Shown here piece after piece: positions 1-64,000 of a stretch of 64,000 nucleotides of DNA. The notes beneath the pieces are model-generated. The model was not told the origin of the DNA and did no database searches. It worked only from the letters and a program-made list of their open reading frames with translations. Both the position numbers and the translations under genes were made by a program. The DNA is from Bifidobacterium subtile (GTDB lineage: Bacteria; Actinomycetota; Actinomycetes; Actinomycetales; Bifidobacteriaceae), in the NCBI RefSeq assembly GCF_000741775.1, contig NZ_JGZR01000001.1, forward strand, positions 124,001-188,000, given 5' to 3'. How positions within the stretch are numbered: position 1 is the first letter of the stretch; each line of letters opens with the position of its first letter.

Positions 1-28
1 GCAGACCGCGCATCGCGAAACCCGCTGA
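1..28 (+). CDS. rpmG: 50S ribosomal protein L33, 3' end only
   Basis: Only the last eight codons and the TGA stop (26-28) are inside the window. They read QTAHRETR, the usual C-terminus of actinobacterial L33 (CGKxxxHRETR). A hairpin terminator follows at 73-94. L33 upstream of murB is a known actinobacterial gene order, which supports the call. Zinc-ribbon status cannot be judged because the cysteines lie outside the window. Confidence 0.75.
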
Positions 29-72
29 CCTTCAGGGGAGCATGCCCCCACAATCATGCGCAATCGTTGCAA

Positions 73-94
73 GCCCGACTTCGGTCGGGCTTTT
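73..94 (+). terminator. Rho-independent terminator of rpmG
   Basis: GCCCGAC (73-79), loop TTCG, GTCGGGC (84-90), then TTTT. A perfect 7-bp stem with a UUCG tetraloop and a U tract. Confidence 0.85.
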
Positions 95-211
95 CTGCAT
101 TTCCGGACGTTTGCCTGGATCGGTCGGCTGAGGTGCCTGCCCCTACCGTGCGTGAGAGCATCGAGGTCGACAAAAGTTCCTATGACTCCCGGGCGCACCC
201 AAATAACTGCG

Positions 212-415
212 TATCTCGCTTATGTGTAGTGCTATTGGGGTGCTGCTGAGGTCTATCTGCGTTATGTGAGGCGTTAGATCTATGGGACCTCAAGTAGCGC
301 CGCCCGAAAATGGCGGTTTCCGATTGCCCTATACTCGGCTCATCAGGAAATAGCGCCTCACATAACGCAGATAGACCTCAGCAAGGCCAAGTTAACGCCT
401 CACATAACGCAGATA
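212..415. repeat. 204-bp mirrored intergenic element, copy 1
   Basis: Four copies of a roughly 20-bp unit: two forward (212-231, degenerate; 254-273) and two reversed (354-373, 396-415). Units in each pair start 42 bp apart, and an 80-bp centre separates the pairs. The unit reads TATCTGCGTTATGTGAGGCG. The element at 51613-51816 has exactly the same geometry. The centres are also related, copy 1 matching the reverse complement of copy 2 around GAAAATGGCGG. No coding potential is evident. It lies between the rpmG terminator and murB. Confidence 0.85.
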
Positions 416-512
416 CACGCGCGAATGGGGAAAGCGGGCGACACGAGACGCGAAGGGCCTTGTTTCGCTCGAGGGTTGCAGACCTGTGAGCTGGTTGGAT
501 AGACCGGTTGGC

Positions 513-518
513 TAGAAT
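513..518 (+). promoter_or_regulatory. -10 box of a short-leader or leaderless murB promoter
   Basis: TAGAAT lies 8 nt before the murB ATG and there is no Shine-Dalgarno sequence. Transcription would start at or within two bases of the start codon. No good -35 box is seen. Confidence 0.45.
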
Positions 519-526
519 GGCACATC

Positions 527-1756
527 ATGAACGTATTTCCGTCTTTCGCCGAGCTGGCTTTCGCTGACCTGACCACCATCGGGGTCGGCGGCCCCATCTC
601 GCATTTCGTGGAGCCCACGAGCCGAGTGGGGATCATCGAAGCTGTCGAAGATGCCGACCGGGCTGGATTGCCGCTGTGCGTGATCGGCGGCGGCTCGAAT
701 ATGCTCGCCGCGGACGACGCCTTCGAAGGCGTCGTCGTGCGTGACGGCTGCCGGGCGATAACCGTTCCCGATGAGGCTGCGCCGGTCGAAAACGGCGAAC
801 CTGTCGTGCATGTCAATGCGGAAGCGGGCTGTAATTGGGATGATTTCGTCGCCTTTGCCGTGGGGCTCGGTCTGACCGGAGTCGAGGGGCTTTCCGGCAT
901 ACCGGGCACGGTCGGCGCCTCGGTGGTGCAGAACATCGGCGCCTATGGGCAGGAAGTCGCCGCAAGCGTGGAATCGGCGGAAGTCTGGGACCGCGAGACC
1001 AAGCGCGTGCAGTATTTGCCCGCTGCGGATCTGCGTTTCGCCTATCGTTCGTCGGCGTTGAAGACCAGCATGTACGCGGCGCCGGGAATTCCGGGGCCGA
1101 AGTACTTTCCCACGCCGCGCTATGTCGTTCTGTCGGTGACCTTCCGGCTTACTCATCGCAGTCATGGCGTGGTGGGCAACGGACAGCTTGCCAAGGCGTT
1201 GGGAGTGGAAATCGGCGACAAGCTGGAAACCACCGCCATTCGCGCGGCCGTGCTCTCCGTACGTGCCGCCAAAGGCATGCTGGAGGACGCCGGGCGCTAT
1301 GCCAATCCGGCCATGCAGGGCACGAAGCGCGAAGAAAACATCCGCGCGGCTTTGGACTCTCAGCGGGCGGCGACCGGCGTCGAAGGCCCCGACTGGGACC
1401 GGCATAGCTGCGGCAGCTTCTTCATGAACCCGATTCTGCCGGCTGCCGTTGCCTCTGCGTTGCCTGCCGACGCGCCACGCTTCCCGGCGCTTGCCGCCGA
1501 CGGCTCGCCAGCTGTCAAAACCTCCGCGGCATGGCTGATTGACCATGCCGGCTTCCACAAGGGCTACGCACTGGTCGCTGAGGCTCCAGCCGCATTGTCG
1601 AGCCGGCATACACTGGCATTGACCAATCGCGGAGGAGCCAAGTCCAGCGACCTCGCCGCATTGGCTGCCGCCGTGCGCGACGGCGTGCGCAGCGCCTACG
1701 GTGTGCGCCTCGTCCCCGAGCCCGTCGTCATCGGCATGAATCTGGTCGCAGACTGA
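527..1756 (+). CDS. murB: UDP-N-acetylenolpyruvoylglucosamine reductase MurB
   Basis: MurB reduces UDP-GlcNAc-enolpyruvate to UDP-MurNAc with NADPH and FAD, the second committed step of cytoplasmic peptidoglycan precursor synthesis. The protein is 409 aa, long for the family. It has the FAD-binding signature near the N-terminus (TTIGVGGP, then VIGGGSNML around residues 52-60) and the GLSGIPGTVGA motif around residues 127-137. The C-terminal substrate domain has the SCGSFFMNP motif. It ends in a conserved-looking PEPVVIG stretch. The ATG at 527 is chosen because it gives the full FAD domain, although it has no ribosome-binding site (see the -10 box at 513). Gene order rpmG-murB is typical of actinobacteria. 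Confidence 0.93.
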   Translation: MNVFPSFAELAFADLTTIGVGGPISHFVEPTSRVGIIEAVEDADRAGLPLCVIGGGSNMLAADDAFEGVVVRDGCRAITVPDEAAPVENGEPVVHVNAEAGCNWDDFVAFAVGLGLTGVEGLSGIPGTVGASVVQNIGAYGQEVAASVESAEVWDRETKRVQYLPAADLRFAYRSSALKTSMYAAPGIPGPKYFPTPRYVVLSVTFRLTHRSHGVVGNGQLAKALGVEIGDKLETTAIRAAVLSVRAAKGMLEDAGRYANPAMQGTKREENIRAALDSQRAATGVEGPDWDRHSCGSFFMNPILPAAVASALPADAPRFPALAADGSPAVKTSAAWLIDHAGFHKGYALVAEAPAALSSRHTLALTNRGGAKSSDLAALAAAVRDGVRSAYGVRLVPEPVVIGMNLVAD

Positions 1757-2102
1757 ATCCCCGGCTCAGCGCCCAATACCTGCCCCGGCCTGACCCTCGC
1801 CGGCCCAATTCTCCTCGCTCAGCCCCATTTTCCCGTGAAACTGTTGTTTCTGGAGCTCTGGAGGCGCTGTTTCGCGTAATTCCTCGGGATCACGTTGTTT
1901 TCGAGTTTGCGAGAAGGTCCGCAACAGCACGAGCACGGGAAAATATGAGATGGGGCATACGATGGGAGCAGGCTATGCGCTGGGATGCAGTACTCTCTAT
2001 TCTCTTATGCCGGCGTACCCGCCAGAGTCCGCTCTCGCGGGTACGCTGGAATGCAGTTTTACACCTGTGCGGCAAACGAATTCGATGCAAGGAGGTCGGC
2101 CG
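1757..2102 (+). other. murB-ferredoxin intergenic region
   Basis: No supported gene. A perfect 11-bp inverted repeat ATTTTCCCGTG (1827-1837) / CACGGGAAAAT (1934-1944) brackets about 96 bp. A GCGTACCC/GGGTACGC hairpin lies near 2012-2046. The stretch 2080-2102 carries the ferredoxin ribosome-binding site. Confidence 0.5.
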
Positions 2103-2426
2103 ATGGCTTATGTGATCGCCCAGCCATGTGTGGATGTCAAAGACAAGGCCTGCGTGGACGAATGCCCGGTCGACTGCATCTACGAAGGTTCGCGCTCGCT
2201 GTACATCAATCCCAACGAGTGCGTGGACTGCGGAGCATGCGAGCCGGTGTGCCCTGTCGAGGCCATTTTCTACGAAGACGATGTGCCTGAGGAATGGGCT
2301 TGGTACAAAGACGCGGCGGAGAGCTACTTCGCCGAAGTCGGTGATCTGGGCGGTGCCGCCGCCGCGGGACCGCTCGGCAAGGACCCTGTACAGGTCGCTG
2401 CGCTGCCGATTCAGAATCAGGACTGA
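2103..2426 (+). CDS. fdxA: 7Fe ferredoxin (3Fe-4S/4Fe-4S)
   Basis: A 107-aa low-potential electron carrier of the FdxA/FdxC type. C9, C17 and C50 match the usual 3Fe-4S ligands; C21, C40, C43 and C46 match the 4Fe-4S ligands (C-x7-C-x3-CP, then CxxCxxCxxxCP). C25 is an extra cysteine. The start at 2103 is set by an AAGGAGG ribosome-binding site 7 nt upstream; longer in-frame ATGs (from 1950) lack one. The dapC gene begins 9 nt after the stop. The same ferredoxin-dapC pairing occurs in mycobacteria and corynebacteria, so the two are probably co-transcribed. Which partner enzyme it serves here is not shown by the sequence. Confidence 0.93.
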   Translation: MAYVIAQPCVDVKDKACVDECPVDCIYEGSRSLYINPNECVDCGACEPVCPVEAIFYEDDVPEEWAWYKDAAESYFAEVGDLGGAAAAGPLGKDPVQVAALPIQNQD

Positions 2427-2435
2427 GACGCACAT

Positions 2436-3557
2436 ATGGGTTTTCATACCTTCCAAACCCCCTATGACTGGGGTCGGCTTGATGAATGCAAGACAATCGC
2501 AAGCCAAGTCGAAGGCGGCATGATCGATCTGTCGGTCGGTTCCCCCGTCGACCCGGTGCCCGAAAGCGTGCGCCAGGCGCTTGCCGGAGCCGCAGACGCG
2601 CCGAACGCGCACGGCTATCCGGCCACGATAGGCACGCCCGCGCTGCGCACTGCCATCGCTGACTGGTTCCTCAACTGCCGCGGCATCGACCTGCGGCCGA
2701 TCAACGCTGGTCTGGTGCCTACGGTCGGCTCCAAGGAGGCAGTGGCCATGATGGCCTCGCTGCTGCACTTGGGCGAAGGCGATCTCGTCGTGCAGCCGCG
2801 CATTTCCTATCCCACGTATGAGATCGGCACGCAGCTCGCCGGAGCTGGAGTCCTCAAAGTGGATGACGTCTCCGACGTGGAGTCGTGGAAGAATACGCCC
2901 GGAGTACGGGCCATCTGGGTCAATTCGCCGTGCAATCCCAGCGGCGAGGTGCTCTCCGCCGCGCAGCTGACCAGCATCGTCGCCGCGGCGCGTCAAATCG
3001 GGGCCGTGGTGCTCAGCGACGAATGCTACGCATTGATGAGCTGGTGCGCCGATGCCTCGCCGAGCGCGCTGGGCGTCAACGTGTGCGCTGGGAGCGCCGA
3101 AGGCATTCTGGTGCTGTATTCTCTAAGCAAGCAGTCGAATATGGCGGGCTACCGTACTGCGTTCATCGCGGGCGACAAGGGCATCATCGACGAGATGAGC
3201 GTCTACCGCAAGCAGATCGGCCAGATCATTTCCGGTCCGGTGCAGGCCGCCATGGTGGCTGCGCTGCGCGACACCACCGCGGTTTTCGAGCAGCGCAAAC
3301 GCTATCAGCAACGGCTCGCCAAACTGGTGAAGGCTTTGGGCGCTTACGGGTATGAGGTCAAAATGCCTGCGGGGGCGCTCTATATCTGGGTTCGTGCACT
3401 GTCCGGCGGCTGCTGGCAGGATATCGAGGACCTGGCTCGGCGCGGCATCCTCGTAAGCCCCGGCGAGTTCTACGGTGCACCCGACTTCCTGCGCATCTCC
3501 TCTACTGCGACCGATGAAGCCATCGATGAAGCCGTAGCGCGATTGCTGAGCCACTGA
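2436..3557 (+). CDS. dapC: Succinyldiaminopimelate transaminase DapC
   Basis: A fold-type I PLP aminotransferase of 373 aa, the size of actinobacterial DapC. It would convert N-succinyl-2-amino-6-oxopimelate to N-succinyl-LL-diaminopimelate with glutamate, in the lysine/diaminopimelate pathway. The PLP lysine is K232 in SLSKQSNMAGYR. The NSPCNPSG motif holds N167, and LSDECY supplies the ring-contact region around residues 193-198. It lies directly behind the ferredoxin gene in a two-gene operon. Family membership is certain; the exact substrate is inferred from gene order. Confidence 0.88.
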   Translation: MGFHTFQTPYDWGRLDECKTIASQVEGGMIDLSVGSPVDPVPESVRQALAGAADAPNAHGYPATIGTPALRTAIADWFLNCRGIDLRPINAGLVPTVGSKEAVAMMASLLHLGEGDLVVQPRISYPTYEIGTQLAGAGVLKVDDVSDVESWKNTPGVRAIWVNSPCNPSGEVLSAAQLTSIVAAARQIGAVVLSDECYALMSWCADASPSALGVNVCAGSAEGILVLYSLSKQSNMAGYRTAFIAGDKGIIDEMSVYRKQIGQIISGPVQAAMVAALRDTTAVFEQRKRYQQRLAKLVKALGAYGYEVKMPAGALYIWVRALSGGCWQDIEDLARRGILVSPGEFYGAPDFLRISSTATDEAIDEAVARLLSH

Positions 3558-3565
3558 GCTGCTGA

Positions 3566-3626
3566 GCCGTTAAGCGGGCAATCCGGTGGATTGCCCGTAG
3601 GCGAAGTGAGGCCCCGCCAAGGGGCC
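3566..3626. repeat. Structured element, single copy of the 24995-25292 family
   Basis: Two hairpins in fixed order. The first is GGGCAATCC (3576-3584), loop GGT, GGATTGCCC (3588-3596). The second is GGCCCC (3610-3615), loop GCCAA, GGGGCC (3621-3626). A short outer stem GCC/GGC (3566-3568/3600-3602) encloses the first hairpin. Loop sequences and order match the three tandem copies at 24995, but the stem bases differ in a compensated way. It lies 9 nt after the dapC stop. Confidence 0.75.
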
Positions 3627-3740
3627 GAAGGATGGCGCCCTATATCAGTACCGTCTCGTTAAGCGCACAGACCAAGGTCACTTGCGGTGGTCATCATCAA
3701 TAATCCTCAGTAATCCGTCACAAAAGAGGTTTTATCCTCG

Positions 3741-3943
3741 CGACACTGCCCCTTTTGTGACGCTAAACTCACCTTAGCGTCACGAAAGGGGCGTTAAGGG
3801 CAGTGTTGTCGCTTACTGTGTCTTGTTTGCGACACTTAGCGGGGGTTATTGTCACAAACAAGACAGAGTTCACGAGGGGCGGATGAGACTCTGTCTTGTT
3901 TCTGTCGTTAGGGTCGGCTTGCTGTCATAAACGACACAGAGTC
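3741..3943. repeat. Intergenic palindrome array with 73-bp period
   Basis: GCCCCTTTTGTGACGCTAA (3748-3766) pairs with its near-perfect complement at 3774-3792. An outer arm at 3741-3751 pairs with 3798-3811. Next come four alternating half-sites sharing TGTCTTGTTT or its complement: forward at 3815-3834 and 3888-3907, reverse at 3850-3869 and 3923-3943. Like-oriented cores are 73 bp apart. The array lies between the converging dapC and dinB genes. No coding potential is seen. Confidence 0.75.
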
Positions 3944-3963
3944 GGCAATCCGGTCGGGTCGAT

Positions 3964-5238
3964 TCACGCCCCGAAGGTCGCGGCCTTCTTGCCGTAGCGC
4001 TGCCGCACGGCATCCAACGCCTGCTCGGCTTCGCGCAGCCGAGCGGATTTCGTCACGCCGCCAGGCGATTGCGTCTCCTCAAGCAAGTCGTCCAACGATG
4101 GCTGAGTGACCACGCTATGGACGCTTTCCAAACCGCTGGCGCTGACTCCGGCGAGCCTTACCTCGCGAGGAAGCGGCATTTCGTCGTCTGCGTCGACGGG
4201 CAGTCCGGTCATTGCGGCCAGCAGCTCGCAGGCCTGCGGATACAGAGCGCTTGCCGTATCCATAGGCCGCTGCAACGTTCGCGCCTTGGTCGCATAGCTC
4301 AGATCGGCGAAGCGCAGCTTGACGGTCACGGTTCGCGCAGTGAGCCCGCGCCGGCGCAAGGTGCTGGCCACCTCGTCGCAGCAACGGCGCAGCAGCGAGC
4401 GCACGCGGCGAATATCGCGGGTGTCGTCAAGAAATGTGCTTTCGGACCCGATGGATTTCTCGGGCGCGCGCATGGTCACTTTACGCGCGTCTTGCCCCCG
4501 CGCTGCAAGGAACAAGGTATGCGCCAGCGTTGCGGAGCCGCACGCCTGCGCCAGCGTGGACTCGTCGGGCTTGGCCAGGTCGGCCACATCGTTGATGCCC
4601 CAGCCGTTGAGGCGCTTCTCAAGCGACGGCCCGATGCCCGGTATGCCGCGCAAAGGCATCATCTGCACGAATTCGGCCTGGCGGTCTCGGGGGATGAGCA
4701 GCATGCCGTCCGGCTTCGCGTTGGTCGAGGCCATCTTCGCCACGAGTTTGTTCGTCGCGATGCCCACGGAGCATGTGATGTGGAAGCGCTCGGCGACCCG
4801 GCTGCGAATCCATGCGCCGATAGCGCTCGGAGCCTGCCAGCGGATGAGCGCCGCCGAAACGTCCATATAGGCTTCATCGACCGAAACCTGCTCGATGCGA
4901 TCGGTCACCGCGCCGAATACCTCGCTCACAATCCGATGTGATATCGAGCGGTAGTAGTGCATGTCGACCGGCAGAAACACGCCGTCCGGGCACAGCTGAC
5001 GGGCGCGGGCCGAGGCCATCGCCGAATTGATGCCGTAGCGGCGGGCCTCATAGCTCGCTGCGGAGACCACTGAGCGCGGTCCGGTGCCGATGATGACGGG
5101 CTTGCCTCGCAGCGCTGGATTGCGTGCGATTTCCAGCGACGCGTAGAAGGCGTCCATGTCGATGTGCAGCACCGTGCAACCGGACTCGTCATGTCCCCAG
5201 TCGCGTTTGGCGGCTTGGATCCTCGGTGCTGTGCTCAT
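3964..5238 (-). CDS. dinB: DNA polymerase IV (Y-family translesion polymerase)
   Basis: A 424-aa Y-family polymerase, which copies damaged DNA without proofreading. The palm has the metal-binding residues D27 in HIDMDAFYAS and D121/E122 in SVDEAYMD. The fingers carry YEARRYGI near residues 63-70. The helix-hairpin-helix GIPGIGPSLEKRL is followed by the little-finger domain. The ATG at 5238 begins just ahead of the catalytic domain. Upstream codons would add a 59-residue unlike-coded extension. TACCAT ends 6 nt before this ATG, so the transcript may be leaderless. No obvious LexA box is seen. It stands alone on the minus strand between dapC and the tRNA. Confidence 0.93.
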   Translation of the reverse strand: MSTAPRIQAAKRDWGHDESGCTVLHIDMDAFYASLEIARNPALRGKPVIIGTGPRSVVSAASYEARRYGINSAMASARARQLCPDGVFLPVDMHYYRSISHRIVSEVFGAVTDRIEQVSVDEAYMDVSAALIRWQAPSAIGAWIRSRVAERFHITCSVGIATNKLVAKMASTNAKPDGMLLIPRDRQAEFVQMMPLRGIPGIGPSLEKRLNGWGINDVADLAKPDESTLAQACGSATLAHTLFLAARGQDARKVTMRAPEKSIGSESTFLDDTRDIRRVRSLLRRCCDEVASTLRRRGLTARTVTVKLRFADLSYATKARTLQRPMDTASALYPQACELLAAMTGLPVDADDEMPLPREVRLAGVSASGLESVHSVVTQPSLDDLLEETQSPGGVTKSARLREAEQALDAVRQRYGKKAATFGA

Positions 5239-5384
5239 GGTTCCATGGTAGTCAACGTGTGCGCCAGCGGCTTTCGCTCTGGACTTGCGCAAACAGCCAA
5301 CACCAATTCTGCAAAACCGGCGGTTTGAGTCTCGCGCAGATGCTAGAGTAGATTGCTGTTGCGCCACGCACGTGTCGCAATGCC

Positions 5385-5472
5385 GGAGTCGTGCCTGAGT
5401 GGCCGATAGGGGCACCCTGCTAAGGTGTTAGTCGCTTACAGCGGCTCGAGGGTTCGAATCCCTCCGACTCCG
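5385..5472 (+). tRNA. tRNA-Ser (anticodon GCU)
   Basis: Acceptor stem GGAGTCG (5385-5391) pairs with CGACTCC (5465-5471), with discriminator G5472. The anticodon stem-loop CACC-CTGCTAA-GGTG gives anticodon GCT, reading AGC/AGU. There is a long variable arm, as expected for a class II tRNA, and the T-loop GGTTCGAATCC. Total 88 nt, with no encoded CCA. Confidence 0.95.
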
Positions 5473-5480
5473 CTCCGCGA

Positions 5481-5524
5481 TAACAGCCGGAAACCGTTGA
5501 AAAACAGCGGTTTCCGGCTGTTTC
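5481..5524 (+). terminator. Terminator after tRNA-Ser
   Basis: AACAGCCGGAAACCG (from 5482) pairs with CGGTTTCCGGCTGTT (5508-5522), followed by TCGTT. A strong hairpin of about 15 bp immediately after the tRNA. Confidence 0.8.
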
Positions 5525-5655
5525 GTTCTCGATCTGCGGTAGTACTCATGACAGTGCTGGCAGCCGTGACGATTCCGGCGCCGATCGTTCACGGCTAAAG
5601 GCTATGGCGGCTGTATGCACAACATTCGCAGCGGACCACTATTCAATCCCTACCC

Positions 5656-5684
5656 TTGATACTCCTGTGACCTGGTATTACTAT
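5656..5684 (+). promoter_or_regulatory. Promoter of the amino acid permease
   Basis: -35 TTGATA (5656-5661), 17-bp spacer, -10 TACTAT (5679-5684). Near-consensus sigma-70-type spacing, about 50 nt before the gene start. Confidence 0.65.
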
Positions 5685-5736
5685 GTCGGTTTTGGCGGCG
5701 TCATAACGGCGTGCCTTGAGAAGGAGACGGTCAACG

Positions 5737-7257
5737 ATGCAACTCTTTAGAACCAAGTCGGTGGAGCAGACGCTCGCCGAAACCGGCGACAGCAAGCGCA
5801 AACTGGTGCGCAGCCTCAATGCGTGGGATCTTGCGGTCATGGGCGTGGCGGTCGCCGTGGGCGCGGGCATCTTCTCGGTGGGCGCTCAAGCCGCCGCCTA
5901 CCATGCCGGGCCTGCAGTCATCGTCAGCTTCCTGATCGCCGGCGTGGTGTGCGGCGCGGCTGTGATGTGCTACGCGGAATTCGCCTCGCTTATCCCCGCC
6001 GCAGGTTCCGCCTACACGTTTACGTACACGACCATGGGCGAGATCGTCGCCTGGGTCATAGGCTGGGATCTCATCCTCGAAATGCTCATGGCCGGGTCGG
6101 TCATCGCCAAATACTGGGGCGTCTACCTCAATGATCTTTTTCATCTGATGGGACTCAATTTCAACACCGTATTTCATTTCGGGTCCTTCACCTTCGATGT
6201 CGCACCGCTGATCATCGTCGCCTTCTTCACCGTGCTGCTCGTCTTCGGCACGCGTCTGTCCGCCCGCGTGGATGGCGCGCTCACCGTGCTGAAGATCGCC
6301 ATCGTCGCCTTCGTCGTCATCGTCGGCTTCTTCTACATCAAGGCATCCAACTACACCCCGTTCGTTCCGCCGTCACAGCCTGCGAGCAGCGTGCCGGGCG
6401 CTGCGGCGAGCGGCATCATGGGCCAGCCGCTGTGGCAGTGGGCCACAGGCCTGCAGCCGTCGATCTACGGCGTTTCCGGCATACTTTCCGGCGCGGCGCT
6501 CGTGTTCTTCGCCTTCATCGGCTTCGACGTGGTGGCCACCGCCTCCGAGGAGACGAAGGATCCGCACAAGAACGTGCCGCGCGGCATCGGCCTGGGCATG
6601 CTGTTGGTGACGGTGCTCTACATTCTGGTCGCGATCGTGACCACCGGCATGGTGTCGTACAAGGATCTCGCCAAGGCGGCGAGCCCTTCGCTGGCCACCG
6701 GCTTCGAACTGGTCGGCGCTACATGGGCGGCCAAGATCATCTCCTTCGGCATCGTCGTGGGGCTCACCACCGTGGTCATGGTGCTGCTGCTCGGCCTGAC
6801 CCGCGTCGTCTTCGCGATGAGCCGCGACGGGCTGCTGCCGCGCAGGCTTTCGACTGTCGGCAAGCATGGCACTCCGGCCAGCTTGCAAATCGTGCTGGGC
6901 GTCATTGTCGCTCTGGTCGCCTCGTGCTTTGACGTCGGCGTGCTCTCCGACATGGTGAATATCGGCACGCTTTCGGCCTTCACGCTGGTGGCGGTTTCCG
7001 TGCCGATCATGCGAAGGAAGCGCCCCGAACTGCCCCGCGCATTCAAGATGCCTGGCAGCCCGTGGGTGCCGATTCTCATCGCGCTCGCCAACCTGTGGCT
7101 GATGCTCAATCTTTCCGTGCTGACCTGGATCCGCTTCGTCGTGTGGCTCGTCATCGGCTTCGCCATCTACTTCGGCTATTCGTACCGGCACTCGCGGCTC
7201 GGCAATAAGGAGCTGTCCGCGGACCTTTCCGAGGAAACGAAAACGAGCATCGGCTGA
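5737..7257 (+). CDS. APC-family amino acid permease (cationic amino acid transporter type)
   Basis: A 506-aa integral membrane protein with about 12 hydrophobic segments beginning near residue 32 (NAWDLAVMGVAVAVGAGIFS). The opening GxGIF-type signature and FAFIGFDVVATASEETKDPHKNVPRGI (split across the sixth to eighth helices) match the cationic/YfnA branch of the amino acid-polyamine-organocation superfamily. It would import an amino acid by proton symport or exchange. The start at 5737 is preferred over 5716 because AAGGAGA lies 9 nt upstream. It is monocistronic, with its own promoter at 5656. The substrate cannot be set from sequence alone. Confidence 0.85.
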   Translation: MQLFRTKSVEQTLAETGDSKRKLVRSLNAWDLAVMGVAVAVGAGIFSVGAQAAAYHAGPAVIVSFLIAGVVCGAAVMCYAEFASLIPAAGSAYTFTYTTMGEIVAWVIGWDLILEMLMAGSVIAKYWGVYLNDLFHLMGLNFNTVFHFGSFTFDVAPLIIVAFFTVLLVFGTRLSARVDGALTVLKIAIVAFVVIVGFFYIKASNYTPFVPPSQPASSVPGAAASGIMGQPLWQWATGLQPSIYGVSGILSGAALVFFAFIGFDVVATASEETKDPHKNVPRGIGLGMLLVTVLYILVAIVTTGMVSYKDLAKAASPSLATGFELVGATWAAKIISFGIVVGLTTVVMVLLLGLTRVVFAMSRDGLLPRRLSTVGKHGTPASLQIVLGVIVALVASCFDVGVLSDMVNIGTLSAFTLVAVSVPIMRRKRPELPRAFKMPGSPWVPILIALANLWLMLNLSVLTWIRFVVWLVIGFAIYFGYSYRHSRLGNKELSADLSEETKTSIG

Positions 7258-7431
7258 CTGAGGCGCTGCCAACCCTCTCAAGGCACGCAAAAAGTATGAT
7301 TTTGTGGTATGAAAAACGCCGATGTTTCATGACTGTTCATATGGCTTGCTGAAGTTACGATAGCATTTCCTCAAAGTATGCAGAGAAGCGTGAGCAATTG
7401 CGTTGCAGAAAGCAAATTGAGAGGGGAACTC
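7258..7431 (+). other. Short gap between permease and chimera
   Basis: No gene or tRNA is seen. A weak TACGAT near 7356 could serve as a -10 for the downstream gene. GAGAGGGG at 7419-7426 is the ribosome-binding site for GTG 7432. Confidence 0.35.
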
Positions 7432-8361
7432 GTGGGCTTGTCTTCAGAGTCGTCATTGCATTCGGGAAAGGCGCTTTTGGGAGAAGAAGGTCCCTCCGAG
7501 TGGATTCCGGGGGAGTGGAAGAGTCTGTTTCGGGGTTCTGCGGCGATGGTGACGATTCCGAGGCGTCGGCTGCTTCGTTCGGTTGTGGTGGCGAGGCATC
7601 GCTGGGTGAACATCAGCGGGGCTCCGGGTTCGGGCAGAACGACTTTATTGCGGCAGCTTGGCGGCGAGCTGGGGCGCCGGCGTCGCCCGCATGTCATGGT
7701 TTCCGATTCCGGCAATGAAGGCCGCACCCCCTCGCAGATCCTCAGCAGCCTTTGGAGTGAACCCGGCCGGACTGAGGGTTCGCAGGAAAATCCACAGGCC
7801 TCTCAGGGTTCGCAGCTTCCGCAGTCTCAGCAACGAGATGCCGTGCTGCTTGTCGACGATTTCGATTATTGGCTCGATGACGGCCGCGCCGAGGAGCTCA
7901 GGGACATATTCCGTGAGTCTGCCTCGCTGACGGCCGTCGTGGTGACGCTCAATCCGATGGCCAAGCCTGGTTCCGCTCCGATCACGTCCACCGTGTTCGA
8001 CAACGGCAAGACCGTGAAGGAAGTTCCTAGCGAGGGCACGTGGACGATCAAGGTCGTCGACGGCCAGCCGGTCGCCACCTTCACTCCGGCCAAGGGCTTC
8101 TCGGGCAAGGCCACGCCGCAGCGGTACACGGTGACCGACTCGAACGGCAAGACCGCTGAGGGCACGCTGAGCGTGGAAGTGCCCGCGGCTCCGGCTGCTC
8201 CTGGCAAGGGTTCGGTCAAGACGCCTGCTCCGGCCGAGAAGCCGCAGTCCATTCTGGCCAGCACTGGCGCCAGCGTGGGAATCGCGCTGATCGCCATGCT
8301 CGCCTTGGCTGCCGCTGGTCTGGGTCTGCGCAAGCTCTCCCGCCGCAACGGTTCGGACTGA
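7432..8361 (+). pseudogene. In-frame chimera: LuxR-type ATPase N-terminus joined to wall-anchored CshA-repeat surface-protein C-terminus
   Basis: 309 aa in two unrelated parts. Residues 1 to about 172 are the start of a STAND/LuxR-type regulator: Walker A GAPGSGRTT (63-71) and Walker B AVLLVDDF (137-144). From about 178 the sequence becomes one CshA-type fibril repeat (PITSTVFDNGK to GTLSVEV), a Pro/Ala linker, the sorting motif LASTG (275-279), a membrane helix (281-299) and a basic tail. There is no signal peptide, no helical sensor domain and no DNA-binding helix-turn-helix. Neither half should therefore work as its family does. The start GTG 7432 follows GAGAGGGG by 5 nt. The likely origin is a deletion that fused a regulator gene to a neighbouring adhesin gene. 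An assembly collapse is the alternative. Confidence 0.75.
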
Positions 8362-8452
8362 CCGGGCCTGACCCGATCTGATCCGGTCTCCCGGGCCTGC
8401 CGGCTGAATGGCTGGCCGGCCTAGGAAAGACGATAACTGAATTCCGCGCATG

Positions 8453-8498
8453 AGGCGCTGGCGAAGTCATTGCACGGTGACTATCGCCAGCGCCTTTT
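8453..8498 (+). terminator. Terminator after the chimera gene
   Basis: AGGCGCTGGCGA (8453-8464) pairs with TCGCCAGCGCCT (8484-8495), then TTTTG. An inner AGTCA/TGACT extends the stem. Confidence 0.8.
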
Positions 8499-8562
8499 TG
8501 CGATTTGCAGCATGGGAATAACGTGCTCGGTAGGGTTGTTTAAATTTCCTTTTCTCAATCAG

Positions 8563-8600
8563 CGAGGGCCGCCGACATATCGCTATGTCGGCGGCCCTCG
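8563..8600. terminator. Long hairpin, possible bidirectional terminator
   Basis: CGAGGGCCGCCGACATA (8563-8579), loop TCGC, perfect complement at 8584-8600. It lies between converging genes. U runs are weak on both sides. Confidence 0.55.
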
Positions 8601-8634
8601 TGCGTTTACCGCTCAGGGTTAAGGGTTACGGCCC

Positions 8635-9342
8635 TCAGCTTTTTCCGGCGTAGGCATCGTCGAAGAAGCCGAGTTCGTAATGCACGGCTTGCGTGAAACG
8701 CTCGCGCTGCTCGGGATCGTCAGTGTCGGCGACGCGATTGAGTTCGCCGATCAGGAATGCCACCCACTCAGCAAAATCCTCGCCTCGGTGCACGTCGACC
8801 CAGCCTCTGTTCTGGGCCAGCTTGGGCATGCGGGTGCCGTGCGCGGTCTGCAGTTCGGCCCAGTCGAGATAGAGCGACTCCGCGACGGTGAGCACGATGA
8901 GCGCGTCGGCGTATGAGCGCGTTTCGAGCGTCGAGCGATACAGCTGCCGGAATCCCTGCGCTGAAGGCGTGAGCTGCGGGTTGTCGATCTCAGCCTGCGG
9001 CACTGCAAACTGGGCGAAACGGTCTTGGAAGTACGCGTCCTCATCGTTGGCGATGAAGCCGAGCTGCCGGGCGAGCCGGTTCTTGGCCGGCATCGTGTCG
9101 GACGAAGCGAGCGCCTGACCGAGCAGGGACAGGAAGTCGAAGGAGAACTGATTGTCTTGAATCAGATAGTCGCGCAGCACATCGTCGGGCAGCGTGTCGG
9201 CCACCAGCTCGCGCACGAAGCGGTGATCGATGGCGGCTTGCCACTCACCGTGCGCCAAAGTGCGGAAACGGTCGTAAGGTGTGGCGCTCGTGGCTTCGGA
9301 TGCGTCAGCGGATGTGGCAGCAGTCGTAATCGGAGTACTCAT
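8635..9342 (-). CDS. tenA: TenA-family protein without the catalytic cysteine (TenA_E type)
   Basis: A 235-aa all-helical TenA/THI-4 family protein. TenA enzymes hydrolyse aminopyrimidines for thiamin salvage. This one contains no cysteine at all. The position of the nucleophile in the classical TenA_C branch is occupied by IVLTVAESLYLDWA, as in the glutamate-dependent TenA_E branch. The start at 9342 is backed by GAGGAGA 6 nt upstream. Its ATG overlaps the TGA of the upstream tenA by 4 nt (ATGA), implying translational coupling. It falls under the TPP riboswitch at 10176-10251. The reaction is inferred from the family; its true substrate in TenA_E proteins is less certain. Confidence 0.85.
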   Translation of the reverse strand: MSTPITTAATSADASEATSATPYDRFRTLAHGEWQAAIDHRFVRELVADTLPDDVLRDYLIQDNQFSFDFLSLLGQALASSDTMPAKNRLARQLGFIANDEDAYFQDRFAQFAVPQAEIDNPQLTPSAQGFRQLYRSTLETRSYADALIVLTVAESLYLDWAELQTAHGTRMPKLAQNRGWVDVHRGEDFAEWVAFLIGELNRVADTDDPEQRERFTQAVHYELGFFDDAYAGKS

Positions 9343-10175
9343 CGAAGGTCTCCTCGCATATTGAATCGTGTATCGGATTGCGCATCGCCGTTGTCGGCTT
9401 GCGCATCGCTGCGCACGCCATCGTCGGAGAAATCAGGCCAAGGGCGGCGGTGCAGTGCCGAATCCCAGAAGAGGTATTCGTACCGCGTGGCGGTGCGGTA
9501 GGCGCGTCGCATCTCGTCGCGTTCCGCAGGCGAAGCCGATTGCGCGGCAATGTCCACATTGCGGCGAGCCTGTTCCACTGAAGCATGGAACTCTTCGCCG
9601 TCGTATTCGGCGATCCACTGGGCATATGGATGCTCGGGGTTGCGTTCCAGCAATGCCCCGGCCTGATGCGCCAGCCGTTCGGCGACATGCGCATACACCC
9701 AGAAGCAGGGGAGCACGGCTGCGGCACCCACCGGATACGGCGCCTGCGAGGTCTGCGCGACGAGGAACGACGTGTAGCCCAAGCATACCGGCGATGGCAG
9801 CTGGTCGGCCGGCGAAAGCAGATCGGGGCCGTTCGGCAGGACGCTGCGGTGCAGCTGCGTCTCCTCGATGCTGGCTCCGCGCGCGGCCTCGGCCCATGCG
9901 GCCGTCAGCTCGGAAGTGGGGCTTCGAGCGGAGAGCAGGGCGAGCGACTGCGCATATCCGCGCAGGTACAACGTGTCCTGATGCATGTAGAACTGGAAGT
10001 CGGTGGCGTTCAATTCGCCCGATCCCAGCAGCCTCAGGAACTCCATCCTATGAATGGCCGCCAATTCGGGGGCTGTCGACTCCCAAAGCTCATCGGTGAA
10101 GCGGCGGTCGTTCGACGGCGAAGCCGACGTTTGCGGTGATATTGATGATGACTGCGATCGCGAAAACTCGTCCAT
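9339..10175 (-). CDS. tenA: Aminopyrimidine aminohydrolase / thiaminase II (TenA_C type)
   Basis: A 278-aa TenA/THI-4 protein. It has the hallmark CLGYTSFLVAQ and VLPCFWVYAHVAERL, whose C157 corresponds to the nucleophile of Bacillus TenA (Cys135). It would cleave degraded thiamin or 4-amino-5-aminomethyl-2-methylpyrimidine to the hydroxymethyl pyrimidine used in salvage. An N-terminal tail of about 25 residues rich in Ser/Pro precedes the core, and a hydrophilic tail follows residue 255. It is the first gene of a two-gene minus-strand operon with the cysteine-less paralogue. Its ribosome-binding site (AAGGGA) is inside the 3' strand of the TPP riboswitch. Confidence 0.9.
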   Translation of the reverse strand: MDEFSRSQSSSISPQTSASPSNDRRFTDELWESTAPELAAIHRMEFLRLLGSGELNATDFQFYMHQDTLYLRGYAQSLALLSARSPTSELTAAWAEAARGASIEETQLHRSVLPNGPDLLSPADQLPSPVCLGYTSFLVAQTSQAPYPVGAAAVLPCFWVYAHVAERLAHQAGALLERNPEHPYAQWIAEYDGEEFHASVEQARRNVDIAAQSASPAERDEMRRAYRTATRYEYLFWDSALHRRPWPDFSDDGVRSDAQADNGDAQSDTRFNMRGDLR

Positions 10176-10251
10176 GACATCCCTTCGTCAGCATGATCTG
10201 CATCAGGTTCAACGGGTGTGGTCTCAGTCGCCGGCGGCGACACCCCGTGTC
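10176..10251 (-). promoter_or_regulatory. TPP riboswitch (THI element) controlling the tenA pair
   Basis: On the minus strand the region contains the conserved CTGAGA, ACCCGTTGAACCTGATG, CAGATCATGC and CGAAGGGA blocks in the usual THI-box order, after a GGGGTGTC opening. The final AAGGGA is both the switch's 3' strand and the tenA Shine-Dalgarno sequence, so ligand-bound RNA would block translation directly. Confidence 0.93.
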
Positions 10252-10259
10252 GATTGCCG

Positions 10260-10288
10260 ATTGTAGCAGCGCAGGCGGATGCGGTCCA
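10260..10288 (-). promoter_or_regulatory. Promoter of the tenA operon
   Basis: Read on the minus strand: TACAAT (-10, plus-strand 10260-10265), 17-bp spacer, TGGACC (weak -35, 10283-10288). The predicted start near 10253 falls just before the first base of the TPP riboswitch. Confidence 0.65.
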
Positions 10289-10349
10289 GACCGGCTTGCG
10301 TCGGTTGAGAGCGTGCGGTGGTTGGGACCGTGCTTGGGCAGGAGACTAA

Positions 10350-10635
10350 TGGAACGAATGCGCCGTTGAGTTGCGGGGGTGCGGACGAAAAGTTGGATAT
10401 GCTTTTCGTCCGCACCGTTTCGTCCGCACCCCTTCGATTAGCGTCCGGATTGTAGCGCTGATTTTGACCGAGCGCTACAAAACGGTCTCTGAGACTTCGT
10501 TATCGTCCGGATTGTAGCGTTAGGGTGTAGCTGACGCTACAAAACGGTCTGTAAGGCTTCGTTATCGTCCGGATTGTAGCGTCAGGACGTGGCTAGCGCT
10601 ACGAAACGGACGCTGAGGGGGGCGTATTCGTTCCA
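10350..10635. repeat. Nested palindromic array: outer inverted repeat, hairpin and three 62-bp units
   Basis: TGGAACGAATGCGCC (10350-10364) is mirrored at 10621-10635 with one mismatch. Inside is a 15-bp hairpin arm GGTGCGGACGAAAAG (10378-10392/10402-10416), with a further copy of its right arm at 10417-10430. Three tandem units then begin GTCCGGATTGTAGCG at 10443, 10505 and 10567 (62-bp period). Each unit contains GTAGCG and its complement CGCTAC. A two-unit relative with the same period is at 24839-24954. No gene is supported here. Confidence 0.8.
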
Positions 10636-10841
10636 TGAGCCGATGATGTTCGTGCGTTCTTCGATAACGTGTTGCGTGAAGTGGAGCCGGAGGTACGCCT
10701 TTGTCCGTCCGCCTCCAGTTGCCAGTCTATAGGCACTTCATAGCGAGCAACCACGTGCCCCATTGCGATATGGTCGCACGCGGCGTGTCGCAAGCGTATG
10801 CCTTACGCGCCCCCTGCACGCTGCACTCCCTGCGCTTCGTC

Positions 10842-10954
10842 AGCGTACGTTTCATGACACGTTTGCAGGTCTGTATTGGAAAACGTACGCTGCCGACGGC
10901 TTAGCGTACGTTTTCCGATACGGGGTCGTGCAGCATGCTGAAAAACGTACGCTT
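10842..10954. repeat. Palindromic array built on AGCGTACGTTT
   Basis: Four alternating half-sites: AGCGTACGTTT (10842), AAAACGTACGCT (10880), AGCGTACGTTTTCC (10903) and AAAACGTACGCT (10942). Like-oriented sites are 61-62 bp apart, the same period as the 10443 and 24839 arrays, but the word repeated is different. It lies about 80 bp before the IMPACT-family gene. Confidence 0.75.
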
Positions 10955-11035
10955 GGGGACCGTGGGCTGCGTGCCTGTCGCTCAGCCGCAAGCAATACAG
11001 CCGTGAGTCGGGGGTCGTGGACACCATAGGTATCG

Positions 11036-11767
11036 ATGAACAATGCAGCACGTATCGGCCACGCAGAATCCGCGGATTCCACACCCTTCCCGGTTTCCAC
11101 GGACTACACCGTGCTCAATGAGCCCGAGCGCCCGGCGCAGGGTTCCTTCGTCGAACGCAAATCCGAATTCATCGGCAACGCCTGCCATGTGGCCACACTC
11201 GATGAGGCGCTCGCCTTCGTGCAGACGATTCGCGAGCATCATCCCAAGGCCCGGCATGTGGCCTATGCGGGCGTATGCGGTGCCAGCGAGCAGCTGAGCG
11301 AGCGCATGAGCGATGATGGCGAGCCTTCGGGCACGGCTGGAAAGCCCATTCTGGATGTGCTGCGCACGAAGCGTCTCACCGATTGCGTGGTGAGCGTCAC
11401 GCGGTACTTCGGCGGGGTACTGCTGGGGTCGGGAGGCCTGATTCGCGCTTATGCAACGGCGGCTTCGATGGCCTTGGAGGCTGCCGACACGGCTGCTTTG
11501 ATGCCCAGTCGGCACTACCGGGTCGCACTGGAATACCGGCATTTGGGCGCATTCGAACACTTGCTGGAATCGGTGCAGGGCACCAGAGTGGATGTGAGCT
11601 ATGCCCAAGGAGTCGTATTCGAGGTGCTGGTGCCATGCGAGCGGTGCGATCGCTTCGAATCGCGGCTGCGCGACGCATTCAGCGGCACGGTGCGGCCGCA
11701 GGCGCTAGACACGGTCAATCAGGTCGTGCCGCAGACAGCGCCCCCGCAGACCGTGCTTCCGCAATGA
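11036..11767 (+). CDS. IMPACT/YigZ family protein (UPF0029)
   Basis: A 243-aa protein with the family's N-terminal core SFVERKSEFIGNACHV (residues about 37-52), HVAYAGVCG, the SDDGEPSGTAGKPIL signature (about 94-108) and VVSVTRYFGGVLLGSGGLIRAY (two adjoining blocks, about 119-140). A small C-terminal DUF1949-like ferredoxin-fold follows. The family is widespread; members are implicated in translation-associated control, but the biochemical role here is unknown. The ATG at 11036 gives an N-terminal extension of about 20 residues, and no strong ribosome-binding site is seen. Confidence 0.85.
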   Translation: MNNAARIGHAESADSTPFPVSTDYTVLNEPERPAQGSFVERKSEFIGNACHVATLDEALAFVQTIREHHPKARHVAYAGVCGASEQLSERMSDDGEPSGTAGKPILDVLRTKRLTDCVVSVTRYFGGVLLGSGGLIRAYATAASMALEAADTAALMPSRHYRVALEYRHLGAFEHLLESVQGTRVDVSYAQGVVFEVLVPCERCDRFESRLRDAFSGTVRPQALDTVNQVVPQTAPPQTVLPQ

Positions 11768-11864
11768 ATTGTGCTTCCGCAGTGAGCCGTGCTTCGGCTG
11801 GGCAAGCTGCTGTGAGATGCTCCCCAGCGGTTCTGTCTCGGTGAAGTTCTTAAGGGCAGGCGAT

Positions 11865-12713
11865 ATGCTGGGCGATATGAGCGAATTGCAGGAAACGGCG
11901 CAGGAACCGGCACGGCAGGCCGGAGCGGAAGACGCCAATCAGTCGCAGAAGGATGCTGTGCGGCCAGGAGACGCTGCTGCCGCTGAGAGCACCGAAACGA
12001 ATACCGGGGCGAGCGGCTCAACGGCGGATAGCGACAATGCGACGGACAATGCCCTTCCCGCCTCTTCCTCCGCGCTCGCCGCCATTTCGGCCGTCCCGGT
12101 CAATTCCGGCAAACCCGACGATTTTGAACCGTTGACCGATACCTACGAGCGGCTGCGACATTCCCATGACAGCGCCGAGCTGAGCGAATTCGCGCGCAGG
12201 CCTCTGCCCGACAAGGCCGATCAGGCGGCGTTCTCCCGAGCGACCGCATTGCTCGAAGCGGTGGCCGGCAACCCCAGCACTCCGATCGAGGACCGTGTGC
12301 AGCTGGCGCAGACCATGCCGTTCCCGAATGTGCTGGTCAAGCTTTCCGTCGACTCTGCGCCTGAAGTGCGCCGAGCGGTGGCGGGCAACGCCGACGATAA
12401 GAACTGGCTGGTCGGGCGGCTCACCAAGGATGAGGATGCCCAAGTGCGCGATATCGCCCTGCGCAACGGGCGCACCTCGTGGAAGATGCGTCTGGAAGGT
12501 GCGCAGAACCCGCAGACCAGTCCTGAAACGCTTGATTTTCTAGCCAAGCTGGGGGCGGAGCTTGAGTCCAGCGCCTCCGATGTGCTTTCCTCGATGGTCC
12601 GCCGCGCCGTCGCGCTCAATCCGCAAGCGGCGCGGCCGACGCTGGAACGGCTCGCCGCGGATTCCTCGCCGCAGGTTGCCAAGGCCGCCCGCTCGCGGCT
12701 ACAGGACCAATGA
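11865..12713 (+). CDS. Leucine-rich-repeat-variant / HEAT-like repeat protein, function unknown
   Basis: About 282 aa. The N-terminal 90 residues are low-complexity Ala/Ser/Asp/Glu and probably disordered. From about residue 100 on it carries helical repeats of the variant type, such as VAGNPSTPIEDRVQLAQ, VDSAPEVRRAVAGNADD, DEDAQVRDIALRNGRT and ALNPQAARPTLERLAAD. Such repeats usually form a protein-binding solenoid. AAGGG at 11852 suits ATG 11865. The in-frame ATG at 11877 is an equally plausible start. No operon partner is evident. Confidence 0.65.
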   Translation: MLGDMSELQETAQEPARQAGAEDANQSQKDAVRPGDAAAAESTETNTGASGSTADSDNATDNALPASSSALAAISAVPVNSGKPDDFEPLTDTYERLRHSHDSAELSEFARRPLPDKADQAAFSRATALLEAVAGNPSTPIEDRVQLAQTMPFPNVLVKLSVDSAPEVRRAVAGNADDKNWLVGRLTKDEDAQVRDIALRNGRTSWKMRLEGAQNPQTSPETLDFLAKLGAELESSASDVLSSMVRRAVALNPQAARPTLERLAADSSPQVAKAARSRLQDQ

Positions 12714-12804
12714 ATGCCGACGAATGCGTGGATTACAAGGTGAGTTACGCCACATGACCCTCGCTATGGTGGACGCAGGTGCCGTATAGAGCCAAATTAG
12801 GGGT

Positions 12805-12816
12805 TATACTGGAGGA
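12805..12816 (+). promoter_or_regulatory. -10 box for a likely leaderless malQ transcript
   Basis: TATACT (12805-12810) ends 6 nt before the malQ ATG, which would place +1 on the A of the start codon. A GGAGG at 12811 is too close to the ATG to act as a normal ribosome-binding site. Confidence 0.55.
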
Positions 12817-14985
12817 ATGACACAGAAAGTCGAAAGCGAAGAACGCTTGGCGCGTCCTCTGATCCGATTGGCTCGGCTGGTCGGGGTGGAGACCAGCTAC
12901 ATCGGGCAGAGCAGCGATTACCACGAAATCGAAGATGATGTCCTGATCGCTGTGCTCGGTGCCTTGGGCGTTGACGCTGCGAGCGATAAGGCCGTAGCGC
13001 AATCCATCACAGCAATACTGAACGACCGGCATCGGCGTTTGGTGGCACCCACCGTGCTGCACACCGTAGGCGAGGAGAGCGCGGTTCCGGTCAATACCGG
13101 CGTGCTCGACGTCCCCTCGGCCAGCATCACCTTGGAGAATGGCGAGGAATTCGGCGGCGACGTGGCCATCGGCGTGGGGGACGGTTCGCCGGTATACCCG
13201 CTTGAGGATTCCTTCGTGACCACGGCCTCGATCATGATTCCTGCGGATCTGCCTATGGGCTACCACACGCTGCATGTCGCGGTCGGGGAGCGCACGCAGG
13301 ACGCCACGCTGATCAGCGCGCCGGAGAGGATCGAGCCCTTGGAGCCGCTCAAGGACGGCCGGATGTGGGGTTGGATGGCCCAGCTGTATTCCATTCGTTC
13401 GGCTCAGTCGTGGGGCGTGGGCGATTTCGCCGATCTGAAGACGCTGCTGGTGGAGTCGAAAGGCAAAACCGGCGCCGATTTCCTGCTGATCAACCCGCTG
13501 CATGCCGCCGAGCCGGTGCCGCCGCTCACGCCGTCGCCCTACTTGCCGGTTTCGCGCCGTTTCGTGAACTTCACCTACATCCGGCCCGAAGACATCGAGG
13601 AATACGGTTTCCTGGACGAGGACACGCGGGCGCAGATCGACGATTTGAAAGCCCAGGTCGAGGCGCTCAATGGCGATGCGCAGCTCATCGATCGCGATGC
13701 GATGTGGCGCTCGAAGATGCGTGCGCTCTGGCTCATCTTCAAAGCCGGTCTGGGCGCTGCGCGGCAGGCGCAGTTCGACCAGTTCAAGCAGGCCACCGGC
13801 GACGAGCTTGAAGCCTACGCGACCTGGTGCCTGTGCTACGACAAGTGGGGCGCTCCTGACGACAACGACCCCAACAGTTGGATTCACACGCTGTCTAAGG
13901 ATTCCGAGCAGATCGCGCAGATTCGCGAGCAGTTCCCCGACACGCTCGACTTCTACTGCTGGCTCGAATGGGTCGCCATCGGACAGCTCGAAGACGCTCA
14001 GCGCGCGGCCAAGGGCGCGGGCATGGGCATCGGCATCATGTCGGATATGGCCGTCGGCGTGCACCCGGCCGGCTCCGAGGTGTGGTGGAATCCCGAGCGC
14101 TTCGCCAAAGGCGCTACGGTCGGCGTCCCGCCGGACTACTTCAATCAGCAGGGCCAGAATTGGAGTCAGCCGCCGTTAAGCCCGCTGTCGCTGGAATCCA
14201 CGGGATACCAGGTCTATCGTGACTTGGTGCATGGCATGTTCTCGCAGGCCGGTGCGGTGCGCATCGACCATATTCTGGGTCTCTTCCGGCTGTGGTGGAT
14301 ACCGCAGGGCCATACGGCCACGCAAGGCGCCTACGTGCGCTACGACAGCGAGACCATGCTCGGCATCCTGGCCATCGAAACTGAACGCGCACATGGCGTG
14401 ATCGTGGGCGAGGATCTCGGCGTGGTGCCCAAATTCGTGGTCGATTCGCTCAAGCGTCACGGGATTCTGGGCTGCACGGTCGAATGGTTCGAGCAGAAGG
14501 ACGGCGTGTTCCTGCCGCCCGACACTTGGCGTCGCGATGCGCTCGCCTCCGTCAACACGCATGACCTGCCGCCGGCCGCGGGGTATCTGAGCTATGAGCA
14601 TGTCGAGATACGCGATCGGCTCCATCTGCTCACCATGCCCGTCGAGGAGTTCAAGGCCGAAGCGATTCAGGAGCATAACGCGATGCTCTCGATGCTGGTC
14701 GACAAAGGCTTCCTCGATCCGGCGCTCATCACCGAGGAAACCGAGCACGAGCAGCTGATCGTCGAGGCGCTCTACCGTGGGCTCAAGGCTGCGCCGAGCA
14801 GGCTCTTGGCGGCTTCGCTGACCGATGCGGTGGGAGAGCACCGCACCCAGAACCAGCCGGGCACCAACAACGAATACCCGAATTGGCGCATCCCGCTGGC
14901 TGACGAGAATGGCGACGTCGTGCCGCTCGAGACGCTTTTCGACAACTCCCGTCTGCAATCCCTTGCCGCGATCATGCGCGACTGA
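12817..14985 (+). CDS. malQ: 4-alpha-glucanotransferase (amylomaltase)
   Basis: A 722-aa GH77 enzyme of the long actinobacterial type. It transfers alpha-1,4-glucan segments between maltodextrins in the cytoplasm. Catalytic residues are visible: nucleophile D484 in VRIDHILG, acid/base E532 in VGEDLGVVP and D583 in NTHDLPPAAGY. The N-terminal 170 residues are the extra domain typical of actinobacterial MalQ. The C-terminus has TNNEYPNWRIPL. It probably works with GlgX (16503-18779) on glycogen and maltodextrin. Confidence 0.95.
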   Translation: MTQKVESEERLARPLIRLARLVGVETSYIGQSSDYHEIEDDVLIAVLGALGVDAASDKAVAQSITAILNDRHRRLVAPTVLHTVGEESAVPVNTGVLDVPSASITLENGEEFGGDVAIGVGDGSPVYPLEDSFVTTASIMIPADLPMGYHTLHVAVGERTQDATLISAPERIEPLEPLKDGRMWGWMAQLYSIRSAQSWGVGDFADLKTLLVESKGKTGADFLLINPLHAAEPVPPLTPSPYLPVSRRFVNFTYIRPEDIEEYGFLDEDTRAQIDDLKAQVEALNGDAQLIDRDAMWRSKMRALWLIFKAGLGAARQAQFDQFKQATGDELEAYATWCLCYDKWGAPDDNDPNSWIHTLSKDSEQIAQIREQFPDTLDFYCWLEWVAIGQLEDAQRAAKGAGMGIGIMSDMAVGVHPAGSEVWWNPERFAKGATVGVPPDYFNQQGQNWSQPPLSPLSLESTGYQVYRDLVHGMFSQAGAVRIDHILGLFRLWWIPQGHTATQGAYVRYDSETMLGILAIETERAHGVIVGEDLGVVPKFVVDSLKRHGILGCTVEWFEQKDGVFLPPDTWRRDALASVNTHDLPPAAGYLSYEHVEIRDRLHLLTMPVEEFKAEAIQEHNAMLSMLVDKGFLDPALITEETEHEQLIVEALYRGLKAAPSRLLAASLTDAVGEHRTQNQPGTNNEYPNWRIPLADENGDVVPLETLFDNSRLQSLAAIMRD

Positions 14986-15337
14986 GCACCCCGGCCTAGC
15001 GTTTTCCCGGGATTTTGCGGCGGCTGCGCCTCGGAACCGTTGCAGGCACCGCTGAGGGTTCCGGTTCGGCGCAATCCCGGGAACATGCGGAACACGCGAA
15101 TAAGGGATGGCTCGCCATAGCCGGCTCGCCGCATGGCGTGTCGGGCGTGTTGCAGGAAGTCAAGGCTCGCGATATAGTTGAGGATTGTTGTGTTTCCCTA
15201 AGGGGTCCTTCAAAGCGCTTTCCCACTCGCAACCGAGGACTTTCAGGGAGCCCACGGATAATGAGGCTGAAACTGTCGTGACTTTTCACCACGGCTCTCG
15301 AAGCCCGGAACACAATAACCTAAGAAAAGGTACACTC
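14986..15337 (+). other. malQ-rplM intergenic region and rplM leader
   Basis: CCCGGGATT (15006-15014) and its complement at 15073-15081 bracket a CGGAACC/GGTTCCG hairpin, a likely malQ terminator. A related arrangement is at 48481-48545. The last 150 nt form a long leader before rplM in which GTTGTG (about 15187) can pair with CACAAT (about 15311). This could be a ribosomal-protein autoregulatory leader, but it is not recognisable as a known motif. Confidence 0.4.
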
Positions 15338-15787
15338 GTGAAAACTTTCACACCGAAGCCAGCTGATCTGACTCACGACTGGTACGTCATCGACGCGACT
15401 GACGTGGTGCTCGGCCGTCTTGCCACCCAGGCGGCGACGCTGCTGCGCGGCAAGAACAAGCCGACCTTCGCGCCTCACGCCGATTCCGGCAACCATGTCA
15501 TCATCGTCAACGCCGCGAAGATCGCGCTGACGGGCAACAAGCTGGGCAAGGAGCTGTACATGCACTCCGGACGTCCCGGCGGCCTGCGCAGCGACAACTA
15601 CGGCGATCTGCTGCAGCGCAACCCCGAGCGCATCGTCACCACGGCGATCAAGGGCATGCTGCCCAAGAACCGCCTGTCCAAGGTGCAGCTGGATCGACTC
15701 CACGTCTTCGCTGGCGCCGAGCACCCGCACACCCCCCAGAAGCCCCAGAACTACGAGATCTCCCAGGTCTCGCAGCAGGCCAAGTGA
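15338..15787 (+). CDS. rplM: 50S ribosomal protein L13
   Basis: 149 aa. L13 binds domain II of 23S rRNA early in assembly. Signature stretches: [37 protein letters not shown] (adjacent), and the end of the family signature [18 protein letters not shown] with the usual HPHTPQKP. The start is GTG 15338, 7 nt after AAGAAAAGG. The longer in-frame ATG at 15185 would add 51 unlike residues. It forms an operon with rpsI, 23 nt downstream. Confidence 0.96.
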
Positions 15788-15810
15788 ACCGAAAAGGAGA
15801 CAAGAGAAAC

Positions 15811-16302
15811 ATGGCTGAAAACACCAACGACTCCGCGGTTCTCGAGACCGAAGAGGAGCTCACTTCCTACAGCACCGAGACCAACTCCGGCGCAGGCACC
15901 GGCACCTCGGCGATCGAGCCGGGCTACGGCACCGGCCGCCGCAAGGAAGCCGTCGCCCGCGTGCGACTGATTCCGGGTTCCGGCAAGTGGACCGTCAACG
16001 GGCACACGCTTGAGGAGTACTTCCCCTCTCGCCTGCAGCAGCGTGAGGTCAACTCGCCGATCGTGCTGCTCAAGCTCGAAAACAAGTTCGACGCGATCGT
16101 CCTCGTCGAGGGCGGCGGCACCACCGGCCAGGCCGGCGCAATCCGCTTGGGCGTGGCCCGTGCGCTCAACGCCATCGACCGCGACGCGAACCGCGCGGCT
16201 CTGAAGAAGGCCGGATTCCTGACTCGCGACGCCCGCGCCGTCGAGCGCAAGAAGGCCGGTCTGCACAAGGCCCGCCGCGCTCCGCAGTTCTCGAAGCGCT
16301 AG
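15811..16302 (+). CDS. rpsI: 30S ribosomal protein S9
   Basis: 163 aa with an acidic N-terminal extension of about 35 residues, common in actinobacteria. The core runs from [14 protein letters not shown] to the basic tail RRAPQFSKR, whose last residues reach the P-site tRNA. AAAGGAG lies upstream of ATG 15811. It is the second gene of the rplM-rpsI operon. Confidence 0.96.
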
Positions 16303-16324
16303 GTTTTGCGCGTTATATGCAATA

Positions 16325-16367
16325 CGACATTGGCCCCCTGCGATGCACTCGCAGGGGGCCAATGTCG
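16325..16367 (+). terminator. Terminator of rplM-rpsI
   Basis: CGACATTGGCCCCCTGCG (16325-16342), 7-nt loop, perfect complement 16350-16367. An 18-bp stem between converging genes, with only a short U-rich tail. Confidence 0.75.
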
Positions 16368-16393
16368 TTGAGAATAGACATGTCTGGGATTCC

Positions 16394-16470
16394 ATACACA
16401 AGTCGGTAGATAAGTGATTTGCATCATTGCAATGATGCGGATGAGAAAAACTATCTACCGACTTGTGTAT
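16394..16470. repeat. 19-bp perfect inverted repeat enclosing an 18-bp palindrome
   Basis: ATACACAAGTCGGTAGATA (16394-16412) is exactly mirrored at 16452-16470. Between them GCATCATTGCAATGATGC (16421-16438) is a perfect palindrome. It sits between the rpsI terminator and the glgX stop. Confidence 0.8.
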
Positions 16471-16502
16471 AGCAGTCCTGACGCGTCGCCGCCACGCCGG
16501 CC

Positions 16503-18779
16503 CTACACGATCTGACGCATCAGGCAGATGCTTCGTCCGGGGATGTCCCATCCTTCCGGCTGCTCGGGAACGGCGTCCGCATCGTCGCCCGCCGAGGTCC
16601 ACAGGCACCGCCATTCGCTGTCCTGCGGCAGCCGGAAGCTCTGTGCGCCCGCGTCGCCGTTGATGACGATGAGGATGTTCACTTCGTCGTTCGAGGTCAG
16701 GCGCATCGTGAAGGCGCGTATTTCGGTGTCGAACCAGTCGCGCTCCATCGGCGTGGTGCCGTCGGGCAGGAACCACTGCACGCGGCTGGACTGCTTGAAC
16801 AGACCCAGCTGGGTGAGCCGCGTGAAGAAGTCCTCGTGATGGTAGAGGTCAAGGGATTTGCGAATCGAAACGAGCCGTGCGACGGATCGCATCCGGCTCA
16901 ATTGCGGACTCGGCTCGTCTTTGTCCAGCCAGTCCCATTGCAGCCATGAGATGTCGTTGTCCTGGCAGTAGGCGTTATTGTTGCCCCGCTGCGAGTTGCC
17001 GAATTCGTCGCCCGCCGCCAGCATCGGCGTGCCGAGCGAAAGCAGCAGCGTGCCGAGCATGTTGAGCGCGGCACGTTCGCGCCGCTCGCATATCTCCGGA
17101 TCGTCGCTGGGGCCTTCCACGCCGAAATTGGCGGAATTGTTGATATCCGATCCGTCGGTGTTGTTCTCGCCGTTGGCCTGGTTGTGCTTGCGCGAGTACA
17201 TGGTCAGATCGCTCAGCGTGAAGCCGTCATGGCTTACGACGTAGTTGATCGAGGAAGTGGCGCCGCGGCCCGGTTCGGTGGCGAACAGGTCGGCCGAACC
17301 GCACAGCCGGGTGGCCATGTCCTGCATGCCCACGGCGTTTGCGGTGGGGGATTTCTCGGCGTCGGAGAGCCAGAACTTGCGCGTGGTGTCTCGGAAGCGG
17401 TCGTTCCATTCGGCGAAGGGCGAGCCGAACTGACCGGTCCGCCATCCGGCATTGCCTAGGTCCCACGGCTCCATGATGAGCTTGAGATTGCCGAGCAGCA
17501 GATCGCTGCGCAGCGCGTACAGGAAGGGATGGTGGTGGGTGAATTCGCCGTCGAGCCGGGCCAGCGAAGCCGCCAGATCGAAGCGGAAGCCGTCGATGCC
17601 GATGCGCTTGGCCCAGTAGCGCAGCGAATCAATCGCATAGGTGACGACATGCGTGTTCGTGAAGTCCATGGTGTTGCCGCATCCGGTGGTGTCTTCGAGA
17701 ATGCCGGGATTGTCCTTCATGCGGCGGTAGTACGACAGCTCGTCCAAGCCGCGCCAGCATACGGTCGGCCCCTCCGGACCGCCTTCGCAGGTATGGTTGT
17801 AGACCACGTCCATGATGACTTCCAGACCCGCCTCGTGCAGGGCGTGCACCATGTCGATGACCTCCTGGCGCACCGCCTTGGCCCCTTGGCTGCGCGAGGC
17901 CTCGGTCGCATAGGAGGGCTCCGGCGAGAAATAGCCCAGCGTGGAGTAGCCCCAGTAGTTGGTCAGCCCGTTCTCGCGCACATGCAGCTCGTCCTGCTTG
18001 GCCTGAATGGGCAATAGCTCGATCGACGTGACGCCCAGCCGCTGCAGATACGACAGCGTCTGCGGATGCGCGAGCCCGGCGTAGGTTCCGCGCAATTCTT
18101 CGGGCAGCCACGGCGCGTTCGCCGTGAAGCCTTTGACATGCAGCTCGTAGATCACCGTCTTGCTCCACGGCACATGGGGGTGCGTAGGGTCGCCGACGTG
18201 CTTAAAGGTGTCCCGATCATCGATGGCGACCGAAACCGGCACCGAGCCCAGCGAGTCGATGGTGCTCATCCCGTCGAAGGCGGAGCCTTTGACCACGTTG
18301 TCCACGACATCGCAGGTATAGGAGAACGCCGCCGGGGTGAGTTCCATATGCCCGTCGATGCCTTTGGCATACGGGTCGAGCAGCAGCTTGTACGGGTTGA
18401 AGCGCACGCCGTGCTTCGGATCCCAGGCCCCGTCCACCCGGTATCCGTAGCGCATGCCGTCCCAAGCCTTCGGCAGATGCACGTACCACAGGCCGTAGTT
18501 GGGTCCGCTCATGCGGAACAGCGTCTCGCGCATGCCGAGCGACTGCACGATGCGCGTGCTTCTGTCATGGGTGTGGATGTGCTTGAGCATGCAGGTAGCC
18601 TTGCCGTCGAGCACTTGGATGGAGTCTGAGTAGAACGCGGAAGGCCGGGTGACCGGCTCGTAGACGCACAGCCATACCTGATCGGCCGTTTCCGAGCGGA
18701 CGATGGCGTCGGCGCCGCCGTCTTCGGTGAAATACAGTCCGGGTCGTGTCGCGTAGCGGTGAAGTGGAGGATTGCGCAT
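16503..18779 (-). CDS. glgX: Glycogen debranching enzyme GlgX (isoamylase family)
   Basis: A 758-aa GH13 debranching enzyme that hydrolyses alpha-1,6 branches of glycogen or amylopectin. The N-terminal carbohydrate-binding (CBM48-like) domain covers residues to about 150. The catalytic barrel follows with IMDVVYNHTCEG, GFRFDLAA (nucleophile D), IMEPWDLG (acid/base E) and VSHDGFTLSD. The start at 18779 is chosen because TACAAT lies 6 nt upstream, and the longer in-frame ATG at 18809 would lie upstream of that promoter. It is monocistronic and faces away from the dehydrogenase. Confidence 0.94.
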   Translation of the reverse strand: MRNPPLHRYATRPGLYFTEDGGADAIVRSETADQVWLCVYEPVTRPSAFYSDSIQVLDGKATCMLKHIHTHDRSTRIVQSLGMRETLFRMSGPNYGLWYVHLPKAWDGMRYGYRVDGAWDPKHGVRFNPYKLLLDPYAKGIDGHMELTPAAFSYTCDVVDNVVKGSAFDGMSTIDSLGSVPVSVAIDDRDTFKHVGDPTHPHVPWSKTVIYELHVKGFTANAPWLPEELRGTYAGLAHPQTLSYLQRLGVTSIELLPIQAKQDELHVRENGLTNYWGYSTLGYFSPEPSYATEASRSQGAKAVRQEVIDMVHALHEAGLEVIMDVVYNHTCEGGPEGPTVCWRGLDELSYYRRMKDNPGILEDTTGCGNTMDFTNTHVVTYAIDSLRYWAKRIGIDGFRFDLAASLARLDGEFTHHHPFLYALRSDLLLGNLKLIMEPWDLGNAGWRTGQFGSPFAEWNDRFRDTTRKFWLSDAEKSPTANAVGMQDMATRLCGSADLFATEPGRGATSSINYVVSHDGFTLSDLTMYSRKHNQANGENNTDGSDINNSANFGVEGPSDDPEICERRERAALNMLGTLLLSLGTPMLAAGDEFGNSQRGNNNAYCQDNDISWLQWDWLDKDEPSPQLSRMRSVARLVSIRKSLDLYHHEDFFTRLTQLGLFKQSSRVQWFLPDGTTPMERDWFDTEIRAFTMRLTSNDEVNILIVINGDAGAQSFRLPQDSEWRCLWTSAGDDADAVPEQPEGWDIPGRSICLMRQIV

Positions 18780-18785
18780 GCATTC

Positions 18786-18791
18786 ATTGTA
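18786..18791 (-). promoter_or_regulatory. -10 box for a likely leaderless glgX transcript
   Basis: TACAAT read on the minus strand, followed by 6 nt and then the glgX ATG. This is the same spacing as malQ. There is no Shine-Dalgarno sequence. Confidence 0.55.
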
Positions 18792-18960
18792 TGTTGCCGC
18801 ATGGCACATTCCAAATGCCTGTCTTGGATGTGGATTTGGCGGATTTCAAGGGAATCGCAGGAACGATGTGTGTCGGATGGGCGCTGGGTCGGTGCTGGAT
18901 GGGGGCCGGTCGGCCGCTTGGTTGGCCGCTTCGGACGATTTGCCGCGCGACGCGATGAAA

Positions 18961-19005
18961 CTTTTGTAAATGTGATTTGTAAAAGTATGGTTTTCGGCTT
19001 ACACT
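18961..19005 (+). promoter_or_regulatory. Promoter with overlapping operator for the dehydrogenase
   Basis: -35 TTGTAA (18977-18982), 17-bp spacer, -10 TACACT (19000-19005). An imperfect 25-bp palindrome with outer arms CTTTT/AAAAG and inner AAAT/ATTT spans 18961-18985 and covers the -35. It is a candidate site for the ROK regulator encoded at 20373. Confidence 0.55.
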
Positions 19006-19103
19006 CAGTGTCGGAACATGCGGGGCGAGCGCTCCGGATGGCATCCGTAGAAAGACAAGGTAGTCGGCTGCGGGGCGATGCGGCCTCGCGGAAAGGAACG
19101 GTC

Positions 19104-20109
19104 ATGAAAGCACTGGTGCTGACCGGAATCAAGCAATTCGAGATCATGAATCGTGACACCCCCTTCATCGGGGAGAACGAGGTGCTGGTGAACACCGCCT
19201 ATGCGGGCGTGTGCGGCACCGATCACGATCTGTACGCAGGGCGGCCAGGGTCCGCGCCCGCGGTGCCGCCGATCGTGCTGGGCCACGAGAACTCCGGCGT
19301 CGTCGCTGCGGTCGGCTCGCAGGGTCACGAACGTCAAGCCGGGAGACCGGGTGGCGGTCGACCCGAATATCTACTGCGGGCAGTGTGAATTCTGCCTGAC
19401 AAGCAGGCCCGAGCTGTGCGACCACCTCAGTGCGGTCGGCGTCACCAGGGACGGCGGGCTGGCGGAGCAGTTCGTGGCCCCGGCCTCGGTGCTGTATGCG
19501 TTGCCCGACAACGTCCCGCTCAAGGACGCTGCGACCATCGAGCCGATTTCATGCGCGGTTCACGGCGTCGATCTGCTTGAACTGCATCCATACCAGAAGG
19601 CGCTGGTCATCGGCGATGGCTTCATGGGCCAGCTGTTCGCGCAGACGCTGCAGGCGTATGGCGTGCATCGCGTCGACCTCGCCGGCATCTTCGATGACAA
19701 GCTCGAGCGCAACAAGGCGCTGTTCGGCGTGGCCGGCACCTACAACACCAGGCGCGAGCGGATTCCCGAGGAATCCTACGACGTCGTCATCGAGGCGGTG
19801 GGACTGCCCAAGACGCAGAGCGACGCGGTGAAAGCCACTAAGAAGGGCGCGCAGGTGCTCATGTTCGGGGTGGGGCCGCAGGAGGCCCATTTCGAGATGA
19901 ACACCTATGACATCTACAAGAAGCAGCTGGCGATCAAAGGCTCCTTCATCAATCCGCACACCTTCCGCGACGCCATCAGTCTGCTCGCCAGCGGCAAGAT
20001 CAACGTCGCCCCGCTCATCAGCCACGAATTCGAGCTCGATCAGGTGCAGGACTTCCTGGATGGCAAGGTCGAAGGCGTCTCCAAGGCAGTGGTGAAGGTC
20101 GCCGCGTAG
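19104..20109 (+). pseudogene. Zinc-dependent medium-chain (sorbitol-type) dehydrogenase, frameshifted
   Basis: A roughly 334-codon polyol/alcohol dehydrogenase broken by one frameshift. Frame 1 runs from ATG 19104 (GAAAGGAAC upstream) with catalytic zinc ligands C37 and GHEN (H61, E62) and reads out to a stop at 19388. The rest (structural zinc cysteines in YCGQCEFC, Rossmann motif IGDGFMG, C-terminal dimer region) is in another frame to 20109. Removing one G from the GGG at 19322-19324 restores AVGS-Q-VTNVKPGDRVAVD. It is either a recent loss of function or a sequencing error. The downstream codons look undegraded, so any loss is young. It converges on the ROK regulator and may be its target. 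Confidence 0.85.
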
Positions 20110-20185
20110 GCGTCATGAGCGAGGCGTACTGCGTTTCGGCTGGGCTGGAGGTGCGGATAATGGGTCGCTTCCTCGACCAAAGTCC

Positions 20186-20236
20186 GCCCGGCGCATTCGG
20201 GCGTTTCATCGTTTCAGACGCCCGAATGCGCCGGGC
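20186..20236. terminator. Terminator hairpin after the dehydrogenase
   Basis: GCCCGGCGCATTCGGGCGT (20186-20204) with perfect complement at 20218-20236, loop 13 nt. Confidence 0.65.
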
Positions 20237-20259
20237 AGGTGGGACCAGTCATGTGATGC

Positions 20260-20306
20260 TGTCCGGATTGCCGCGTTTCGGTCAGCCAGATGCGGCAATC
20301 CGGACA
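20260..20306. terminator. Second hairpin between converging genes
   Basis: TGTCCGGATTGCCGC (20260-20274) pairs perfectly with 20292-20306, loop 17 nt. It probably serves the ROK gene from the other side. Confidence 0.5.
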
Positions 20307-20372
20307 GCGGGCTATCCGATCGGCTAAGCAGCTAGGCGGCTAACCATGAGGCGCTGCCGCCGATCGCCTGAT

Positions 20373-21569
20373 TCATGCCCGTGCGCTCGCCTGCCCGCAC
20401 AGCCGCGCGACGAAGGGCTCCACGTAGCGCAGCGCTGCTCCTATGACGTCCTGATCCGGTGCGCAGATGCTGAAACGCAGCGCATATTCATCGGCCCCGA
20501 AGGCGCTTAGGCCATCAATGCGGCTTTTGAGCTCGCGCAGATCCTCGTCGTTGAGATGCTGCGCAAGCTCGCCGCCGAGAATCACATCGGCGCACAGCAC
20601 GGTTCGTGCATTCGCGATGGCTTGAGCCAGATAGCCGATCCATGCGTCGAAACGACTCCGGGCCAATGCGTTGCCCGGCGCATTCCCGTCGCGCAGCGCT
20701 GCGAAGAACTCGGGCAGATCAGCGAAATCGCCTTCGGTCAGCCGTTCGCAGGAGCAATAGGGATCCATGCAGCCGCGTTGCCCGCAATAGCACGGCCGGC
20801 CTCCCGGCACGAGCGTCATATGCTCGATGGTGCCATTGCGCCGTGTGCGACCTTGGCGCAAAGTCCCGTCGATGACCACGGCCCCGCCGGGCCGGGCGCC
20901 CAAATACACGCATAGCGCATCGCGCACGCCGTCGTTCGACCACAGCTCCGCCATCGCCGACGCGTCCGAATCGTGAATGAGCAGGCAGGGCAGCTCGATC
21001 GATTGCGCGATGGTGTCCAAGCTCAGTCCGGTGTTGCCCAGAATATTGCCGAAAGTGATGCTTCGGGCGTCGGCCGAGACCAGGCCCTGCATGCTGAAAG
21101 CCACGCCGAGCGCAGGGGAGCCCGAGCCTGCCAGCTGTTCGGCGAAATTCTGCACGGCAGCGCCGATGCGCTGGAAGAAGGCATCGGCGTTCGCATAGTC
21201 GAGGTCGAGCGTGCGCTTGGCGAGGACCGAGCCATGCAGGTCGATGGCGCATATGACGCTGTGGTGCCGGTGCAGCCTTACGCCCAGGGCCGTATGCGCG
21301 GAAGGCGCGAAGGCATAGGCCTGCGCCTTGCGTCCGCCGGTCGAGGCCAGGCGCTCGCCGCGCGATACCAGTCCTTCGCGCTGCAGCGCGAGCAGGTTGG
21401 CGCGAACCGTAGGCCGGCTCAAGGCAAGAGCGTGCTCCAGCGCGAGCATGGTGGCGTAGTCGTGCCGGTAGAGGTAATCGGCGATGAGGCTGCGGTTGTG
21501 CCTTTTGATTGCCGCGGACGATGACTGCCTCGTCAGCGCCGTGCGCGTAGTGCCCTGCTGTGACCCCAT
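20373..21569 (-). CDS. ROK-family transcriptional regulator (NagC/XylR type)
   Basis: 398 aa. An N-terminal winged helix (about 18-80, with ALALSRPTVRANLLALQREGLV) is followed by a ROK sugar-sensing domain. The ROK zinc motif CYCGQRGCMDPYCSC and a nearby glycine-rich LGARPGGAVVIDG are present. Such regulators bind DNA until a sugar or sugar phosphate is sensed. GAAGGA lies 3-4 nt before the ATG. It converges on the dehydrogenase at 19104, whose promoter carries a palindrome. Control of that gene is inferred from proximity only. The effector is unknown. Confidence 0.88.
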   Translation of the reverse strand: MGSQQGTTRTALTRQSSSAAIKRHNRSLIADYLYRHDYATMLALEHALALSRPTVRANLLALQREGLVSRGERLASTGGRKAQAYAFAPSAHTALGVRLHRHHSVICAIDLHGSVLAKRTLDLDYANADAFFQRIGAAVQNFAEQLAGSGSPALGVAFSMQGLVSADARSITFGNILGNTGLSLDTIAQSIELPCLLIHDSDASAMAELWSNDGVRDALCVYLGARPGGAVVIDGTLRQGRTRRNGTIEHMTLVPGGRPCYCGQRGCMDPYCSCERLTEGDFADLPEFFAALRDGNAPGNALARSRFDAWIGYLAQAIANARTVLCADVILGGELAQHLNDEDLRELKSRIDGLSAFGADEYALRFSICAPDQDVIGAALRYVEPFVARLCGQASARA

Positions 21570-21824
21570 AATTCCTTCATTCTATCGGCTTCGGCCGCGG
21601 CTGGCTGTAATCGGTTGCGCCGGCTGCGGGAGCGGATGATCGATATGGTTGCCATAATGTGAACTGTTAGCGTGAACATTGGCAGCATTGCAATGGGCGA
21701 ACCTCCGAATGCAACGAAATCGCTCAGATTTGATAGTAAGCGAACATTTTTTACAACAAAAAATATACAATAATGGACAAATGTCAATCGGCTTCACTCA
21801 TGACACGCTCAAAAAATGGCAGCC
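21570..21824. other. AT-rich intergenic region upstream of the ROK gene and adhE
   Basis: No gene. The stretch 21720-21790 is markedly AT-rich for this genome and probably holds the minus-strand ROK promoter (TATATT- and TACTAT-like boxes). Direct GTGAAC repeats occur near 21658 and 21671. Confidence 0.4.
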
Positions 21825-21869
21825 TCGACAACGTACATGCGGTTCGCTAGTTTGTGACCTAAGTCACAG
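21825..21869 (+). promoter_or_regulatory. adhE promoter with Rex-like (or CRP-like) operator
   Basis: Candidate -35 TCGACA (21825-21830), 17-bp spacer, -10 TAGTTT (21848-21853). TTGTGACCTAAGTCACAG (21852-21869) overlaps the -10. Its core TGTGACCTAAGTCACA is a perfect palindrome apart from the central bases. It fits the Rex consensus TTGTGA-N6-TCACAA at 11 of 12 fixed positions and the CRP/GlxR half-sites TGTGA/TCACA. adhE is a classical target of the NADH sensor Rex. Confidence 0.65.
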
Positions 21870-21940
21870 ATGCATGCTCTGCGACCGGACCCCAGACCGC
21901 GTGCAAAGCGGTCTCACGACCGCATCAGAGGAGGACCCAA

Positions 21941-24679
21941 GTGGCCGACGCGAAGAAGAACAGTACGGCAGGCAAACCCAGCGCCGAGGACAAGCAAGCC
22001 GCAGCGCAATCCGAGGTCGATGCCTTGGTGAAACGAGGGCTGAAGGCGCTCGAGGAATTCGAGGAGCTGGACCAGGAGCAGGTGGACAGGATCGTGGGCA
22101 AGGCCTCGATCGCCGCGCTCAAAAACCATCTCGTGCTGGCGAAGATGGCCGTCGACGAAACCGGGCGCGGCCTGGTGGAAGACAAGGCCACCAAGAACAT
22201 CTTCGCCTGCGAGCATGTGACCCACTATCTGTCAGGCCAGAAGACGGTGGGCATCATCAACGAGGATGATGTGCTGGGAATAGACGAAGTAGCCGAGCCG
22301 GTAGGCGTGGTCGCCGGCGTCACCCCGGTGACGAACCCGACATCGACCGCGATCTTCAAGTCGCTGATCGCCTTGAAGACCCGCTGTCCGATCGTCTTCG
22401 GATTCCATCCCTTCGCTCAGAAATGCTCGGTCGAGGCCGCGCGCATCGTGCGCGACGCCGCAGTGGCGGCCGGCGCTCCGAAGGACTGCATCCAGTGGAT
22501 CGAGCATCCCTCGATCGCCGCGACCGGCGCGCTGATGCAGCATCCCGGCATCGCCACCATTCTGGCCACCGGCGGCCCGGGCATGGTCAAGGCCGCGTAC
22601 ACCTCCGGCAAGCCGGCCCTCGGCGTCGGCCCGGGCAACGCTCCGGCCTACGTGGACAACGATGTCGATGTGGTGCGTGCGGCCAACGATCTGGTGCTGT
22701 CCAAGCACTTCGACTACGGCATGATCTGCGCCACGGAGCAGGCCATCATCGCGCATGCGGACATCTACGATCCGCTGGTCGCCGAGCTCAAGCGCCGCAA
22801 GGCGTATTTCGTCAACGAGGAGGAGAAGGCCAAGCTTGAGCAGTACATGTTCGGCTGCACCTCCTATTCCGGCGGCACGCCTTCGCTCAACTCGGTCGTG
22901 CCGGGCAAATCGCCCCAGTTCATCGCGCAGGCCGCTGGCTTCGAGGTGCCGCAGGACGCGACGATTCTGGTCGCCGAATGCCGCGAGGTCGGCGAGATGG
23001 AACCGCTGACGATGGAGAAGCTCTGCCCGGTCCATGCGCTGCTCAAGGCGAAGGACAAGGACCAGGCCTTCACGATGTGCGAGCAGATGCTGGTGCACGG
23101 CGCAGGGCACAGCGCGGCGATTCACACGAATAATCAGGATCTCGTGCGCGAGTACGGGCTGCGCATGCACGCCTGCCGCATCATCTGGAACCAGCCTTCG
23201 TCGCTGGGCGGCATCGGCGACATCTACAATTCGATCGCGCCCTCGCTCACCTTGGGCTGCGGCTCCTACGGCGGCAACTCCGTGTCGGGCAACGTCCAGG
23301 CCGTCAACCTCATCAACGTCAAGCGCATCGCGCGGAGGAACAACAACATGCAATGGTTCAAGGTTCCGGCCAAAACGTATTTCGAGCCCAATGCGATTCG
23401 CTACCTGCGCGACATGTACAACATCCGCAGGGCCGTCATCATCTGCGACAAGGTGATGGAGCAGCTGGGCGTCGTCGACAAGGTCATCGACCAGTTGCGC
23501 GCCCGTCCTGAGCTCGTCACCTTCCGCATCATCGACTATGTCGAGCCGGAGCCGTCGGTGGAGACCGTGGAGCGCGGCGCGGCCATGATGCGCGAGGAAT
23601 TCGAGCCCGACACGATCATCGCCGTGGGCGGCGGCTCGCCGATGGACGCCGCGAAGATCATGTGGCTGCTTTACGAGCACCCGGAGATCTCCTTCGACGA
23701 CGTGCGTGAGAAGTTCTTCGACATCCGCAAGCGCGCGTTCAGGATTCCGCCGCTGGGCAAGAAGGCGCGGCTCGTGTGCATTCCCACATCGTCCGGCACC
23801 GGTTCGGAAGTGACGCCGTTCGCTGTGATCACCGACCACAAGACCGGATACAAGTACCCGATCACCGATTATGCGCTGACGCCGACCGTCGCCATCGTCG
23901 ATCCGGTGCTGGCCCGTACCCAGCCGCATACGCTGGCGCAGGACGCGGGCTTCGATTCGCTCACGCACGCGATGGAGTCCTTCGTGTCCGTATACGCGAA
24001 CGATTTCACGGACGCGATGGCGCTGCACGCAGCGAAGCTGATCTGGGACAATCTCGCCGATTCGGTGAATGCGGCTCCGGGCCTGCGCAGGACCGAGGCG
24101 CAGGAGAAGATGCACAATGCGGCTACGATGGCCGGCATGGCCTTCGGGTCTGCGTTCCTGGGTATGTGCCACGGCATGGCGCATACGATCGGAGCCTTGT
24201 GCGGCATCGCCCACGGGCACACCAACGGGGTGCTGCTGCCGTATGTCATCCGCTACAACGGAAGCATTCCGCAGGAGGCGACGAGCTGGCCGAAGTACAA
24301 CAAGTACGTGGCGCCGCAGCGTTATCGCGAGTTCGCGAAGGTTCTTGGAGTCGACCCGGGAGCCACGGACGCCGAAGGCGTCGAGAATCTCGCCCGCGCA
24401 GTCGAGGACTACCGCGACAACAAGCTCGACATGGACAAGAGCTTCCAAGCGTGCGGCGTCGATGAGGATTACTTCTGGAGCATTCTCGACCAGATCGGCA
24501 TGCGCGCCTACGAAGACCAGTGCACGCCCGCGAACCCGCGCGTCCCGATGATCGAGGATATGAAGGACATCGCCATCGCCGCGTACTACGGGGTCTCCCA
24601 GGCCGAAGGCCACCGTCTGCGCGCCGAGCGAGAAAGCAAGTCCGCCACGATCGAGGCGTCGCAAGTAGCCAAGGACTGA
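21941..24679 (+). CDS. adhE: Bifunctional acetaldehyde-CoA / alcohol dehydrogenase AdhE
   Basis: A 912-aa fusion. The N-terminal CoA-acylating aldehyde dehydrogenase reduces acetyl-CoA to acetaldehyde (catalytic C263 in YGMICATEQ). The C-terminal iron alcohol dehydrogenase makes ethanol (NAD-binding GGGSPMDAAK about 563-572; iron ligands in HAMESFVS and MCHGMAHTIGALCGIAHGH). AdhE regenerates NAD+ and forms spirosomes. The start GTG 21941 follows AGAGGAGGA. It is monocistronic, between a Rex-like operator and a very strong terminator. In bifidobacteria it disposes of electrons from the phosphoketolase pathway, which fits an NADH-responsive site. Confidence 0.97.
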   Translation: MADAKKNSTAGKPSAEDKQAAAQSEVDALVKRGLKALEEFEELDQEQVDRIVGKASIAALKNHLVLAKMAVDETGRGLVEDKATKNIFACEHVTHYLSGQKTVGIINEDDVLGIDEVAEPVGVVAGVTPVTNPTSTAIFKSLIALKTRCPIVFGFHPFAQKCSVEAARIVRDAAVAAGAPKDCIQWIEHPSIAATGALMQHPGIATILATGGPGMVKAAYTSGKPALGVGPGNAPAYVDNDVDVVRAANDLVLSKHFDYGMICATEQAIIAHADIYDPLVAELKRRKAYFVNEEEKAKLEQYMFGCTSYSGGTPSLNSVVPGKSPQFIAQAAGFEVPQDATILVAECREVGEMEPLTMEKLCPVHALLKAKDKDQAFTMCEQMLVHGAGHSAAIHTNNQDLVREYGLRMHACRIIWNQPSSLGGIGDIYNSIAPSLTLGCGSYGGNSVSGNVQAVNLINVKRIARRNNNMQWFKVPAKTYFEPNAIRYLRDMYNIRRAVIICDKVMEQLGVVDKVIDQLRARPELVTFRIIDYVEPEPSVETVERGAAMMREEFEPDTIIAVGGGSPMDAAKIMWLLYEHPEISFDDVREKFFDIRKRAFRIPPLGKKARLVCIPTSSGTGSEVTPFAVITDHKTGYKYPITDYALTPTVAIVDPVLARTQPHTLAQDAGFDSLTHAMESFVSVYANDFTDAMALHAAKLIWDNLADSVNAAPGLRRTEAQEKMHNAATMAGMAFGSAFLGMCHGMAHTIGALCGIAHGHTNGVLLPYVIRYNGSIPQEATSWPKYNKYVAPQRYREFAKVLGVDPGATDAEGVENLARAVEDYRDNKLDMDKSFQACGVDEDYFWSILDQIGMRAYEDQCTPANPRVPMIEDMKDIAIAAYYGVSQAEGHRLRAERESKSATIEASQVAKD

Positions 24680-24724
24680 GTCAAGTCCTCGCTGCCTCAT
24701 CGCGGCAAACCCCAATCCGCCTTC

Positions 24725-24786
24725 AGTCCCCCTGCCGTTGCCGGCGCAGTGTCACCATTGCGCCGGCAACGGCAGGGGGACTCTTA
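24725..24786 (+). terminator. Terminator of adhE
   Basis: A perfect 24-bp stem (24725-24748/24759-24782) with a 10-nt loop, then CTTAT. Confidence 0.85.
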
Positions 24787-24835
24787 TATGCTCTGTTCTG
24801 CTCCGCCCGTACCAGATGTCGGGTTCGGCCGATCA

Positions 24836-24956
24836 GCGTTCGTTTTGTAGCGCTCATGGCGGCCTGTCGCTACACAACGGTCTCTAAGACTCGGTTATCG
24901 TCCGTTTTGTAGCGTCAGCCGCTCGTTAGCGCTACAATCCGGACGCTAAACTTCGT
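24836..24956. repeat. Palindromic array, two 62-bp units
   Basis: Two units, each with CGTTTTGTAGCG and its complement CGCTAC. The cores start at 24841 and 24903 (62-bp period). The array is bounded by AGCGT at the left and GGACGCT at the right. Same family and period as the three-unit array at 10443-10609. Confidence 0.75.
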
Positions 24957-24994
24957 CATGGGTTCGTTTCCTCCAGTCGTCGTAAAGCATTCGA

Positions 24995-25292
24995 GCGCCA
25001 CCGTTATGCGGGCAGTCCGGTGGACTGCCTGTAGGTGGCGCTGAGGCTCCACGAAGGGGACGAAGTGAAGAAAAACAATTCCCGCGACATGCGCCACCGT
25101 TAAACAGGCAACCCGGTGGGTTGCGTGTAGGTGGCGCTGAGACCCCGCTAAGGGGGCGAAGTAAAAAAGACGATTTGCGCGTGACACGCGCCACCGTGAA
25201 GCGGGCAACCCTGTGGGTTGCTCGTAGGTGGCGCCGAGTTTCCGCTAAGGAAACGAGGTAGAGGGAAACGATTCCCGCGACACGCGGGAATC
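24995..25292. repeat. Three tandem copies of a co-varying structured element
   Basis: Copies start at 24995, 25091 and 25188 (period 96-97 bp). Each has outer stem GCGCCACC/GGTGGCGC enclosing hairpin 1 with a 3-nt loop (GGCAGTCC/GGACTGCC, GCAACCC/GGGTTGC, GCAACCC/GGGTTGC). Hairpin 2 follows with loop ACGAA, GCTAA or GCTAA (CTCC/GGGG, CCCC/GGGG, GTTTCC/GGAAAC). Stem bases change together while loops stay similar, so structure is being kept. A closing hairpin GATTCCCGCG/CGCGGGAATC ends the array (25270-25292). It lies about 240 bp upstream of rpsJ. A fourth copy is at 3566. A long minus-strand reading frame across the array is not a credible gene. Confidence 0.85.
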
Positions 25293-25527
25293 CCTTGTAA
25301 TACCCCCTCGATGCTTTAATAGAGAAGTTGCCTGTTTTGGGCTCGCATATTGGAATCAAAAAAGCGAGTGCGGCGGCGGGTTCGTGGTGTGATGCACATC
25401 GTGAACGTCGCGTGCTGCACACTGATGCGTTGGACCGCGGGGTCATACCCGGGGGTCCTGTGCGCCGGTGTCCTTGAAGAGCAGGCTGGTAAACAGTAAA
25501 ACGAATCGCTAGAAAGGGCGGACGGCA
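25293..25527 (+). other. Leader region of the S10 operon
   Basis: No gene. It should hold the superoperon promoter and leader, but no promoter stands out clearly. GAAAGGGCGG at about 25513 is the rpsJ ribosome-binding site. Confidence 0.4.
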
Positions 25528-25836
25528 ATGGCGGGACAGAAAATCCGCATCAGGCTTAAGTCCTATGACCATGAGGTCATCGACCAATCGGCGAAGAAAA
25601 TCGTCGAGACGGTTACGAACGCGGGCGCCACTGTGGTGGGTCCGGTTCCTCTGCCGACCGAGAAGAACGTGTTCTGCGTGATCCGCTCTCCTCATAAGTA
25701 CAAGGATTCTCGCGAGCATTTCGAGATGCGCACGCATAAGCGCCTCATCGACATCGTGGACCCCACGCCCAAGGCTGTGGACTCCCTGATGCACATCGAT
25801 CTGCCTGCAGATGTCAATATCGAGATCAAGCTGTAG
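25528..25836 (+). CDS. rpsJ: 30S ribosomal protein S10
   Basis: 102 aa, usual length. It is the first gene of the S10-spc-alpha superoperon. S10 sits in the 30S head and also acts with NusB in transcription antitermination. Recognisable by [14 protein letters not shown] at the start, [19 protein letters not shown] (about 38-56) and [17 protein letters not shown]. rplC follows after 17 nt with a strong GAGGAGG. Confidence 0.98.
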
Positions 25837-25853
25837 GGGAGGAGGAAACCGCA

Positions 25854-26504
25854 ATGTCGCAAAAGGCAAATCGCAACGCGCTACTGGGCAAGAAGCTCGG
25901 CATGTCGCAGGTCTGGGATGAGAACGGCTTCTTCGTCCCTGTCACGCTCGTAGACGTCTCCACCAACGTGGTCACGACCGTCAAGACCGAGGAAAGCGAC
26001 GGCTACAACGCCGTGCAACTCGGCTACGGCCAGATCGACCCGACCAAGGTGACCAAGCCTCTCGCAGGCCACTTCGCCAAGGCCGGCGTCACGCCGCGTC
26101 GCCACCTCGCCGAGGTGCGCACCGAGAACGCCGCCGAGTTCGAGCCCGGCCAGGAGCTGAGCGCCGAGGTCTTCGGCGAAGGCGCCGTGGTGGATGTCAC
26201 CGGCACCACCAAGGGCAAGGGCTTCGCGGGCACCATCAAGCGTTGGGGCTTCAAGTCCTATCGTCGTACCCACGGCTCGCACAAAAACGAGCGTCGCCCC
26301 GGTTCCGTCGGCGCGTGCGCTACTCCGAGCCGCATCCTCAAGGGCAAGCGCATGGCTGGCCGCATGGGCCATGTCACCTCCACCGTGCAGAACCTCACCG
26401 TGGTTTCCGCGGATGTGGAGAGCGGCATCATCGCGCTCAAGGGTGCCGTTCCCGGCCCCAAGGGTGCCATCGTGCTTGTCCGTTCCGCAGTGAAGGGAGC
26501 CTGA
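25854..26504 (+). CDS. rplC: 50S ribosomal protein L3
   Basis: 216 aa. L3 helps initiate 50S assembly and reaches toward the peptidyl transferase centre with a long loop. The family signature is around KGKGFAGTIKRWGF, then the GSHKNERRPGSVGACATPSR stretch. Start AATG 25854 has GGAGGAGG 11 nt upstream. rplD begins 4 nt after the stop. Confidence 0.98.
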   Translation: MSQKANRNALLGKKLGMSQVWDENGFFVPVTLVDVSTNVVTTVKTEESDGYNAVQLGYGQIDPTKVTKPLAGHFAKAGVTPRRHLAEVRTENAAEFEPGQELSAEVFGEGAVVDVTGTTKGKGFAGTIKRWGFKSYRRTHGSHKNERRPGSVGACATPSRILKGKRMAGRMGHVTSTVQNLTVVSADVESGIIALKGAVPGPKGAIVLVRSAVKGA

Positions 26505-26508
26505 GACA

Positions 26509-27174
26509 ATGGCTAACGTTACTTTGAACGTCACTGACGCCAAGGGCAAGTCCGCCGGCTCCGTTGAAGCTCCTGCCGAGATCTTCGGCATCTCCGACGA
26601 AGACGTGCAGGCTCATGTGCCGCTGATTCACCAAGTGGTCATCGGCCAGCTCGCGGCGGCCCGCCAGGGCACACATTCCACCAAGAACCGTGGCGCTGTT
26701 TCCGGCGGCGGCAAGAAGCCGTGGAAGCAGAAGGGCACCGGTCGTGCCCGCCAGGGTTCGATCCGTGCGCCGCAATGGGCTCACGGCGGCGTGGCCCATG
26801 GTCCGGTTCCGCGCAACTACGAGCAACGCACCCCGAAGAAGATGAAGGCCAGCGCCCTGCGCTACGTCCTGTCCAATCGGGCCAACGCCGGCCGCATCGC
26901 CGTCGTGGATCTGGGCATCACCGATACCCCGTCCACCAAGACCGCGATCGCCGCACTGAACCCCGTGACCGAGAACAAGTTCACCACCGTCGTGCTGTCG
27001 CGCGACAACGTGAACGAGTGGCTCTCCGTGCGCAACATCCCCACCGTGCATGTGATCTTCGCCGATCAGCTCAACACGTACGATGTGGTCACCGCTCAAT
27101 ACATCGTCTTCACCAAAGACGGCTTCGACGCCTTTGTGGCTTCGAAGACCGAGCCGATCGCCAAGGAGGCCTGA
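26509..27174 (+). CDS. rplD: 50S ribosomal protein L4
   Basis: 221 aa. L4 lines the exit tunnel and in some bacteria represses the S10 operon. The tunnel-loop region is clear at [20 protein letters not shown], followed by [25 protein letters not shown] lies upstream. rplW starts 5 nt beyond the stop. Confidence 0.98.
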
Positions 27175-27179
27175 TCCAC

Positions 27180-27476
27180 ATGGTCGCTATTCACAAGCCA
27201 GCACATGACATCATCCTCAAGCCTGTCGTCTCCGAGAAGAGCTATGCGGCCTCTGACCGCGGGCAGTACACCTTCGTGGTGGCGCCCAGCGCGAACAAGG
27301 TGCAGATCAAGCAGGCCATCGAAGAGATCTTCAAGGTCAAGGTGACGAACGTCAACACCCTCAACCGCACCGGCAAGCGCCAGCGCACCCGCTCGGGCTT
27401 CGGCCAGCGCGTGAGCGAGAAGCGCGCGATCGTGTCCGTGGCCGAGGGCCAGACGATCGACATCTTCGGTAACTGA
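27180..27476 (+). CDS. rplW: 50S ribosomal protein L23
   Basis: 98 aa. L23 is at the tunnel exit and docks trigger factor and SRP. It opens [15 protein letters not shown] and carries the [20 protein letters not shown] block. ATG 27180 follows AAGGAGGCC, which lies inside the end of rplD. Confidence 0.97.
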
Positions 27477-27511
27477 AGGTTAGCCGAGAAAGTCAAAGGA
27501 AGAACTACATT

Positions 27512-28342
27512 ATGGCTATCCGTACATATAAGCCGACCTCTGCGGGCCGTCGCAACGCTTCGGTTTCGGACTTCTCCGAGATCACGCGCTCCACGCCCGA
27601 GAAGTCGCTGGTTCGCAAGCTGTCCAAAACCGGCGGACGCAATTCATACGGCCGCATGACCTCCCGCCATCGCGGCGGCGGTCACAAGCGCCAGTATCGT
27701 CTCATCGATTTCAGGCGCTGGGACAAGGACGGCGTGCCGGCCAAGGTCGCTGAAATCGAGTACGACCCGAACCGCTCCGCGCGCATCGCGCTGCTGCACT
27801 ATGCCGACGGCGAGAAGCGCTACATCGTCGCTCCTGAAGGCATTGGCCAGGGCGACGTGATCGAGACGGGCGCCCAGGCCGATATCAAGCCGGGCAACAA
27901 CCTGCCGCTGCGCAACATCCCGACCGGTACCATCGTGCACGCCATCGAGCTTCGCCCGCTGGGCGGCGCGAAGATCGCGCGTTCCGCAGGCGCCGGCGTC
28001 CAGCTGGTCGCCAAGGACGGAGCCTACGCTCAGCTGCGTATGCCGTCCGGCGAAATCCGCAACGTCGACGCACGCTGCCGCGCCACCGTCGGTGAGGTCG
28101 GCAACGCCGATCACGCCAATGTGGAGCTGGGCAAGGCAGGCCGCGCGCGCTGGATCGGCAAGCGCCCGATCACCCGTGGCGAGTCCATGAACCCGGTCGA
28201 CCACCCGCACGGCGGCCGCACCCGTGGCGGCAAGCCGCCAGTGTCTCCGTGGGGCAAGGGCGAAGTTCGTACGCGTCATCCGAAGAAGGCTTCGAACAAG
28301 ATGATCGTTCGTCGCCGTCCGAATGGTAAGAACCGCAAGTAA
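27512..28342 (+). CDS. rplB: 50S ribosomal protein L2
   Basis: 276 aa. L2 is needed for subunit joining and peptidyl transfer. The near-universal C-terminal signature [20 protein letters not shown] is preceded by [23 protein letters not shown] lies upstream of ATG 27512. Confidence 0.98.
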
Positions 28343-28357
28343 GGGAGTGTCGAGCAG

Positions 28358-28636
28358 ATGACTCGAAGCATCAAGAAGGGCCCCTTCGTCGACGCCCACC
28401 TACAGAAGAAAGTCGACGTTCAGAATGAGAAGGGCACGCACAACGTCATCAAGACGTGGTCGCGCCGTTCGATGATCACGCCTGATTTCATCGGGCACAC
28501 CTTCGCCGTTCACGATGGCCGCAAGCATGTCCCGGTGTTCGTCACCGAGGCCATGGTCGGCCACAAGCTCGGTGAATTCGCCCCGACCAAGACCTTCCGA
28601 GGTCATGTGAAGGACGACAAAAAGGCACGCCGCTAA
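28358..28636 (+). CDS. rpsS: 30S ribosomal protein S19
   Basis: 92 aa. S19 sits at the 30S head near S13 and the A-site finger. It starts [14 protein letters not shown] and carries [27 protein letters not shown] lies upstream. 17 nt separate it from rplV. Confidence 0.98.
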
Positions 28637-28653
28637 AGGAGAGTAAAGACTTT

Positions 28654-29013
28654 ATGGAAGCTAAAGCAATCGCACGTCACGTACGCGTGACGCCGCGCAA
28701 GGCTCGCCGCATGGTCGACCTCATCCGAGGCAAGCAGGCGACGCAGGCCATCATCACCCTCAAGTTCGCCCCTCAGGACGCTGCCACTCCGGTGCGCAAG
28801 GTTCTGGAGAGCGCTGTAGCGAACGCCCGCGTCAAGGCCGACAAGGCTGGCGAGGCGTTTCACGAGAACGATCTGTATGTCACGGAGACGTATGTGGACG
28901 AAGGCGTGACGCTCAAGCGTTTCCGCGCTCGTGCGCAGGGCCGTGCCGCTCGTATCAACAAGCGCACCAGCCACATCACGGTCGTCGTCGCCAACAAGGA
29001 AGGAGCCCGCTAA
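28654..29013 (+). CDS. rplV: 50S ribosomal protein L22
   Basis: 119 aa. The L22 beta-hairpin lines the nascent-chain tunnel; macrolide resistance changes map there. Signature [20 protein letters not shown] is near the C-terminus. AAAGGAGAG lies upstream. rpsC begins 2 nt after the stop. Confidence 0.98.
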
Positions 29014-29015
29014 AG

Positions 29016-29840
29016 ATGGGTCAGAAGATCAATCCCTTCGGATACCGCCTGGGCATCACCGAAGACCACCGTTCCAAGTGGTTCTCAGACTCCAGCAAGG
29101 CCGGCGAACGCTACCGTGATTTCGTCCTCGAAGACGATGAGATCCGCAAGGTCATGAGCAAGGACCTCGAGCGTGCGGGCGTTTCCCGCATCGTCATCGA
29201 GCGCACCCGCGACCGCGTGCGTGTGGACATCCACACCGCCCGCCCGGGCATTGTGATCGGCCGCCGCGGAGCTGAAGCCGAGCGCGTTCGCGCCAAGCTC
29301 GAGAAGCTCACGGGCAAGCAGGTCCAGCTCAATATCTTCGAAGTGAAGAACGCCGCGCTCGATGCGCAGCTGGTCGCTCAGGGCATCGCCGAGCAGCTGA
29401 CCAACCGCGTCACCTTCCGCCGTGCGATGCGCAAGGCCCAGCAGGACGCCATGCACGCCGGCGCCAAGGGCATCCGCATCAAGCTCTCCGGCCGCCTCGG
29501 CGGCGCGGAAATGAGCCGTTCCGAGTTCTATCGCGAGGGCCGCGTTCCGCTGCAGACCCTGCGCGCCCTGATCGATTACGGCTTCTTCGAAGCCAAGACC
29601 ACCTACGGCCGCATCGGCGTGAAGGTGTGGATCTACAAGGGCGACATGACCGAGCATGAGTTCGAGGAGCAGCAGGCCCAGCAGGGCGCGGGCCGCCCCG
29701 GCCGTCGTGGCGGCGATCGCCGCCCGCGCCGTGGACAGCGTCCGGGCTCTCAGCGCAGGACCGAAGCCGGCTCGCCGGCCGAGTCCGAGACCGCAGCCCC
29801 GGCTGCTGCCGCGGCTCCTGCTACAGAAGTGAAGGAGTGA
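29016..29840 (+). CDS. rpsC: 30S ribosomal protein S3
   Basis: 274 aa. S3 forms part of the mRNA entry channel and has helicase activity with S4 and S5. A KH domain lies around [21 protein letters not shown] (with its GXXG-like turn), and the C-terminal domain ends near WIYKGDM. A tail of about 60 residues rich in Gly/Arg and then Ala/Pro extends beyond the core, longer than in Proteobacteria. Confidence 0.98.
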
Positions 29841-29846
29841 GCATCA

Positions 29847-30266
29847 ATGCTTATCCCAAAGAGGACCAAGTATCGTAAGCAGCAGCGTCCGACCCGCCGT
29901 GGCATGTCCAAGGGCGGCAACGAGATCGCCTTCGGCGATTACGGCATTCAGGCGCTTGCCCCCGCATACGTGACCAACCGCCAGATCGAGGCCGCTCGTA
30001 TCGCCATGACCCGCTACATCAAGCGTGGCGGTCGTGTGTGGATCACGATCTTCCCCGATCGCCCGCTCACCAAGCACGCGCTTGGCTCGCGAATGGGCTC
30101 CGGCAAGGGCACGCCCGAGTTCTGGATCGCCAACGTGCGTCCTGGGCGCGTCATGTTCGAGATCGGCGGCGTGAGCGAGGACATCGCCCACGAGGCGCTG
30201 CGTCGAGCGATCGACAAGCTCCCGATGAAGTGCCGTATTATTGCTCGCGAAGGCGGTGACATCTGA
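29847..30266 (+). CDS. rplP: 50S ribosomal protein L16
   Basis: 139 aa. L16 positions A-site tRNA in the peptidyl transferase region. It starts [15 protein letters not shown] and carries [20 protein letters not shown] and [18 protein letters not shown] lies upstream. Its TGA shares its last base with the A of the rpmC ATG, so the pair is coupled. Confidence 0.98.
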
Positions 30267-30523
30267 TGTCAGTCGGAACTGCAGACTACACCATCAAGAA
30301 TCTCAATGAGAAGACCAATGACGAGATCGAAGGCTTCCTGAAGAAGTCCAAGGAAGAGCTGTTCAACCTGCGCTTCCAGAACGCCACTGGCCAGCTCGAC
30401 AACTCCGCTCGTCTCAAGGCCGTCAAGCGCGATGTCGCCAGGATGTACACTGTCCTGCGCGAACGCGAGCTGGGCATCAGCCAAACTCCTGAGGCAAGCG
30501 CAACCAAGACCGAGGAGAAGTAA
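30266..30523 (+). CDS. rpmC: 50S ribosomal protein L29
   Basis: 85 aa. A small two-helix protein at the tunnel exit. Core [20 protein letters not shown] and [15 protein letters not shown] are followed by a short acidic tail. It overlaps rplP by 1 nt (TGATG). rpsQ follows after 2 nt. Confidence 0.96.
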
Positions 30524-30525
30524 GC

Positions 30526-30792
30526 ATGGCTGAGAAGCAAGAGCGCAACTTCCGCAAGACTCGCAGCGGCTATGTCGTGTCCGACGCTATGGACAAGACG
30601 GTCACCGTCGAGCTCGAGCAGCGTTCGACCCATCCGCTCTACGGCAAGGTCGTCCGCACCACTCGCACGGTCAAAGCCCATGACGAACACAACGACGCCC
30701 ACGTTGGCGACCTCGTGAGTATCATGGAAACTCGGCCTTTGAGCAAGACCAAGCGTTGGCGCGTCGACTCCATCGTCGAGCGCGCCAAGTAA
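30526..30792 (+). CDS. rpsQ: 30S ribosomal protein S17
   Basis: 88 aa. A primary 16S-binding OB-fold protein. Seen: [20 protein letters not shown] and [19 protein letters not shown]. It closes the S10 segment. The 71-nt gap to rplN holds an imperfect hairpin (about 30809-30838, CTCC/GGAG with inner CGAG/CTCG) before the AAGGAGAA of rplN. Confidence 0.97.
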
Positions 30793-30863
30793 CAAGTTCG
30801 GCAAGGCTCCGCGAGACACCTGCAAGGGTGCTCGGGGAGAACCAGCTCGGCTAAGGAGAATCA

Positions 30864-31232
30864 ATGATTCAGCAGGAAACGCGGCTTCATATCGCCGACA
30901 ACACGGGTGCCAAGGAGATCTTGGCCATCCGCGTGCTCGGCGGGTCGAAGCGACGCTATGCCGGCATTGGCGACGTGATCGTCGCCTCCGTCAAGGACGC
31001 GATCCCTGGCGGGTCGGTCAAGAAGGGCGACGTGGTCAAGGCCGTCGTCGTCCGCACTGTCAAGGAGCACCGTCGCGCTGACGGCTCCTACATCAAGTTT
31101 GACGAGAACGCCGCCGTCATTCTCGGCTCTGGCCGTGAACCCAAGGGCACTCGTATCTTCGGACCGGTCGGTCGTGAACTGCGCGACAAGCGCTTCATGA
31201 GGATCGTGTCCCTCGCCCCGGAGGTGATCTGA
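30864..31232 (+). CDS. rplN: 50S ribosomal protein L14
   Basis: 122 aa, full length. L14 is at the subunit interface. It starts [19 protein letters not shown] and has the ending [19 protein letters not shown]. First gene of the spc segment. rplX starts 2 nt after the stop. Confidence 0.98.
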
Positions 31233-31234
31233 AA

Positions 31235-31570
31235 ATGGTAGCCAAGATCAAGTCCGGCGACCAGGTCAAGGTCATCCGCGGCAAGGACCGCGGCAAGGAG
31301 GGCACCGTCACCCGCGTGCTCGCCAACGACCGTCTGATCGTCGAAGGTGTGCAAATCGTCAAGAAGCACGTGCGCGCCACACAGCAGGGCCAGCAGGCCG
31401 GCATCGTCTCCGCCGAGGCGCCGATCCATCGCTCCAATGTGATGCTGATCGACCCCGAGACCAAGGAGCCCACTCGCGTGGGCGTCGCGGTCAAGGAAGA
31501 GGCCCGTGACGGCAAGGTCAAGGTCGTGCGTACGCGCGTCGCCAAGAAGTCCGGAAAGGAGCTGGCATGA
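31235..31570 (+). CDS. rplX: 50S ribosomal protein L24
   Basis: 111 aa. An assembly initiator with a KOW motif ([20 protein letters not shown]). Its stop overlaps the rplE start by 4 nt (ATGA). Confidence 0.97.
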
Positions 31571-32139
31571 GCGCCACAGCAGTTGAAGCTCCAGCAACTC
31601 CGCGTCTGAAGCAGAAGTACAACGACGAGATCGTCGCCAAGCTGGAGAAGGAGTTCAAGCACTCCAACCCCATGCAGGTGGCGCACCTCAAGAAGATCGT
31701 CGTCTCCATGGGCGTCGGTGCCGCGGCTCGCGACTCCAAGCTCATCGAAGGCGCCGTCAAGGATCTCACGCTGATCACCGGCCAGAAGCCCAAGATCACC
31801 AAGGCCAAGAAGTCCGTCGCGCAGTTCCACCTGCGTGAAGGCCAGGCCATCGGCGCCTATGTGACGCTTCGCGGCGAACGCATGTGGGAGTTCCTCGATC
31901 GTCTGCTGACCCTCGCCCTGCCCCGCATCCGCGATTTCCGCGGCATCAACGGCAAGCAGTTCGACGGCCAGGGGAACTACAACTTCGGCCTCACCGAGCA
32001 GTCCATGTTCCATGAGATCGATCCCGATTCCATCGACCACCAGCGTGGCATGGACATCACCGTGGTGACCAGCACCAAGGACGACAAGGAAGCAAGCGCG
32101 CTCTTGAAGCACCTGGGCTTCCCCTTCAAGGAGAACTGA
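31567..32139 (+). CDS. rplE: 50S ribosomal protein L5
   Basis: 190 aa. L5 binds 5S rRNA and contacts P-site tRNA. Signature [20 protein letters not shown] and the C-terminal [20 protein letters not shown]. Coupled to rplX by ATGA. rpsZ begins 1 nt after the stop. Confidence 0.98.
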
Positions 32140-32140
32140 T

Positions 32141-32326
32141 ATGGCAAAAACCGCTCTTAAGAACAAGGCGGCCGCGAGCCCGAAGTTCAAGGTGCGCGGC
32201 TACACCCGCTGCCAGGTTTGCGGGCGTCCCCATTCCGTGTACCGCAAGTTCGGCCTGTGCCGCATCTGCCTTCGCGAGAAGGCTCACCGTGGCGAGCTGC
32301 CCGGAGTTACGAAGTCCAGTTGGTAA
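32141..32326 (+). CDS. rpsZ: 30S ribosomal protein S14, zinc-binding type Z
   Basis: 61 aa with a zinc ribbon C24-x2-C27 and C40-x2-C43 ([20 protein letters not shown]), ending LPGVTKSSW. Only the zinc form is seen in this window. It is followed by an 85-nt gap with an 8-bp hairpin CGCGCAGC/GCTGCGCG (32352-32372) before rpsH. Confidence 0.98.
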
Positions 32327-32411
32327 ACATCGACGCTGAAGGTCCCTCATTCGCGCAGCCGAATGCTGCGCGGGTGGAGGAAACCACGGCGAGAAAGGGC
32401 GTACGCCCACA

Positions 32412-32810
32412 ATGACAATGACAGATCCCATCGCAGACATGCTTACGCGTCTGCGTAATGCGAGTGCGGCAAAACACGAGACCGTGGACATGCCGTATTC
32501 CAAGTTCAAGGCGAACATCGCCGAAATCCTCGAGCGCGAAGGCTATATCAAGGGTTTCTTGGCGAAGGAAGCCAAGGTCGGCCAGACCTTGGAAATCGCC
32601 CTTAAGTACGGCCCGACCGGGGAGCGTTCCCTGCAGGGCATCAAGCGCATCTCGAAGCCGGGATTGCGCCGCTATGCGAAGTCGGACTCCCTGCCCATGC
32701 CTTTGGGCGGACTCGGCATCGCCATCATCTCGACCAGTTCGGGATTGCTGACCCAAAAGGAATGCCTCGACCGGGGCATCGGCGGCGAAATCGTCGCCTA
32801 CGTGTGGTGA
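32412..32810 (+). CDS. rpsH: 30S ribosomal protein S8
   Basis: 132 aa. S8 binds the central domain of 16S rRNA and in E. coli represses the spc genes. It starts with [19 protein letters not shown] and ends with the [20 protein letters not shown] signature. GAGAAAGGG lies upstream. Confidence 0.98.
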
Positions 32811-32826
32811 GAAAGGAGAGCTGAAC

Positions 32827-33366
32827 ATGGCATCGCATATTGGCAAGCTCCCCGTCGCCATCCCGGCAGGCGTGGAGGTCTCCATCGAGGGACAGAACTT
32901 CTCCGTCAAGGGCTCCAAGGGCTCTGACTCCTACACGATTCCCGAAGGCATCACCGGTGCGGTCGAGGGCGATCAGATCGTGCTGACCCCGGCCGACGAT
33001 GAACGCCAGACCCGCGCATACCACGGCCTGAGCCGTTCGATCATCGCTTCGATGGTCAAGGGCGTGCACGACGGGTACACCAAGACGCTTGACATCATCG
33101 GCACGGGCTACCGTGCGCAGATGAAGGGCAAGGGCATCGAGTTCTCGCTTGGCTACTCGCACACCATCACCGTGCAGCCGCCGGAAGGCATCGAATTCGA
33201 GCTGCCGAACGCCAACCAGGTCATCGTGAAGGGCACCGACAAGCAGGTCGTCGGCCAAGCTGCGGCTAACATCCGCAAGCTGCGTGCGCCGGAACCTTAC
33301 AAGGGCAAGGGCATCAAGTACACCGACGAGCACATCCTGCGCAAGGCTGGAAAGGCTGGTAAGTGA
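32827..33366 (+). CDS. rplF: 50S ribosomal protein L6
   Basis: 179 aa. Two repeated alpha/beta domains near the GTPase centre. Family signature at the C-terminus: [30 protein letters not shown] lies upstream. rplR starts 1 nt after the stop. Confidence 0.98.
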
Positions 33367-33367
33367 T

Positions 33368-33739
33368 ATGAGCGTGAAGATTTTCGGCAAGGGCAAGTAC
33401 GTCGCACGACTTCGTCGCCATTCCCGTCTGCGCAAGCACATCTCCGGCACCGCCGAGCGTCCGCGTCTCGTGGTCACCCGTTCGAACCGCCACATGGTCG
33501 CCCAGATCGTCGACGACACCAAGGGCATGACCTTGGCAAGCGTCTCCACGCTGCAGGCTGACTTCAACGGCTTCGAGGGCACCAAGTCCGAAGCCGCCAA
33601 GAAGGTCGGCGAGCTGATCGCCAAGAAGGCCCAGGACGCCGGCATCACTGCGGTCGTCTTCGATCGTGGCGGCAACAAGTACCACGGTCGCGTCGCGGCT
33701 GTGGCCGATGGCGCCCGCGAGGGAGGTCTGGCACTGTGA
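33368..33739 (+). CDS. rplR: 50S ribosomal protein L18
   Basis: 123 aa. L18 binds 5S rRNA with L5. Core [20 protein letters not shown] and [19 protein letters not shown]. The start at 33368 is chosen over an in-frame 33284, which lies inside rplF. The stop overlaps the rpsE GTG (GTGA). Confidence 0.97.
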
Positions 33740-34524
33740 GCGACAACACTGTGAGCGTCAACGATAAGGAAACTCAAGTGGCTGAAGAAACTCAGAACAC
33801 TCAAAGCTCCGCCCAGGGCGGCAACGATCAGCGCGGGGATTCCCGCGATGGCCGTCGCGGCCAGCGCGGCGAGGGCCGTCGTGGCGAAGGCCGCGGTGAG
33901 GGCCGTCGCGGCGAGCGTCGCGGCCGTCGCGAGGAGAATCGCGGCGACGAGCTGCTCGACCGCGTGGTGACCATCAACCGTGTGTCCAAGACCCATAAGG
34001 GCGGACGTACCTTCAGCTTTGCCGCTCTTGTAGTGGTGGGCGACGGCAACGGCACGGTCGGCGTCGGCTACGGCAAGTCCCGCGAGGTCCCTGCGGCCAT
34101 CGCTAAGGGCCAGCTGGATGCCAAGAAGCATATGTTCAATGTTCCGCGCGTTCGCGGCACGGTCACCCACCCGGTGATCGGCCATGACGCCGCGGGCACG
34201 GTCCTGCTGCGTCCTGCGGCCCCCGGCACCGGCGTTATCGCCGGCGGTCCGGTGCGCGCCGTCATGGAGTGCGCCGGCATCTCCGACATTCTCACCAAGT
34301 CGATGGGCTCCACCACCGCGGTGAATGTCGTGCGTGCCACCGTGGACGCCCTGAAGAACCTCGAAGAGCCTGAGGAAATCGCCGCCCGCCGTGGCGTCGC
34401 CCTCGAGGAAGTGGCTCCCGACGCCATGCTGCGCGCTCGTGCGGCCGGCATCGCCGAGGCTCGCAAGGCCCGTGAAGAGGCTCAGGCCAAGAAGGCCGCC
34501 TCCGACGCAAAGGATGGTGAGTGA
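33736..34524 (+). CDS. rpsE: 30S ribosomal protein S5 with Arg/Gly-rich N-terminal extension
   Basis: 262 aa. S5 takes part in mRNA unwinding and decoding accuracy. The double-stranded-RNA-type domain starts near residue 72 ([20 protein letters not shown]). [20 protein letters not shown] matches the S5 signature. About 75 residues precede it; residues 35-68 are an RG-rich repeat ([20 protein letters not shown]). It starts at GTG 33736, coupled to rplR. Confidence 0.97.
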
Positions 34525-34706
34525 TGGCTAATCTCAAGATCACTCTGGTGCGTGGCTTGGTCAATAGGAAGCCCGCCCAGCGCGAGACGGTCAGGACTCT
34601 CGGTCTTCACAAGATCGGCCAGAGCGTCGTCCGTGAGGATTCGCCCGCCAATCGTGGTCTGGTGCACGCCGTGCGTCACCTGGTCACTGTCGAGGAGGTC
34701 GACTGA
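34524..34706 (+). CDS. rpmD: 50S ribosomal protein L30
   Basis: 60 aa. Sequence [20 protein letters not shown] is typical. The ATG overlaps the rpsE TGA (TGATG). rplO begins 2 nt after its stop. Confidence 0.97.
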
Positions 34707-34708
34707 TT

Positions 34709-35167
34709 ATGGCAAACGAAGAAAACAGCATCCTGCAGATGCATGATCTGCATCCTGCTCCCGGCGCCAAGAAGGACCGCATTCGTGTGGGCCGAGGCGA
34801 AGGCTCCAAGGGCAAGACCTCGGGCCGTGGAGACAAGGGCACGAAGAAGCGCTATCAGGTTCGTATGGGCTTTGAAGGCGGCCAGCTGCCGCTGTACATG
34901 CGCCTGCCGAAGCTGCGCGGCTTCAAAAGCCCCTTCAAGAAGGAGTTCCAGGTCGTCAACATCGCGACGCTTGCCGAGCTCTTCCCCAAGGGCGGCGAAG
35001 TGAGCGTCGAGGATCTGATCGCCAAGGGCGCCGTGCGTTCCGGCTACCCGGTCAAGGTGCTTGGCGACGGCGAGGCCACGACTGCTTTCACGCTCAAGGG
35101 CGTCAAGGCATCGGCCTCGGCCAAAGCCAAGATCGAAGCTGCAGGCGGCTCCATCTCCGAAGACTGA
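34709..35167 (+). CDS. rplO: 50S ribosomal protein L15
   Basis: 152 aa. It starts with [20 protein letters not shown] and has the glycine-rich assembly arm [20 protein letters not shown], then [20 protein letters not shown]. Last ribosomal gene before secY. Confidence 0.98.
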
Positions 35168-35201
35168 TTGTCTATGGGGATACGCTTGATATAAAGCAAA
35201 G

Positions 35202-35240
35202 GATATGGCCCTCCCCGCGTTGCGCGGGGAGGGCCATATC
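35202..35240 (+). terminator. Strong hairpin between rplO and secY
   Basis: GATATGGCCCTCCCCGCG (35202-35219), loop TTG, perfect complement 35223-35240, then GTTATC. An 18-bp stem likely to end or attenuate transcription from the S10-spc part. secY would then need its own promoter in 35241-35345. Confidence 0.65.
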
Positions 35241-35359
35241 GTTATCATCACGCCTCGGCTAGGCATGCGTCTCTCGTAGACGCTCTACGCTAAACTCGAC
35301 GATTAGAGTCTGTTTGCATGGGTGCGTAAGCTACGCACGACAAGGGAAGGAAACCCCAG

Positions 35360-36694
35360 GTGAGGACGTTAATCCAGGCCTTCAGGACCAAGGAGCTCAG
35401 GAACAAGATCCTGTTCGTCTTTGGCATGATCATCATCTACCGCATCGGTTCGTTCATCCCCACGCCCGGGGTGGATTACAAAGTGGTGCGCCAGTGCGTC
35501 GCCACGCTGTCCTCGAACCAGGAGAACTTCATAGGCCTGGTGAATCTGTTCTCCGGCGGCGCGATGCTCCAGCTGTCGATCTTCGCGCTCGGCGTGATGC
35601 CCTACATCACCGCATCCATCGTGATTCAGCTGCTGCGCGTCGTCATTCCGCGCTTTGAGGCGCTGCATAAGGAAGGCCAGTCCGGCGAGGCGAAGCTCAC
35701 CCAGTACACGCGTTACCTGACCATCGGCCTGGCCGTGCTGCAGTCCACCACGATTCTGGTCACCGCCCGCTCCGGCGCGCTGTTCAACTACCAGTGCTCG
35801 CAGGTCATCCCGAACGGCTCGGTGTGGAACCTGGTCGTCATGGTGCTGGTCATGACCGGCGGCACTGGCCTGATCATGTGGATGGCCGAGCTCATCACCG
35901 AGAAGGGCATCGGACAGGGCATGTCCGTGCTCATCTTCATGTCGATCTGCTCCGGCTTCCTGCCGCAGCTGTGGGAGATCGGCTGGGGCACCAACGGCAC
36001 GAACGGCGACTGGACCAAGTTCGGCATCGTCACCGCGGTGCTGCTGGTCATCCTCATCTTCGTGGACTTCGTGGAACTGTGCCAGCGCCGCATCCCGGTG
36101 CAGTACACCCGGCGCATGATCGGGCGCAAGATGTACGGCGGCTCCTCGACGTACTTGCCGCTGAAGATCAATATGAGCGGCGTCATCCCGCCGATCTTCG
36201 CCTCCTCGATTCTCGCCATCCCCACGCTGATCGCGCAGTTCGGCAAAACCGACCAATCCTGGGTCAAGTGGATCAACGGGAATCTGGCCAATACCACTTC
36301 CATCTGGTACATCGGCCTGTATTCGCTCATGATCGTCTTCTTCTGCTTCTTCTACACCGCGATCACCTTCAACCCGGACGAGACCGCCGACAATATGAAG
36401 CAGTACGGCGGATTCATCCCCGGCATCCGCGCCGGCAGCTCCACAAGCCGCTACCTGAGCTACGTGATGAACCGGCTTAATACGGTCGGCGCCGTGTATC
36501 TGCTCTTCGTGGCACTCATTCCGACGGTGCTGATCATGGCTATGAACCTGAATGCCAAGCTGCCCTTCGGCGGCACGACGATTCTAATTATCGCCGGCGT
36601 CGGACTGGACACCTTGCGCCAGGCCAAGGCGCAGACCGAGCAGTTCCAATACACCGGATTCCTCTTCGAGAACACCGATCACAAAGAGGGCTGA
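35360..36694 (+). CDS. secY: Protein translocase subunit SecY
   Basis: A 444-aa channel protein of the Sec translocon with about ten membrane helices. Signatures: the first, around residues 75-95, includes FALGVMPYITASIVIQLL. Later come GGTGLIMWMAELITEKGIG and the C-terminal RQAKAQTEQFQYTGFL. Start GTG 35360 follows GGAAGGAAA. Followed by adk after 139 nt. It exports secreted and membrane proteins. Confidence 0.98.
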   Translation: MRTLIQAFRTKELRNKILFVFGMIIIYRIGSFIPTPGVDYKVVRQCVATLSSNQENFIGLVNLFSGGAMLQLSIFALGVMPYITASIVIQLLRVVIPRFEALHKEGQSGEAKLTQYTRYLTIGLAVLQSTTILVTARSGALFNYQCSQVIPNGSVWNLVVMVLVMTGGTGLIMWMAELITEKGIGQGMSVLIFMSICSGFLPQLWEIGWGTNGTNGDWTKFGIVTAVLLVILIFVDFVELCQRRIPVQYTRRMIGRKMYGGSSTYLPLKINMSGVIPPIFASSILAIPTLIAQFGKTDQSWVKWINGNLANTTSIWYIGLYSLMIVFFCFFYTAITFNPDETADNMKQYGGFIPGIRAGSSTSRYLSYVMNRLNTVGAVYLLFVALIPTVLIMAMNLNAKLPFGGTTILIIAGVGLDTLRQAKAQTEQFQYTGFLFENTDHKEG

Positions 36695-36833
36695 CAGCGA
36701 AGGCTGACCGCTGCGAGAGGCTTCGCCTTTCACAAGCCGACTAGGGGTTTGCCGGGATGCGCTTCGCTCATCGCGGCTTCGGCTCCGCTGCAAAATCCGG
36801 AACAACAAACACACATCAAGCAAAGGATATGAT

Positions 36834-37394
36834 ATGCGACTGCTGATTATGGGCCCGCAGGGCGTAGGCAAGGGCACTCAGGCCGCGCTGCTGAGCGAGC
36901 ACTACGGCATCCCGGCCATTTCCACCGGTGATATCTTCCGCTACAACATCAAGAACCAGACCGCGCTCGGCAAGGAAGCCCAGTCCTACACGGACAAGGG
37001 CGAGCTGGTGCCCGACGAGGTGACCAACCGCATCGTCAAGGACCGCTTGGCGCAGGACGACGCCAAGAACGGCTGGATCCTCGACGGCTACCCGCGCAAC
37101 GCCGCCCAGGTGCAGGCGCTGGACGAGATGCTGGCAGAGATCGGCACGCCGCTCGACTATGCGGTCGCGCTCGAAGCCGACCACGATGTGCTCATGGAGC
37201 GCATGCGCAAGCGCGCCGAGCAGGAAGGCCGCGCCGACGACACACCCGAGGCGATCGCGGAGCGACTCGCGATCTACGAGCGCGAGACCGCGCCGCTGAT
37301 CGACATCTACAAGAGCCGCGAGCAGCTGGTCACGGTCAACGGTGTCGGCGACATCGCGCAGATCAACGCCAAGATCGTTGAGTTGCTTGGCTGA
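36834..37394 (+). CDS. adk: Adenylate kinase (short type)
   Basis: 186 aa. Catalyses ATP + AMP to 2 ADP. P-loop GPQGVGKGTQA (7-17), AMP-binding AISTGDIFR, and the signature GWILDGYPRNAAQ. The zinc/LID insertion of long forms is absent, as usual in actinobacteria. AAGGATATG lies just upstream. Confidence 0.97.
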   Translation: MRLLIMGPQGVGKGTQAALLSEHYGIPAISTGDIFRYNIKNQTALGKEAQSYTDKGELVPDEVTNRIVKDRLAQDDAKNGWILDGYPRNAAQVQALDEMLAEIGTPLDYAVALEADHDVLMERMRKRAEQEGRADDTPEAIAERLAIYERETAPLIDIYKSREQLVTVNGVGDIAQINAKIVELLG

Positions 37395-37426
37395 CTGCAG
37401 CCGGTTTTTTATATAGCACTGCAACT

Positions 37427-37475
37427 GCAAAACGGGAGACACGACACGCCGAGCGTGCCATGTCTTCCGTTTTGC
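37427..37475 (+). terminator. Hairpin between adk and infA
   Basis: GCAAAACGGGAGACA (37427-37441) pairs with TGTCTTCCGTTTTGC (37461-37475) with one G-U pair. The inner ACACG/CGTG extends it. Probable end of the secY-adk unit. Confidence 0.6.
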
Positions 37476-37545
37476 TGTATGCTTTGAATTTGGTGTGTTT
37501 TCGCAACACCCATAAGTAAGCAAGCCAAAGAACGGATTGAGGCTC

Positions 37546-37764
37546 ATGGCAAAAGACGGTGTGATTGAAGTCGAAGGACAGGTAGTGGAGGCACTGCCGA
37601 ACGCGATGTTTCGCGTTGAACTCGAGAACAAGCATATCGTGCTCGCCACCATCTCAGGCAAAATGCGGAAGAACTACATTCGCATCCTGCCGCAGGATCG
37701 TGTGGTTTTGGAAATGAGCCCGTATGATCTCAACCGCGGTCGTATTACGTACCGTTACAAGTAA
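37546..37764 (+). CDS. infA: Translation initiation factor IF-1
   Basis: 72 aa. An OB-fold factor that blocks the A site during initiation. Sequence [20 protein letters not shown] and the ending [15 protein letters not shown] are characteristic. Start ATG 37546 has a weak GAGG. rpmJ starts 23 nt downstream. Confidence 0.98.
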
Positions 37765-37787
37765 CTGTACACAGCAAAAGGAAAACC

Positions 37788-37901
37788 ATGAAGGTCAGCC
37801 CTAGCGTGAAGAAGATCTGCGAGAATTGCCGCGTGATCCGTCGTCACGGTCGCGTCATGGTGATCTGCTCCAACCCGCGCCATAAGCAGCGTCAAGGCTG
37901 A
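37788..37901 (+). CDS. rpmJ: 50S ribosomal protein L36, zinc-binding form
   Basis: 37 aa starting [19 protein letters not shown]. Zinc ligands C11, C14, C27 and H32 are all present. AAAAGGAAAA lies just upstream of ATG 37788. The position between infA and rpsM is conserved. Confidence 0.97.
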
Positions 37902-38031
37902 GCAATCCCAGCGACAACCAAATAATACGCTAAGTCGCAGCACTTCGCAGTGCTGAACCCCGGGTACGCAGGCTCGGGCCGGGAAACCGGATGACTTGGT
38001 GCAAGACCTGCGGAAAACAGAAGGAATCGCA

Positions 38032-38409
38032 ATGGCACGTCTTGCCGGAGTCGACATCCCCAATGAGAAGCGCATCGAGATCGCCCTCACCTATATCTTT
38101 GGTGTAGGCCGCACTCGTGCGAAGGAAACCCTCGCCGCCACGGATATCAATCCTGATACGCGCGTGAAGGATTTGACGGATGAGCAGCTGATTACGCTGC
38201 GCGACTATCTTGAGTCCAACTACAAGATCGAAGGTGATCTGCGTCGCGAGGTCGATGCGGATATCCGTCGCAAGATTCAAATCAATTGCTACCAAGGCCA
38301 GCGTCATCGTAGGGGACTTCCTGTGCGCGGACAGCGCACCAAGACCAACGCACGCACCCGCAAGGGCCCGAAGCGCACGGTCGCCGGGAAGAAGAAGGCC
38401 ACCAAGTAG
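38032..38409 (+). CDS. rpsM: 30S ribosomal protein S13
   Basis: 125 aa. S13 contacts P-site tRNA and forms an intersubunit bridge. It starts [20 protein letters not shown]; the C-terminus holds [23 protein letters not shown] 38032 is chosen over 37996; AAGGAA lies upstream. First gene of the alpha segment. The 87-nt gap to rpsK holds no gene. Confidence 0.98.
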
Positions 38410-38496
38410 TCGGTGGCATGATTCGGGCCACGAGAAGCTTCACGCGTCTCATCGTCCGAACAACCAAATAGTTCGTTACAAGGAAACGAGGGTCAG

Positions 38497-38895
38497 TTGG
38501 CAGCTCAAAAGCAAGCCACGCGCAAGCCGCGTCGCCGGGACCGCAAGTCGGTGCCGGTCGGGCAGGCGCATATCAAGTCCACATTCAACAACACGATCAT
38601 CTCGATCACCGATCCGTCCGGGGCCGTCGTGTCCTGGGCTTCCGGTGGCGATGTCGGTTTCAAGGGCTCACGCAAGTCCACGCCGTACGCCGCAGGCATG
38701 GCTGCGGAATCCGCAGCTCGCAAGGCGATGGAGCACGGCGTCAAGAAGGTTGACGTCTTCGTGAAGGGTCCCGGCTCCGGCCGCGAGACCGCTATCCGCT
38801 CCCTGCAGTCCGCAGGTCTTGAGGTCGGCTCCATCACCGACGTCACCCCGCAGGCACACAACGGTGTCCGCCCCCCCAAGCGCCGTCGCGTCTGA
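38497..38895 (+). CDS. rpsK: 30S ribosomal protein S11
   Basis: 132 aa. Platform protein near the E site. Signature around [19 protein letters not shown] and the ending RPPKRRRV. It begins with a rare TTG start codon (38497) after AAGGAAACGAGGG, a possible brake on its translation. Confidence 0.97.
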
Positions 38896-38973
38896 GCACT
38901 CAAGAATCCATCCATCCAACCCGCCTATGGCCGGTGAGTGCACCACCGATCAGAAGCTGAAAGGATAACTATA

Positions 38974-39969
38974 GTGCTTATCGCACAGCGTCCGACATTA
39001 ACTGAGGAATCACTGAATCCGCAGCGTTCCCGCTTTGTCATCGAGCCGCTTGAGCCTGGCTTCGGTTATACGCTCGGCAATTCGCTGCGTCGCACGATCC
39101 TGAGCTCCATCCCTGGAGCCGCTGTGACTTCGGTGCGCATCTCCGGTGCCCTGCACGAGTTCACCACTCTGCCTGGCGTCGAGGAGGATGTGACCGAGAT
39201 CCTGCTGAACATCAAGGGCATCGTGCTCACGAGCGAATACGACGAGCCGGTTGTCATGTATCTGCGCAAGAGCGGCAAGGGTGAAGCGCTCGCGGGGGAC
39301 ATCACCCCTCCGGCCGGCGTCACCATCGCCAATCCCGATATGCACATCGCATCGCTTGCGGAAGACGGGGAGCTCGAAATCGAGTTCACCGTCGAGCGCG
39401 GCCGCGGCTACGTGCAGGCGCAGATGAACAAGTCGGATAGCGACGAGATCGGCCGTATTCCGGTCGATTCGATTTATTCCCCGGTGCTCAAGGTGAGCTA
39501 CAAGGTCGAGGCCACACGCGTGGAACAGCGCACGGACTTTGACAAGCTCATCCTCGACGTGGAAACCAAGCCGGCTATCTCGCCTCGCGATGCCGTGGCA
39601 TCCGCAGGCTCGACGCTGGTGGAGCTCTTCGGCCTGTGCCGCGAGCTCAACACGCAGGCGGAGGGCGTCGAAATCGGCCCCGCACCGGTTGCCGAAGAGT
39701 CGAATCCGGAGATGGCCGTGCCGATCGAGGATCTCAACCTCACGCAGCGCAGCTACAACTGCCTCAAGCGCGAAGGGATCCACACCATCGGCGAGCTGGT
39801 CGCCCACACGGAGCAGGATCTGCTGGACATCCGCAATTTCGGTATGAAATCGATCGATGAGGTCGAGGAGAAGCTGCAGACGCTCGGTCTGTCGCTCAAG
39901 GCCTCGCCGTTGGGATTCGATACCAACAACCTTGAAGGGGGCACGTTCTTCTCGCCGGAAGACGAGTGA
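38974..39969 (+). CDS. rpoA: RNA polymerase alpha subunit
   Basis: 331 aa. The N-terminal domain dimerises and assembles the core enzyme ([20 protein letters not shown]). The C-terminal domain binds UP elements and activators ([20 protein letters not shown]). Start GTG 38974 with AAAGGATAACT upstream. rpsD, present before rpoA in many bacteria, is missing here, leaving rpsK-rpoA-rplQ. Confidence 0.98.
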
Positions 39970-40052
39970 CGCGCAGCCATTCATCAAACCGCCGTCGGGT
40001 CCGGACGTTCGGGCAGCTGCCCACCTGGACCCTATGGCAATAAGGAGTAATA

Positions 40053-40619
40053 ATGCCTACACCCAAGAAGGGCCCGCGCCTGGCTTCGAGCCCCGCGCAT
40101 GAGCGCTTGATGCTCGCGAACATGGCGACCAGCCTGTTCGCCAACGGCCGCATCAAGACCACGCTGCCCAAGGCCAAGCGTCTGCGTCCGCTGGTCGAGC
40201 GCCTGATCAGCTTCGCCAAGCGCGGCGATCTGCACTCGCGTCGTCGCGTGATGCGCGTGATTCGCAACAAGTCCATCGTCCACAAGCTCTTCACCGAGAT
40301 CGCCGAGCAGATGGAACAGCGCGAAGGCGGCTACACCCGCATCATCCGCGTCGCTCCGCGCAAGGGCGATGCCGCGCCGCAGGCCATCATCGAGCTCGTC
40401 ACCGAGCCGGTGAGCCCCAAGCAGGCCGTCGTGAAGGAAGCCGAAGCCGCAGCCAAGACCGCTGCCGCTGCTGACGCCGAGGTCTCTGAGCAGGCCGTCG
40501 CGGATGCCTCAGCCACTGCCACCGAGCAGGCTGTCGAAGCCGATAAGGCCAACGCAGAGGCTGTCGTTGCCGAAGACAAGGCTACTGAAGCCGAGGCCGC
40601 TGCCGCTACTGAGGAGTGA
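40053..40619 (+). CDS. rplQ: 50S ribosomal protein L17 with long acidic tail
   Basis: 188 aa against about 120 in most bacteria. The core ([20 protein letters not shown] to IELVTEP) ends near residue 118. About 70 residues rich in Ala, Glu and Val follow, likely disordered and exposed. It closes the superoperon and is followed by a strong terminator. Confidence 0.97.
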
Positions 40620-40663
40620 GCGACTGAAGGTCTGACGGCCTTCTGACAGCTTTCCCTAGCACT

Positions 40664-40714
40664 GAAAACCGGTTGGTCGAAGTCACTATGACTCCGACCA
40701 ACCGGTTTTCTTTA
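40664..40714 (+). terminator. Terminator of the ribosomal superoperon
   Basis: GAAAACCGGTTGGTCG (40664-40679) pairs with 40695-40710, inner AGTCA/TGACT, then TTTAT. Confidence 0.9.
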
Positions 40715-40722
40715 TAAGGCGA

Positions 40723-40728
40723 TAGAGT
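40723..40728 (+). promoter_or_regulatory. -10 box for a likely leaderless rsmD transcript
   Basis: TAGAGT followed by 7 nt and the rsmD ATG. No Shine-Dalgarno sequence. Confidence 0.45.
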
Positions 40729-40735
40729 ACGAAGC

Positions 40736-41308
40736 ATGCGTGTTATTGCTGGACGATTCAAGGGCATGACCCTGCCCGCCGCCAAAACCGGAACGCGGCC
40801 GACAACCGACCGAACCAAGGAGGCGCTGTTCTCCCGGCTGGATGCGCTTGGCCTGATTGAGGATGCACGGGTCCTTGACCTGTTCGCCGGCACCGGCGCA
40901 CTCGGCATCGAGGCCTTGTCCCGCGGCGCACGGGAGCTAGTGGCCGTGGAATCCGCCGGCCCTGCGGCGGCATTGCTGACGAAGACGCTGGGGTCTTTGC
41001 ACCATCAGCACGAATGGCAGCCGGGCATGTCGGCCCGGGCAATGCGTCGTCGCGCCGAGCGATTCGTGGCTGACTACGCCGGAGCGCCCTTCGAGCTGAT
41101 TCTCATCGACCCGCCGTATGCCTTCGCGACCAATGAATGCGAGGAGCTGCTTACGGCGCTGGCCTCGGGCGAGGCGACCGATGATAGCAGCACCATTATT
41201 CTGGAACGCTCCACACGCTCGCAGGCCCCTCAGCCGCAGGAGAGCTGGGGCATCACCGACCAGCGGCATTACGGCGAAACCGCAGTATTCTTCATCGAGC
41301 CGGAGTGA
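40736..41308 (+). CDS. rsmD: 16S rRNA (guanine-966 N2) methyltransferase RsmD
   Basis: 190 aa. It starts MRVIAGRFKGMTLPA and has RPTTDRTKEALFSRL, the SAM-binding LDLFAGTGALGIEALSRGA and catalytic motif DPPYAF. It methylates a base of the 30S head after assembly. It often neighbours coaD in other bacteria, but no coaD is seen here. Confidence 0.93.
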   Translation: MRVIAGRFKGMTLPAAKTGTRPTTDRTKEALFSRLDALGLIEDARVLDLFAGTGALGIEALSRGARELVAVESAGPAAALLTKTLGSLHHQHEWQPGMSARAMRRRAERFVADYAGAPFELILIDPPYAFATNECEELLTALASGEATDDSSTIILERSTRSQAPQPQESWGITDQRHYGETAVFFIEPE

Positions 41309-41522
41309 CGCGGAGATGCTGGTAGGAGGGTGGACGGCATGTGCCGCTGGCATCCGCAGGGCGGAAGGTGCCGAGTCCGCTCTAGCAGATTCGAAAGTGC
41401 AATTCAAAAGTGCAGGGTCGAGGGTGCCGAAAGTGCAGTCGGCACTGCATGGCTGACGATGCAGAGTCGAAAGTCGCCAGACCACACACGGATAGCCACG
41501 AGGAACCTAGGGGCAGCAAACC
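41309..41522. other. rsmD-trmD intergenic region
   Basis: No gene. Degenerate direct repeats of AAAGTGCA (near 41394, 41407 and 41429) and a CAGTCGGCACTG-type inverted repeat lie between converging genes. Confidence 0.35.
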
Positions 41523-42566
41523 CTAAGCGACGTGCCGCGGATGCGCCCCCGACACCTCCCAGCCGAGCGCCATCAGGGTTTTGCGATCGAATTTGTCGAG
41601 CTGCTGGCAGTCAAGCGCCTCAATGAGATCCGGCCGGATCTCGCTGGTGCGTTGCAGCGCCTCATTGCGGCGGAAGCGATCGACTTTGCCGTGGTCGCCG
41701 CTGAGCAGGACATCCGGTACTTCCAAGGAACGCCAGGCCGCAGGTTTGGTGTATTGGCGGTGTTCGAGCAGAGCGTTGCCGCCGGTGTAGGACTCCTCCA
41801 CGATGGACTCGGGATTGCCCATGAAGCCCGGCAGCAGCCGTGTGATCGCCTCAAGCATTACCGACACGGCCACTTCGCCGCCGTTGAGCACGTAGTCGCC
41901 AATCGAATACTCTCGCACGTCGACGCCCTGCGCACGATAATGATCGGGGATGCGGGCATCGTAGCCCTCGTAGCGGCCGCATCCGAAGATCAGCCGATCG
42001 GCGTGCGAAAGCTCGGTGGCGTCGCGCTGGGTGAATAGCGGCGCCGAAGGATTGGGGAAGATGAGGACGGTGCCATGTGCATCGGTGCCATGTGCGTCGG
42101 CGGAGTTTCCGGGCGCAATGGCGTCCTCCGATATGACGGCGCCATCGAGTGTTGCGGCCTCGCCAGGCATGACGGGGCGATCCGAAGTGCCGATGTCATT
42201 CACGGTGTCTGTTGGATGCGGTGCAGATCCACCGTTGGTCAGGGCAACGGATCCCGCACTGTCCGGTTCATGCCGGCCGATAGGGTCTGTGCCAGCTGCT
42301 TCGCCCGGGTTGGCATCACCGTCATAGGCGTCGCCACGCAGCCCCAGCAGCTCGTCAAGGCACTCGCCCCAGACCTCCGGCTTCATCACCATGCCGGCCC
42401 CGCCGCCCACCGGCGTATCATCCACCGAATGGTGCACGTCGTGGGTCCAGTCGCGCAGATTGTGCGCAGCCACATGCACTAAACCGTTTTCCTGGGCCTT
42501 GCCGAGCAGAGAGAGCCTGAGCACGTCGAAATATTCGGGGAACACGCTGACGATATCGATATTCAT
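41523..42566 (-). CDS. trmD: tRNA (guanine-37 N1) methyltransferase TrmD with internal insertion
   Basis: 347 aa. A SPOUT enzyme methylating G37 next to the anticodon to prevent frameshifting. It starts [16 protein letters not shown] and carries [32 protein letters not shown] and [11 protein letters not shown], which form the trefoil-knot SAM site. About 80 residues (81-164), rich in Gly, Ala, Asp and Ser, are inserted between the N-terminal part and the knot where most TrmDs have a short connection. The ATG at 42566 fits the family start; no strong ribosome-binding site. Normally directly behind rimM, here it is separated from it by about 4.4 kb. Confidence 0.95.
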
Positions 42567-42842
42567 AAGGTACAAGACTACCTGCAGCCCGGATGGTTGC
42601 ATACGGCCGGTGCCGACGCGGCTTTCGTCATGCCAGCGCTGTCGTGAGTTCCTGTGTGTCGTAAGTGGCAGTACCAACGCTAATCGATATATATGGCGCA
42701 CTGTCTGCCGCTCCACGTGCTTTGCATCATATATGCTTCGGAAGGCGGGTCGGCATCCCCGATGATGCACTGCGGCTATAGAAGATATAGAAAGCACAGA
42801 GCTTGTTGCACATCGCAGTGATGAGGTGATGCGGCAATGTCA

Positions 42843-43868
42843 TCAGCGCTCAGCAGCGTTCGTCAGTTGCCCGCTATCATCCGCAGGGGAATGGATGCCG
42901 GCGCTCTGACGCATCTGCCAGAGAGTTGCGCACACTTCGCGGCTCTGCCTAAGCCAGCGTAAATATCGCGATTGATTCGCCGGTTCATCCGGGGCCTGGA
43001 TGACTTCGGTAAAATCGCGCACTTCTTCGCTCATCGGGTTGCCGGTCGCGGATCGGCAGATCTCCTGCACCGTACCGTCGCCTTCCACAAGGCGCACGCT
43101 GCCGAGATCCCCGCCATTGTCGAAGCTGAGAGTTTGACGACCTGCGTATATTTCGGATCCAAACCGAGAGTTGACGGTTTTCGATATGAGAAGGGTGGCA
43201 TCGAAATGCTGATAGTGCAGCACGCCGGTGCCCATTGCATCGGTGCCGGTCGAGAGCAGCAAAGGATGATATTGCGCGGCAAGCGGCGCTCCGAAAAGAG
43301 CTATCGCGTCATACGCCAGATATACCCCCAGATCCTGCAAGGCTCCGCCCGAGAACCGCGCGGTGAAAATGTTCGGTGTCTCTCCTGCGAGGAAAGCGTC
43401 ATATTTCGAGGAGTATTTCATATAAGAGAGGACCGCGCCGCTGATCGCTCCCATATTGCCGACCTGCTGTGCGATGCTGCGGAATGCGTCGGTATGGATA
43501 TGCCGGGCCGCCTCGAAGAAACGCACTCGAGGATGGCGCTGGAGCAGCATCTCGATCTTAGCGAACTCCGCTGGATTCGAGAATGCGGGTTTCTCGACGA
43601 TGACGTTCTTCCCCGCGTCGATGGCCTTGGCCGCCTGGCTGTAATGCATGGAGTTGGGCGAGGCGATGTACACCGTGTCGATCCTCGGGTCCGCGAGGAA
43701 CTCCTCGATATCGCCATACGCCGGATACGCCTCGCCGGAGAGTTTGAATCGCTCCGCGGAATCGCGTGTTCTGGAAAGAACTCCTGCCAGCTGCGCACCC
43801 TGCTGCCGTTGCACCGCGTCAGCGAACTGACGTGATATCCAACCGGTTCCGATAATCCCTATGTGCAT
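42843..43868 (-). CDS. Gfo/Idh/MocA-family oxidoreductase
   Basis: 341 aa. NAD(P)-binding Rossmann start MHIGIIGTGWISRQFADAVQ, then YIASPNSMHYSQAAKAIDAG and the family motif VEKPAFSN (the EKP catalytic lysine). The C-terminal beta-sheet domain binds a sugar or sugar-like substrate. The ATG at 43868 has AAGGAGC 6 nt upstream. Codons upstream (to 43949) translate part of a rimM tail and are not part of it. It is inserted between trmD and rimM, so probably accessory. Substrate unknown. Confidence 0.85.
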   Translation of the reverse strand: MHIGIIGTGWISRQFADAVQRQQGAQLAGVLSRTRDSAERFKLSGEAYPAYGDIEEFLADPRIDTVYIASPNSMHYSQAAKAIDAGKNVIVEKPAFSNPAEFAKIEMLLQRHPRVRFFEAARHIHTDAFRSIAQQVGNMGAISGAVLSYMKYSSKYDAFLAGETPNIFTARFSGGALQDLGVYLAYDAIALFGAPLAAQYHPLLLSTGTDAMGTGVLHYQHFDATLLISKTVNSRFGSEIYAGRQTLSFDNGGDLGSVRLVEGDGTVQEICRSATGNPMSEEVRDFTEVIQAPDEPANQSRYLRWLRQSREVCATLWQMRQSAGIHSPADDSGQLTNAAER

Positions 43869-43909
43869 TATTTCGCTCCTTTGCGCGTGCTGCTCCAGCC
43901 TGTAAGTCG

Positions 43910-43954
43910 GGCCTCCGGGCGGGTCGATGGCGAGCGTTCGCTCGTCCAAGTCGA
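43910..43954 (-). repeat. 45-bp copy of the rimM 3' end
   Basis: 41 of 45 bases match 46946-46990 in the same orientation. Read on the minus strand it encodes LDERTLAIDPPGG against LDGRTLAIDPPGG in RimM. It marks one edge of a segment whose other edge is the intact rimM. Confidence 0.85.
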
Positions 43955-44559
43955 CTGGTCTTCGAGATTCACATAATTGTAACCGGGGAAGAGATTGCGC
44001 GGCGCCGTGGACTTGGCGCCCTGCCGGGTGCCTGCCACTGACCTGATCGGGAACCGTTGCGCGGTTTGCGTCACTCGCCCCGCCAGTATGCGCGGAATCA
44101 TGGCAACCTCCCGTCGTGCGAATTCATCAGCATGCACCATGCTAATTCATCAGCGCATACTGTGCGATTTCATCAGCGGCATTGCCGCGTCCTATTGTTT
44201 CCGGTCTTCGTTACTGCGCACCCTGCTGACCTTTGTGCATCATAAGTGACGGTTGCGCATCAGCGCCGGCGAACCATGCCGAATCGAAGCGCGCCGTTCG
44301 CCAGTCGGTATCCAATGCGTATGTGGAGGCATCCCGCCAATCCGGCAGCAGCGCATAGTTATTTCTGGAACCGATTACTTTGGGATTGCCGACGCGCAGG
44401 AATTTCTCGGTCGCTAGGCGGGTTGTGCCCGGCCCTCGAATGCTTGAGCGCCGCCGCTGTTTTCCTACAAGCGGATTACCTCGGTTTCCGTTGGTTCGAG
44501 CGCTTTTCATTGATAGCCTTGTTATGTCTGATTATCGAATTCGAAAGGGGTGTGCAAAT
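43955..44559. other. Accessory stretch with no intact gene
   Basis: No convincing coding sequence. Two short minus-strand frames could be decayed gene pieces: about 44211-44400, with GNPKVIGSRNNYALLPDWRD, and about 43990-44060, with APRNLFPGYNYVNLEDQ. I do not recognise a family. CATCAGC repeats occur at 44125-44180 and 44260. Confidence 0.35.
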
Positions 44560-44757
44560 ATGAGTGAGTACGATAAGGATGCCGAGGAAAAGAGCCAGGA
44601 TACGGCGAAGGTCAATGGCGTGCCGGTTCAGGATGCGCCGCAGTCCTCTAATCCTGAGACTCCTGCGAATACGGCTTCGCAAGAGGAGAAAGAGGATATC
44701 GACAGTGCGTCCTCCACAGACGATGTTACCTATGACGTGCCGCCGGCCGACCTGTAG
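44560..44757 (+). CDS. Small acidic hydrophilic protein, function unknown
   Basis: 65 aa: MSEYDKDAEEKSQDTAKVNG and on, rich in Asp, Glu, Ser and Thr, with no hydrophobic segment and probably unstructured. GAAAGGGG lies 9 nt before ATG 44560. A strong terminator follows. It is not recognised. It sits in the accessory segment upstream of the LuxR-type regulator. Confidence 0.55.
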   Translation: MSEYDKDAEEKSQDTAKVNGVPVQDAPQSSNPETPANTASQEEKEDIDSASSTDDVTYDVPPADL

Positions 44758-44818
44758 ATAAATGACTACGAGTAAATGAATACGGATCTGCAGGAATAAT
44801 CACCGCATATCACCGCAG

Positions 44819-44857
44819 GAACGGCGTCCATCGCGAAAGATGGACGCCGTTCTTTGT
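44819..44857 (+). terminator. Terminator after the small acidic protein gene
   Basis: GAACGGCGTCCATC (44819-44832), loop GCGAAA, complement 44839-44852, then TTTGTTT. Confidence 0.9.
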
Positions 44858-45158
44858 TTATGGGCAGTTGGGGAATTCAGTGTCCAGATTCACGCTCCGG
44901 GGGAGGCGATGAAAACTTTTGCCAGGCCTGTGTCAACAATGACTATGCCAAGCTGTCGTGGACAGCCTTTCCTCGTACGATTTCACTTTGTCACGCCTTA
45001 TAGACGCGAACCGCTGCGTTCAATGCGAAATGTCGTTCAAATGAAGCGTCTTTTACGGCGCTATCAAGCAGAATCCTAGAAGAGCGGTCAGGTATCGCTG
45101 TGCGACTCGCCCTGAAAGGGTGATTTGAAAGGCGGCGACGGGAGGCTTTCCGCTGGCT
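44858..45158 (+). other. Upstream region of the LuxR-type regulator
   Basis: No supported gene. It contains an in-frame stop (TGA 45126-45128) close before the chosen GTG, so the regulator cannot extend further upstream in this frame. No ATPase-coding remnant is recognisable in the other frames. Confidence 0.4.
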
Positions 45159-46823
45159 GTGGGCTTGGCGTTCGATCGCTGGTATGCGCCGGAATGCAGC
45201 AAGCTGGAAGGCTTCAATGTTGAGCTGGCGTTGCAGGCCATACGCCGAGCCTACGCCACGAAGTACACCGGTTCGAAAGTGGATACCGGTCATGCGCGCA
45301 CCTCGATGCTGTTGTCCTTCATGCCGCGTTTCAGCGAACGTCATGTCAGAATGATCGCCAAGTCGATTTCCGGCTTATCCAATTATTCCGTCTTTGATAA
45401 TTTAATTGTGATCGGTTTGCAGGATGGAAGCGGGCCGAGCGCGACGGGCTATGCTTGGAAGGATTCGGCGTGGCGCGTGTTCCTCAAATGGAACGAGTCG
45501 GCGCGTGATGTGCGCACGAACCTGATGCGCATGCTGTTGGATGTGGGAGATTTCGCGCAGGCATTCGATCAGATGATTCTGCTGGAGGATATACCGGCGG
45601 CTGAGCAGTTGCTCGCCCGTCATTTCATGAAAGTATATGAGGGATTTGCTCCTGAGGTTCAGGAGGTGCTGCTCGGCCTTTCGCCTGAGGAACTGGATCG
45701 TGCGCCCTACCTGCGGCTTACGCTGGCGCTGCTGAAACTTGAGATGGGCGATGCCTCGGCATCTCGGCGACCAGGTGTTCTGGCCAGTGCTGCCGCAGTT
45801 ATTTCGAAGAGCGAGCATGGCATGCAGGCGGTTATCGCCTCTGCGGCGATCGCGTTGCGCGTGGGGAAAACGCGCGACGCATACAGCAGGGCGGAACGGG
45901 CTTTGGCTGGCGCAGCGGGTCCGGATGATGTGTTTCAGGCCGCGCAGCTTATGCTGCGGTGCGGTGCTTTGCCGGAGACGCCCTTTCCTAGACTGTCTGA
46001 GGGGCGCATGGCGAGCGTCAACGAGGCGCTGACCGAGACGCTGTTCAATAAAATTGTTGCGGGGGGGGGGGCATCCGCCGACGCCCATAGAGATGTTATG
46101 CGATTCCGTTCGCTTATCTGCTCTGACGAGTGGCTGGAGCGGGAGAACGCCAAATGGAGTCTGCTTGACGCGATGTTCGGTTCGCAGGATGCCGCCGTGC
46201 CCGCCATGCAGGAGCGTTTTGCCGAGGCCCCGGTGTATTTGGGCAAGCTGTTCGCCTGCGCGAGGCTTCTTGCCGTAGGCAATCTGCCGAAGGCCGTCGA
46301 TATCGCCGACTCCGGATTCGCCCCGGGGCCGGCGCGAGGAATCGCGCAGGCCATCGTGCTGCTTGCATCAGGGCAAGAGTATAAGCTGCCTGATGTCTTG
46401 GCCGAAATTCAATCGGATGGAAGCCGACGTACGAATGCGATTCTTGACGTGCTGCGGGCGGCGTCATTCAACCACCAGAAACTGAATGACGCCGCCAAGC
46501 CGTTGCTTGATGATTTGCTGGGCATGCCTCTGCCCATTGCTGCGTTTGCCCTCAGCATCCTTCCGTCTGCAGGCCTTGCTGCGCTGCTGGATCTGCAGCC
46601 AGGCCTCGCCGAGGCGGCGGCAATCGCTGCAAGACGCGGAATCGTGGGTCTAGGAGTGCCATTGCCCGTTCAACTCAACGTCGTGGAGCTGACCAAGCGG
46701 GAAATGGAGATACTGCATTTGCTGCAGCAGGGCCTCTCGGACAGAGAGATATCGGATATCTGCTATATCTCGCTGAATACCACCAAGACGCATATGCATA
46801 CGATCAGGAAAAACTTGCAGTAG
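45159..46823 (+). CDS. LuxR-type transcriptional regulator with coding poly-G tract, lacking the ATPase domain
   Basis: 554 aa ending in a LuxR/GerE helix-turn-helix: LTKREMEILHLLQQGLSDRE, then ISLNTTKTHMHTIRKNLQ. The middle is helical and TPR-like, as in large LuxR/MalT regulators, but the N-terminal P-loop ATPase of that class is absent. The GTG start is weakly supported (GGGAGG 13 nt upstream). Residues 301-305 (AGGGA) are encoded by a run of 11 Gs (46061-46071). A one-base slip would remove the DNA-binding domain, one alternative frame ending at 46278. It is expected to be phase-variable, ON in this sequence. Target genes unknown; relatives in bifidobacteria often lie near fimbrial genes, none of which are here. 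Confidence 0.75.
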   Translation: MGLAFDRWYAPECSKLEGFNVELALQAIRRAYATKYTGSKVDTGHARTSMLLSFMPRFSERHVRMIAKSISGLSNYSVFDNLIVIGLQDGSGPSATGYAWKDSAWRVFLKWNESARDVRTNLMRMLLDVGDFAQAFDQMILLEDIPAAEQLLARHFMKVYEGFAPEVQEVLLGLSPEELDRAPYLRLTLALLKLEMGDASASRRPGVLASAAAVISKSEHGMQAVIASAAIALRVGKTRDAYSRAERALAGAAGPDDVFQAAQLMLRCGALPETPFPRLSEGRMASVNEALTETLFNKIVAGGGASADAHRDVMRFRSLICSDEWLERENAKWSLLDAMFGSQDAAVPAMQERFAEAPVYLGKLFACARLLAVGNLPKAVDIADSGFAPGPARGIAQAIVLLASGQEYKLPDVLAEIQSDGSRRTNAILDVLRAASFNHQKLNDAAKPLLDDLLGMPLPIAAFALSILPSAGLAALLDLQPGLAEAAAIAARRGIVGLGVPLPVQLNVVELTKREMEILHLLQQGLSDREISDICYISLNTTKTHMHTIRKNLQ

Positions 46824-46848
46824 AACGACGGCGAAATATCCTTGCCCG

Positions 46849-46876
46849 CGCTCAGGAGCTGCACCTGCTCTGAGCG
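46849..46876. terminator. Hairpin between the converging regulator and rimM genes
   Basis: CGCTCAG (46849-46855) pairs with CTGAGCG (46870-46876), with a short inner AGC/GCT extension. Moderate stability. Confidence 0.4.
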
Positions 46877-46925
46877 GTGATCGTGCGGGCGTATGCGGCA
46901 GCACGATCGCGTTTCCCCGCCGTTG

Positions 46926-47540
46926 CTACTGCAATCCGGGAATCAGGCCGCCAGGCGGGTCGATGGCGAGCGTGCGCCCGTCCAAGTCGATATCGGGCAC
47001 AATGGGATCCACGAAGGGAACAAGCGCTGTGGTGGGCGCATCTTCGACGGTTGCGTCAGCGCTGGATGCAAGGCCACTGGCCAGCCGCAATTTCAGCAGC
47101 GACTGTGCGGGGCCGTCTATCACATCGACGATCTTGCCCAGAACCTTGCCGCCGGGCAGACCCAGCGCATTATCGTCGGCAAGCCTCGCCTCAAGACCGA
47201 TGAGGTCCTTGGGGTACCACGCGTCTTCCTGCGCCATCTCCTCAGGGTCGTCCGCCTCGGCATACAGCTCGATGCCATTGAGCGCCTCGGCTGCGTCGCG
47301 GCTATCGATGCCATCGAAATGCACGATCCAGCGGTCCTTGAAAGTCCGCGCGCCTTCGACGGTGTATTCGTCAGAACCGTCGCGGGTGAAGAGCGACGCG
47401 CCGGGGGAGAAGCGCCGCCCGGGCTCGTCGGTGGTGATGCGGATGTTGACCTCGCCTTTGAGGCCCTGCGCCCGGCCGATACGACAGACCCTCAACAGCT
47501 CGCGCTGCTGAGGGTCATTGCCATGCACTGAACGCGTCAC
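46926..47540 (-). CDS. rimM: Ribosome maturation factor RimM
   Basis: 204 aa. RimM binds S19 and aids maturation of the 30S head. The N-terminal beta-barrel has RVCRIGRAQGLKGEVNIRIT, and the C-terminal PRC-barrel has DAWYPKDLIGLEARL and VPFVDPIVPDIDLDGR. It overlaps khpA by 4 nt. Its last codons (46946-46990) are duplicated at 43910-43954. Confidence 0.94.
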   Translation of the reverse strand: MTRSVHGNDPQQRELLRVCRIGRAQGLKGEVNIRITTDEPGRRFSPGASLFTRDGSDEYTVEGARTFKDRWIVHFDGIDSRDAAEALNGIELYAEADDPEEMAQEDAWYPKDLIGLEARLADDNALGLPGGKVLGKIVDVIDGPAQSLLKLRLASGLASSADATVEDAPTTALVPFVDPIVPDIDLDGRTLAIDPPGGLIPGLQ

Positions 47541-47773
47541 TTCTTGCGGACATCCATGATGTCGACGCGCACCTTGTGGTCGGACAAAGCCTGCGCCACG
47601 GTGCGGATCGCGTTGGCGGTGCGGCCGTTGCGGCCGATCACGCGGCCGATATCCTCCGGGTTCACACGCACGCGAAGCAATTCGCCGCGAGGGTTCTCAT
47701 GGGATTTGACGGACACATCGTCGGGAAAATCCACGATGTTGGTGATCAGATGTTCAACGGCTTGCGCGAGCAT
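47537..47773 (-). CDS. khpA: KH-domain RNA-binding protein KhpA
   Basis: 78 aa. One KH domain with the GXXG loop in DIGRVIGRNGRTANAIRTVA. It is the small RNA-binding protein found between rpsP and rimM in Gram-positives, where it partners KhpB in post-transcriptional control. Start ATG 47773 is 2 nt after the rpsP stop. Confidence 0.94.
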   Translation of the reverse strand: MLAQAVEHLITNIVDFPDDVSVKSHENPRGELLRVRVNPEDIGRVIGRNGRTANAIRTVAQALSDHKVRVDIMDVRKK

Positions 47774-47775
47774 GA

Positions 47776-48243
47776 TTACTCAGCCTGCGCTTCCGAAGCC
47801 TCGGCCTCTGCCGGCTCGGACTCAGCTGCTTCGTCGGCCTTGGCGGCTTCCGCTTCAGCTGCAGCCTTGGCCGCCGCTGCGGACTTCGCAGCCTTGACCT
47901 TCTGCGCCTGGGCTTCGACGGCCTCGACGCGAGCTGCCGCGTCCGGTCCGTCCTCGGCGACCTTCAGCGTGCCTTCGGCACCTTCGAGTCCCTTGAACTT
48001 CTGCCAGTCGCCAGTGATGTTCAGCAGCTTGAAGACTGCTTCGGACGGCTGTGCGCCCACGCCCAGCCAATACTGCGCACGCTCGGAATCAATCTGGATG
48101 AGCGACGGCTGCTTGTTCGGGTCGTAGATGCCGATCTCCTCGATGGACTGGCCGTCGCGCTTGTTGCGCGAATCGGTGATGACCACACGGTAGAAGGCAT
48201 AGAACTTCTTGCCCAGTCGCTTCAGACGAATCTTGGTTGCCAA
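47776..48243 (-). CDS. rpsP: 30S ribosomal protein S16 with acidic tail
   Basis: 155 aa against 80-90 in many bacteria. The core [20 protein letters not shown] to about residue 90 is followed by about 60 residues rich in Ala, Glu and Lys. First gene of rpsP-khpA-rimM. AAGGAGAG lies upstream. Confidence 0.96.
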
Positions 48244-48607
48244 AATGGCTCTCCTTGTTACTTAGGTTGCCGGTTGCCGGTTTTCTGTGGGGGCACAAAA
48301 ACCTGCGGCCAGCGTGTTCCTCGCGGCGTACGGGAATGAGAGGGCCCCGCATCCGTGAATAACTGGGACATTATACAACACAGGCATGGATAGCGCGACG
48401 CGTTGCCGAGTCGGACCGTGTTGGCTGTGCTGACTTAAGAGCGCGATGCCGGGCGCCGCCCGTTTCTTCGCCGCGGTTCGTTTCCCCGGAATTGCGTTGA
48501 AAACAGGATTCTGCGAAGTCTGAGTTCAACGCAATCCCGGGAAAACGTTGAAGGGATCCCGAAGGGCCTATTTTGCCTATGGCCCCGTGGAAGTATGGTT
48601 TGCATCG
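48244..48607. other. rpsP upstream region and inverted repeat
   Basis: The rpsP leader is probably in 48244-48380 (TATAAT-like box on the minus strand near 48374). An inverted repeat with 19 of 21 pairs, TTTCCCCGGAATTGCGTTGA (48481) mirrored at 48525-48545, lies beyond it and resembles the malQ-rplM element near 15001. No gene. Confidence 0.5.
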
Positions 48608-49795
48608 TCATGCAACGGTCAGCGTCGCCGCAAGCGCCAGATGATCGCTGCCGGGAATCACGAAGGATTCCGTGCCGGACGACTCGAGGCCGGCGCTGAA
48701 AAGAATATGGTCGAGTTCCAAGCGCGGCCAGCGCAGCTGCGTGGGGAAAGTCGTGATGCGGCGTCCTGATCCTTGACGCAGACTGGCATCGTGCATGCCG
48801 GAGCGCAGCAGCGCACGGAAGCTGGGATGATGCAGATTCGAGTTGAGATCGCCCATGACAACGGTGCTGCCGGGGCGAGCGGCGCCGTTGTCATGGGCGA
48901 CGGCATCGTTTACGCCTGCGAGGCCGATAATCCCTTGCGACCATTGCGCGCTTCCGCGCATGGGCGACTTCGGATGGGCGGATGCGAACAGGATCGTGCG
49001 GGCCTGAGAAGCCTCGGATGTGGTTGGGCTGGTTAGGGCAGTTGGGTTGGGGGCGCTTGAATCGGCCGGGGCGGAGCCGGTTGAGTCAAGGGAGCCGACT
49101 ACATCGTGGTCACGCTCGCTGACTGTCTGCTGCGGAACTGCCACTATCAGGCTGGGCACTGCGGCAGCTGGGATGTCGATCGTGTCGGCAGTGGCGTCGA
49201 TGACACGCAGATTGGTCCAGATCCCATTGAATCCGCCATTGTCGGTGTCGCGTATCGTGCCGATCTGGTGGTGGGGAAGCAGCCGTCCAAGTCCTGCTTC
49301 GCCGAGATGCTGTAGCAAATCTCGGCTCATCTCCTGCAGCGCGAGCACAGCGATGTCTTTGCTGCGCACAGCCTCGACGATTGCCTGGGCATCCGCCCTG
49401 CCATAGCGGCAATTCAGAGTCATGACCTGTAGCTTGGTGCCTTGACCGGCCTCCGCCGTGGTCGCTGGAGTCGCTGGGGTGCCATCACTTGCTGCGGTGA
49501 CGCCAGTGCCAGCGGCGGCGGCATTATTTTCGGTTGCGGTTGCGGGCGTGCACCGATAAGCATGCCGCTCAATAGCGATGACCAGCATCGCGATCGCCGC
49601 CCCCGCAACCGCAACCCACCATTGCCGCGCGAGCAGCGCATACGCGGCAATGGTGGCGGCGGGAATCCACGCGAAGGGCACGAGCGCAATAAGGTATGGC
49701 AGCACGCCATGCGCTTCGCCTCCTGAAGGAAGGAAGCACAACGATACCCATACTGCGACGATGAGAAGCGCGGCCGACAGCAGCCAGGAAATCAT
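48608..49795 (-). CDS. Endonuclease/exonuclease/phosphatase-family membrane protein
   Basis: 395 aa. Three N-terminal membrane helices (about 1-22, 30-52, 58-75), then a Thr/Ala-rich linker and an EEP catalytic domain. LQVMTLNCRYGRADAQAIV and LALQEMS (metal-binding E), VVMGDLNSNLHHP (D/N) and GSDHLALAATL (terminal DH) are visible. Substrates in this superfamily range from DNA to phospholipids, so the reaction is open. Its ATG overlaps the ffh stop by 4 nt, giving an ffh operon. Confidence 0.82.
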   Translation of the reverse strand: MISWLLSAALLIVAVWVSLCFLPSGGEAHGVLPYLIALVPFAWIPAATIAAYALLARQWWVAVAGAAIAMLVIAIERHAYRCTPATATENNAAAAGTGVTAASDGTPATPATTAEAGQGTKLQVMTLNCRYGRADAQAIVEAVRSKDIAVLALQEMSRDLLQHLGEAGLGRLLPHHQIGTIRDTDNGGFNGIWTNLRVIDATADTIDIPAAAVPSLIVAVPQQTVSERDHDVVGSLDSTGSAPADSSAPNPTALTSPTTSEASQARTILFASAHPKSPMRGSAQWSQGIIGLAGVNDAVAHDNGAARPGSTVVMGDLNSNLHHPSFRALLRSGMHDASLRQGSGRRITTFPTQLRWPRLELDHILFSAGLESSGTESFVIPGSDHLALAATLTVA

Positions 49796-51447
49796 CCGAA
49801 CAGGCCGGACAGTCCGCCACCCAGATTCGGCGGCAGCGTTGGTTCGCCGTTCTCTCCTGCGCCGCTTAGTGCCTCCTGCAGTCCGGCGGGAAGGGCTGGG
49901 TTCTGCGGCTTCTTGGCGAAGGCCGAGCCACCGGATTTGGTGCCGCCCTTGCCGGCAAGCCGCTCGCGCAACGCCTTCTCCTCGGCTTCGCGTTTCATCG
50001 GATTGCCGGATTTGGAGCTCTTCTTCTTGCCCTTCTTGCCGCCCTTTTTGCCGGAGCCAGTGGCAGGCCCGCCGAAGCCGGGGATGCCGCCCATGCCAGA
50101 CTTGTTCGACATGCGACGCATCATCTTTGCGGCCTGTTCGAAGCGCTGCAAGAGTCCGTTTACTGCGGAGACGGTGTTGCCGGAGCCGTACGCGATGCGC
50201 GCGCGGCGTGAACCGTCGATGATCGAGGGGTCGCGCCGCTCGGCCGGCGTCATGGAGTGAATGATGGCCTCCGTGCGGTCGATCTCGTGCTCGTCGAACT
50301 GCTCGAGCTCCTTGCGGTGCTGCGCCATACCGGGAATCATGCCCAGCAGGCTCTTCATCGAACCGAGCTTGCGCACTTGCTGCAGTTGCTCAAGGAAGTC
50401 GTCAAGGCCGAAGGTGCCTTTCGACATCTTCTCCGCGGCCTTCTTGGCCTCTTCCTCGTCGAACTGCTTCTGCGCCTGCTCGATGAGGGTGAGGATGTCG
50501 CCCATGTCGAGGATGCGCGAGGCCATGCGGTCGGGGTGGAACACCTCGAAGTCCTTGAGACCCTCGCCATTCGAAGCGAAGAGAATTGGCTTGCCGGTCA
50601 CGCTGGCGACCGAAAGCGCCGCGCCGCCGCGGGCGTCGCCATCGAGCTTGGAGAGCACGACGCCGGTGAAGTCCACGCCCGCGTCGAAGGCCTTGGCGGT
50701 CTGCACCGCATCCTGGCCGATCATCGCGTCGATGACAAAGAGGATCTCGTTGGGGTGCACGGCGTCGCGGATGTCACGCGCCTGCTTCATCAGTGCCTCG
50801 TCAACGCCGAGACGGCCTGCCGTATCGATGATCAACGTGTCGTAGAGCTTGGTCTTCGCCAGTTCGACCGAGTCGCGGGCCACCTTGACCGGGTCGCCGC
50901 TCGTCGCCCCGGGAGCGGAAACCGCGTCGCCGCCGGCTGATTGGACGCCCTTCTCCGGCGCATAGACCGGCACGCCGGCGCGTTCGCCGACCACTTGCAG
51001 CTGCGTCACCGCGTTCGGGCGCTGCAAATCAGCCGCCACCAGCAGCGGCGTATGCCCGGCGTCCTTAAGCCAGTAGCCAAGTTTTCCAGCCAGCGTGGTC
51101 TTGCCCGCGCCCTGCAGGCCGGCAAGCATGATGATCGTCGGCGGGTTCTTGGCGAAGTTCAGCGGCCGGTCGACGCCCGCACCCAGAATCGCCGTCAGCT
51201 CCTCGTTGACGATCTGCACCACCTGCTGCGCGGGGTTGAGCGCCTGCGAGACCTCCACGCCGAGCGCGCGCTCGCGAATCTTCGCTGTGAAGGAGCGCAC
51301 GACTTCCAGCGACACATCGGCGTCGAGAAGCGCACGGCGTATCTCGCGGATGGTCCCGTCGATATCCGCCTCGGAAAGCTTGCCTTTGCCCCGCAAATGC
51401 TTGAAGGCATTCGAGAGCCGGTCTGTCAAAGAACTAAATGCTGCCAT
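49792..51447 (-). CDS. ffh: Signal recognition particle protein Ffh
   Basis: 551 aa. The NG GTPase domain (P-loop GLQGAGKTTLAGKLGYWLK, DTAGRLGVDEALM, SKLDGDARGG) and the methionine-rich M domain that binds 4.5S RNA and signal peptides (MKSLLGMIPGMAQHRKEL; RMSNKSGMGGIPGFG). About 25 extra residues around 198-222 (SAGGDAVSAPGATSGDP) interrupt the G domain, and the C-terminal tail is Lys/Gly-rich. ATG 51447 gives the standard start; the upstream in-frame ATG at 51570 adds unlike residues. Confidence 0.96.
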   Translation of the reverse strand: MAAFSSLTDRLSNAFKHLRGKGKLSEADIDGTIREIRRALLDADVSLEVVRSFTAKIRERALGVEVSQALNPAQQVVQIVNEELTAILGAGVDRPLNFAKNPPTIIMLAGLQGAGKTTLAGKLGYWLKDAGHTPLLVAADLQRPNAVTQLQVVGERAGVPVYAPEKGVQSAGGDAVSAPGATSGDPVKVARDSVELAKTKLYDTLIIDTAGRLGVDEALMKQARDIRDAVHPNEILFVIDAMIGQDAVQTAKAFDAGVDFTGVVLSKLDGDARGGAALSVASVTGKPILFASNGEGLKDFEVFHPDRMASRILDMGDILTLIEQAQKQFDEEEAKKAAEKMSKGTFGLDDFLEQLQQVRKLGSMKSLLGMIPGMAQHRKELEQFDEHEIDRTEAIIHSMTPAERRDPSIIDGSRRARIAYGSGNTVSAVNGLLQRFEQAAKMMRRMSNKSGMGGIPGFGGPATGSGKKGGKKGKKKSSKSGNPMKREAEEKALRERLAGKGGTKSGGSAFAKKPQNPALPAGLQEALSGAGENGEPTLPPNLGGGLSGLFG

Positions 51448-51612
51448 AATGCCATTTAGTCTAACCGTTCGTAGGGAGAAGCGGGGGCGCAGGTCGGGGC
51501 AGGCGGTATGCCATGAGGAGAACGGGGGCGACGGTGGATAGCCGCACTGTTGTTGCGCACCCGCACACACAAACCTGTCGCATAATCTCCTACAATCATC
51601 GTTGATACGGGC

Positions 51613-51816
51613 TATCTGCGTTGTGTGAGGCGTTATTGATGGTCTGCGGAGGTCTATCTGCGTTGTGTGAGGCGTTGCTTCATAGCGAGTCGAGTATCAG
51701 TCGGCGAAAAGCCGCCATTTTCAGCCAGCGATACTCAAGGTGCCACGGGATTAACGCCTCACACAACGCAGATAGACCTGGGCAAGGTCGAATTAACGCC
51801 TCACACAACGCAGATA
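51613..51816. repeat. 204-bp mirrored intergenic element, copy 2
   Basis: Four 20-bp units: forward at 51613-51632 and 51655-51674 (TATCTGCGTTGTGTGAGGCG), reverse complements at 51755-51774 and 51797-51816. 42-bp steps and an 80-bp centre, the same geometry as 212-415. The T-to-G change at the eleventh base relative to copy 1 is present in all four units. Confidence 0.88.
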
Positions 51817-51829
51817 CGGTTGAACTGGT

Positions 51830-52067
51830 GCCTCATCGAAGCTGAAAGGGGTGTCCAGGATGCCGACGTGGGAGCGGTTGGGCGAGTGTGGGGTAAGCGC
51901 AGGTGTTTCCAATTGTTTTCGTACTTAAGTTCTTTGACATGGTGTTCTTAGACACAGTTTTTTTTGACATAGTGTACTTTGTAGTGTAAAGTTACATAGT
52001 AACGCAAAGTAAACTGCATTCGTAAAACGTAAGGATGTAGACAGGCAATAAGAAAGAGGTGGTGACC
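51830..52067 (+). other. AT-rich upstream region of the membrane protein gene
   Basis: No gene. 51910-52030 is unusually AT-rich with GTTAC/GTAAC and several TTTGACATAGTGT/TTTGACATGGTGT-like direct repeats (51937 and 51964). It probably holds the promoter and operator of the membrane protein and regulator pair. Confidence 0.45.
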
Positions 52068-52910
52068 ATGGAACAGCGAACTTATAATCATCTTGGTGAG
52101 CCGATCGCGCGGGATTCCTCGCGGGCGAGCGAGCGGGACGATTCGCAGGCGCTCGACCGCAGGTCGGCTGCGGATGCAAACGAATCGAGCAATCCGTCGA
52201 ATGCGCAGGCAGGCGGGCCAATAGACTCGCAGGCAGCGGCCTTCGACGGCGAATCGCTGTCCGACCCGCGCGAGGCGCTCAGACTCATCGAGCATCAAAG
52301 CCGGCGCGTGGGTCGTATGTTCAATGTGTTTCATTGGAAATTCTGCTTGGTGTGGGGCTTGTCATGGCTTATCGGGTACGGCGTGCTCGGGTTCTCGACC
52401 AGGGCTGCGGGCGGAGTGACGCCCGGCTGGGCATGGGGCGTTGGCGCGGCTCTGCTGGTTGGCGCGGTTGCTATTTCCGTGATCGTAGGCTTGAGGGGCG
52501 TGTCGGGCTACAAATCATCGGCGCGGGCAGCTCGAGACGATTCCAGACGCGGCGCGATTTACGGCTGGACATGGTCCCTCGGCTTCTTCTTCGGCATGGG
52601 CGGGCTCGGCTCGTTCGTGAATCGCTTTGCGCTTCCCGACGACGCATCTTCGATCCTCTTCAATATGGTCGCGATTCTGCTCGTCGGCGTGCTGTACATG
52701 GCAGGCGGCGCACTGTGGGGCGACTTGTCGCAGCTGATAGTCGGCGTGTGGATGATTGTGATCGTCTTCGTGCTGCCTATGCTCGATGTCGTCACGGGTT
52801 TCTTCATCATGGCCTTCCTCGGCGGCGGGGCCATGCTGCTGATGGCGCTCTGGGCGGTAACGCTGGGCAATCGCAATGCGGCCTTCGCCGCATTGATGGG
52901 CGGGCGGTGA
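52068..52910 (+). CDS. Membrane protein with disordered N-terminus, partner of the downstream regulator
   Basis: 280 aa. The first 75 residues are hydrophilic (Asp, Ser, Ala-rich). About six membrane helices then start at FCLVWGLSWLIGYGVLGFST and GWAWGVGAALLVGAVAISVI. The function is not recognised. ATG 52068 has AAAGAGG 8 nt upstream. The next gene, a winged-helix regulator, begins 4 nt after its stop. Such pairs often form a self-regulated membrane protein/regulator unit. Confidence 0.65.
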   Translation: MEQRTYNHLGEPIARDSSRASERDDSQALDRRSAADANESSNPSNAQAGGPIDSQAAAFDGESLSDPREALRLIEHQSRRVGRMFNVFHWKFCLVWGLSWLIGYGVLGFSTRAAGGVTPGWAWGVGAALLVGAVAISVIVGLRGVSGYKSSARAARDDSRRGAIYGWTWSLGFFFGMGGLGSFVNRFALPDDASSILFNMVAILLVGVLYMAGGALWGDLSQLIVGVWMIVIVFVLPMLDVVTGFFIMAFLGGGAMLLMALWAVTLGNRNAAFAALMGGR

Positions 52911-52914
52911 GCGT

Positions 52915-53220
52915 ATGGAGGACGAACTCGACCCGGTCATCCATGCCGCGTCCCGGTTGCGCATCATGACGGCATTGGCTGCGATCGGCAAGGATTCCTC
53001 GCTGTCGTTCGCGAAGCTCTCCGAGCTGCTCGGCATGACCCCGGGCAATCTCTCGGTGCATCTGACCAAACTGGAAAAGGCCGGATATGTGGCGATCGAG
53101 AAAACCTTTGAAGGACGCAAGCCCGCTACATTCGTCGCCATGACAGTGCAGGGCCAAGAGGCCTTCGACCGTTATCTCGCCGCGCTCAGGAAGCTGCTTG
53201 GCCCGGTCGGCAAAGGCTGA
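52915..53220 (+). CDS. Winged-helix transcriptional regulator (ArsR/MarR-like)
   Basis: 101 aa, a single winged helix: SRLRIMTALAAIGKDSSLSF, helix-turn-helix LSELLGMTPGNLSVHLTKLE, wing YVAIEKTFEGRKPATFVAMT. It resembles the winged-helix DNA-binding-domain family found beside membrane-protein genes. Probably controls its own operon through the AT-rich region at 51910-52030. Confidence 0.8.
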   Translation: MEDELDPVIHAASRLRIMTALAAIGKDSSLSFAKLSELLGMTPGNLSVHLTKLEKAGYVAIEKTFEGRKPATFVAMTVQGQEAFDRYLAALRKLLGPVGKG

Positions 53221-53236
53221 GACCGCGGCTGCGAAC

Positions 53237-53266
53237 AGCCCGATGGGAGAAGCATTCCATCGGGCT
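53237..53266 (+). terminator. Terminator after the winged-helix gene
   Basis: AGCCCGATGG (53237-53246), 10-nt loop, CCATCGGGCT (53257-53266), then TTGCCGTT. Confidence 0.7.
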
Positions 53267-53534
53267 TGCCGTTGCGTGAAGCCAAGGAATATAAGCTATG
53301 TCACAGTGCAATGAAGCCAGTGTGATGAAGGTCATAGGAAACCTCGGAGCATGCCTTGGCTGAAATGGTAATCTGGCAGTAAACGTGTCGCACGACCTCT
53401 GCCGCAGCGAACGCAAAGGCGAGTCGGCGGTCTTAGGACAATGAAGTAGGCCAATTTGGCGGCCGCGCACACGGGCAAAAGATACTGCTAACCGGCTATC
53501 CGCAGCCTGCAGGGTTGCAACGCAAAGGAGACTC
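53267..53534 (+). other. Upstream region of the pyruvate oxidase gene
   Basis: No gene. TATGTCACA (about 53298) and TGTGA with CATAG (about 53320-53338) form a loose palindrome that might be an operator. GCAAAGGAGACTC is the ribosome-binding site. Confidence 0.35.
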
Positions 53535-55382
53535 ATGGCAAAGAACGTCATTCAGTTCGGTTTCGACGCCAAAACCGCGAACCAGCACGAAGAGGGGACC
53601 ATCAAGGCCGGCGTCGCCACAGTCAAGGTCCTCGAATCCTGGGGAGTCAAGCACATCTTCGGCATTCCCGGCGGCTCGATCAACTCGCTGATGGATGCGC
53701 TCTACGTCGAGCGCGACAACATCTACTACGTCCAGGTGCGCCACGAGGAAGTCGGTGCGCTGGCCGCCTCCATGCATGCCAAGTACACCGGCCACATCGG
53801 CGTGTGCTTCGGCTCGGCGGGTCCTGGCGGCACGCATACCCTGCAGGGGCTGTATGATGCGCGTGAAGAGCATGTGCCGCTGCTCGCGCTCATCGGCCAG
53901 TTTGGCACTGCCGGGCTCAACTGGGACACCTTCCAGGAGATGAACGAGAACCCGATCTACGCTGATGTCGCCATATACAACCGGCAGGTCTCCACCGCCG
54001 AGCAGATGCCGCACGTCATCGACGAGGCGATTCGCCAGGCCTACGCCAAGAACGGCGTCGCCGTCGTGCAGATCCCGGTCGATCTCGGCTGGGTAGACAT
54101 CCCGCAGGACGGCTGGTATTCCGCAGCTCATGCATATCGCCGCTACCCGAACCCGCAGCTCAACGCCGAAGACATCGACGCCGCCGTCGAGCTGCTGAAC
54201 CAGGCCGAGCGCCCGGTCATCTTCGCCGGCATCGGCACGCGCGGCAATGGGCAGGCGGTGATCGATCTGAGCCGCAAGATCAAAGCTCCGCTGGCCAACA
54301 CCGGCATCAGCTTCGACAACTTCCCTTCGGACTATGAGGCGCTGCTCGGCAGCCCGAACCGCGTCTCCACCAAGCCGTCGGTCGAATGCTTCCCCGAGGC
54401 CGATACGGTGCTGTTCGTCGGCAGCAACTACCCCTTCGCCGAGGTGTCCAAGGTCTTCAAGAACGTCAAGAAGTTCATCCAGATCGATATCGATCCTTCC
54501 AAGCTGGGCAAGCGCCACAATGCCGATGTCGCCATATTGGGAGACGCGGGCGACGCGCTGCGTGCGATCTGCGAGAAGGTCGATGAGAAGGAAAGCACCG
54601 GCTGGTGGCGCGCGAATCTTGCGAATGTCGCCAATTGGCGCGAGTACGTCACCAAGCTGGAGAAGAAGACCGAAGGCGACTTGCAGCTCTATCAGGTCTA
54701 CGACGCCATCAACCAGGTGGCCGACGAGGACGCGATCTTCTCGATCGACGTCGGCGACGTTACGCAGACCTCCATCCGCCATCTGCACATGAATCCCAAG
54801 CAGATGTGGCGCACCTCCTCGCTTTTCGCCACGATGGGCATCGGCATCCCCGGCGCGATCTCCGCCAAGCTCGACTTCCCCGACCGCCAGGTGTGGAACC
54901 TCGCGGGCGACGGCGGCTTCAACATGACCATGCAGGATCTCGCGACCGCCGTGCAGTACGAGCTGCCGACGCTTCATGTGGTCTTCAGCAACCAGCAGTT
55001 CGGCTTCATCAAGGACGAGCAGGAGGACACCAACCTCGGCTACCTCGGCGTGCATTTCATGGACATCGACTATGCCAAGCTCGCCGAGGCGATGGGTGCC
55101 GTAGGCCACACGGTCACCGAGATCAGCCAGGTGCATGACGTGTTCGCCCAGGCCGTGCAAGAGGTACGCGAAGGCAAGGTCGTCGTCATCGATGCCAAGA
55201 TCAGCAACGAGCGCCCGCTGCCGGCCGAAATGCTCGAGCTTGAGCCGCGCCTGTACTCGGCTGAGCAGATCGACGCGTTCAAGAAGCGCTACGAGGCTCA
55301 CGACCTGAAGCCGCTGAGCTACTTCCTTGAGCAGGAAGGTCTCGAAGCCCGCATCGAAACCGTCGAACAGGGCGGGTTCTGA
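53535..55382 (+). CDS. pox: Pyruvate oxidase (TPP- and FAD-dependent)
   Basis: 615 aa, a three-domain TPP enzyme. The catalytic glutamate is in the N-terminal VQVRHEEVGALAASMHAKYT. A central FAD-binding domain spans about 190-360. The C-terminal TPP motif is GDGGFNMTMQDLATAVQYEL, then FSNQQFGFIKDEQEDTN, which resembles lactic-acid-bacterial pyruvate oxidase more than acetolactate synthase. The expected reaction is pyruvate + phosphate + O2 to acetyl phosphate + CO2 + H2O2. A strong AAGGAGA ribosome-binding site and its own terminator make it monocistronic. Acetolactate synthase or a related oxidase cannot be wholly excluded. Confidence 0.8.
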   Translation: MAKNVIQFGFDAKTANQHEEGTIKAGVATVKVLESWGVKHIFGIPGGSINSLMDALYVERDNIYYVQVRHEEVGALAASMHAKYTGHIGVCFGSAGPGGTHTLQGLYDAREEHVPLLALIGQFGTAGLNWDTFQEMNENPIYADVAIYNRQVSTAEQMPHVIDEAIRQAYAKNGVAVVQIPVDLGWVDIPQDGWYSAAHAYRRYPNPQLNAEDIDAAVELLNQAERPVIFAGIGTRGNGQAVIDLSRKIKAPLANTGISFDNFPSDYEALLGSPNRVSTKPSVECFPEADTVLFVGSNYPFAEVSKVFKNVKKFIQIDIDPSKLGKRHNADVAILGDAGDALRAICEKVDEKESTGWWRANLANVANWREYVTKLEKKTEGDLQLYQVYDAINQVADEDAIFSIDVGDVTQTSIRHLHMNPKQMWRTSSLFATMGIGIPGAISAKLDFPDRQVWNLAGDGGFNMTMQDLATAVQYELPTLHVVFSNQQFGFIKDEQEDTNLGYLGVHFMDIDYAKLAEAMGAVGHTVTEISQVHDVFAQAVQEVREGKVVVIDAKISNERPLPAEMLELEPRLYSAEQIDAFKKRYEAHDLKPLSYFLEQEGLEARIETVEQGGF

Positions 55383-55407
55383 TCTTGAGCAGACTCGGTG
55401 CATGACG

Positions 55408-55445
55408 AGGTGCCTGCGGTCCGCATGACCGCAGGCACCTTTTGC
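55408..55445 (+). terminator. Terminator of the pyruvate oxidase gene
   Basis: AGGTGCCTGCGGTC (55408-55421), loop CGCAT, complement 55427-55440, then TTTGCG. Confidence 0.88.
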
Positions 55446-55466
55446 GTTTCCGCGGACATACCGCCG

Positions 55467-57314
55467 TTACGCCAGACTCCATGTGGAACCTTGCGGCCCG
55501 TCTTCGATGGCGATGCCGGCGGCGTTCAGGGCGTCTCGTATCGCATCGGCCTTGGCGAAATCCTTGGCCTTGCGGGCTTGGGCGCGGGCGTCGAGCCGTT
55601 CGGCGATCAAGGCGTCCAGAACATTGTGCTCGGATGCCCCGGTACCGGTGGAGGCTGAACCGCTGCCTGCACCACCGGCCCACGGCTCGGCCAGCGGGTC
55701 GAGGCCGAGTGTGTCGAGCATAGCGCGTACCGAAAGCAGCGTGTCCCGCAGCAGGTCTTCGGTTGCGGGACCAGTCGCAGGCTCCGTGCCCGCAATGATT
55801 GGAGTGCCCGCAGCAGTCTCGATGTGGCGGCCATGTGCTTCGCCCTTCCCCGCGAACTGTGCGCCTCCGGTCGTATCGGCCACTGCATTACCGGTGGCGG
55901 CAGTATGGGCAGCCTGACCGGCGTCACTGTTGACGGAATGCGCCGCAGAATCCTTCGCAGCGCCACCCTTCGCAGCGCCGGCCGCCAACTTCGCCAGCAG
56001 CGTGTTGCCGCTGCGGATCGCGGTGAAGATCGCGGCGGTCGCGCCGGAGACGTTGACGTCGTCATTCATGGCTTCCACGAACTCGAATGGCAGCCAGTCA
56101 GCCGAAACGGCCGTGACCTCTTCTCGCGAGGGCTGCCCGCCGAAGTCAGCCAGAGCGGCGCCGGCCCGTTCGATGAAGTTGCTGATGCGTTCGTAAGCGG
56201 AGCGAGCTTCGGCAAGCGTCTGATCCGACCACTCGAGCATCGAGCGGTACTGCACGGAGCCCAACGCGTACCGCACGACCCAGGGCGAATCCTGCACCAG
56301 CACGGCCGGCACCGACAGACCGTTGCCGAGGGACTTCGACATCTTCTCGCCCTTGGCGGTCACCCACGCCGAATGCATCCAGCGATTCGCCGAGCGCCAT
56401 CCGGCTGCCTTGGTCTGCGCCATTTCGTTCTCGTGATGGGGGAAGCGCAGGTCCAGCCCGCCGCCGTGGATGTCGAACATGTCGCCCAGGTACCGATGGC
56501 TCATCGCGGAGCATTCGATATGCCAGCCGGGCCGGCCGGTGCCGAACGGCGTCGACCAGCGTGCGGTCTGCGGGTCGCTGGGTTTCGGCGCCTTCCACAG
56601 CGCGAAATCGCGCACGTCATGCTTGTCGGGGGAGGCGTCGGCCGGGTCGACGGGATTGTATTTGTCGTCGCCCGCCGAGTCCACGCTCGGCCCCATGCGG
56701 TCGGCGACCGCAGCGGCTTCGTCAACCTCGGCGGCAGCGCTCGCTCCCGCACTGCCGGACTGCTTTTGATGCGTCAGCTCGCCGTACTGCGGCCAGCTGA
56801 CCACGTCGAAGTACACGTTGCCGGTCGGTTTGCCCTGCTCGTCACGCACGATGTAGCCGTGCCCGTTGTCGATGATGCGCCCGATCAGTTCGACCATATC
56901 GCTGACATGCCCGGTGGCCCGCGGCTCGACCGTAGGCGGCAGCACGCCGAGCTCGTCATAGGCCTGCGTGAACTCGCGCTCGTAGAAATACGCCCGCTCC
57001 CACCACTGCTGGCCGGCGGCGGCAGCCTTGTCAAGGATCTTGTCGTCGATATCGGTCACATTGCGCACGAACGTGACCTGGTAGCCCAGCCGCAGCAGCC
57101 AGCGGCGCACGATGTCGAAGGCGACCGCCGCGCGGATATGACCGATATGCGGCGAGCTCTGCACGGTCGCCCCGCACACGTAGATGCCGACCTTGCCGGG
57201 CACGATGGGCGTGAAACGCGAAACCGCGTGCGAAGCGGTGTCGTAGAGCCGCAGCTTGGCGGCCGCATGGGCCTGCAAACTGTTGGAATCGAGCGGTTTT
57301 TCGGCATCTGTCAT
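55467..57314 (-). CDS. cysS: Cysteinyl-tRNA synthetase
   Basis: 615 aa. Class I synthetase with HIGH-type motif PHIGH (55-59), zinc cysteine C47 in [11 protein letters not shown] and C268, and KMSKS (324-328). Two low-complexity insertions: a shorter one near 183-225 in the connective domain, and about 70 residues at 444-516 between the anticodon-binding parts. ATG 57314 matches the family start better than 57371. Confidence 0.95.
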
Positions 57315-57416
57315 ACCTATGAGGGTATTAGCGTTCCGCGACAACATGCGGGCGATAACGCGGGCAGACAACGCCGTGTGTGCGTTCTTTACAGGGGCAA
57401 TGCCACAATAGAGGGT

Positions 57417-58139
57417 ATGACTTCACCGAAAGTGCTTATCGTGCAGCATGTCCCGTGGGAGAAACCAGGCCGTATTCTCGATAATCTTGAGGATCTGAAT
57501 CTGCCGACGCTGACCATGAACATCGCCAAGCACAAGAAGGCAGAGCTGCCCGACTTCGGCGATCTTGCGGGGCTGGTGATCATGGGAGGGCCCATGGGCG
57601 CTACGGATTACGACCGATACCCAGGGCTGAAGAACGAGGCGAAGCTTGTGCGCGCGGCGATTGGCGTAGGCAAGCCGGTGCTCGGCATATGCCTGGGCCA
57701 TCAGATCATCGCCACCGCGCTGGGCGCGAAGCTGAGCACGAACGACAAGTCGGAGATCGGATTCGCGCCGATCAAAAGCGTCGCCAAGCACGACTACTTC
57801 TCGATGTGGAGCAAGCAGCTCGACGTGCTGCACTGGCATCAGGACGTGGTGGAGGTGCCGGAAGGAGGCCAGCTGCTGGCGAAGTCGCCGGGCACGCCCA
57901 ATCAGGCCTTCCGATTCGGCTCGGCGCTAGGGCTGCAATTCCATCTCGAAGTCAGCCGCCCGCTGCTGGAGGAATGGCTGAGCGAACCCACTATGACGAA
58001 GGGCTTGAAAAAGACGCATATCGCAAAGTTGCGCGATGATTTCGATGCATACAATTCTCAGCTGCAGCCGCTCGCCGATCAGGTTTTCGCCAGTTTTGCC
58101 GCCCGCTGCAACACATACGCCCGCACGCTGACAGCGTAA
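57417..58139 (+). CDS. Class I glutamine amidotransferase-like protein
   Basis: 240 aa. A single GATase domain with catalytic triad C92 (GICLGHQ), H176 and E178 (QFHLEVS), and oxyanion motif MGGPMG. No synthetase domain is attached, so it belongs with the free-standing GMP-synthase-glutaminase-like proteins, whose substrates vary. A CACAAT 7 nt before the ATG suggests a short-leader transcript. A much longer in-frame reading frame upstream is the shadow of cysS. Confidence 0.85.
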
Positions 58140-58377
58140 GTCATAAGAAGGCAACGATGAACGATGCCGGCGTCCGGCATGATGTGATATTCGCGCAGCA
58201 CCTGCGGCTGTCGCATGGTGCGAACCTCTGATATGCCGCCATTCCCGGCGTTTCTGAAATTTCGCATTGCGATATTGGCGTCGCGTATGTGCCCATGCCG
58301 GTGCGCTCGTCAGTGGCGCAGGCGGGGATCGTGCATCGGCCGCGGTGCCTAGGGCTGGCGGTATAGTAAAAACTCTT

Positions 58378-60642
58378 ATGCCTACGTATGACTTGGGATT
58401 AGAGCACGTTTCGCTCAGCTTCGCCACCAAAACCGTATTCACCGACGTGACGCAGGGCGTATTCGAAGGGGATCGCATCGGCATCGTCGGCCGCAACGGC
58501 GACGGCAAATCCACGCTGCTGCGCCTGCTGGACGGCGATCAGGAGCCGGATTCCGGGCGCGTCACCCGGCGCAACGGACTGACCTTCGGCATGCTTGACC
58601 AGCGCGACCCGCTCGATGACAACGCCACGCTGCGCCAGGCCGCGCTTGAGGGACGAGAAGACTACGAATGGGCGGCCGACTCGCGCTCGCGCGAGATCGT
58701 TGAGGCGCTGCTGGGGGGCCTAAGCCTCGAAACGACGATCGGCTCGTTGTCAGGCGGCCAACGGCGCCGCGCCGACTTGGCCCGGCTGCTGCTGCGCGAC
58801 TGGGATATCCTGGCGCTTGACGAGCCGACGAATCATTTGGATGTGGTGACGATCCACTGGCTCGCCGAGCATCTGCGCCAGCGCTGGTCCGCAGGGCAGG
58901 GCGCACTGCTGCTGGTGACGCATGACCGCTGGTTCCTCGATGAGGTGTGCGAATCCATGTGGGAGGTGCATGACGGCGTCATCGATCCGTTCGAGGGAGG
59001 CTACAGCGCCTACATGCTGCAGCGCGTCGAGCGCGACAGGCAGGCCGGGGTGCGCGAGGAGCGCCGGCGCAATCTGGCGCGCAAGGAGCTCGCGTGGCTC
59101 TCCCGCGGCGCCCGCGCCCGCGCCACGAAGCAGAAGTTCCATGTGAAGCAGGCGAATGCGCTGATCTCCGACGTGCCGCCGCTGCGCAACACGTTGCAGC
59201 TCAGGCAGATGGCAACGTCTCGGCTGGGCAAACAGGTGGTGGATCTGCTCGATGTGACGCAGGTATTCCAGGATCGTGCGCAGGGAGGTGCGCTGCCCGG
59301 CGGCGACAGCGCCGCTCAGGCATTGGAAGTGGCGTCGGATGCGGCATCGGACGTGCTTTCAGGCGATTCTCCCGCGCAGATGGACATCGTGCCGGCTTTG
59401 TACGCGGAACCGGTGCTCAAGGGTTCTCTCGATCTGGATGTCGACGATGCCGACGATCCGCGTCTGGCGGATGCCGGGGTTGCGCTGGATGCCGTCGGCG
59501 CAGTGGCCGTCAATGGCGACGACAGCGCTCACCTCGACGTCAATGATGTCGTCGCGCGTAATGCTTCCGGCAGTGATGCCTCCGACAATGGTGATATCGC
59601 TTCCGCCGACTCGGATGCGACTTCGGCCGCGCACCGAGTGCATGTCAGCGGGCGCATGATTCTTGACGACGTGACCTGGCTGATCGGCCCGGGCGACCGC
59701 TTCGGCATCGTGGGGGCGAATGGCGCGGGCAAATCGACGCTGCTGCGCATCATCGACGGCACACTGACCCCGACCGCCGGGCGGGTGAACATCGGCAAGA
59801 CCGTGAAGTTCGCGGTGCTCTCGCAGCGTCTGGACGAGTTGGAGAAGCTCAACGCCTACAAGGTCAAGGAAGTGCTCAGCCGTTACAAGCCCAGCTACAT
59901 CGTCGATGGCAAGGAAGTCACGCCGGCGCAGCTCATGGAGCGCCTCGGCTTCGAATCGGCGCAGCTCATGACCCCGATCGGCGATCTGTCGGGCGGCCAG
60001 AAGCGGCGCATGCAGCTGCTGCTGGTCCTGCTTGACGAGCCGAATGTGCTCATCATGGATGAGCCGGGCAACGACTTGGACACCGACATGCTCGCCGTGA
60101 TGGAGGACCTGCTCGACACCTGGCCGGGCACGCTCATCGTGGTTTCGCACGATCGCTACCTGCTCGAGCGCGTCACCGACCAGCAGTTCGCGCTTATCGG
60201 CGGCAAGGTGCGCCATCTGCCCGGCGGCGTGGACGATTATCTTGCGATGATCGAGGCGGCGCAGTCGGGCGGTGGCGCGATCTCTCCAAAGCCTTCAAAG
60301 CAGTCGGATTCCGCAGGTTCCGGCACGGCTGGCTCTGACGGTGGTGCTGTCAGCGGTGGTGTCATGGCTGGCAACAGCGAAAAAGCGGAGTCTGATGGCA
60401 CGGAGAACGATGACAAGCTCACCGGCAAGGCCTTCCATGACGCGACCAAACGCATCTCGGCCATCGAGCGGCGGCTGGCCAAGCTCGAAGAGGGTAAAGC
60501 CGACATCGAAAGCCTTATGGCCGCGCATGACCCCAACGATTTCCAAGGACTCAATGCGCTCAATCAGGAATTGAACGGCGTGCAGGACGAGACCGAGGCA
60601 TTGGAAGCCGAATGGATGGAGCTTTCCGAGCAGGTCGAGTAG
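58378..60642 (+). CDS. ABC-F family ATPase with large acidic insertion
   Basis: 754 aa, two ABC domains and no membrane helices. ABC1: Walker A GRNGDGKS (38-45), signature LSGGQRRR (124-131), LALDEPTNHLD. ABC2: Walker A GANGAGKS (446-453), LSGGQKRRMQLL and IMDEPGND. A coiled-coil tail (690-754) resembles Uup. ABC-F proteins act on the ribosome's E site. About 120 residues (298-420), rich in Asp, Ala and Ser, interrupt the beginning of ABC2 between VVDLLDVTQVF and VHVSGRMILDDV. This is unusual for the family. TATAGT lies 10 nt before ATG 58378. Confidence 0.88.
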   Translation: MPTYDLGLEHVSLSFATKTVFTDVTQGVFEGDRIGIVGRNGDGKSTLLRLLDGDQEPDSGRVTRRNGLTFGMLDQRDPLDDNATLRQAALEGREDYEWAADSRSREIVEALLGGLSLETTIGSLSGGQRRRADLARLLLRDWDILALDEPTNHLDVVTIHWLAEHLRQRWSAGQGALLLVTHDRWFLDEVCESMWEVHDGVIDPFEGGYSAYMLQRVERDRQAGVREERRRNLARKELAWLSRGARARATKQKFHVKQANALISDVPPLRNTLQLRQMATSRLGKQVVDLLDVTQVFQDRAQGGALPGGDSAAQALEVASDAASDVLSGDSPAQMDIVPALYAEPVLKGSLDLDVDDADDPRLADAGVALDAVGAVAVNGDDSAHLDVNDVVARNASGSDASDNGDIASADSDATSAAHRVHVSGRMILDDVTWLIGPGDRFGIVGANGAGKSTLLRIIDGTLTPTAGRVNIGKTVKFAVLSQRLDELEKLNAYKVKEVLSRYKPSYIVDGKEVTPAQLMERLGFESAQLMTPIGDLSGGQKRRMQLLLVLLDEPNVLIMDEPGNDLDTDMLAVMEDLLDTWPGTLIVVSHDRYLLERVTDQQFALIGGKVRHLPGGVDDYLAMIEAAQSGGGAISPKPSKQSDSAGSGTAGSDGGAVSGGVMAGNSEKAESDGTENDDKLTGKAFHDATKRISAIERRLAKLEEGKADIESLMAAHDPNDFQGLNALNQELNGVQDETEALEAEWMELSEQVE

Positions 60643-60779
60643 CGGGAGAAACCGCAACGTTCAGAAGGCCTCGGCAGGTTTTTGCCGGGGTCTTTACTCT
60701 GGTGCGGTTGAAATAGGGCTGCTGTGCTCAAGATTCAGCTGTTGATACGCCCGGGTGAGTTGGGCCCATACGCATTCAG
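60643..60779. other. Short gap between ABC-F and toxin genes
   Basis: The hairpin CCTCGGCAGGTTTTTGCCGGGG (split arms CCTCGGCA / TGCCGGGG, about 60668-60690) before TCTTTAC is a probable ABC-F terminator. Confidence 0.5.
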
Positions 60780-61205
60780 CTATTCACATTCCCAAGGATT
60801 GATCAATGCCACGCCGGTGCCTTCGAAGTCCTTGACATTGCGTGTGGCAACAGCTGCGCCATGAGCGCGAGCGATAGCGGCAATCATCGCGTCCTGTGCG
60901 CCGATGGGTCGGCCGACCTGCCGTCGTTCAGCGACGATGGCCGCATAATGTGGCGCGGTTTCCCGGCTGAACGGCAGGATTCGTTGTTCGTAAACTCGAA
61001 GAAAAGACTGTACGGCGGCAGACAGCGCGTTTCGTTTTCGTCCGGCGGGCTGAAGGGCGAGTCCGTACAGTAGTTCTGCTGCATTGATTGCGGTGGTATG
61101 ACAATTGTGGGGTGGCAGCGTGATGAACCAGTCAATGACATGTGAATTGCCTTTGCCTTCTTTGAGGATTTCGCTCACTACGGTAGTGTCAAGGACGATC
61201 ATCAT
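60780..61205 (-). CDS. vapC: PIN-domain ribonuclease toxin (VapC type)
   Basis: 141 aa. PIN fold with the acidic residues in MIVLDTTVVSEIL (D6), NAAELLYG (E) and GAQDAMIAAIA (D), and the ending ATRNVKDFEG. VapC toxins cut tRNA or rRNA. The start may be ATG 61205 or 61202; both overlap the antitoxin gene, as expected for a coupled pair. Confidence 0.9.
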   Translation of the reverse strand: MMIVLDTTVVSEILKEGKGNSHVIDWFITLPPHNCHTTAINAAELLYGLALQPAGRKRNALSAAVQSFLRVYEQRILPFSRETAPHYAAIVAERRQVGRPIGAQDAMIAAIARAHGAAVATRNVKDFEGTGVALINPWECE

Positions 61206-61479
61206 CGTCTCCGAAATCGATGGGGCGAGGCTCGACGTCGTATGTGTTACGAGGAGGAACTAATTCCTCGTCCTCGTCAAGGCCATCGCCATCAAGCAAG
61301 CGCCACATCTCTTGAACGAGATCGGCATTCGATACGACATGATGTGTGATGTACTGGGCCGTGTATTCTTCCAAAACTGATCGCACTTCAGATTCCATGG
61401 ATCGATTGTTGTCTTGGGCCGCCTGCTTGAGCACGGCTACGCATTCATCGGGTACTTTTCTCAGAGTCAGTGTTGCCAT
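61189..61479 (-). CDS. vapB: Ribbon-helix-helix antitoxin (FitA/VapB type)
   Basis: 96 aa. N-terminal MATLTLRKVPDECVAVLKQA and NNRSMESEVRSVLEEY form a ribbon-helix-helix DNA-binding domain. The acidic C-terminus (to GDDDDRP) would bind and mask the toxin. AAGAAGG lies 7 nt before ATG 61479. Three 24-bp repeats upstream (61496-61567) are the likely operators. Confidence 0.88.
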   Translation of the reverse strand: MATLTLRKVPDECVAVLKQAAQDNNRSMESEVRSVLEEYTAQYITHHVVSNADLVQEMWRLLDGDGLDEDEELVPPRNTYDVEPRPIDFGDDDDRP

Positions 61480-61495
61480 AATGTACCTTCTTGTT

Positions 61496-61567
61496 GCTGT
61501 CATAATGCTAGCATACAGTGCTGTCATTATGCAGGCATGCAGTGCTATTATCATGCAAGCATGCAGT
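61496..61567. repeat. Three 24-bp tandem repeats upstream of the toxin-antitoxin genes
   Basis: Repeat 1 61496-61519, repeat 2 61520-61543, repeat 3 61544-61567, each starting GCT and ending GCATRCAGT. Each contains an inverted core such as GCATGCCTGCAT. Probable iterated operator for the RHH antitoxin, directly upstream of its start. Confidence 0.85.
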
Positions 61568-61625
61568 GAGGCAGTCTCTGCTGACCGATTGAGGTAATTC
61601 CATTGGAATGATATTGCCAAGAAAA

Positions 61626-61662
61626 TGAAGAGGGAATGCACACGGAGTGCATTCCCTCTTCA
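61626..61662 (-). terminator. Terminator of ilvB-ilvN
   Basis: On the minus strand TGAAGAGGGAATGCAC, 5-nt loop, complement, then TTTTCTT. A 16-bp stem 16 nt after the ilvN stop. Confidence 0.9.
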
Positions 61663-61678
61663 TCGTTATGCGGATCAG

Positions 61679-62233
61679 TCAGCGCCCGGTGATCTCCGAG
61701 CCGATGACCTTCTCGCTCAGGGCGTGCGGGCCACGCGTCATCGCGACCGCACCGGAGCGGACGAGTTCGATGACTCCATACTGGCCCAGCAGGCCGAGCA
61801 GCGCATCGATCTTGCCTTCGGCGCCGGTTGCCTCGATGGTGAGCGATTCGGTATGCACATCGACCACGCGTACGCGGAAAAGCCGCACGATCTCCAGCAC
61901 GTCGGAGCGGCTCGACTCGTCGGCGGCGACCTTGATGAGCACGAGTTCGCGTTCGACGGTGGTATCCGAGTCCAGGTCGACGATCTTGAGCACGTGCAGC
62001 AGCTTGTTGAGCTGCTTGATGATCTGCTCAAGCGGCACATCCTCCACGTCGGCGGTGACCGTGAGCCGGGAGATGTCCGGGCGCTCGGTGGGGGAGACCG
62101 ACAGCGAGTTGATGTTGAACGCGCGGCGTGCGAACAGGCCGGCGATGCGGGCGAGCACGCCCGGGCGGTTCTCTACCAGCACCGAAAGGGTGTGGCGCTT
62201 GGAACCGGGCTGTGAAGCAGGATAATTGGCCAT
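61679..62233 (-). CDS. ilvN: Acetolactate synthase small (regulatory) subunit
   Basis: 184 aa. The N-terminal ACT domain (HTLSVLVENRPGVLARIAGL and RRAFNINSLSVSPTE) binds valine for feedback inhibition. A C-terminal domain activates the large subunit. It follows ilvB by 30 nt with AAGGAG upstream. Branched-chain amino acid synthesis. Confidence 0.96.
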   Translation of the reverse strand: MANYPASQPGSKRHTLSVLVENRPGVLARIAGLFARRAFNINSLSVSPTERPDISRLTVTADVEDVPLEQIIKQLNKLLHVLKIVDLDSDTTVERELVLIKVAADESSRSDVLEIVRLFRVRVVDVHTESLTIEATGAEGKIDALLGLLGQYGVIELVRSGAVAMTRGPHALSEKVIGSEITGR

Positions 62234-62263
62234 GATGAAGCTCCTTGTCTCCTTGAACTAGCC

Positions 62264-64000
62264 CTAGTCGTTCGTGCTCTGCGCTGCGGCGGTGGAACGC
62301 GGTGCGGCTGCAGAACGTGCTGCTGCGGGACAAGCAGCGGAAGAGCCGGCAGCGCCAGCCTCGCCGGCTGCGCCATTCGTCTTCAACGGCGTGACGCCAG
62401 GCTTGTAGACCACCTCGTCGTTCGAAGTGCCGGCGGCGATCATCGGCCAGACCATCGCATCCTTCCACACGCGGAAGTCGATGAGCACCGGGCGGTCGTT
62501 GATGGCATTGGCCTTCTCGATCGCGGCAATCGCCTCGTCCTTGGTGCGCACGCGCAGCCCCACGCATCCGTAGGCGTCGGCGAGCTTGACGAAGTCGGGG
62601 ATGTCAGTCTCCTCGGGCACGTCATCGCCGTCGAAGAGATCCGTCTGCGAATAGTGCTGCTTGTAGAACAACGTCTGCCACTGGCGCACCATGCCGAGCG
62701 TGGAGTTGTTGAGTATCGCGATTTTCAGCGGCATATGCTCCTGGAACGCGGTGGCCAGCTCCTGCGGGTTCATCTGGAAGCTGCCGTCGCCGTCGATAAG
62801 CCAGACAGGCTTGGCGCCCTTGAAGTCGCGCTCCGAACCGACGCATGCGCCGAGCGCCGCAGGCAGGCCGTAGCCCATCGTTCCCAGCCCGCCGGAGGAG
62901 ATCCAGGAATGAGGGCTCTGGAAGTCGATGAACTGCGAGGCCCACATCTGATGCTGGCCGACGCCGGAGACCCAGATCGTCAGCGGATTGGCCACATCCG
63001 AAAGCTGCTCGACAACCCACTGCGGGGCCAGCGAACCGTCGTCAGATTCGGCGTAGGCGTTGGGATACTCTTTGCGCCATTCGTCGATCTGCTGCCACCA
63101 AGCCGCATGCTCCGGCTTGCCCTGAATGGATTGCGTGCGCCTGATCTCCACGATCAGATCGTCGAGCACGGTGGCCACATCGCCGACGATCGGCACGTCG
63201 GCCCGCCGGTTCTTGCCGATTTCAGCCGGGTCGATATCGATATGAATCACGCGTGCCGTCGGCGCGAAGGCGTTGAGATCGCCGGTGACGCGGTCGTCGA
63301 AGCGCGCGCCGATGGCGACCAGCAGATCGGAGCGCTGAATGGCCCCGGTCGCGGCGATGGTGCCGTGCATGCCGGGCATGCCGAGCACCTTCGCATCGCG
63401 GTCGGAGACGAGCCCGCGTGCGGGCAGCGTCGTGACGATGGGGGCGTTGACGAGTTCAGCAAGCGTCTTGACCTGCGCTCCGGCGTCGGAACGCACCGCG
63501 CCGCCGCCCACATAGAGCACCGGCCGGTAGGACTGCTCGAAGAGTTTCGCGGCTTCGCTCAGCACATGGCCGTGGGCCTTGGTGACCGGATTGTAGCCGG
63601 GCAGAATCATGCGCTGCGGCCAGGAGTAGTACATCAGCTCCTTCTGCGCCGTCTTGGTTACATCCACGACGACCGGCCCGGGCCTGCCCGAGTTGGCGAT
63701 GTAATGCGCCTCGGTGAGAACGCGCGGGATGTCCTGCGCGCGGGTCACGAGGAAGGAATGCTTGGCCACCGGGTAGGTGATGCCGACGATATCGGCCTCC
63801 TGGAAGGCGTCCGTGCCGATGGCGCTCACGCCGACCTGGCCGGTGATGACCAGCAGCGGCACCGAATCCATATTCGCGTCGGCGATGGCCGTCACGACGT
63901 TGGTGGCGCCGGGGCCGGAGGTGACGATGCACACGCCGACCCGCCCGGTCGCGATGGCATAGCCTTCGGCGGCATGCCCGGCCGCCTGCTCATGGCGCGT
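62264..64000 (-). CDS. ilvB: Acetolactate synthase large subunit, 5' end outside the window
   Basis: At least 578 codons. The visible N-terminal part begins [20 protein letters not shown] (catalytic glutamate in RHEQ) and runs [19 protein letters not shown]. The central FAD-binding domain and the TPP motif [18 protein letters not shown] follow. It condenses two pyruvates, or pyruvate and 2-oxobutyrate. The C-terminus carries an unusual tail of about 40 residues rich in Ala and Ser after [11 protein letters not shown]. The true start lies beyond 64000. Confidence 0.95.

Follow-up and report, generated by a model that had tools for sequence, protein, structure and literature searches.

The window analysed here, a 64,000-nucleotide stretch of the Bifidobacterium subtile genome (2.79 Mb in 27 contigs; G000), carries four copies of a short folded element. 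Three of them lie in direct orientation on the forward strand between adhE and rpsJ (24995-25066, 25091-25162 and 25188-25259), with starts spaced 96 and 97 nt apart, as the initial annotation had reported. A fourth, which the same annotation had placed after dapC, was found at 3561-3631 (+), starting 3 bases past the dapC stop codon. A covariance model built from these four copies (R1) scored them at 93.6, 95.8, 94.5 and 86.3 bits, respectively, and 42 of the 72 columns in their alignment are invariant. The location upstream of rpsJ given for the three direct copies is accurate and can be stated more exactly: they sit between a terminator-like hairpin with 27-nt arms 3′ of adhE (24725-24782, +) and a block whose sequence related species conserve in front of rpsJ; the copies thus lie 5′ of this block. 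The sequence GCGACACGC, containing the core CGACACGC, is located before rpsJ at 25277-25285 (+), and degenerate repeats behind copies 1 and 2 (25084-25089 and 25181-25188) are a flank duplication. The core CGACACGC occurred 150-420 nt 5′ of rpsJ in 28 out of 30 loci, whether the element was present or not (the exceptions, judged by eye, being L140 with a reversed occurrence only and L151 with a variant), and may form part of an S10 operon promoter or operator. Gene names used here (adhE, rpsJ, dapC, rnhA, dnaX, gpsA, hemW and smc) are those of the best NCBIfam matches; adhE, rpsJ and hemW passed the curated cut-off, and the other genes were partial pieces or fell below it.

Minus-strand open frames across the rpsJ-side copies, flagged initially as misannotation, do exist (24946-25869 and 24915-25208), and their non-genic status is presumed, in the case of 24946-25869 because the frame runs antisense over rpsJ. 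The window also contains large imperfect inverted repeats at 24835-24947 and 3720-3790 that carry TTTTGTAGCG or TTTTGTGACG. Within the 41 own-genome sequences examined, TTTTGTAGCG occurred 10 times (in four sequences) and TTTTGTGACG three times (in two), and these repeats are possibly another dispersed hairpin family.

The element is about 72 nt long and comprises an outer stem with a tandem G.A, a first hairpin with a triloop, and a second hairpin with an RCNAA-like loop. In copy 1, these correspond to 24995-25002/25034-25041, 25008-25018/25022-25032 and a weak 25045-25050/25056-25061, respectively (all +). Every stem pair quoted in the initial annotation is present in the sequence, although the architecture it described as shared holds only in part. 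Full pairing of the outer stem is limited to the three rpsJ-side copies, whereas the dapC copy and most relatives have the tandem G.A mismatch, and hairpin 2 is a feature of the element but is weak in copy 1, where the minimum-energy fold of 24985-25082 forms without it. Folds were stronger than those of dinucleotide shuffles on both strands (z of -2.7 to -5.2 on the plus strand and -3.3 to -3.5 on the minus strand, four stretches each).

Covariation was assessed in two sets of copies. In the first, a MAFFT alignment of 56 copies from the own genome (55 distinct rows), 89.8% of cells were paired and 228 cells were changed on both sides, compared with a mean of 65 in the shuffles. Of five covariation measures, four lay above all 500 shuffles, and the fifth, the number of pairs changed on both sides (18), was equalled or exceeded in 12 of the 500. 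Sliding the stem partners against each other reduced pairing to 28-40%. The second set, consisting of 139 matches at other loci (124 distinct rows), was aligned to the model, and hence biased towards it, and yielded 427 two-sided cells against a shuffle mean of 107, with all five measures exceeding the 500 shuffles. The tandem G.A within the outer stem was kept in 112 and 103 of these 124 rows, and in 107 of them hairpin 1 has a fixed G.U pair at its base. Certain loop and linker letters are conserved too, as is a GTAG inside the structure (element columns 37-40). The fold has been kept across the family by compensatory stem changes, and the selection on structure first proposed from the four window copies is upheld by these changes, by covariation above shuffles, and by the retention of non-canonical pairs. 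Wobble pairs were asymmetric as well. With the fixed wobble excluded, other loci had 53 G.T versus 23 A.C on the plus strand, and the own genome had 48 G.U versus 15 A.C after 46 fixed pairs were subtracted. Together with the kept non-canonical pairs, this bias in the sequences argues for folding of the plus strand, whether as RNA or as single-stranded DNA.

Copies are numerous in the own genome. A consensus search located 32 places at E ≤10, R1 gave at least 56 matches at E ≤2.5e-8 and at least 89 at E ≤10, and R2, a model based on the 56 own-genome copies, gave at least 83 at E ≤0.01, where in the R1 and R2 searches the best 150 of approximately 1,700 to 1,800 first-look candidates were scored (R2: 150 of 1694). 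Running the four-copy model against bifidobacterial genomes, a check put forward in the initial annotation, recovered further covarying homologues. Of 36 additional genomes from the genus, 26 contained copies at E ≤1e-4, the highest count being at least 84; genomes lacking matches include G006-G009, G014 and G022. Across a family-wide sample, matches were obtained in 48 out of 121 genomes and four out of 16 genera (one of the four based on a single weak match, E 7.9e-6), while none of 22 genomes from other families had a match at E ≤1e-4. An exact pattern of one subtype retrieved 55 stretches from the species collection, every one titled Bifidobacterium. Phage or plasmid carriage was rejected, as the consensus search of phage and plasmid records returned no match and the exact-pattern search of viral contigs none. 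Comparison with Rfam, also suggested initially, did not match the element to any family: only TPP and tRNA were detected at gathering score over the whole window, and nothing convincing at E ≤10 over 24700-25500. The TPP riboswitch lies at 10163-10257 (-; 68.1 bits).

Presence and absence of the element vary between species at one and the same gene. Between adhE and rpsJ it occurs in four of 30 loci, the own locus included (L131 gave a weak match only, E 0.24), and upstream of rnhA in seven of 30, again including the own (that of G084 being partial). The near relative G112 has a plain rnhA without the element, and the sequence before its rnhA start resembles, by eye, that before the displaced start in G000. 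Downstream of dapC, the element is found in two of 16 loci (G000 and G084) and is absent in G112; the G000 and G084 copies have an identical hairpin 1 and a hairpin 2 that differs with its complementarity retained. Host genes are unrelated (rnhA, dnaX, gpsA, hemW, smc, dapC and rpsJ), and orientations among 35 intergenic loci out of 47 own loci, as counted with a crude ORF finder, were >E> 12, >E< 11, <E< 9 and <E> 3. According to the same crude ORF finder, the 5′ end of the element overlaps the end of the upstream frame at L003, L004, L006, L017, L023, L039 and the dapC locus of G084 (L194), and the TGA within the element’s GCTGAG may be the stop codon of the upstream frame at such loci.

To characterize the insertion sites, 160 nt upstream of each copy were compared with 350 nt downstream, with elements masked and a cut-off score of 16 (the 99th percentile of mismatched pairs). 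Long flanking direct repeats were present at 47 out of 136 loci with complete flanks (after three duplicate copies were removed and neighbours collapsed), as opposed to 6 out of 447 shifted controls, in a sample biased by the fetching of loci as good matches and by several orthologues of one insertion. The upstream half of the repeat ended within 3 nt of the element’s 5′ end at 38 of the 47 loci (19 target groups by crude clustering) and in none of the six controls (one ended at 4 nt). Within the own genome, eight of 43 loci had a long flanking repeat, three of which end at the element. Repeats ranged from about 19 to 139 nt in length, and duplicated targets include the starts of rnhA, dnaX, gpsA and hemW as well as the smc 3′ end in antisense orientation. 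In nine hand-chosen duplicated coding pairs, 40 codon differences were synonymous versus four non-synonymous, one of the latter being the start codon itself (ATG/TTG). Hence, either both copies of the gene end derive from working genes, or the displaced copy is still translated or converted. Plain target-site duplication followed by decay of the displaced copy was rejected, as it would not give mainly synonymous divergence; target duplication has to be supplemented by gene conversion, by ongoing translation or by recombination of alleles that had diverged. At rnhA in five genomes, displaced and functional starts showed 0 to 7 differences over 48 sites, compared with 5 to 13 between genomes, which suggests partial concerted change.

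At rnhA, a single open frame runs through the displaced start, element and spacer of all six full copies, and its stop overlaps the rnhA start codon. This arrangement probably stems from one ancestral insertion in which later length changes kept the frame. Judging from the open frame, the element at rnhA now seems to belong to a leader that is translated and overlaps the start of the gene. The hemW copy is in another reading frame than the rnhA leader. The idea that elements are generally translated through was discarded: an automatic count of 11, 2 and 1 in the three phases was not treated as significant because the 11 include several rnhA orthologues and other cases were misread (L047 is probably non-coding, the frame taken for L032:2001 was incorrect, and gpsA was classed as reverse coding by mistake).

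Elements are also nested, with 10 of 60 own copies immediately preceded by another copy’s 5′ half, whose end lies in the hairpin 1 triloop (L002, L008, L011, L015, L020, L022, L028, L030, L034 and L037, by our own reading). Flanks complementary to each other (score ≥12) were found for 16 of 180 copies versus one of 1,488 mismatched flank pairs, and for four of 60 copies in the own genome; the majority of copies show none. Some elements are situated inside long inverted repeats, at L007:2454-2624 (perfect 29-nt arms), L044 and L045 (similar arms) and L121, and these repeats look like another family.

Based on the dispersed copies, the absence of the element from the same loci in relatives, its nesting and the frequently duplicated flanking target, it is probable that the element represents a new family of mobile repeats of the Bifidobacteriaceae that are short, dispersed, non-autonomous and conserved in structure. 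As far as our literature searches reach, the family is undescribed: the repeat was not named in the best-ranked titles and abstract openings of the bifidobacterial literature (few of them subscription papers), and a term search of a study on small RNAs of B. animalis (PMC4338058) returned no “repeat”, “palindrom” or “hairpin”. Ordinary transposition is a poor fit because terminal inverted repeats and a fixed target duplication are both absent. The 5′ end (GCTGAGCC) and the reverse-complemented 3′ end (CCTTCGCG) do not, by eye, form terminal inverted repeats of the MITE type, and the variable flanking repeats differ from the short target duplication of fixed length typical of such elements. Instead, the plus strand, folded as RNA or single-stranded DNA, may be recognised by a trans-acting host or mobile-element activity that would insert it at gene ends and hairpins. 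Tandem arrays, such as that before rpsJ, could then arise by unequal crossing-over of the duplicated flanks, which may also delete the element. In transcribed sites, the element would fold within the mRNA. Among protein families sought as potential movers, Y1 transposases (PF01797) were detected in one of 37 genomes (G017), IS110 in four, RT in one and TnpB-type proteins in nine (eight above cut-off), none of them in G000. Partner systems of the IS110, RT and TnpB types were rejected on the grounds that none of these proteins was found in G000.

The initial annotation had suggested an undescribed RNA class, of which the folded single strand and the lack of an Rfam match hold; a free RNA class as such is not supported, given the same dispersal, locus absence, nesting and target duplication. 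In its broader form, a multi-copy structured RNA class, cis-acting or acting as a small RNA in, for example, the control of translation or mRNA decay, is unlikely although it has the most in its favour among the alternatives. It would account for the strong covariation with retained non-canonical pairs, the plus-strand excess of G.U over A.C in both sets of copies, and the open rnhA leader frame. However, folded single-stranded DNA would likewise give a G.U excess, orientation is not constant among the intergenic own loci, neighbouring genes are unrelated, and most loci examined lack the element at the corresponding gene. Riboswitch-type features were sought in the form of a fixed orientation and a recurring gene class, and mixed orientations and unrelated genes were found.

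A more elaborate form of the mobile-repeat reading is doubtful. Here, an enzyme would be guided by structure to insert the folded strand at hairpins or gene ends and would supply a gene end anew beyond the element, the spacer would be complementary to the target and tie the element to it, and some insertions would have turned into translated leaders of housekeeping genes, rnhA among them. There is only a slim chance that the element serves as a guide, of RNA or DNA, with a 3′ spacer complementary to the insertion region that could direct a programmable nuclease or recombinase. The rnhA spacer complements codons around the insertion point in seven genomes (15 to 19 of 20 letters), and complements were also observed at dnaX (15 nt in L090 and L097) and gpsA (about 9 nt, by eye). 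Nonetheless, the own-genome complementarity tops its row in four of seven rnhA rows, and the spacer-gene covariation there is suggestive only; in addition, the distance from element to complement is variable, most copies have no such complement, and searches of G000 detected none of the TnpB, IS110, Y1 and RT families. Least probable of all are simple DNA palindromes with arms held complementary by template-switch correction, an established DNA process that would leave covariation uninformative on function and that agrees with flanks complementary beyond chance, but would erase the tandem G.A and the fixed G.U, both of which persist alongside conserved loop and linker letters.

Bifidobacteria rank among the major commensals of the gut. 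Sequence turnover under a constant fold, seen in dozens of copies in each genome, makes the repeat a natural experiment in structure selection. Duplicated gene ends that have diverged synonymously, with known transposases missing, pose the concrete question of what moves the repeat. Its recognition would also benefit annotation, as open frames cross the copies and the starts of neighbouring genes are easily mis-called.

Among known systems, a REP/RAYT origin was rejected, as the Y1 gene is missing in 36 of 37 genomes and GTAG does not stand at the element’s 5′ end ahead of a palindrome. REP sequences, as described in the parts of PMC3686654 drawn on here, are likewise many-copy hairpin repeats with a conserved GTAG, but RAYT systems have GT(A/G)G directly before the palindrome, whereas here GTAG lies between hairpin 1 and the outer stem. 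With MITEs, going by excerpts of PMC10969869 and PMC3049150, the element shares being small, non-coding, non-autonomous, multi-copy and folded, and differs in having neither terminal inverted repeats nor a parent IS among the families tested. Rickettsia palindromic elements, in the portion of PMC10969869 that covers them, may share the reading frame of a host gene, comparable to the rnhA leader, although here the gene start is duplicated, the host protein is uninterrupted, the phylum is another and one locus is clear. The BOX, RUP and SPRITE repeats of Streptococcus pneumoniae, as portrayed in sections of PMC3049150 and PMC10969869, are also short, strongly folded, dispersed, clustered and mutually inserting, with tandem modules (boxA-boxB(n)-boxC in BOX), and BOX-encoded reading frames are reported in the same sections. 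These belong to another phylum, and the bifidobacterial element differs in that its stems change sequence without losing their pairing and in that long duplications of the flank stop at its 5′ boundary. Judged by the features tested, the element is neither a REP nor a MITE, and its behaviour resembles that of BOX or Rickettsia palindromic elements.
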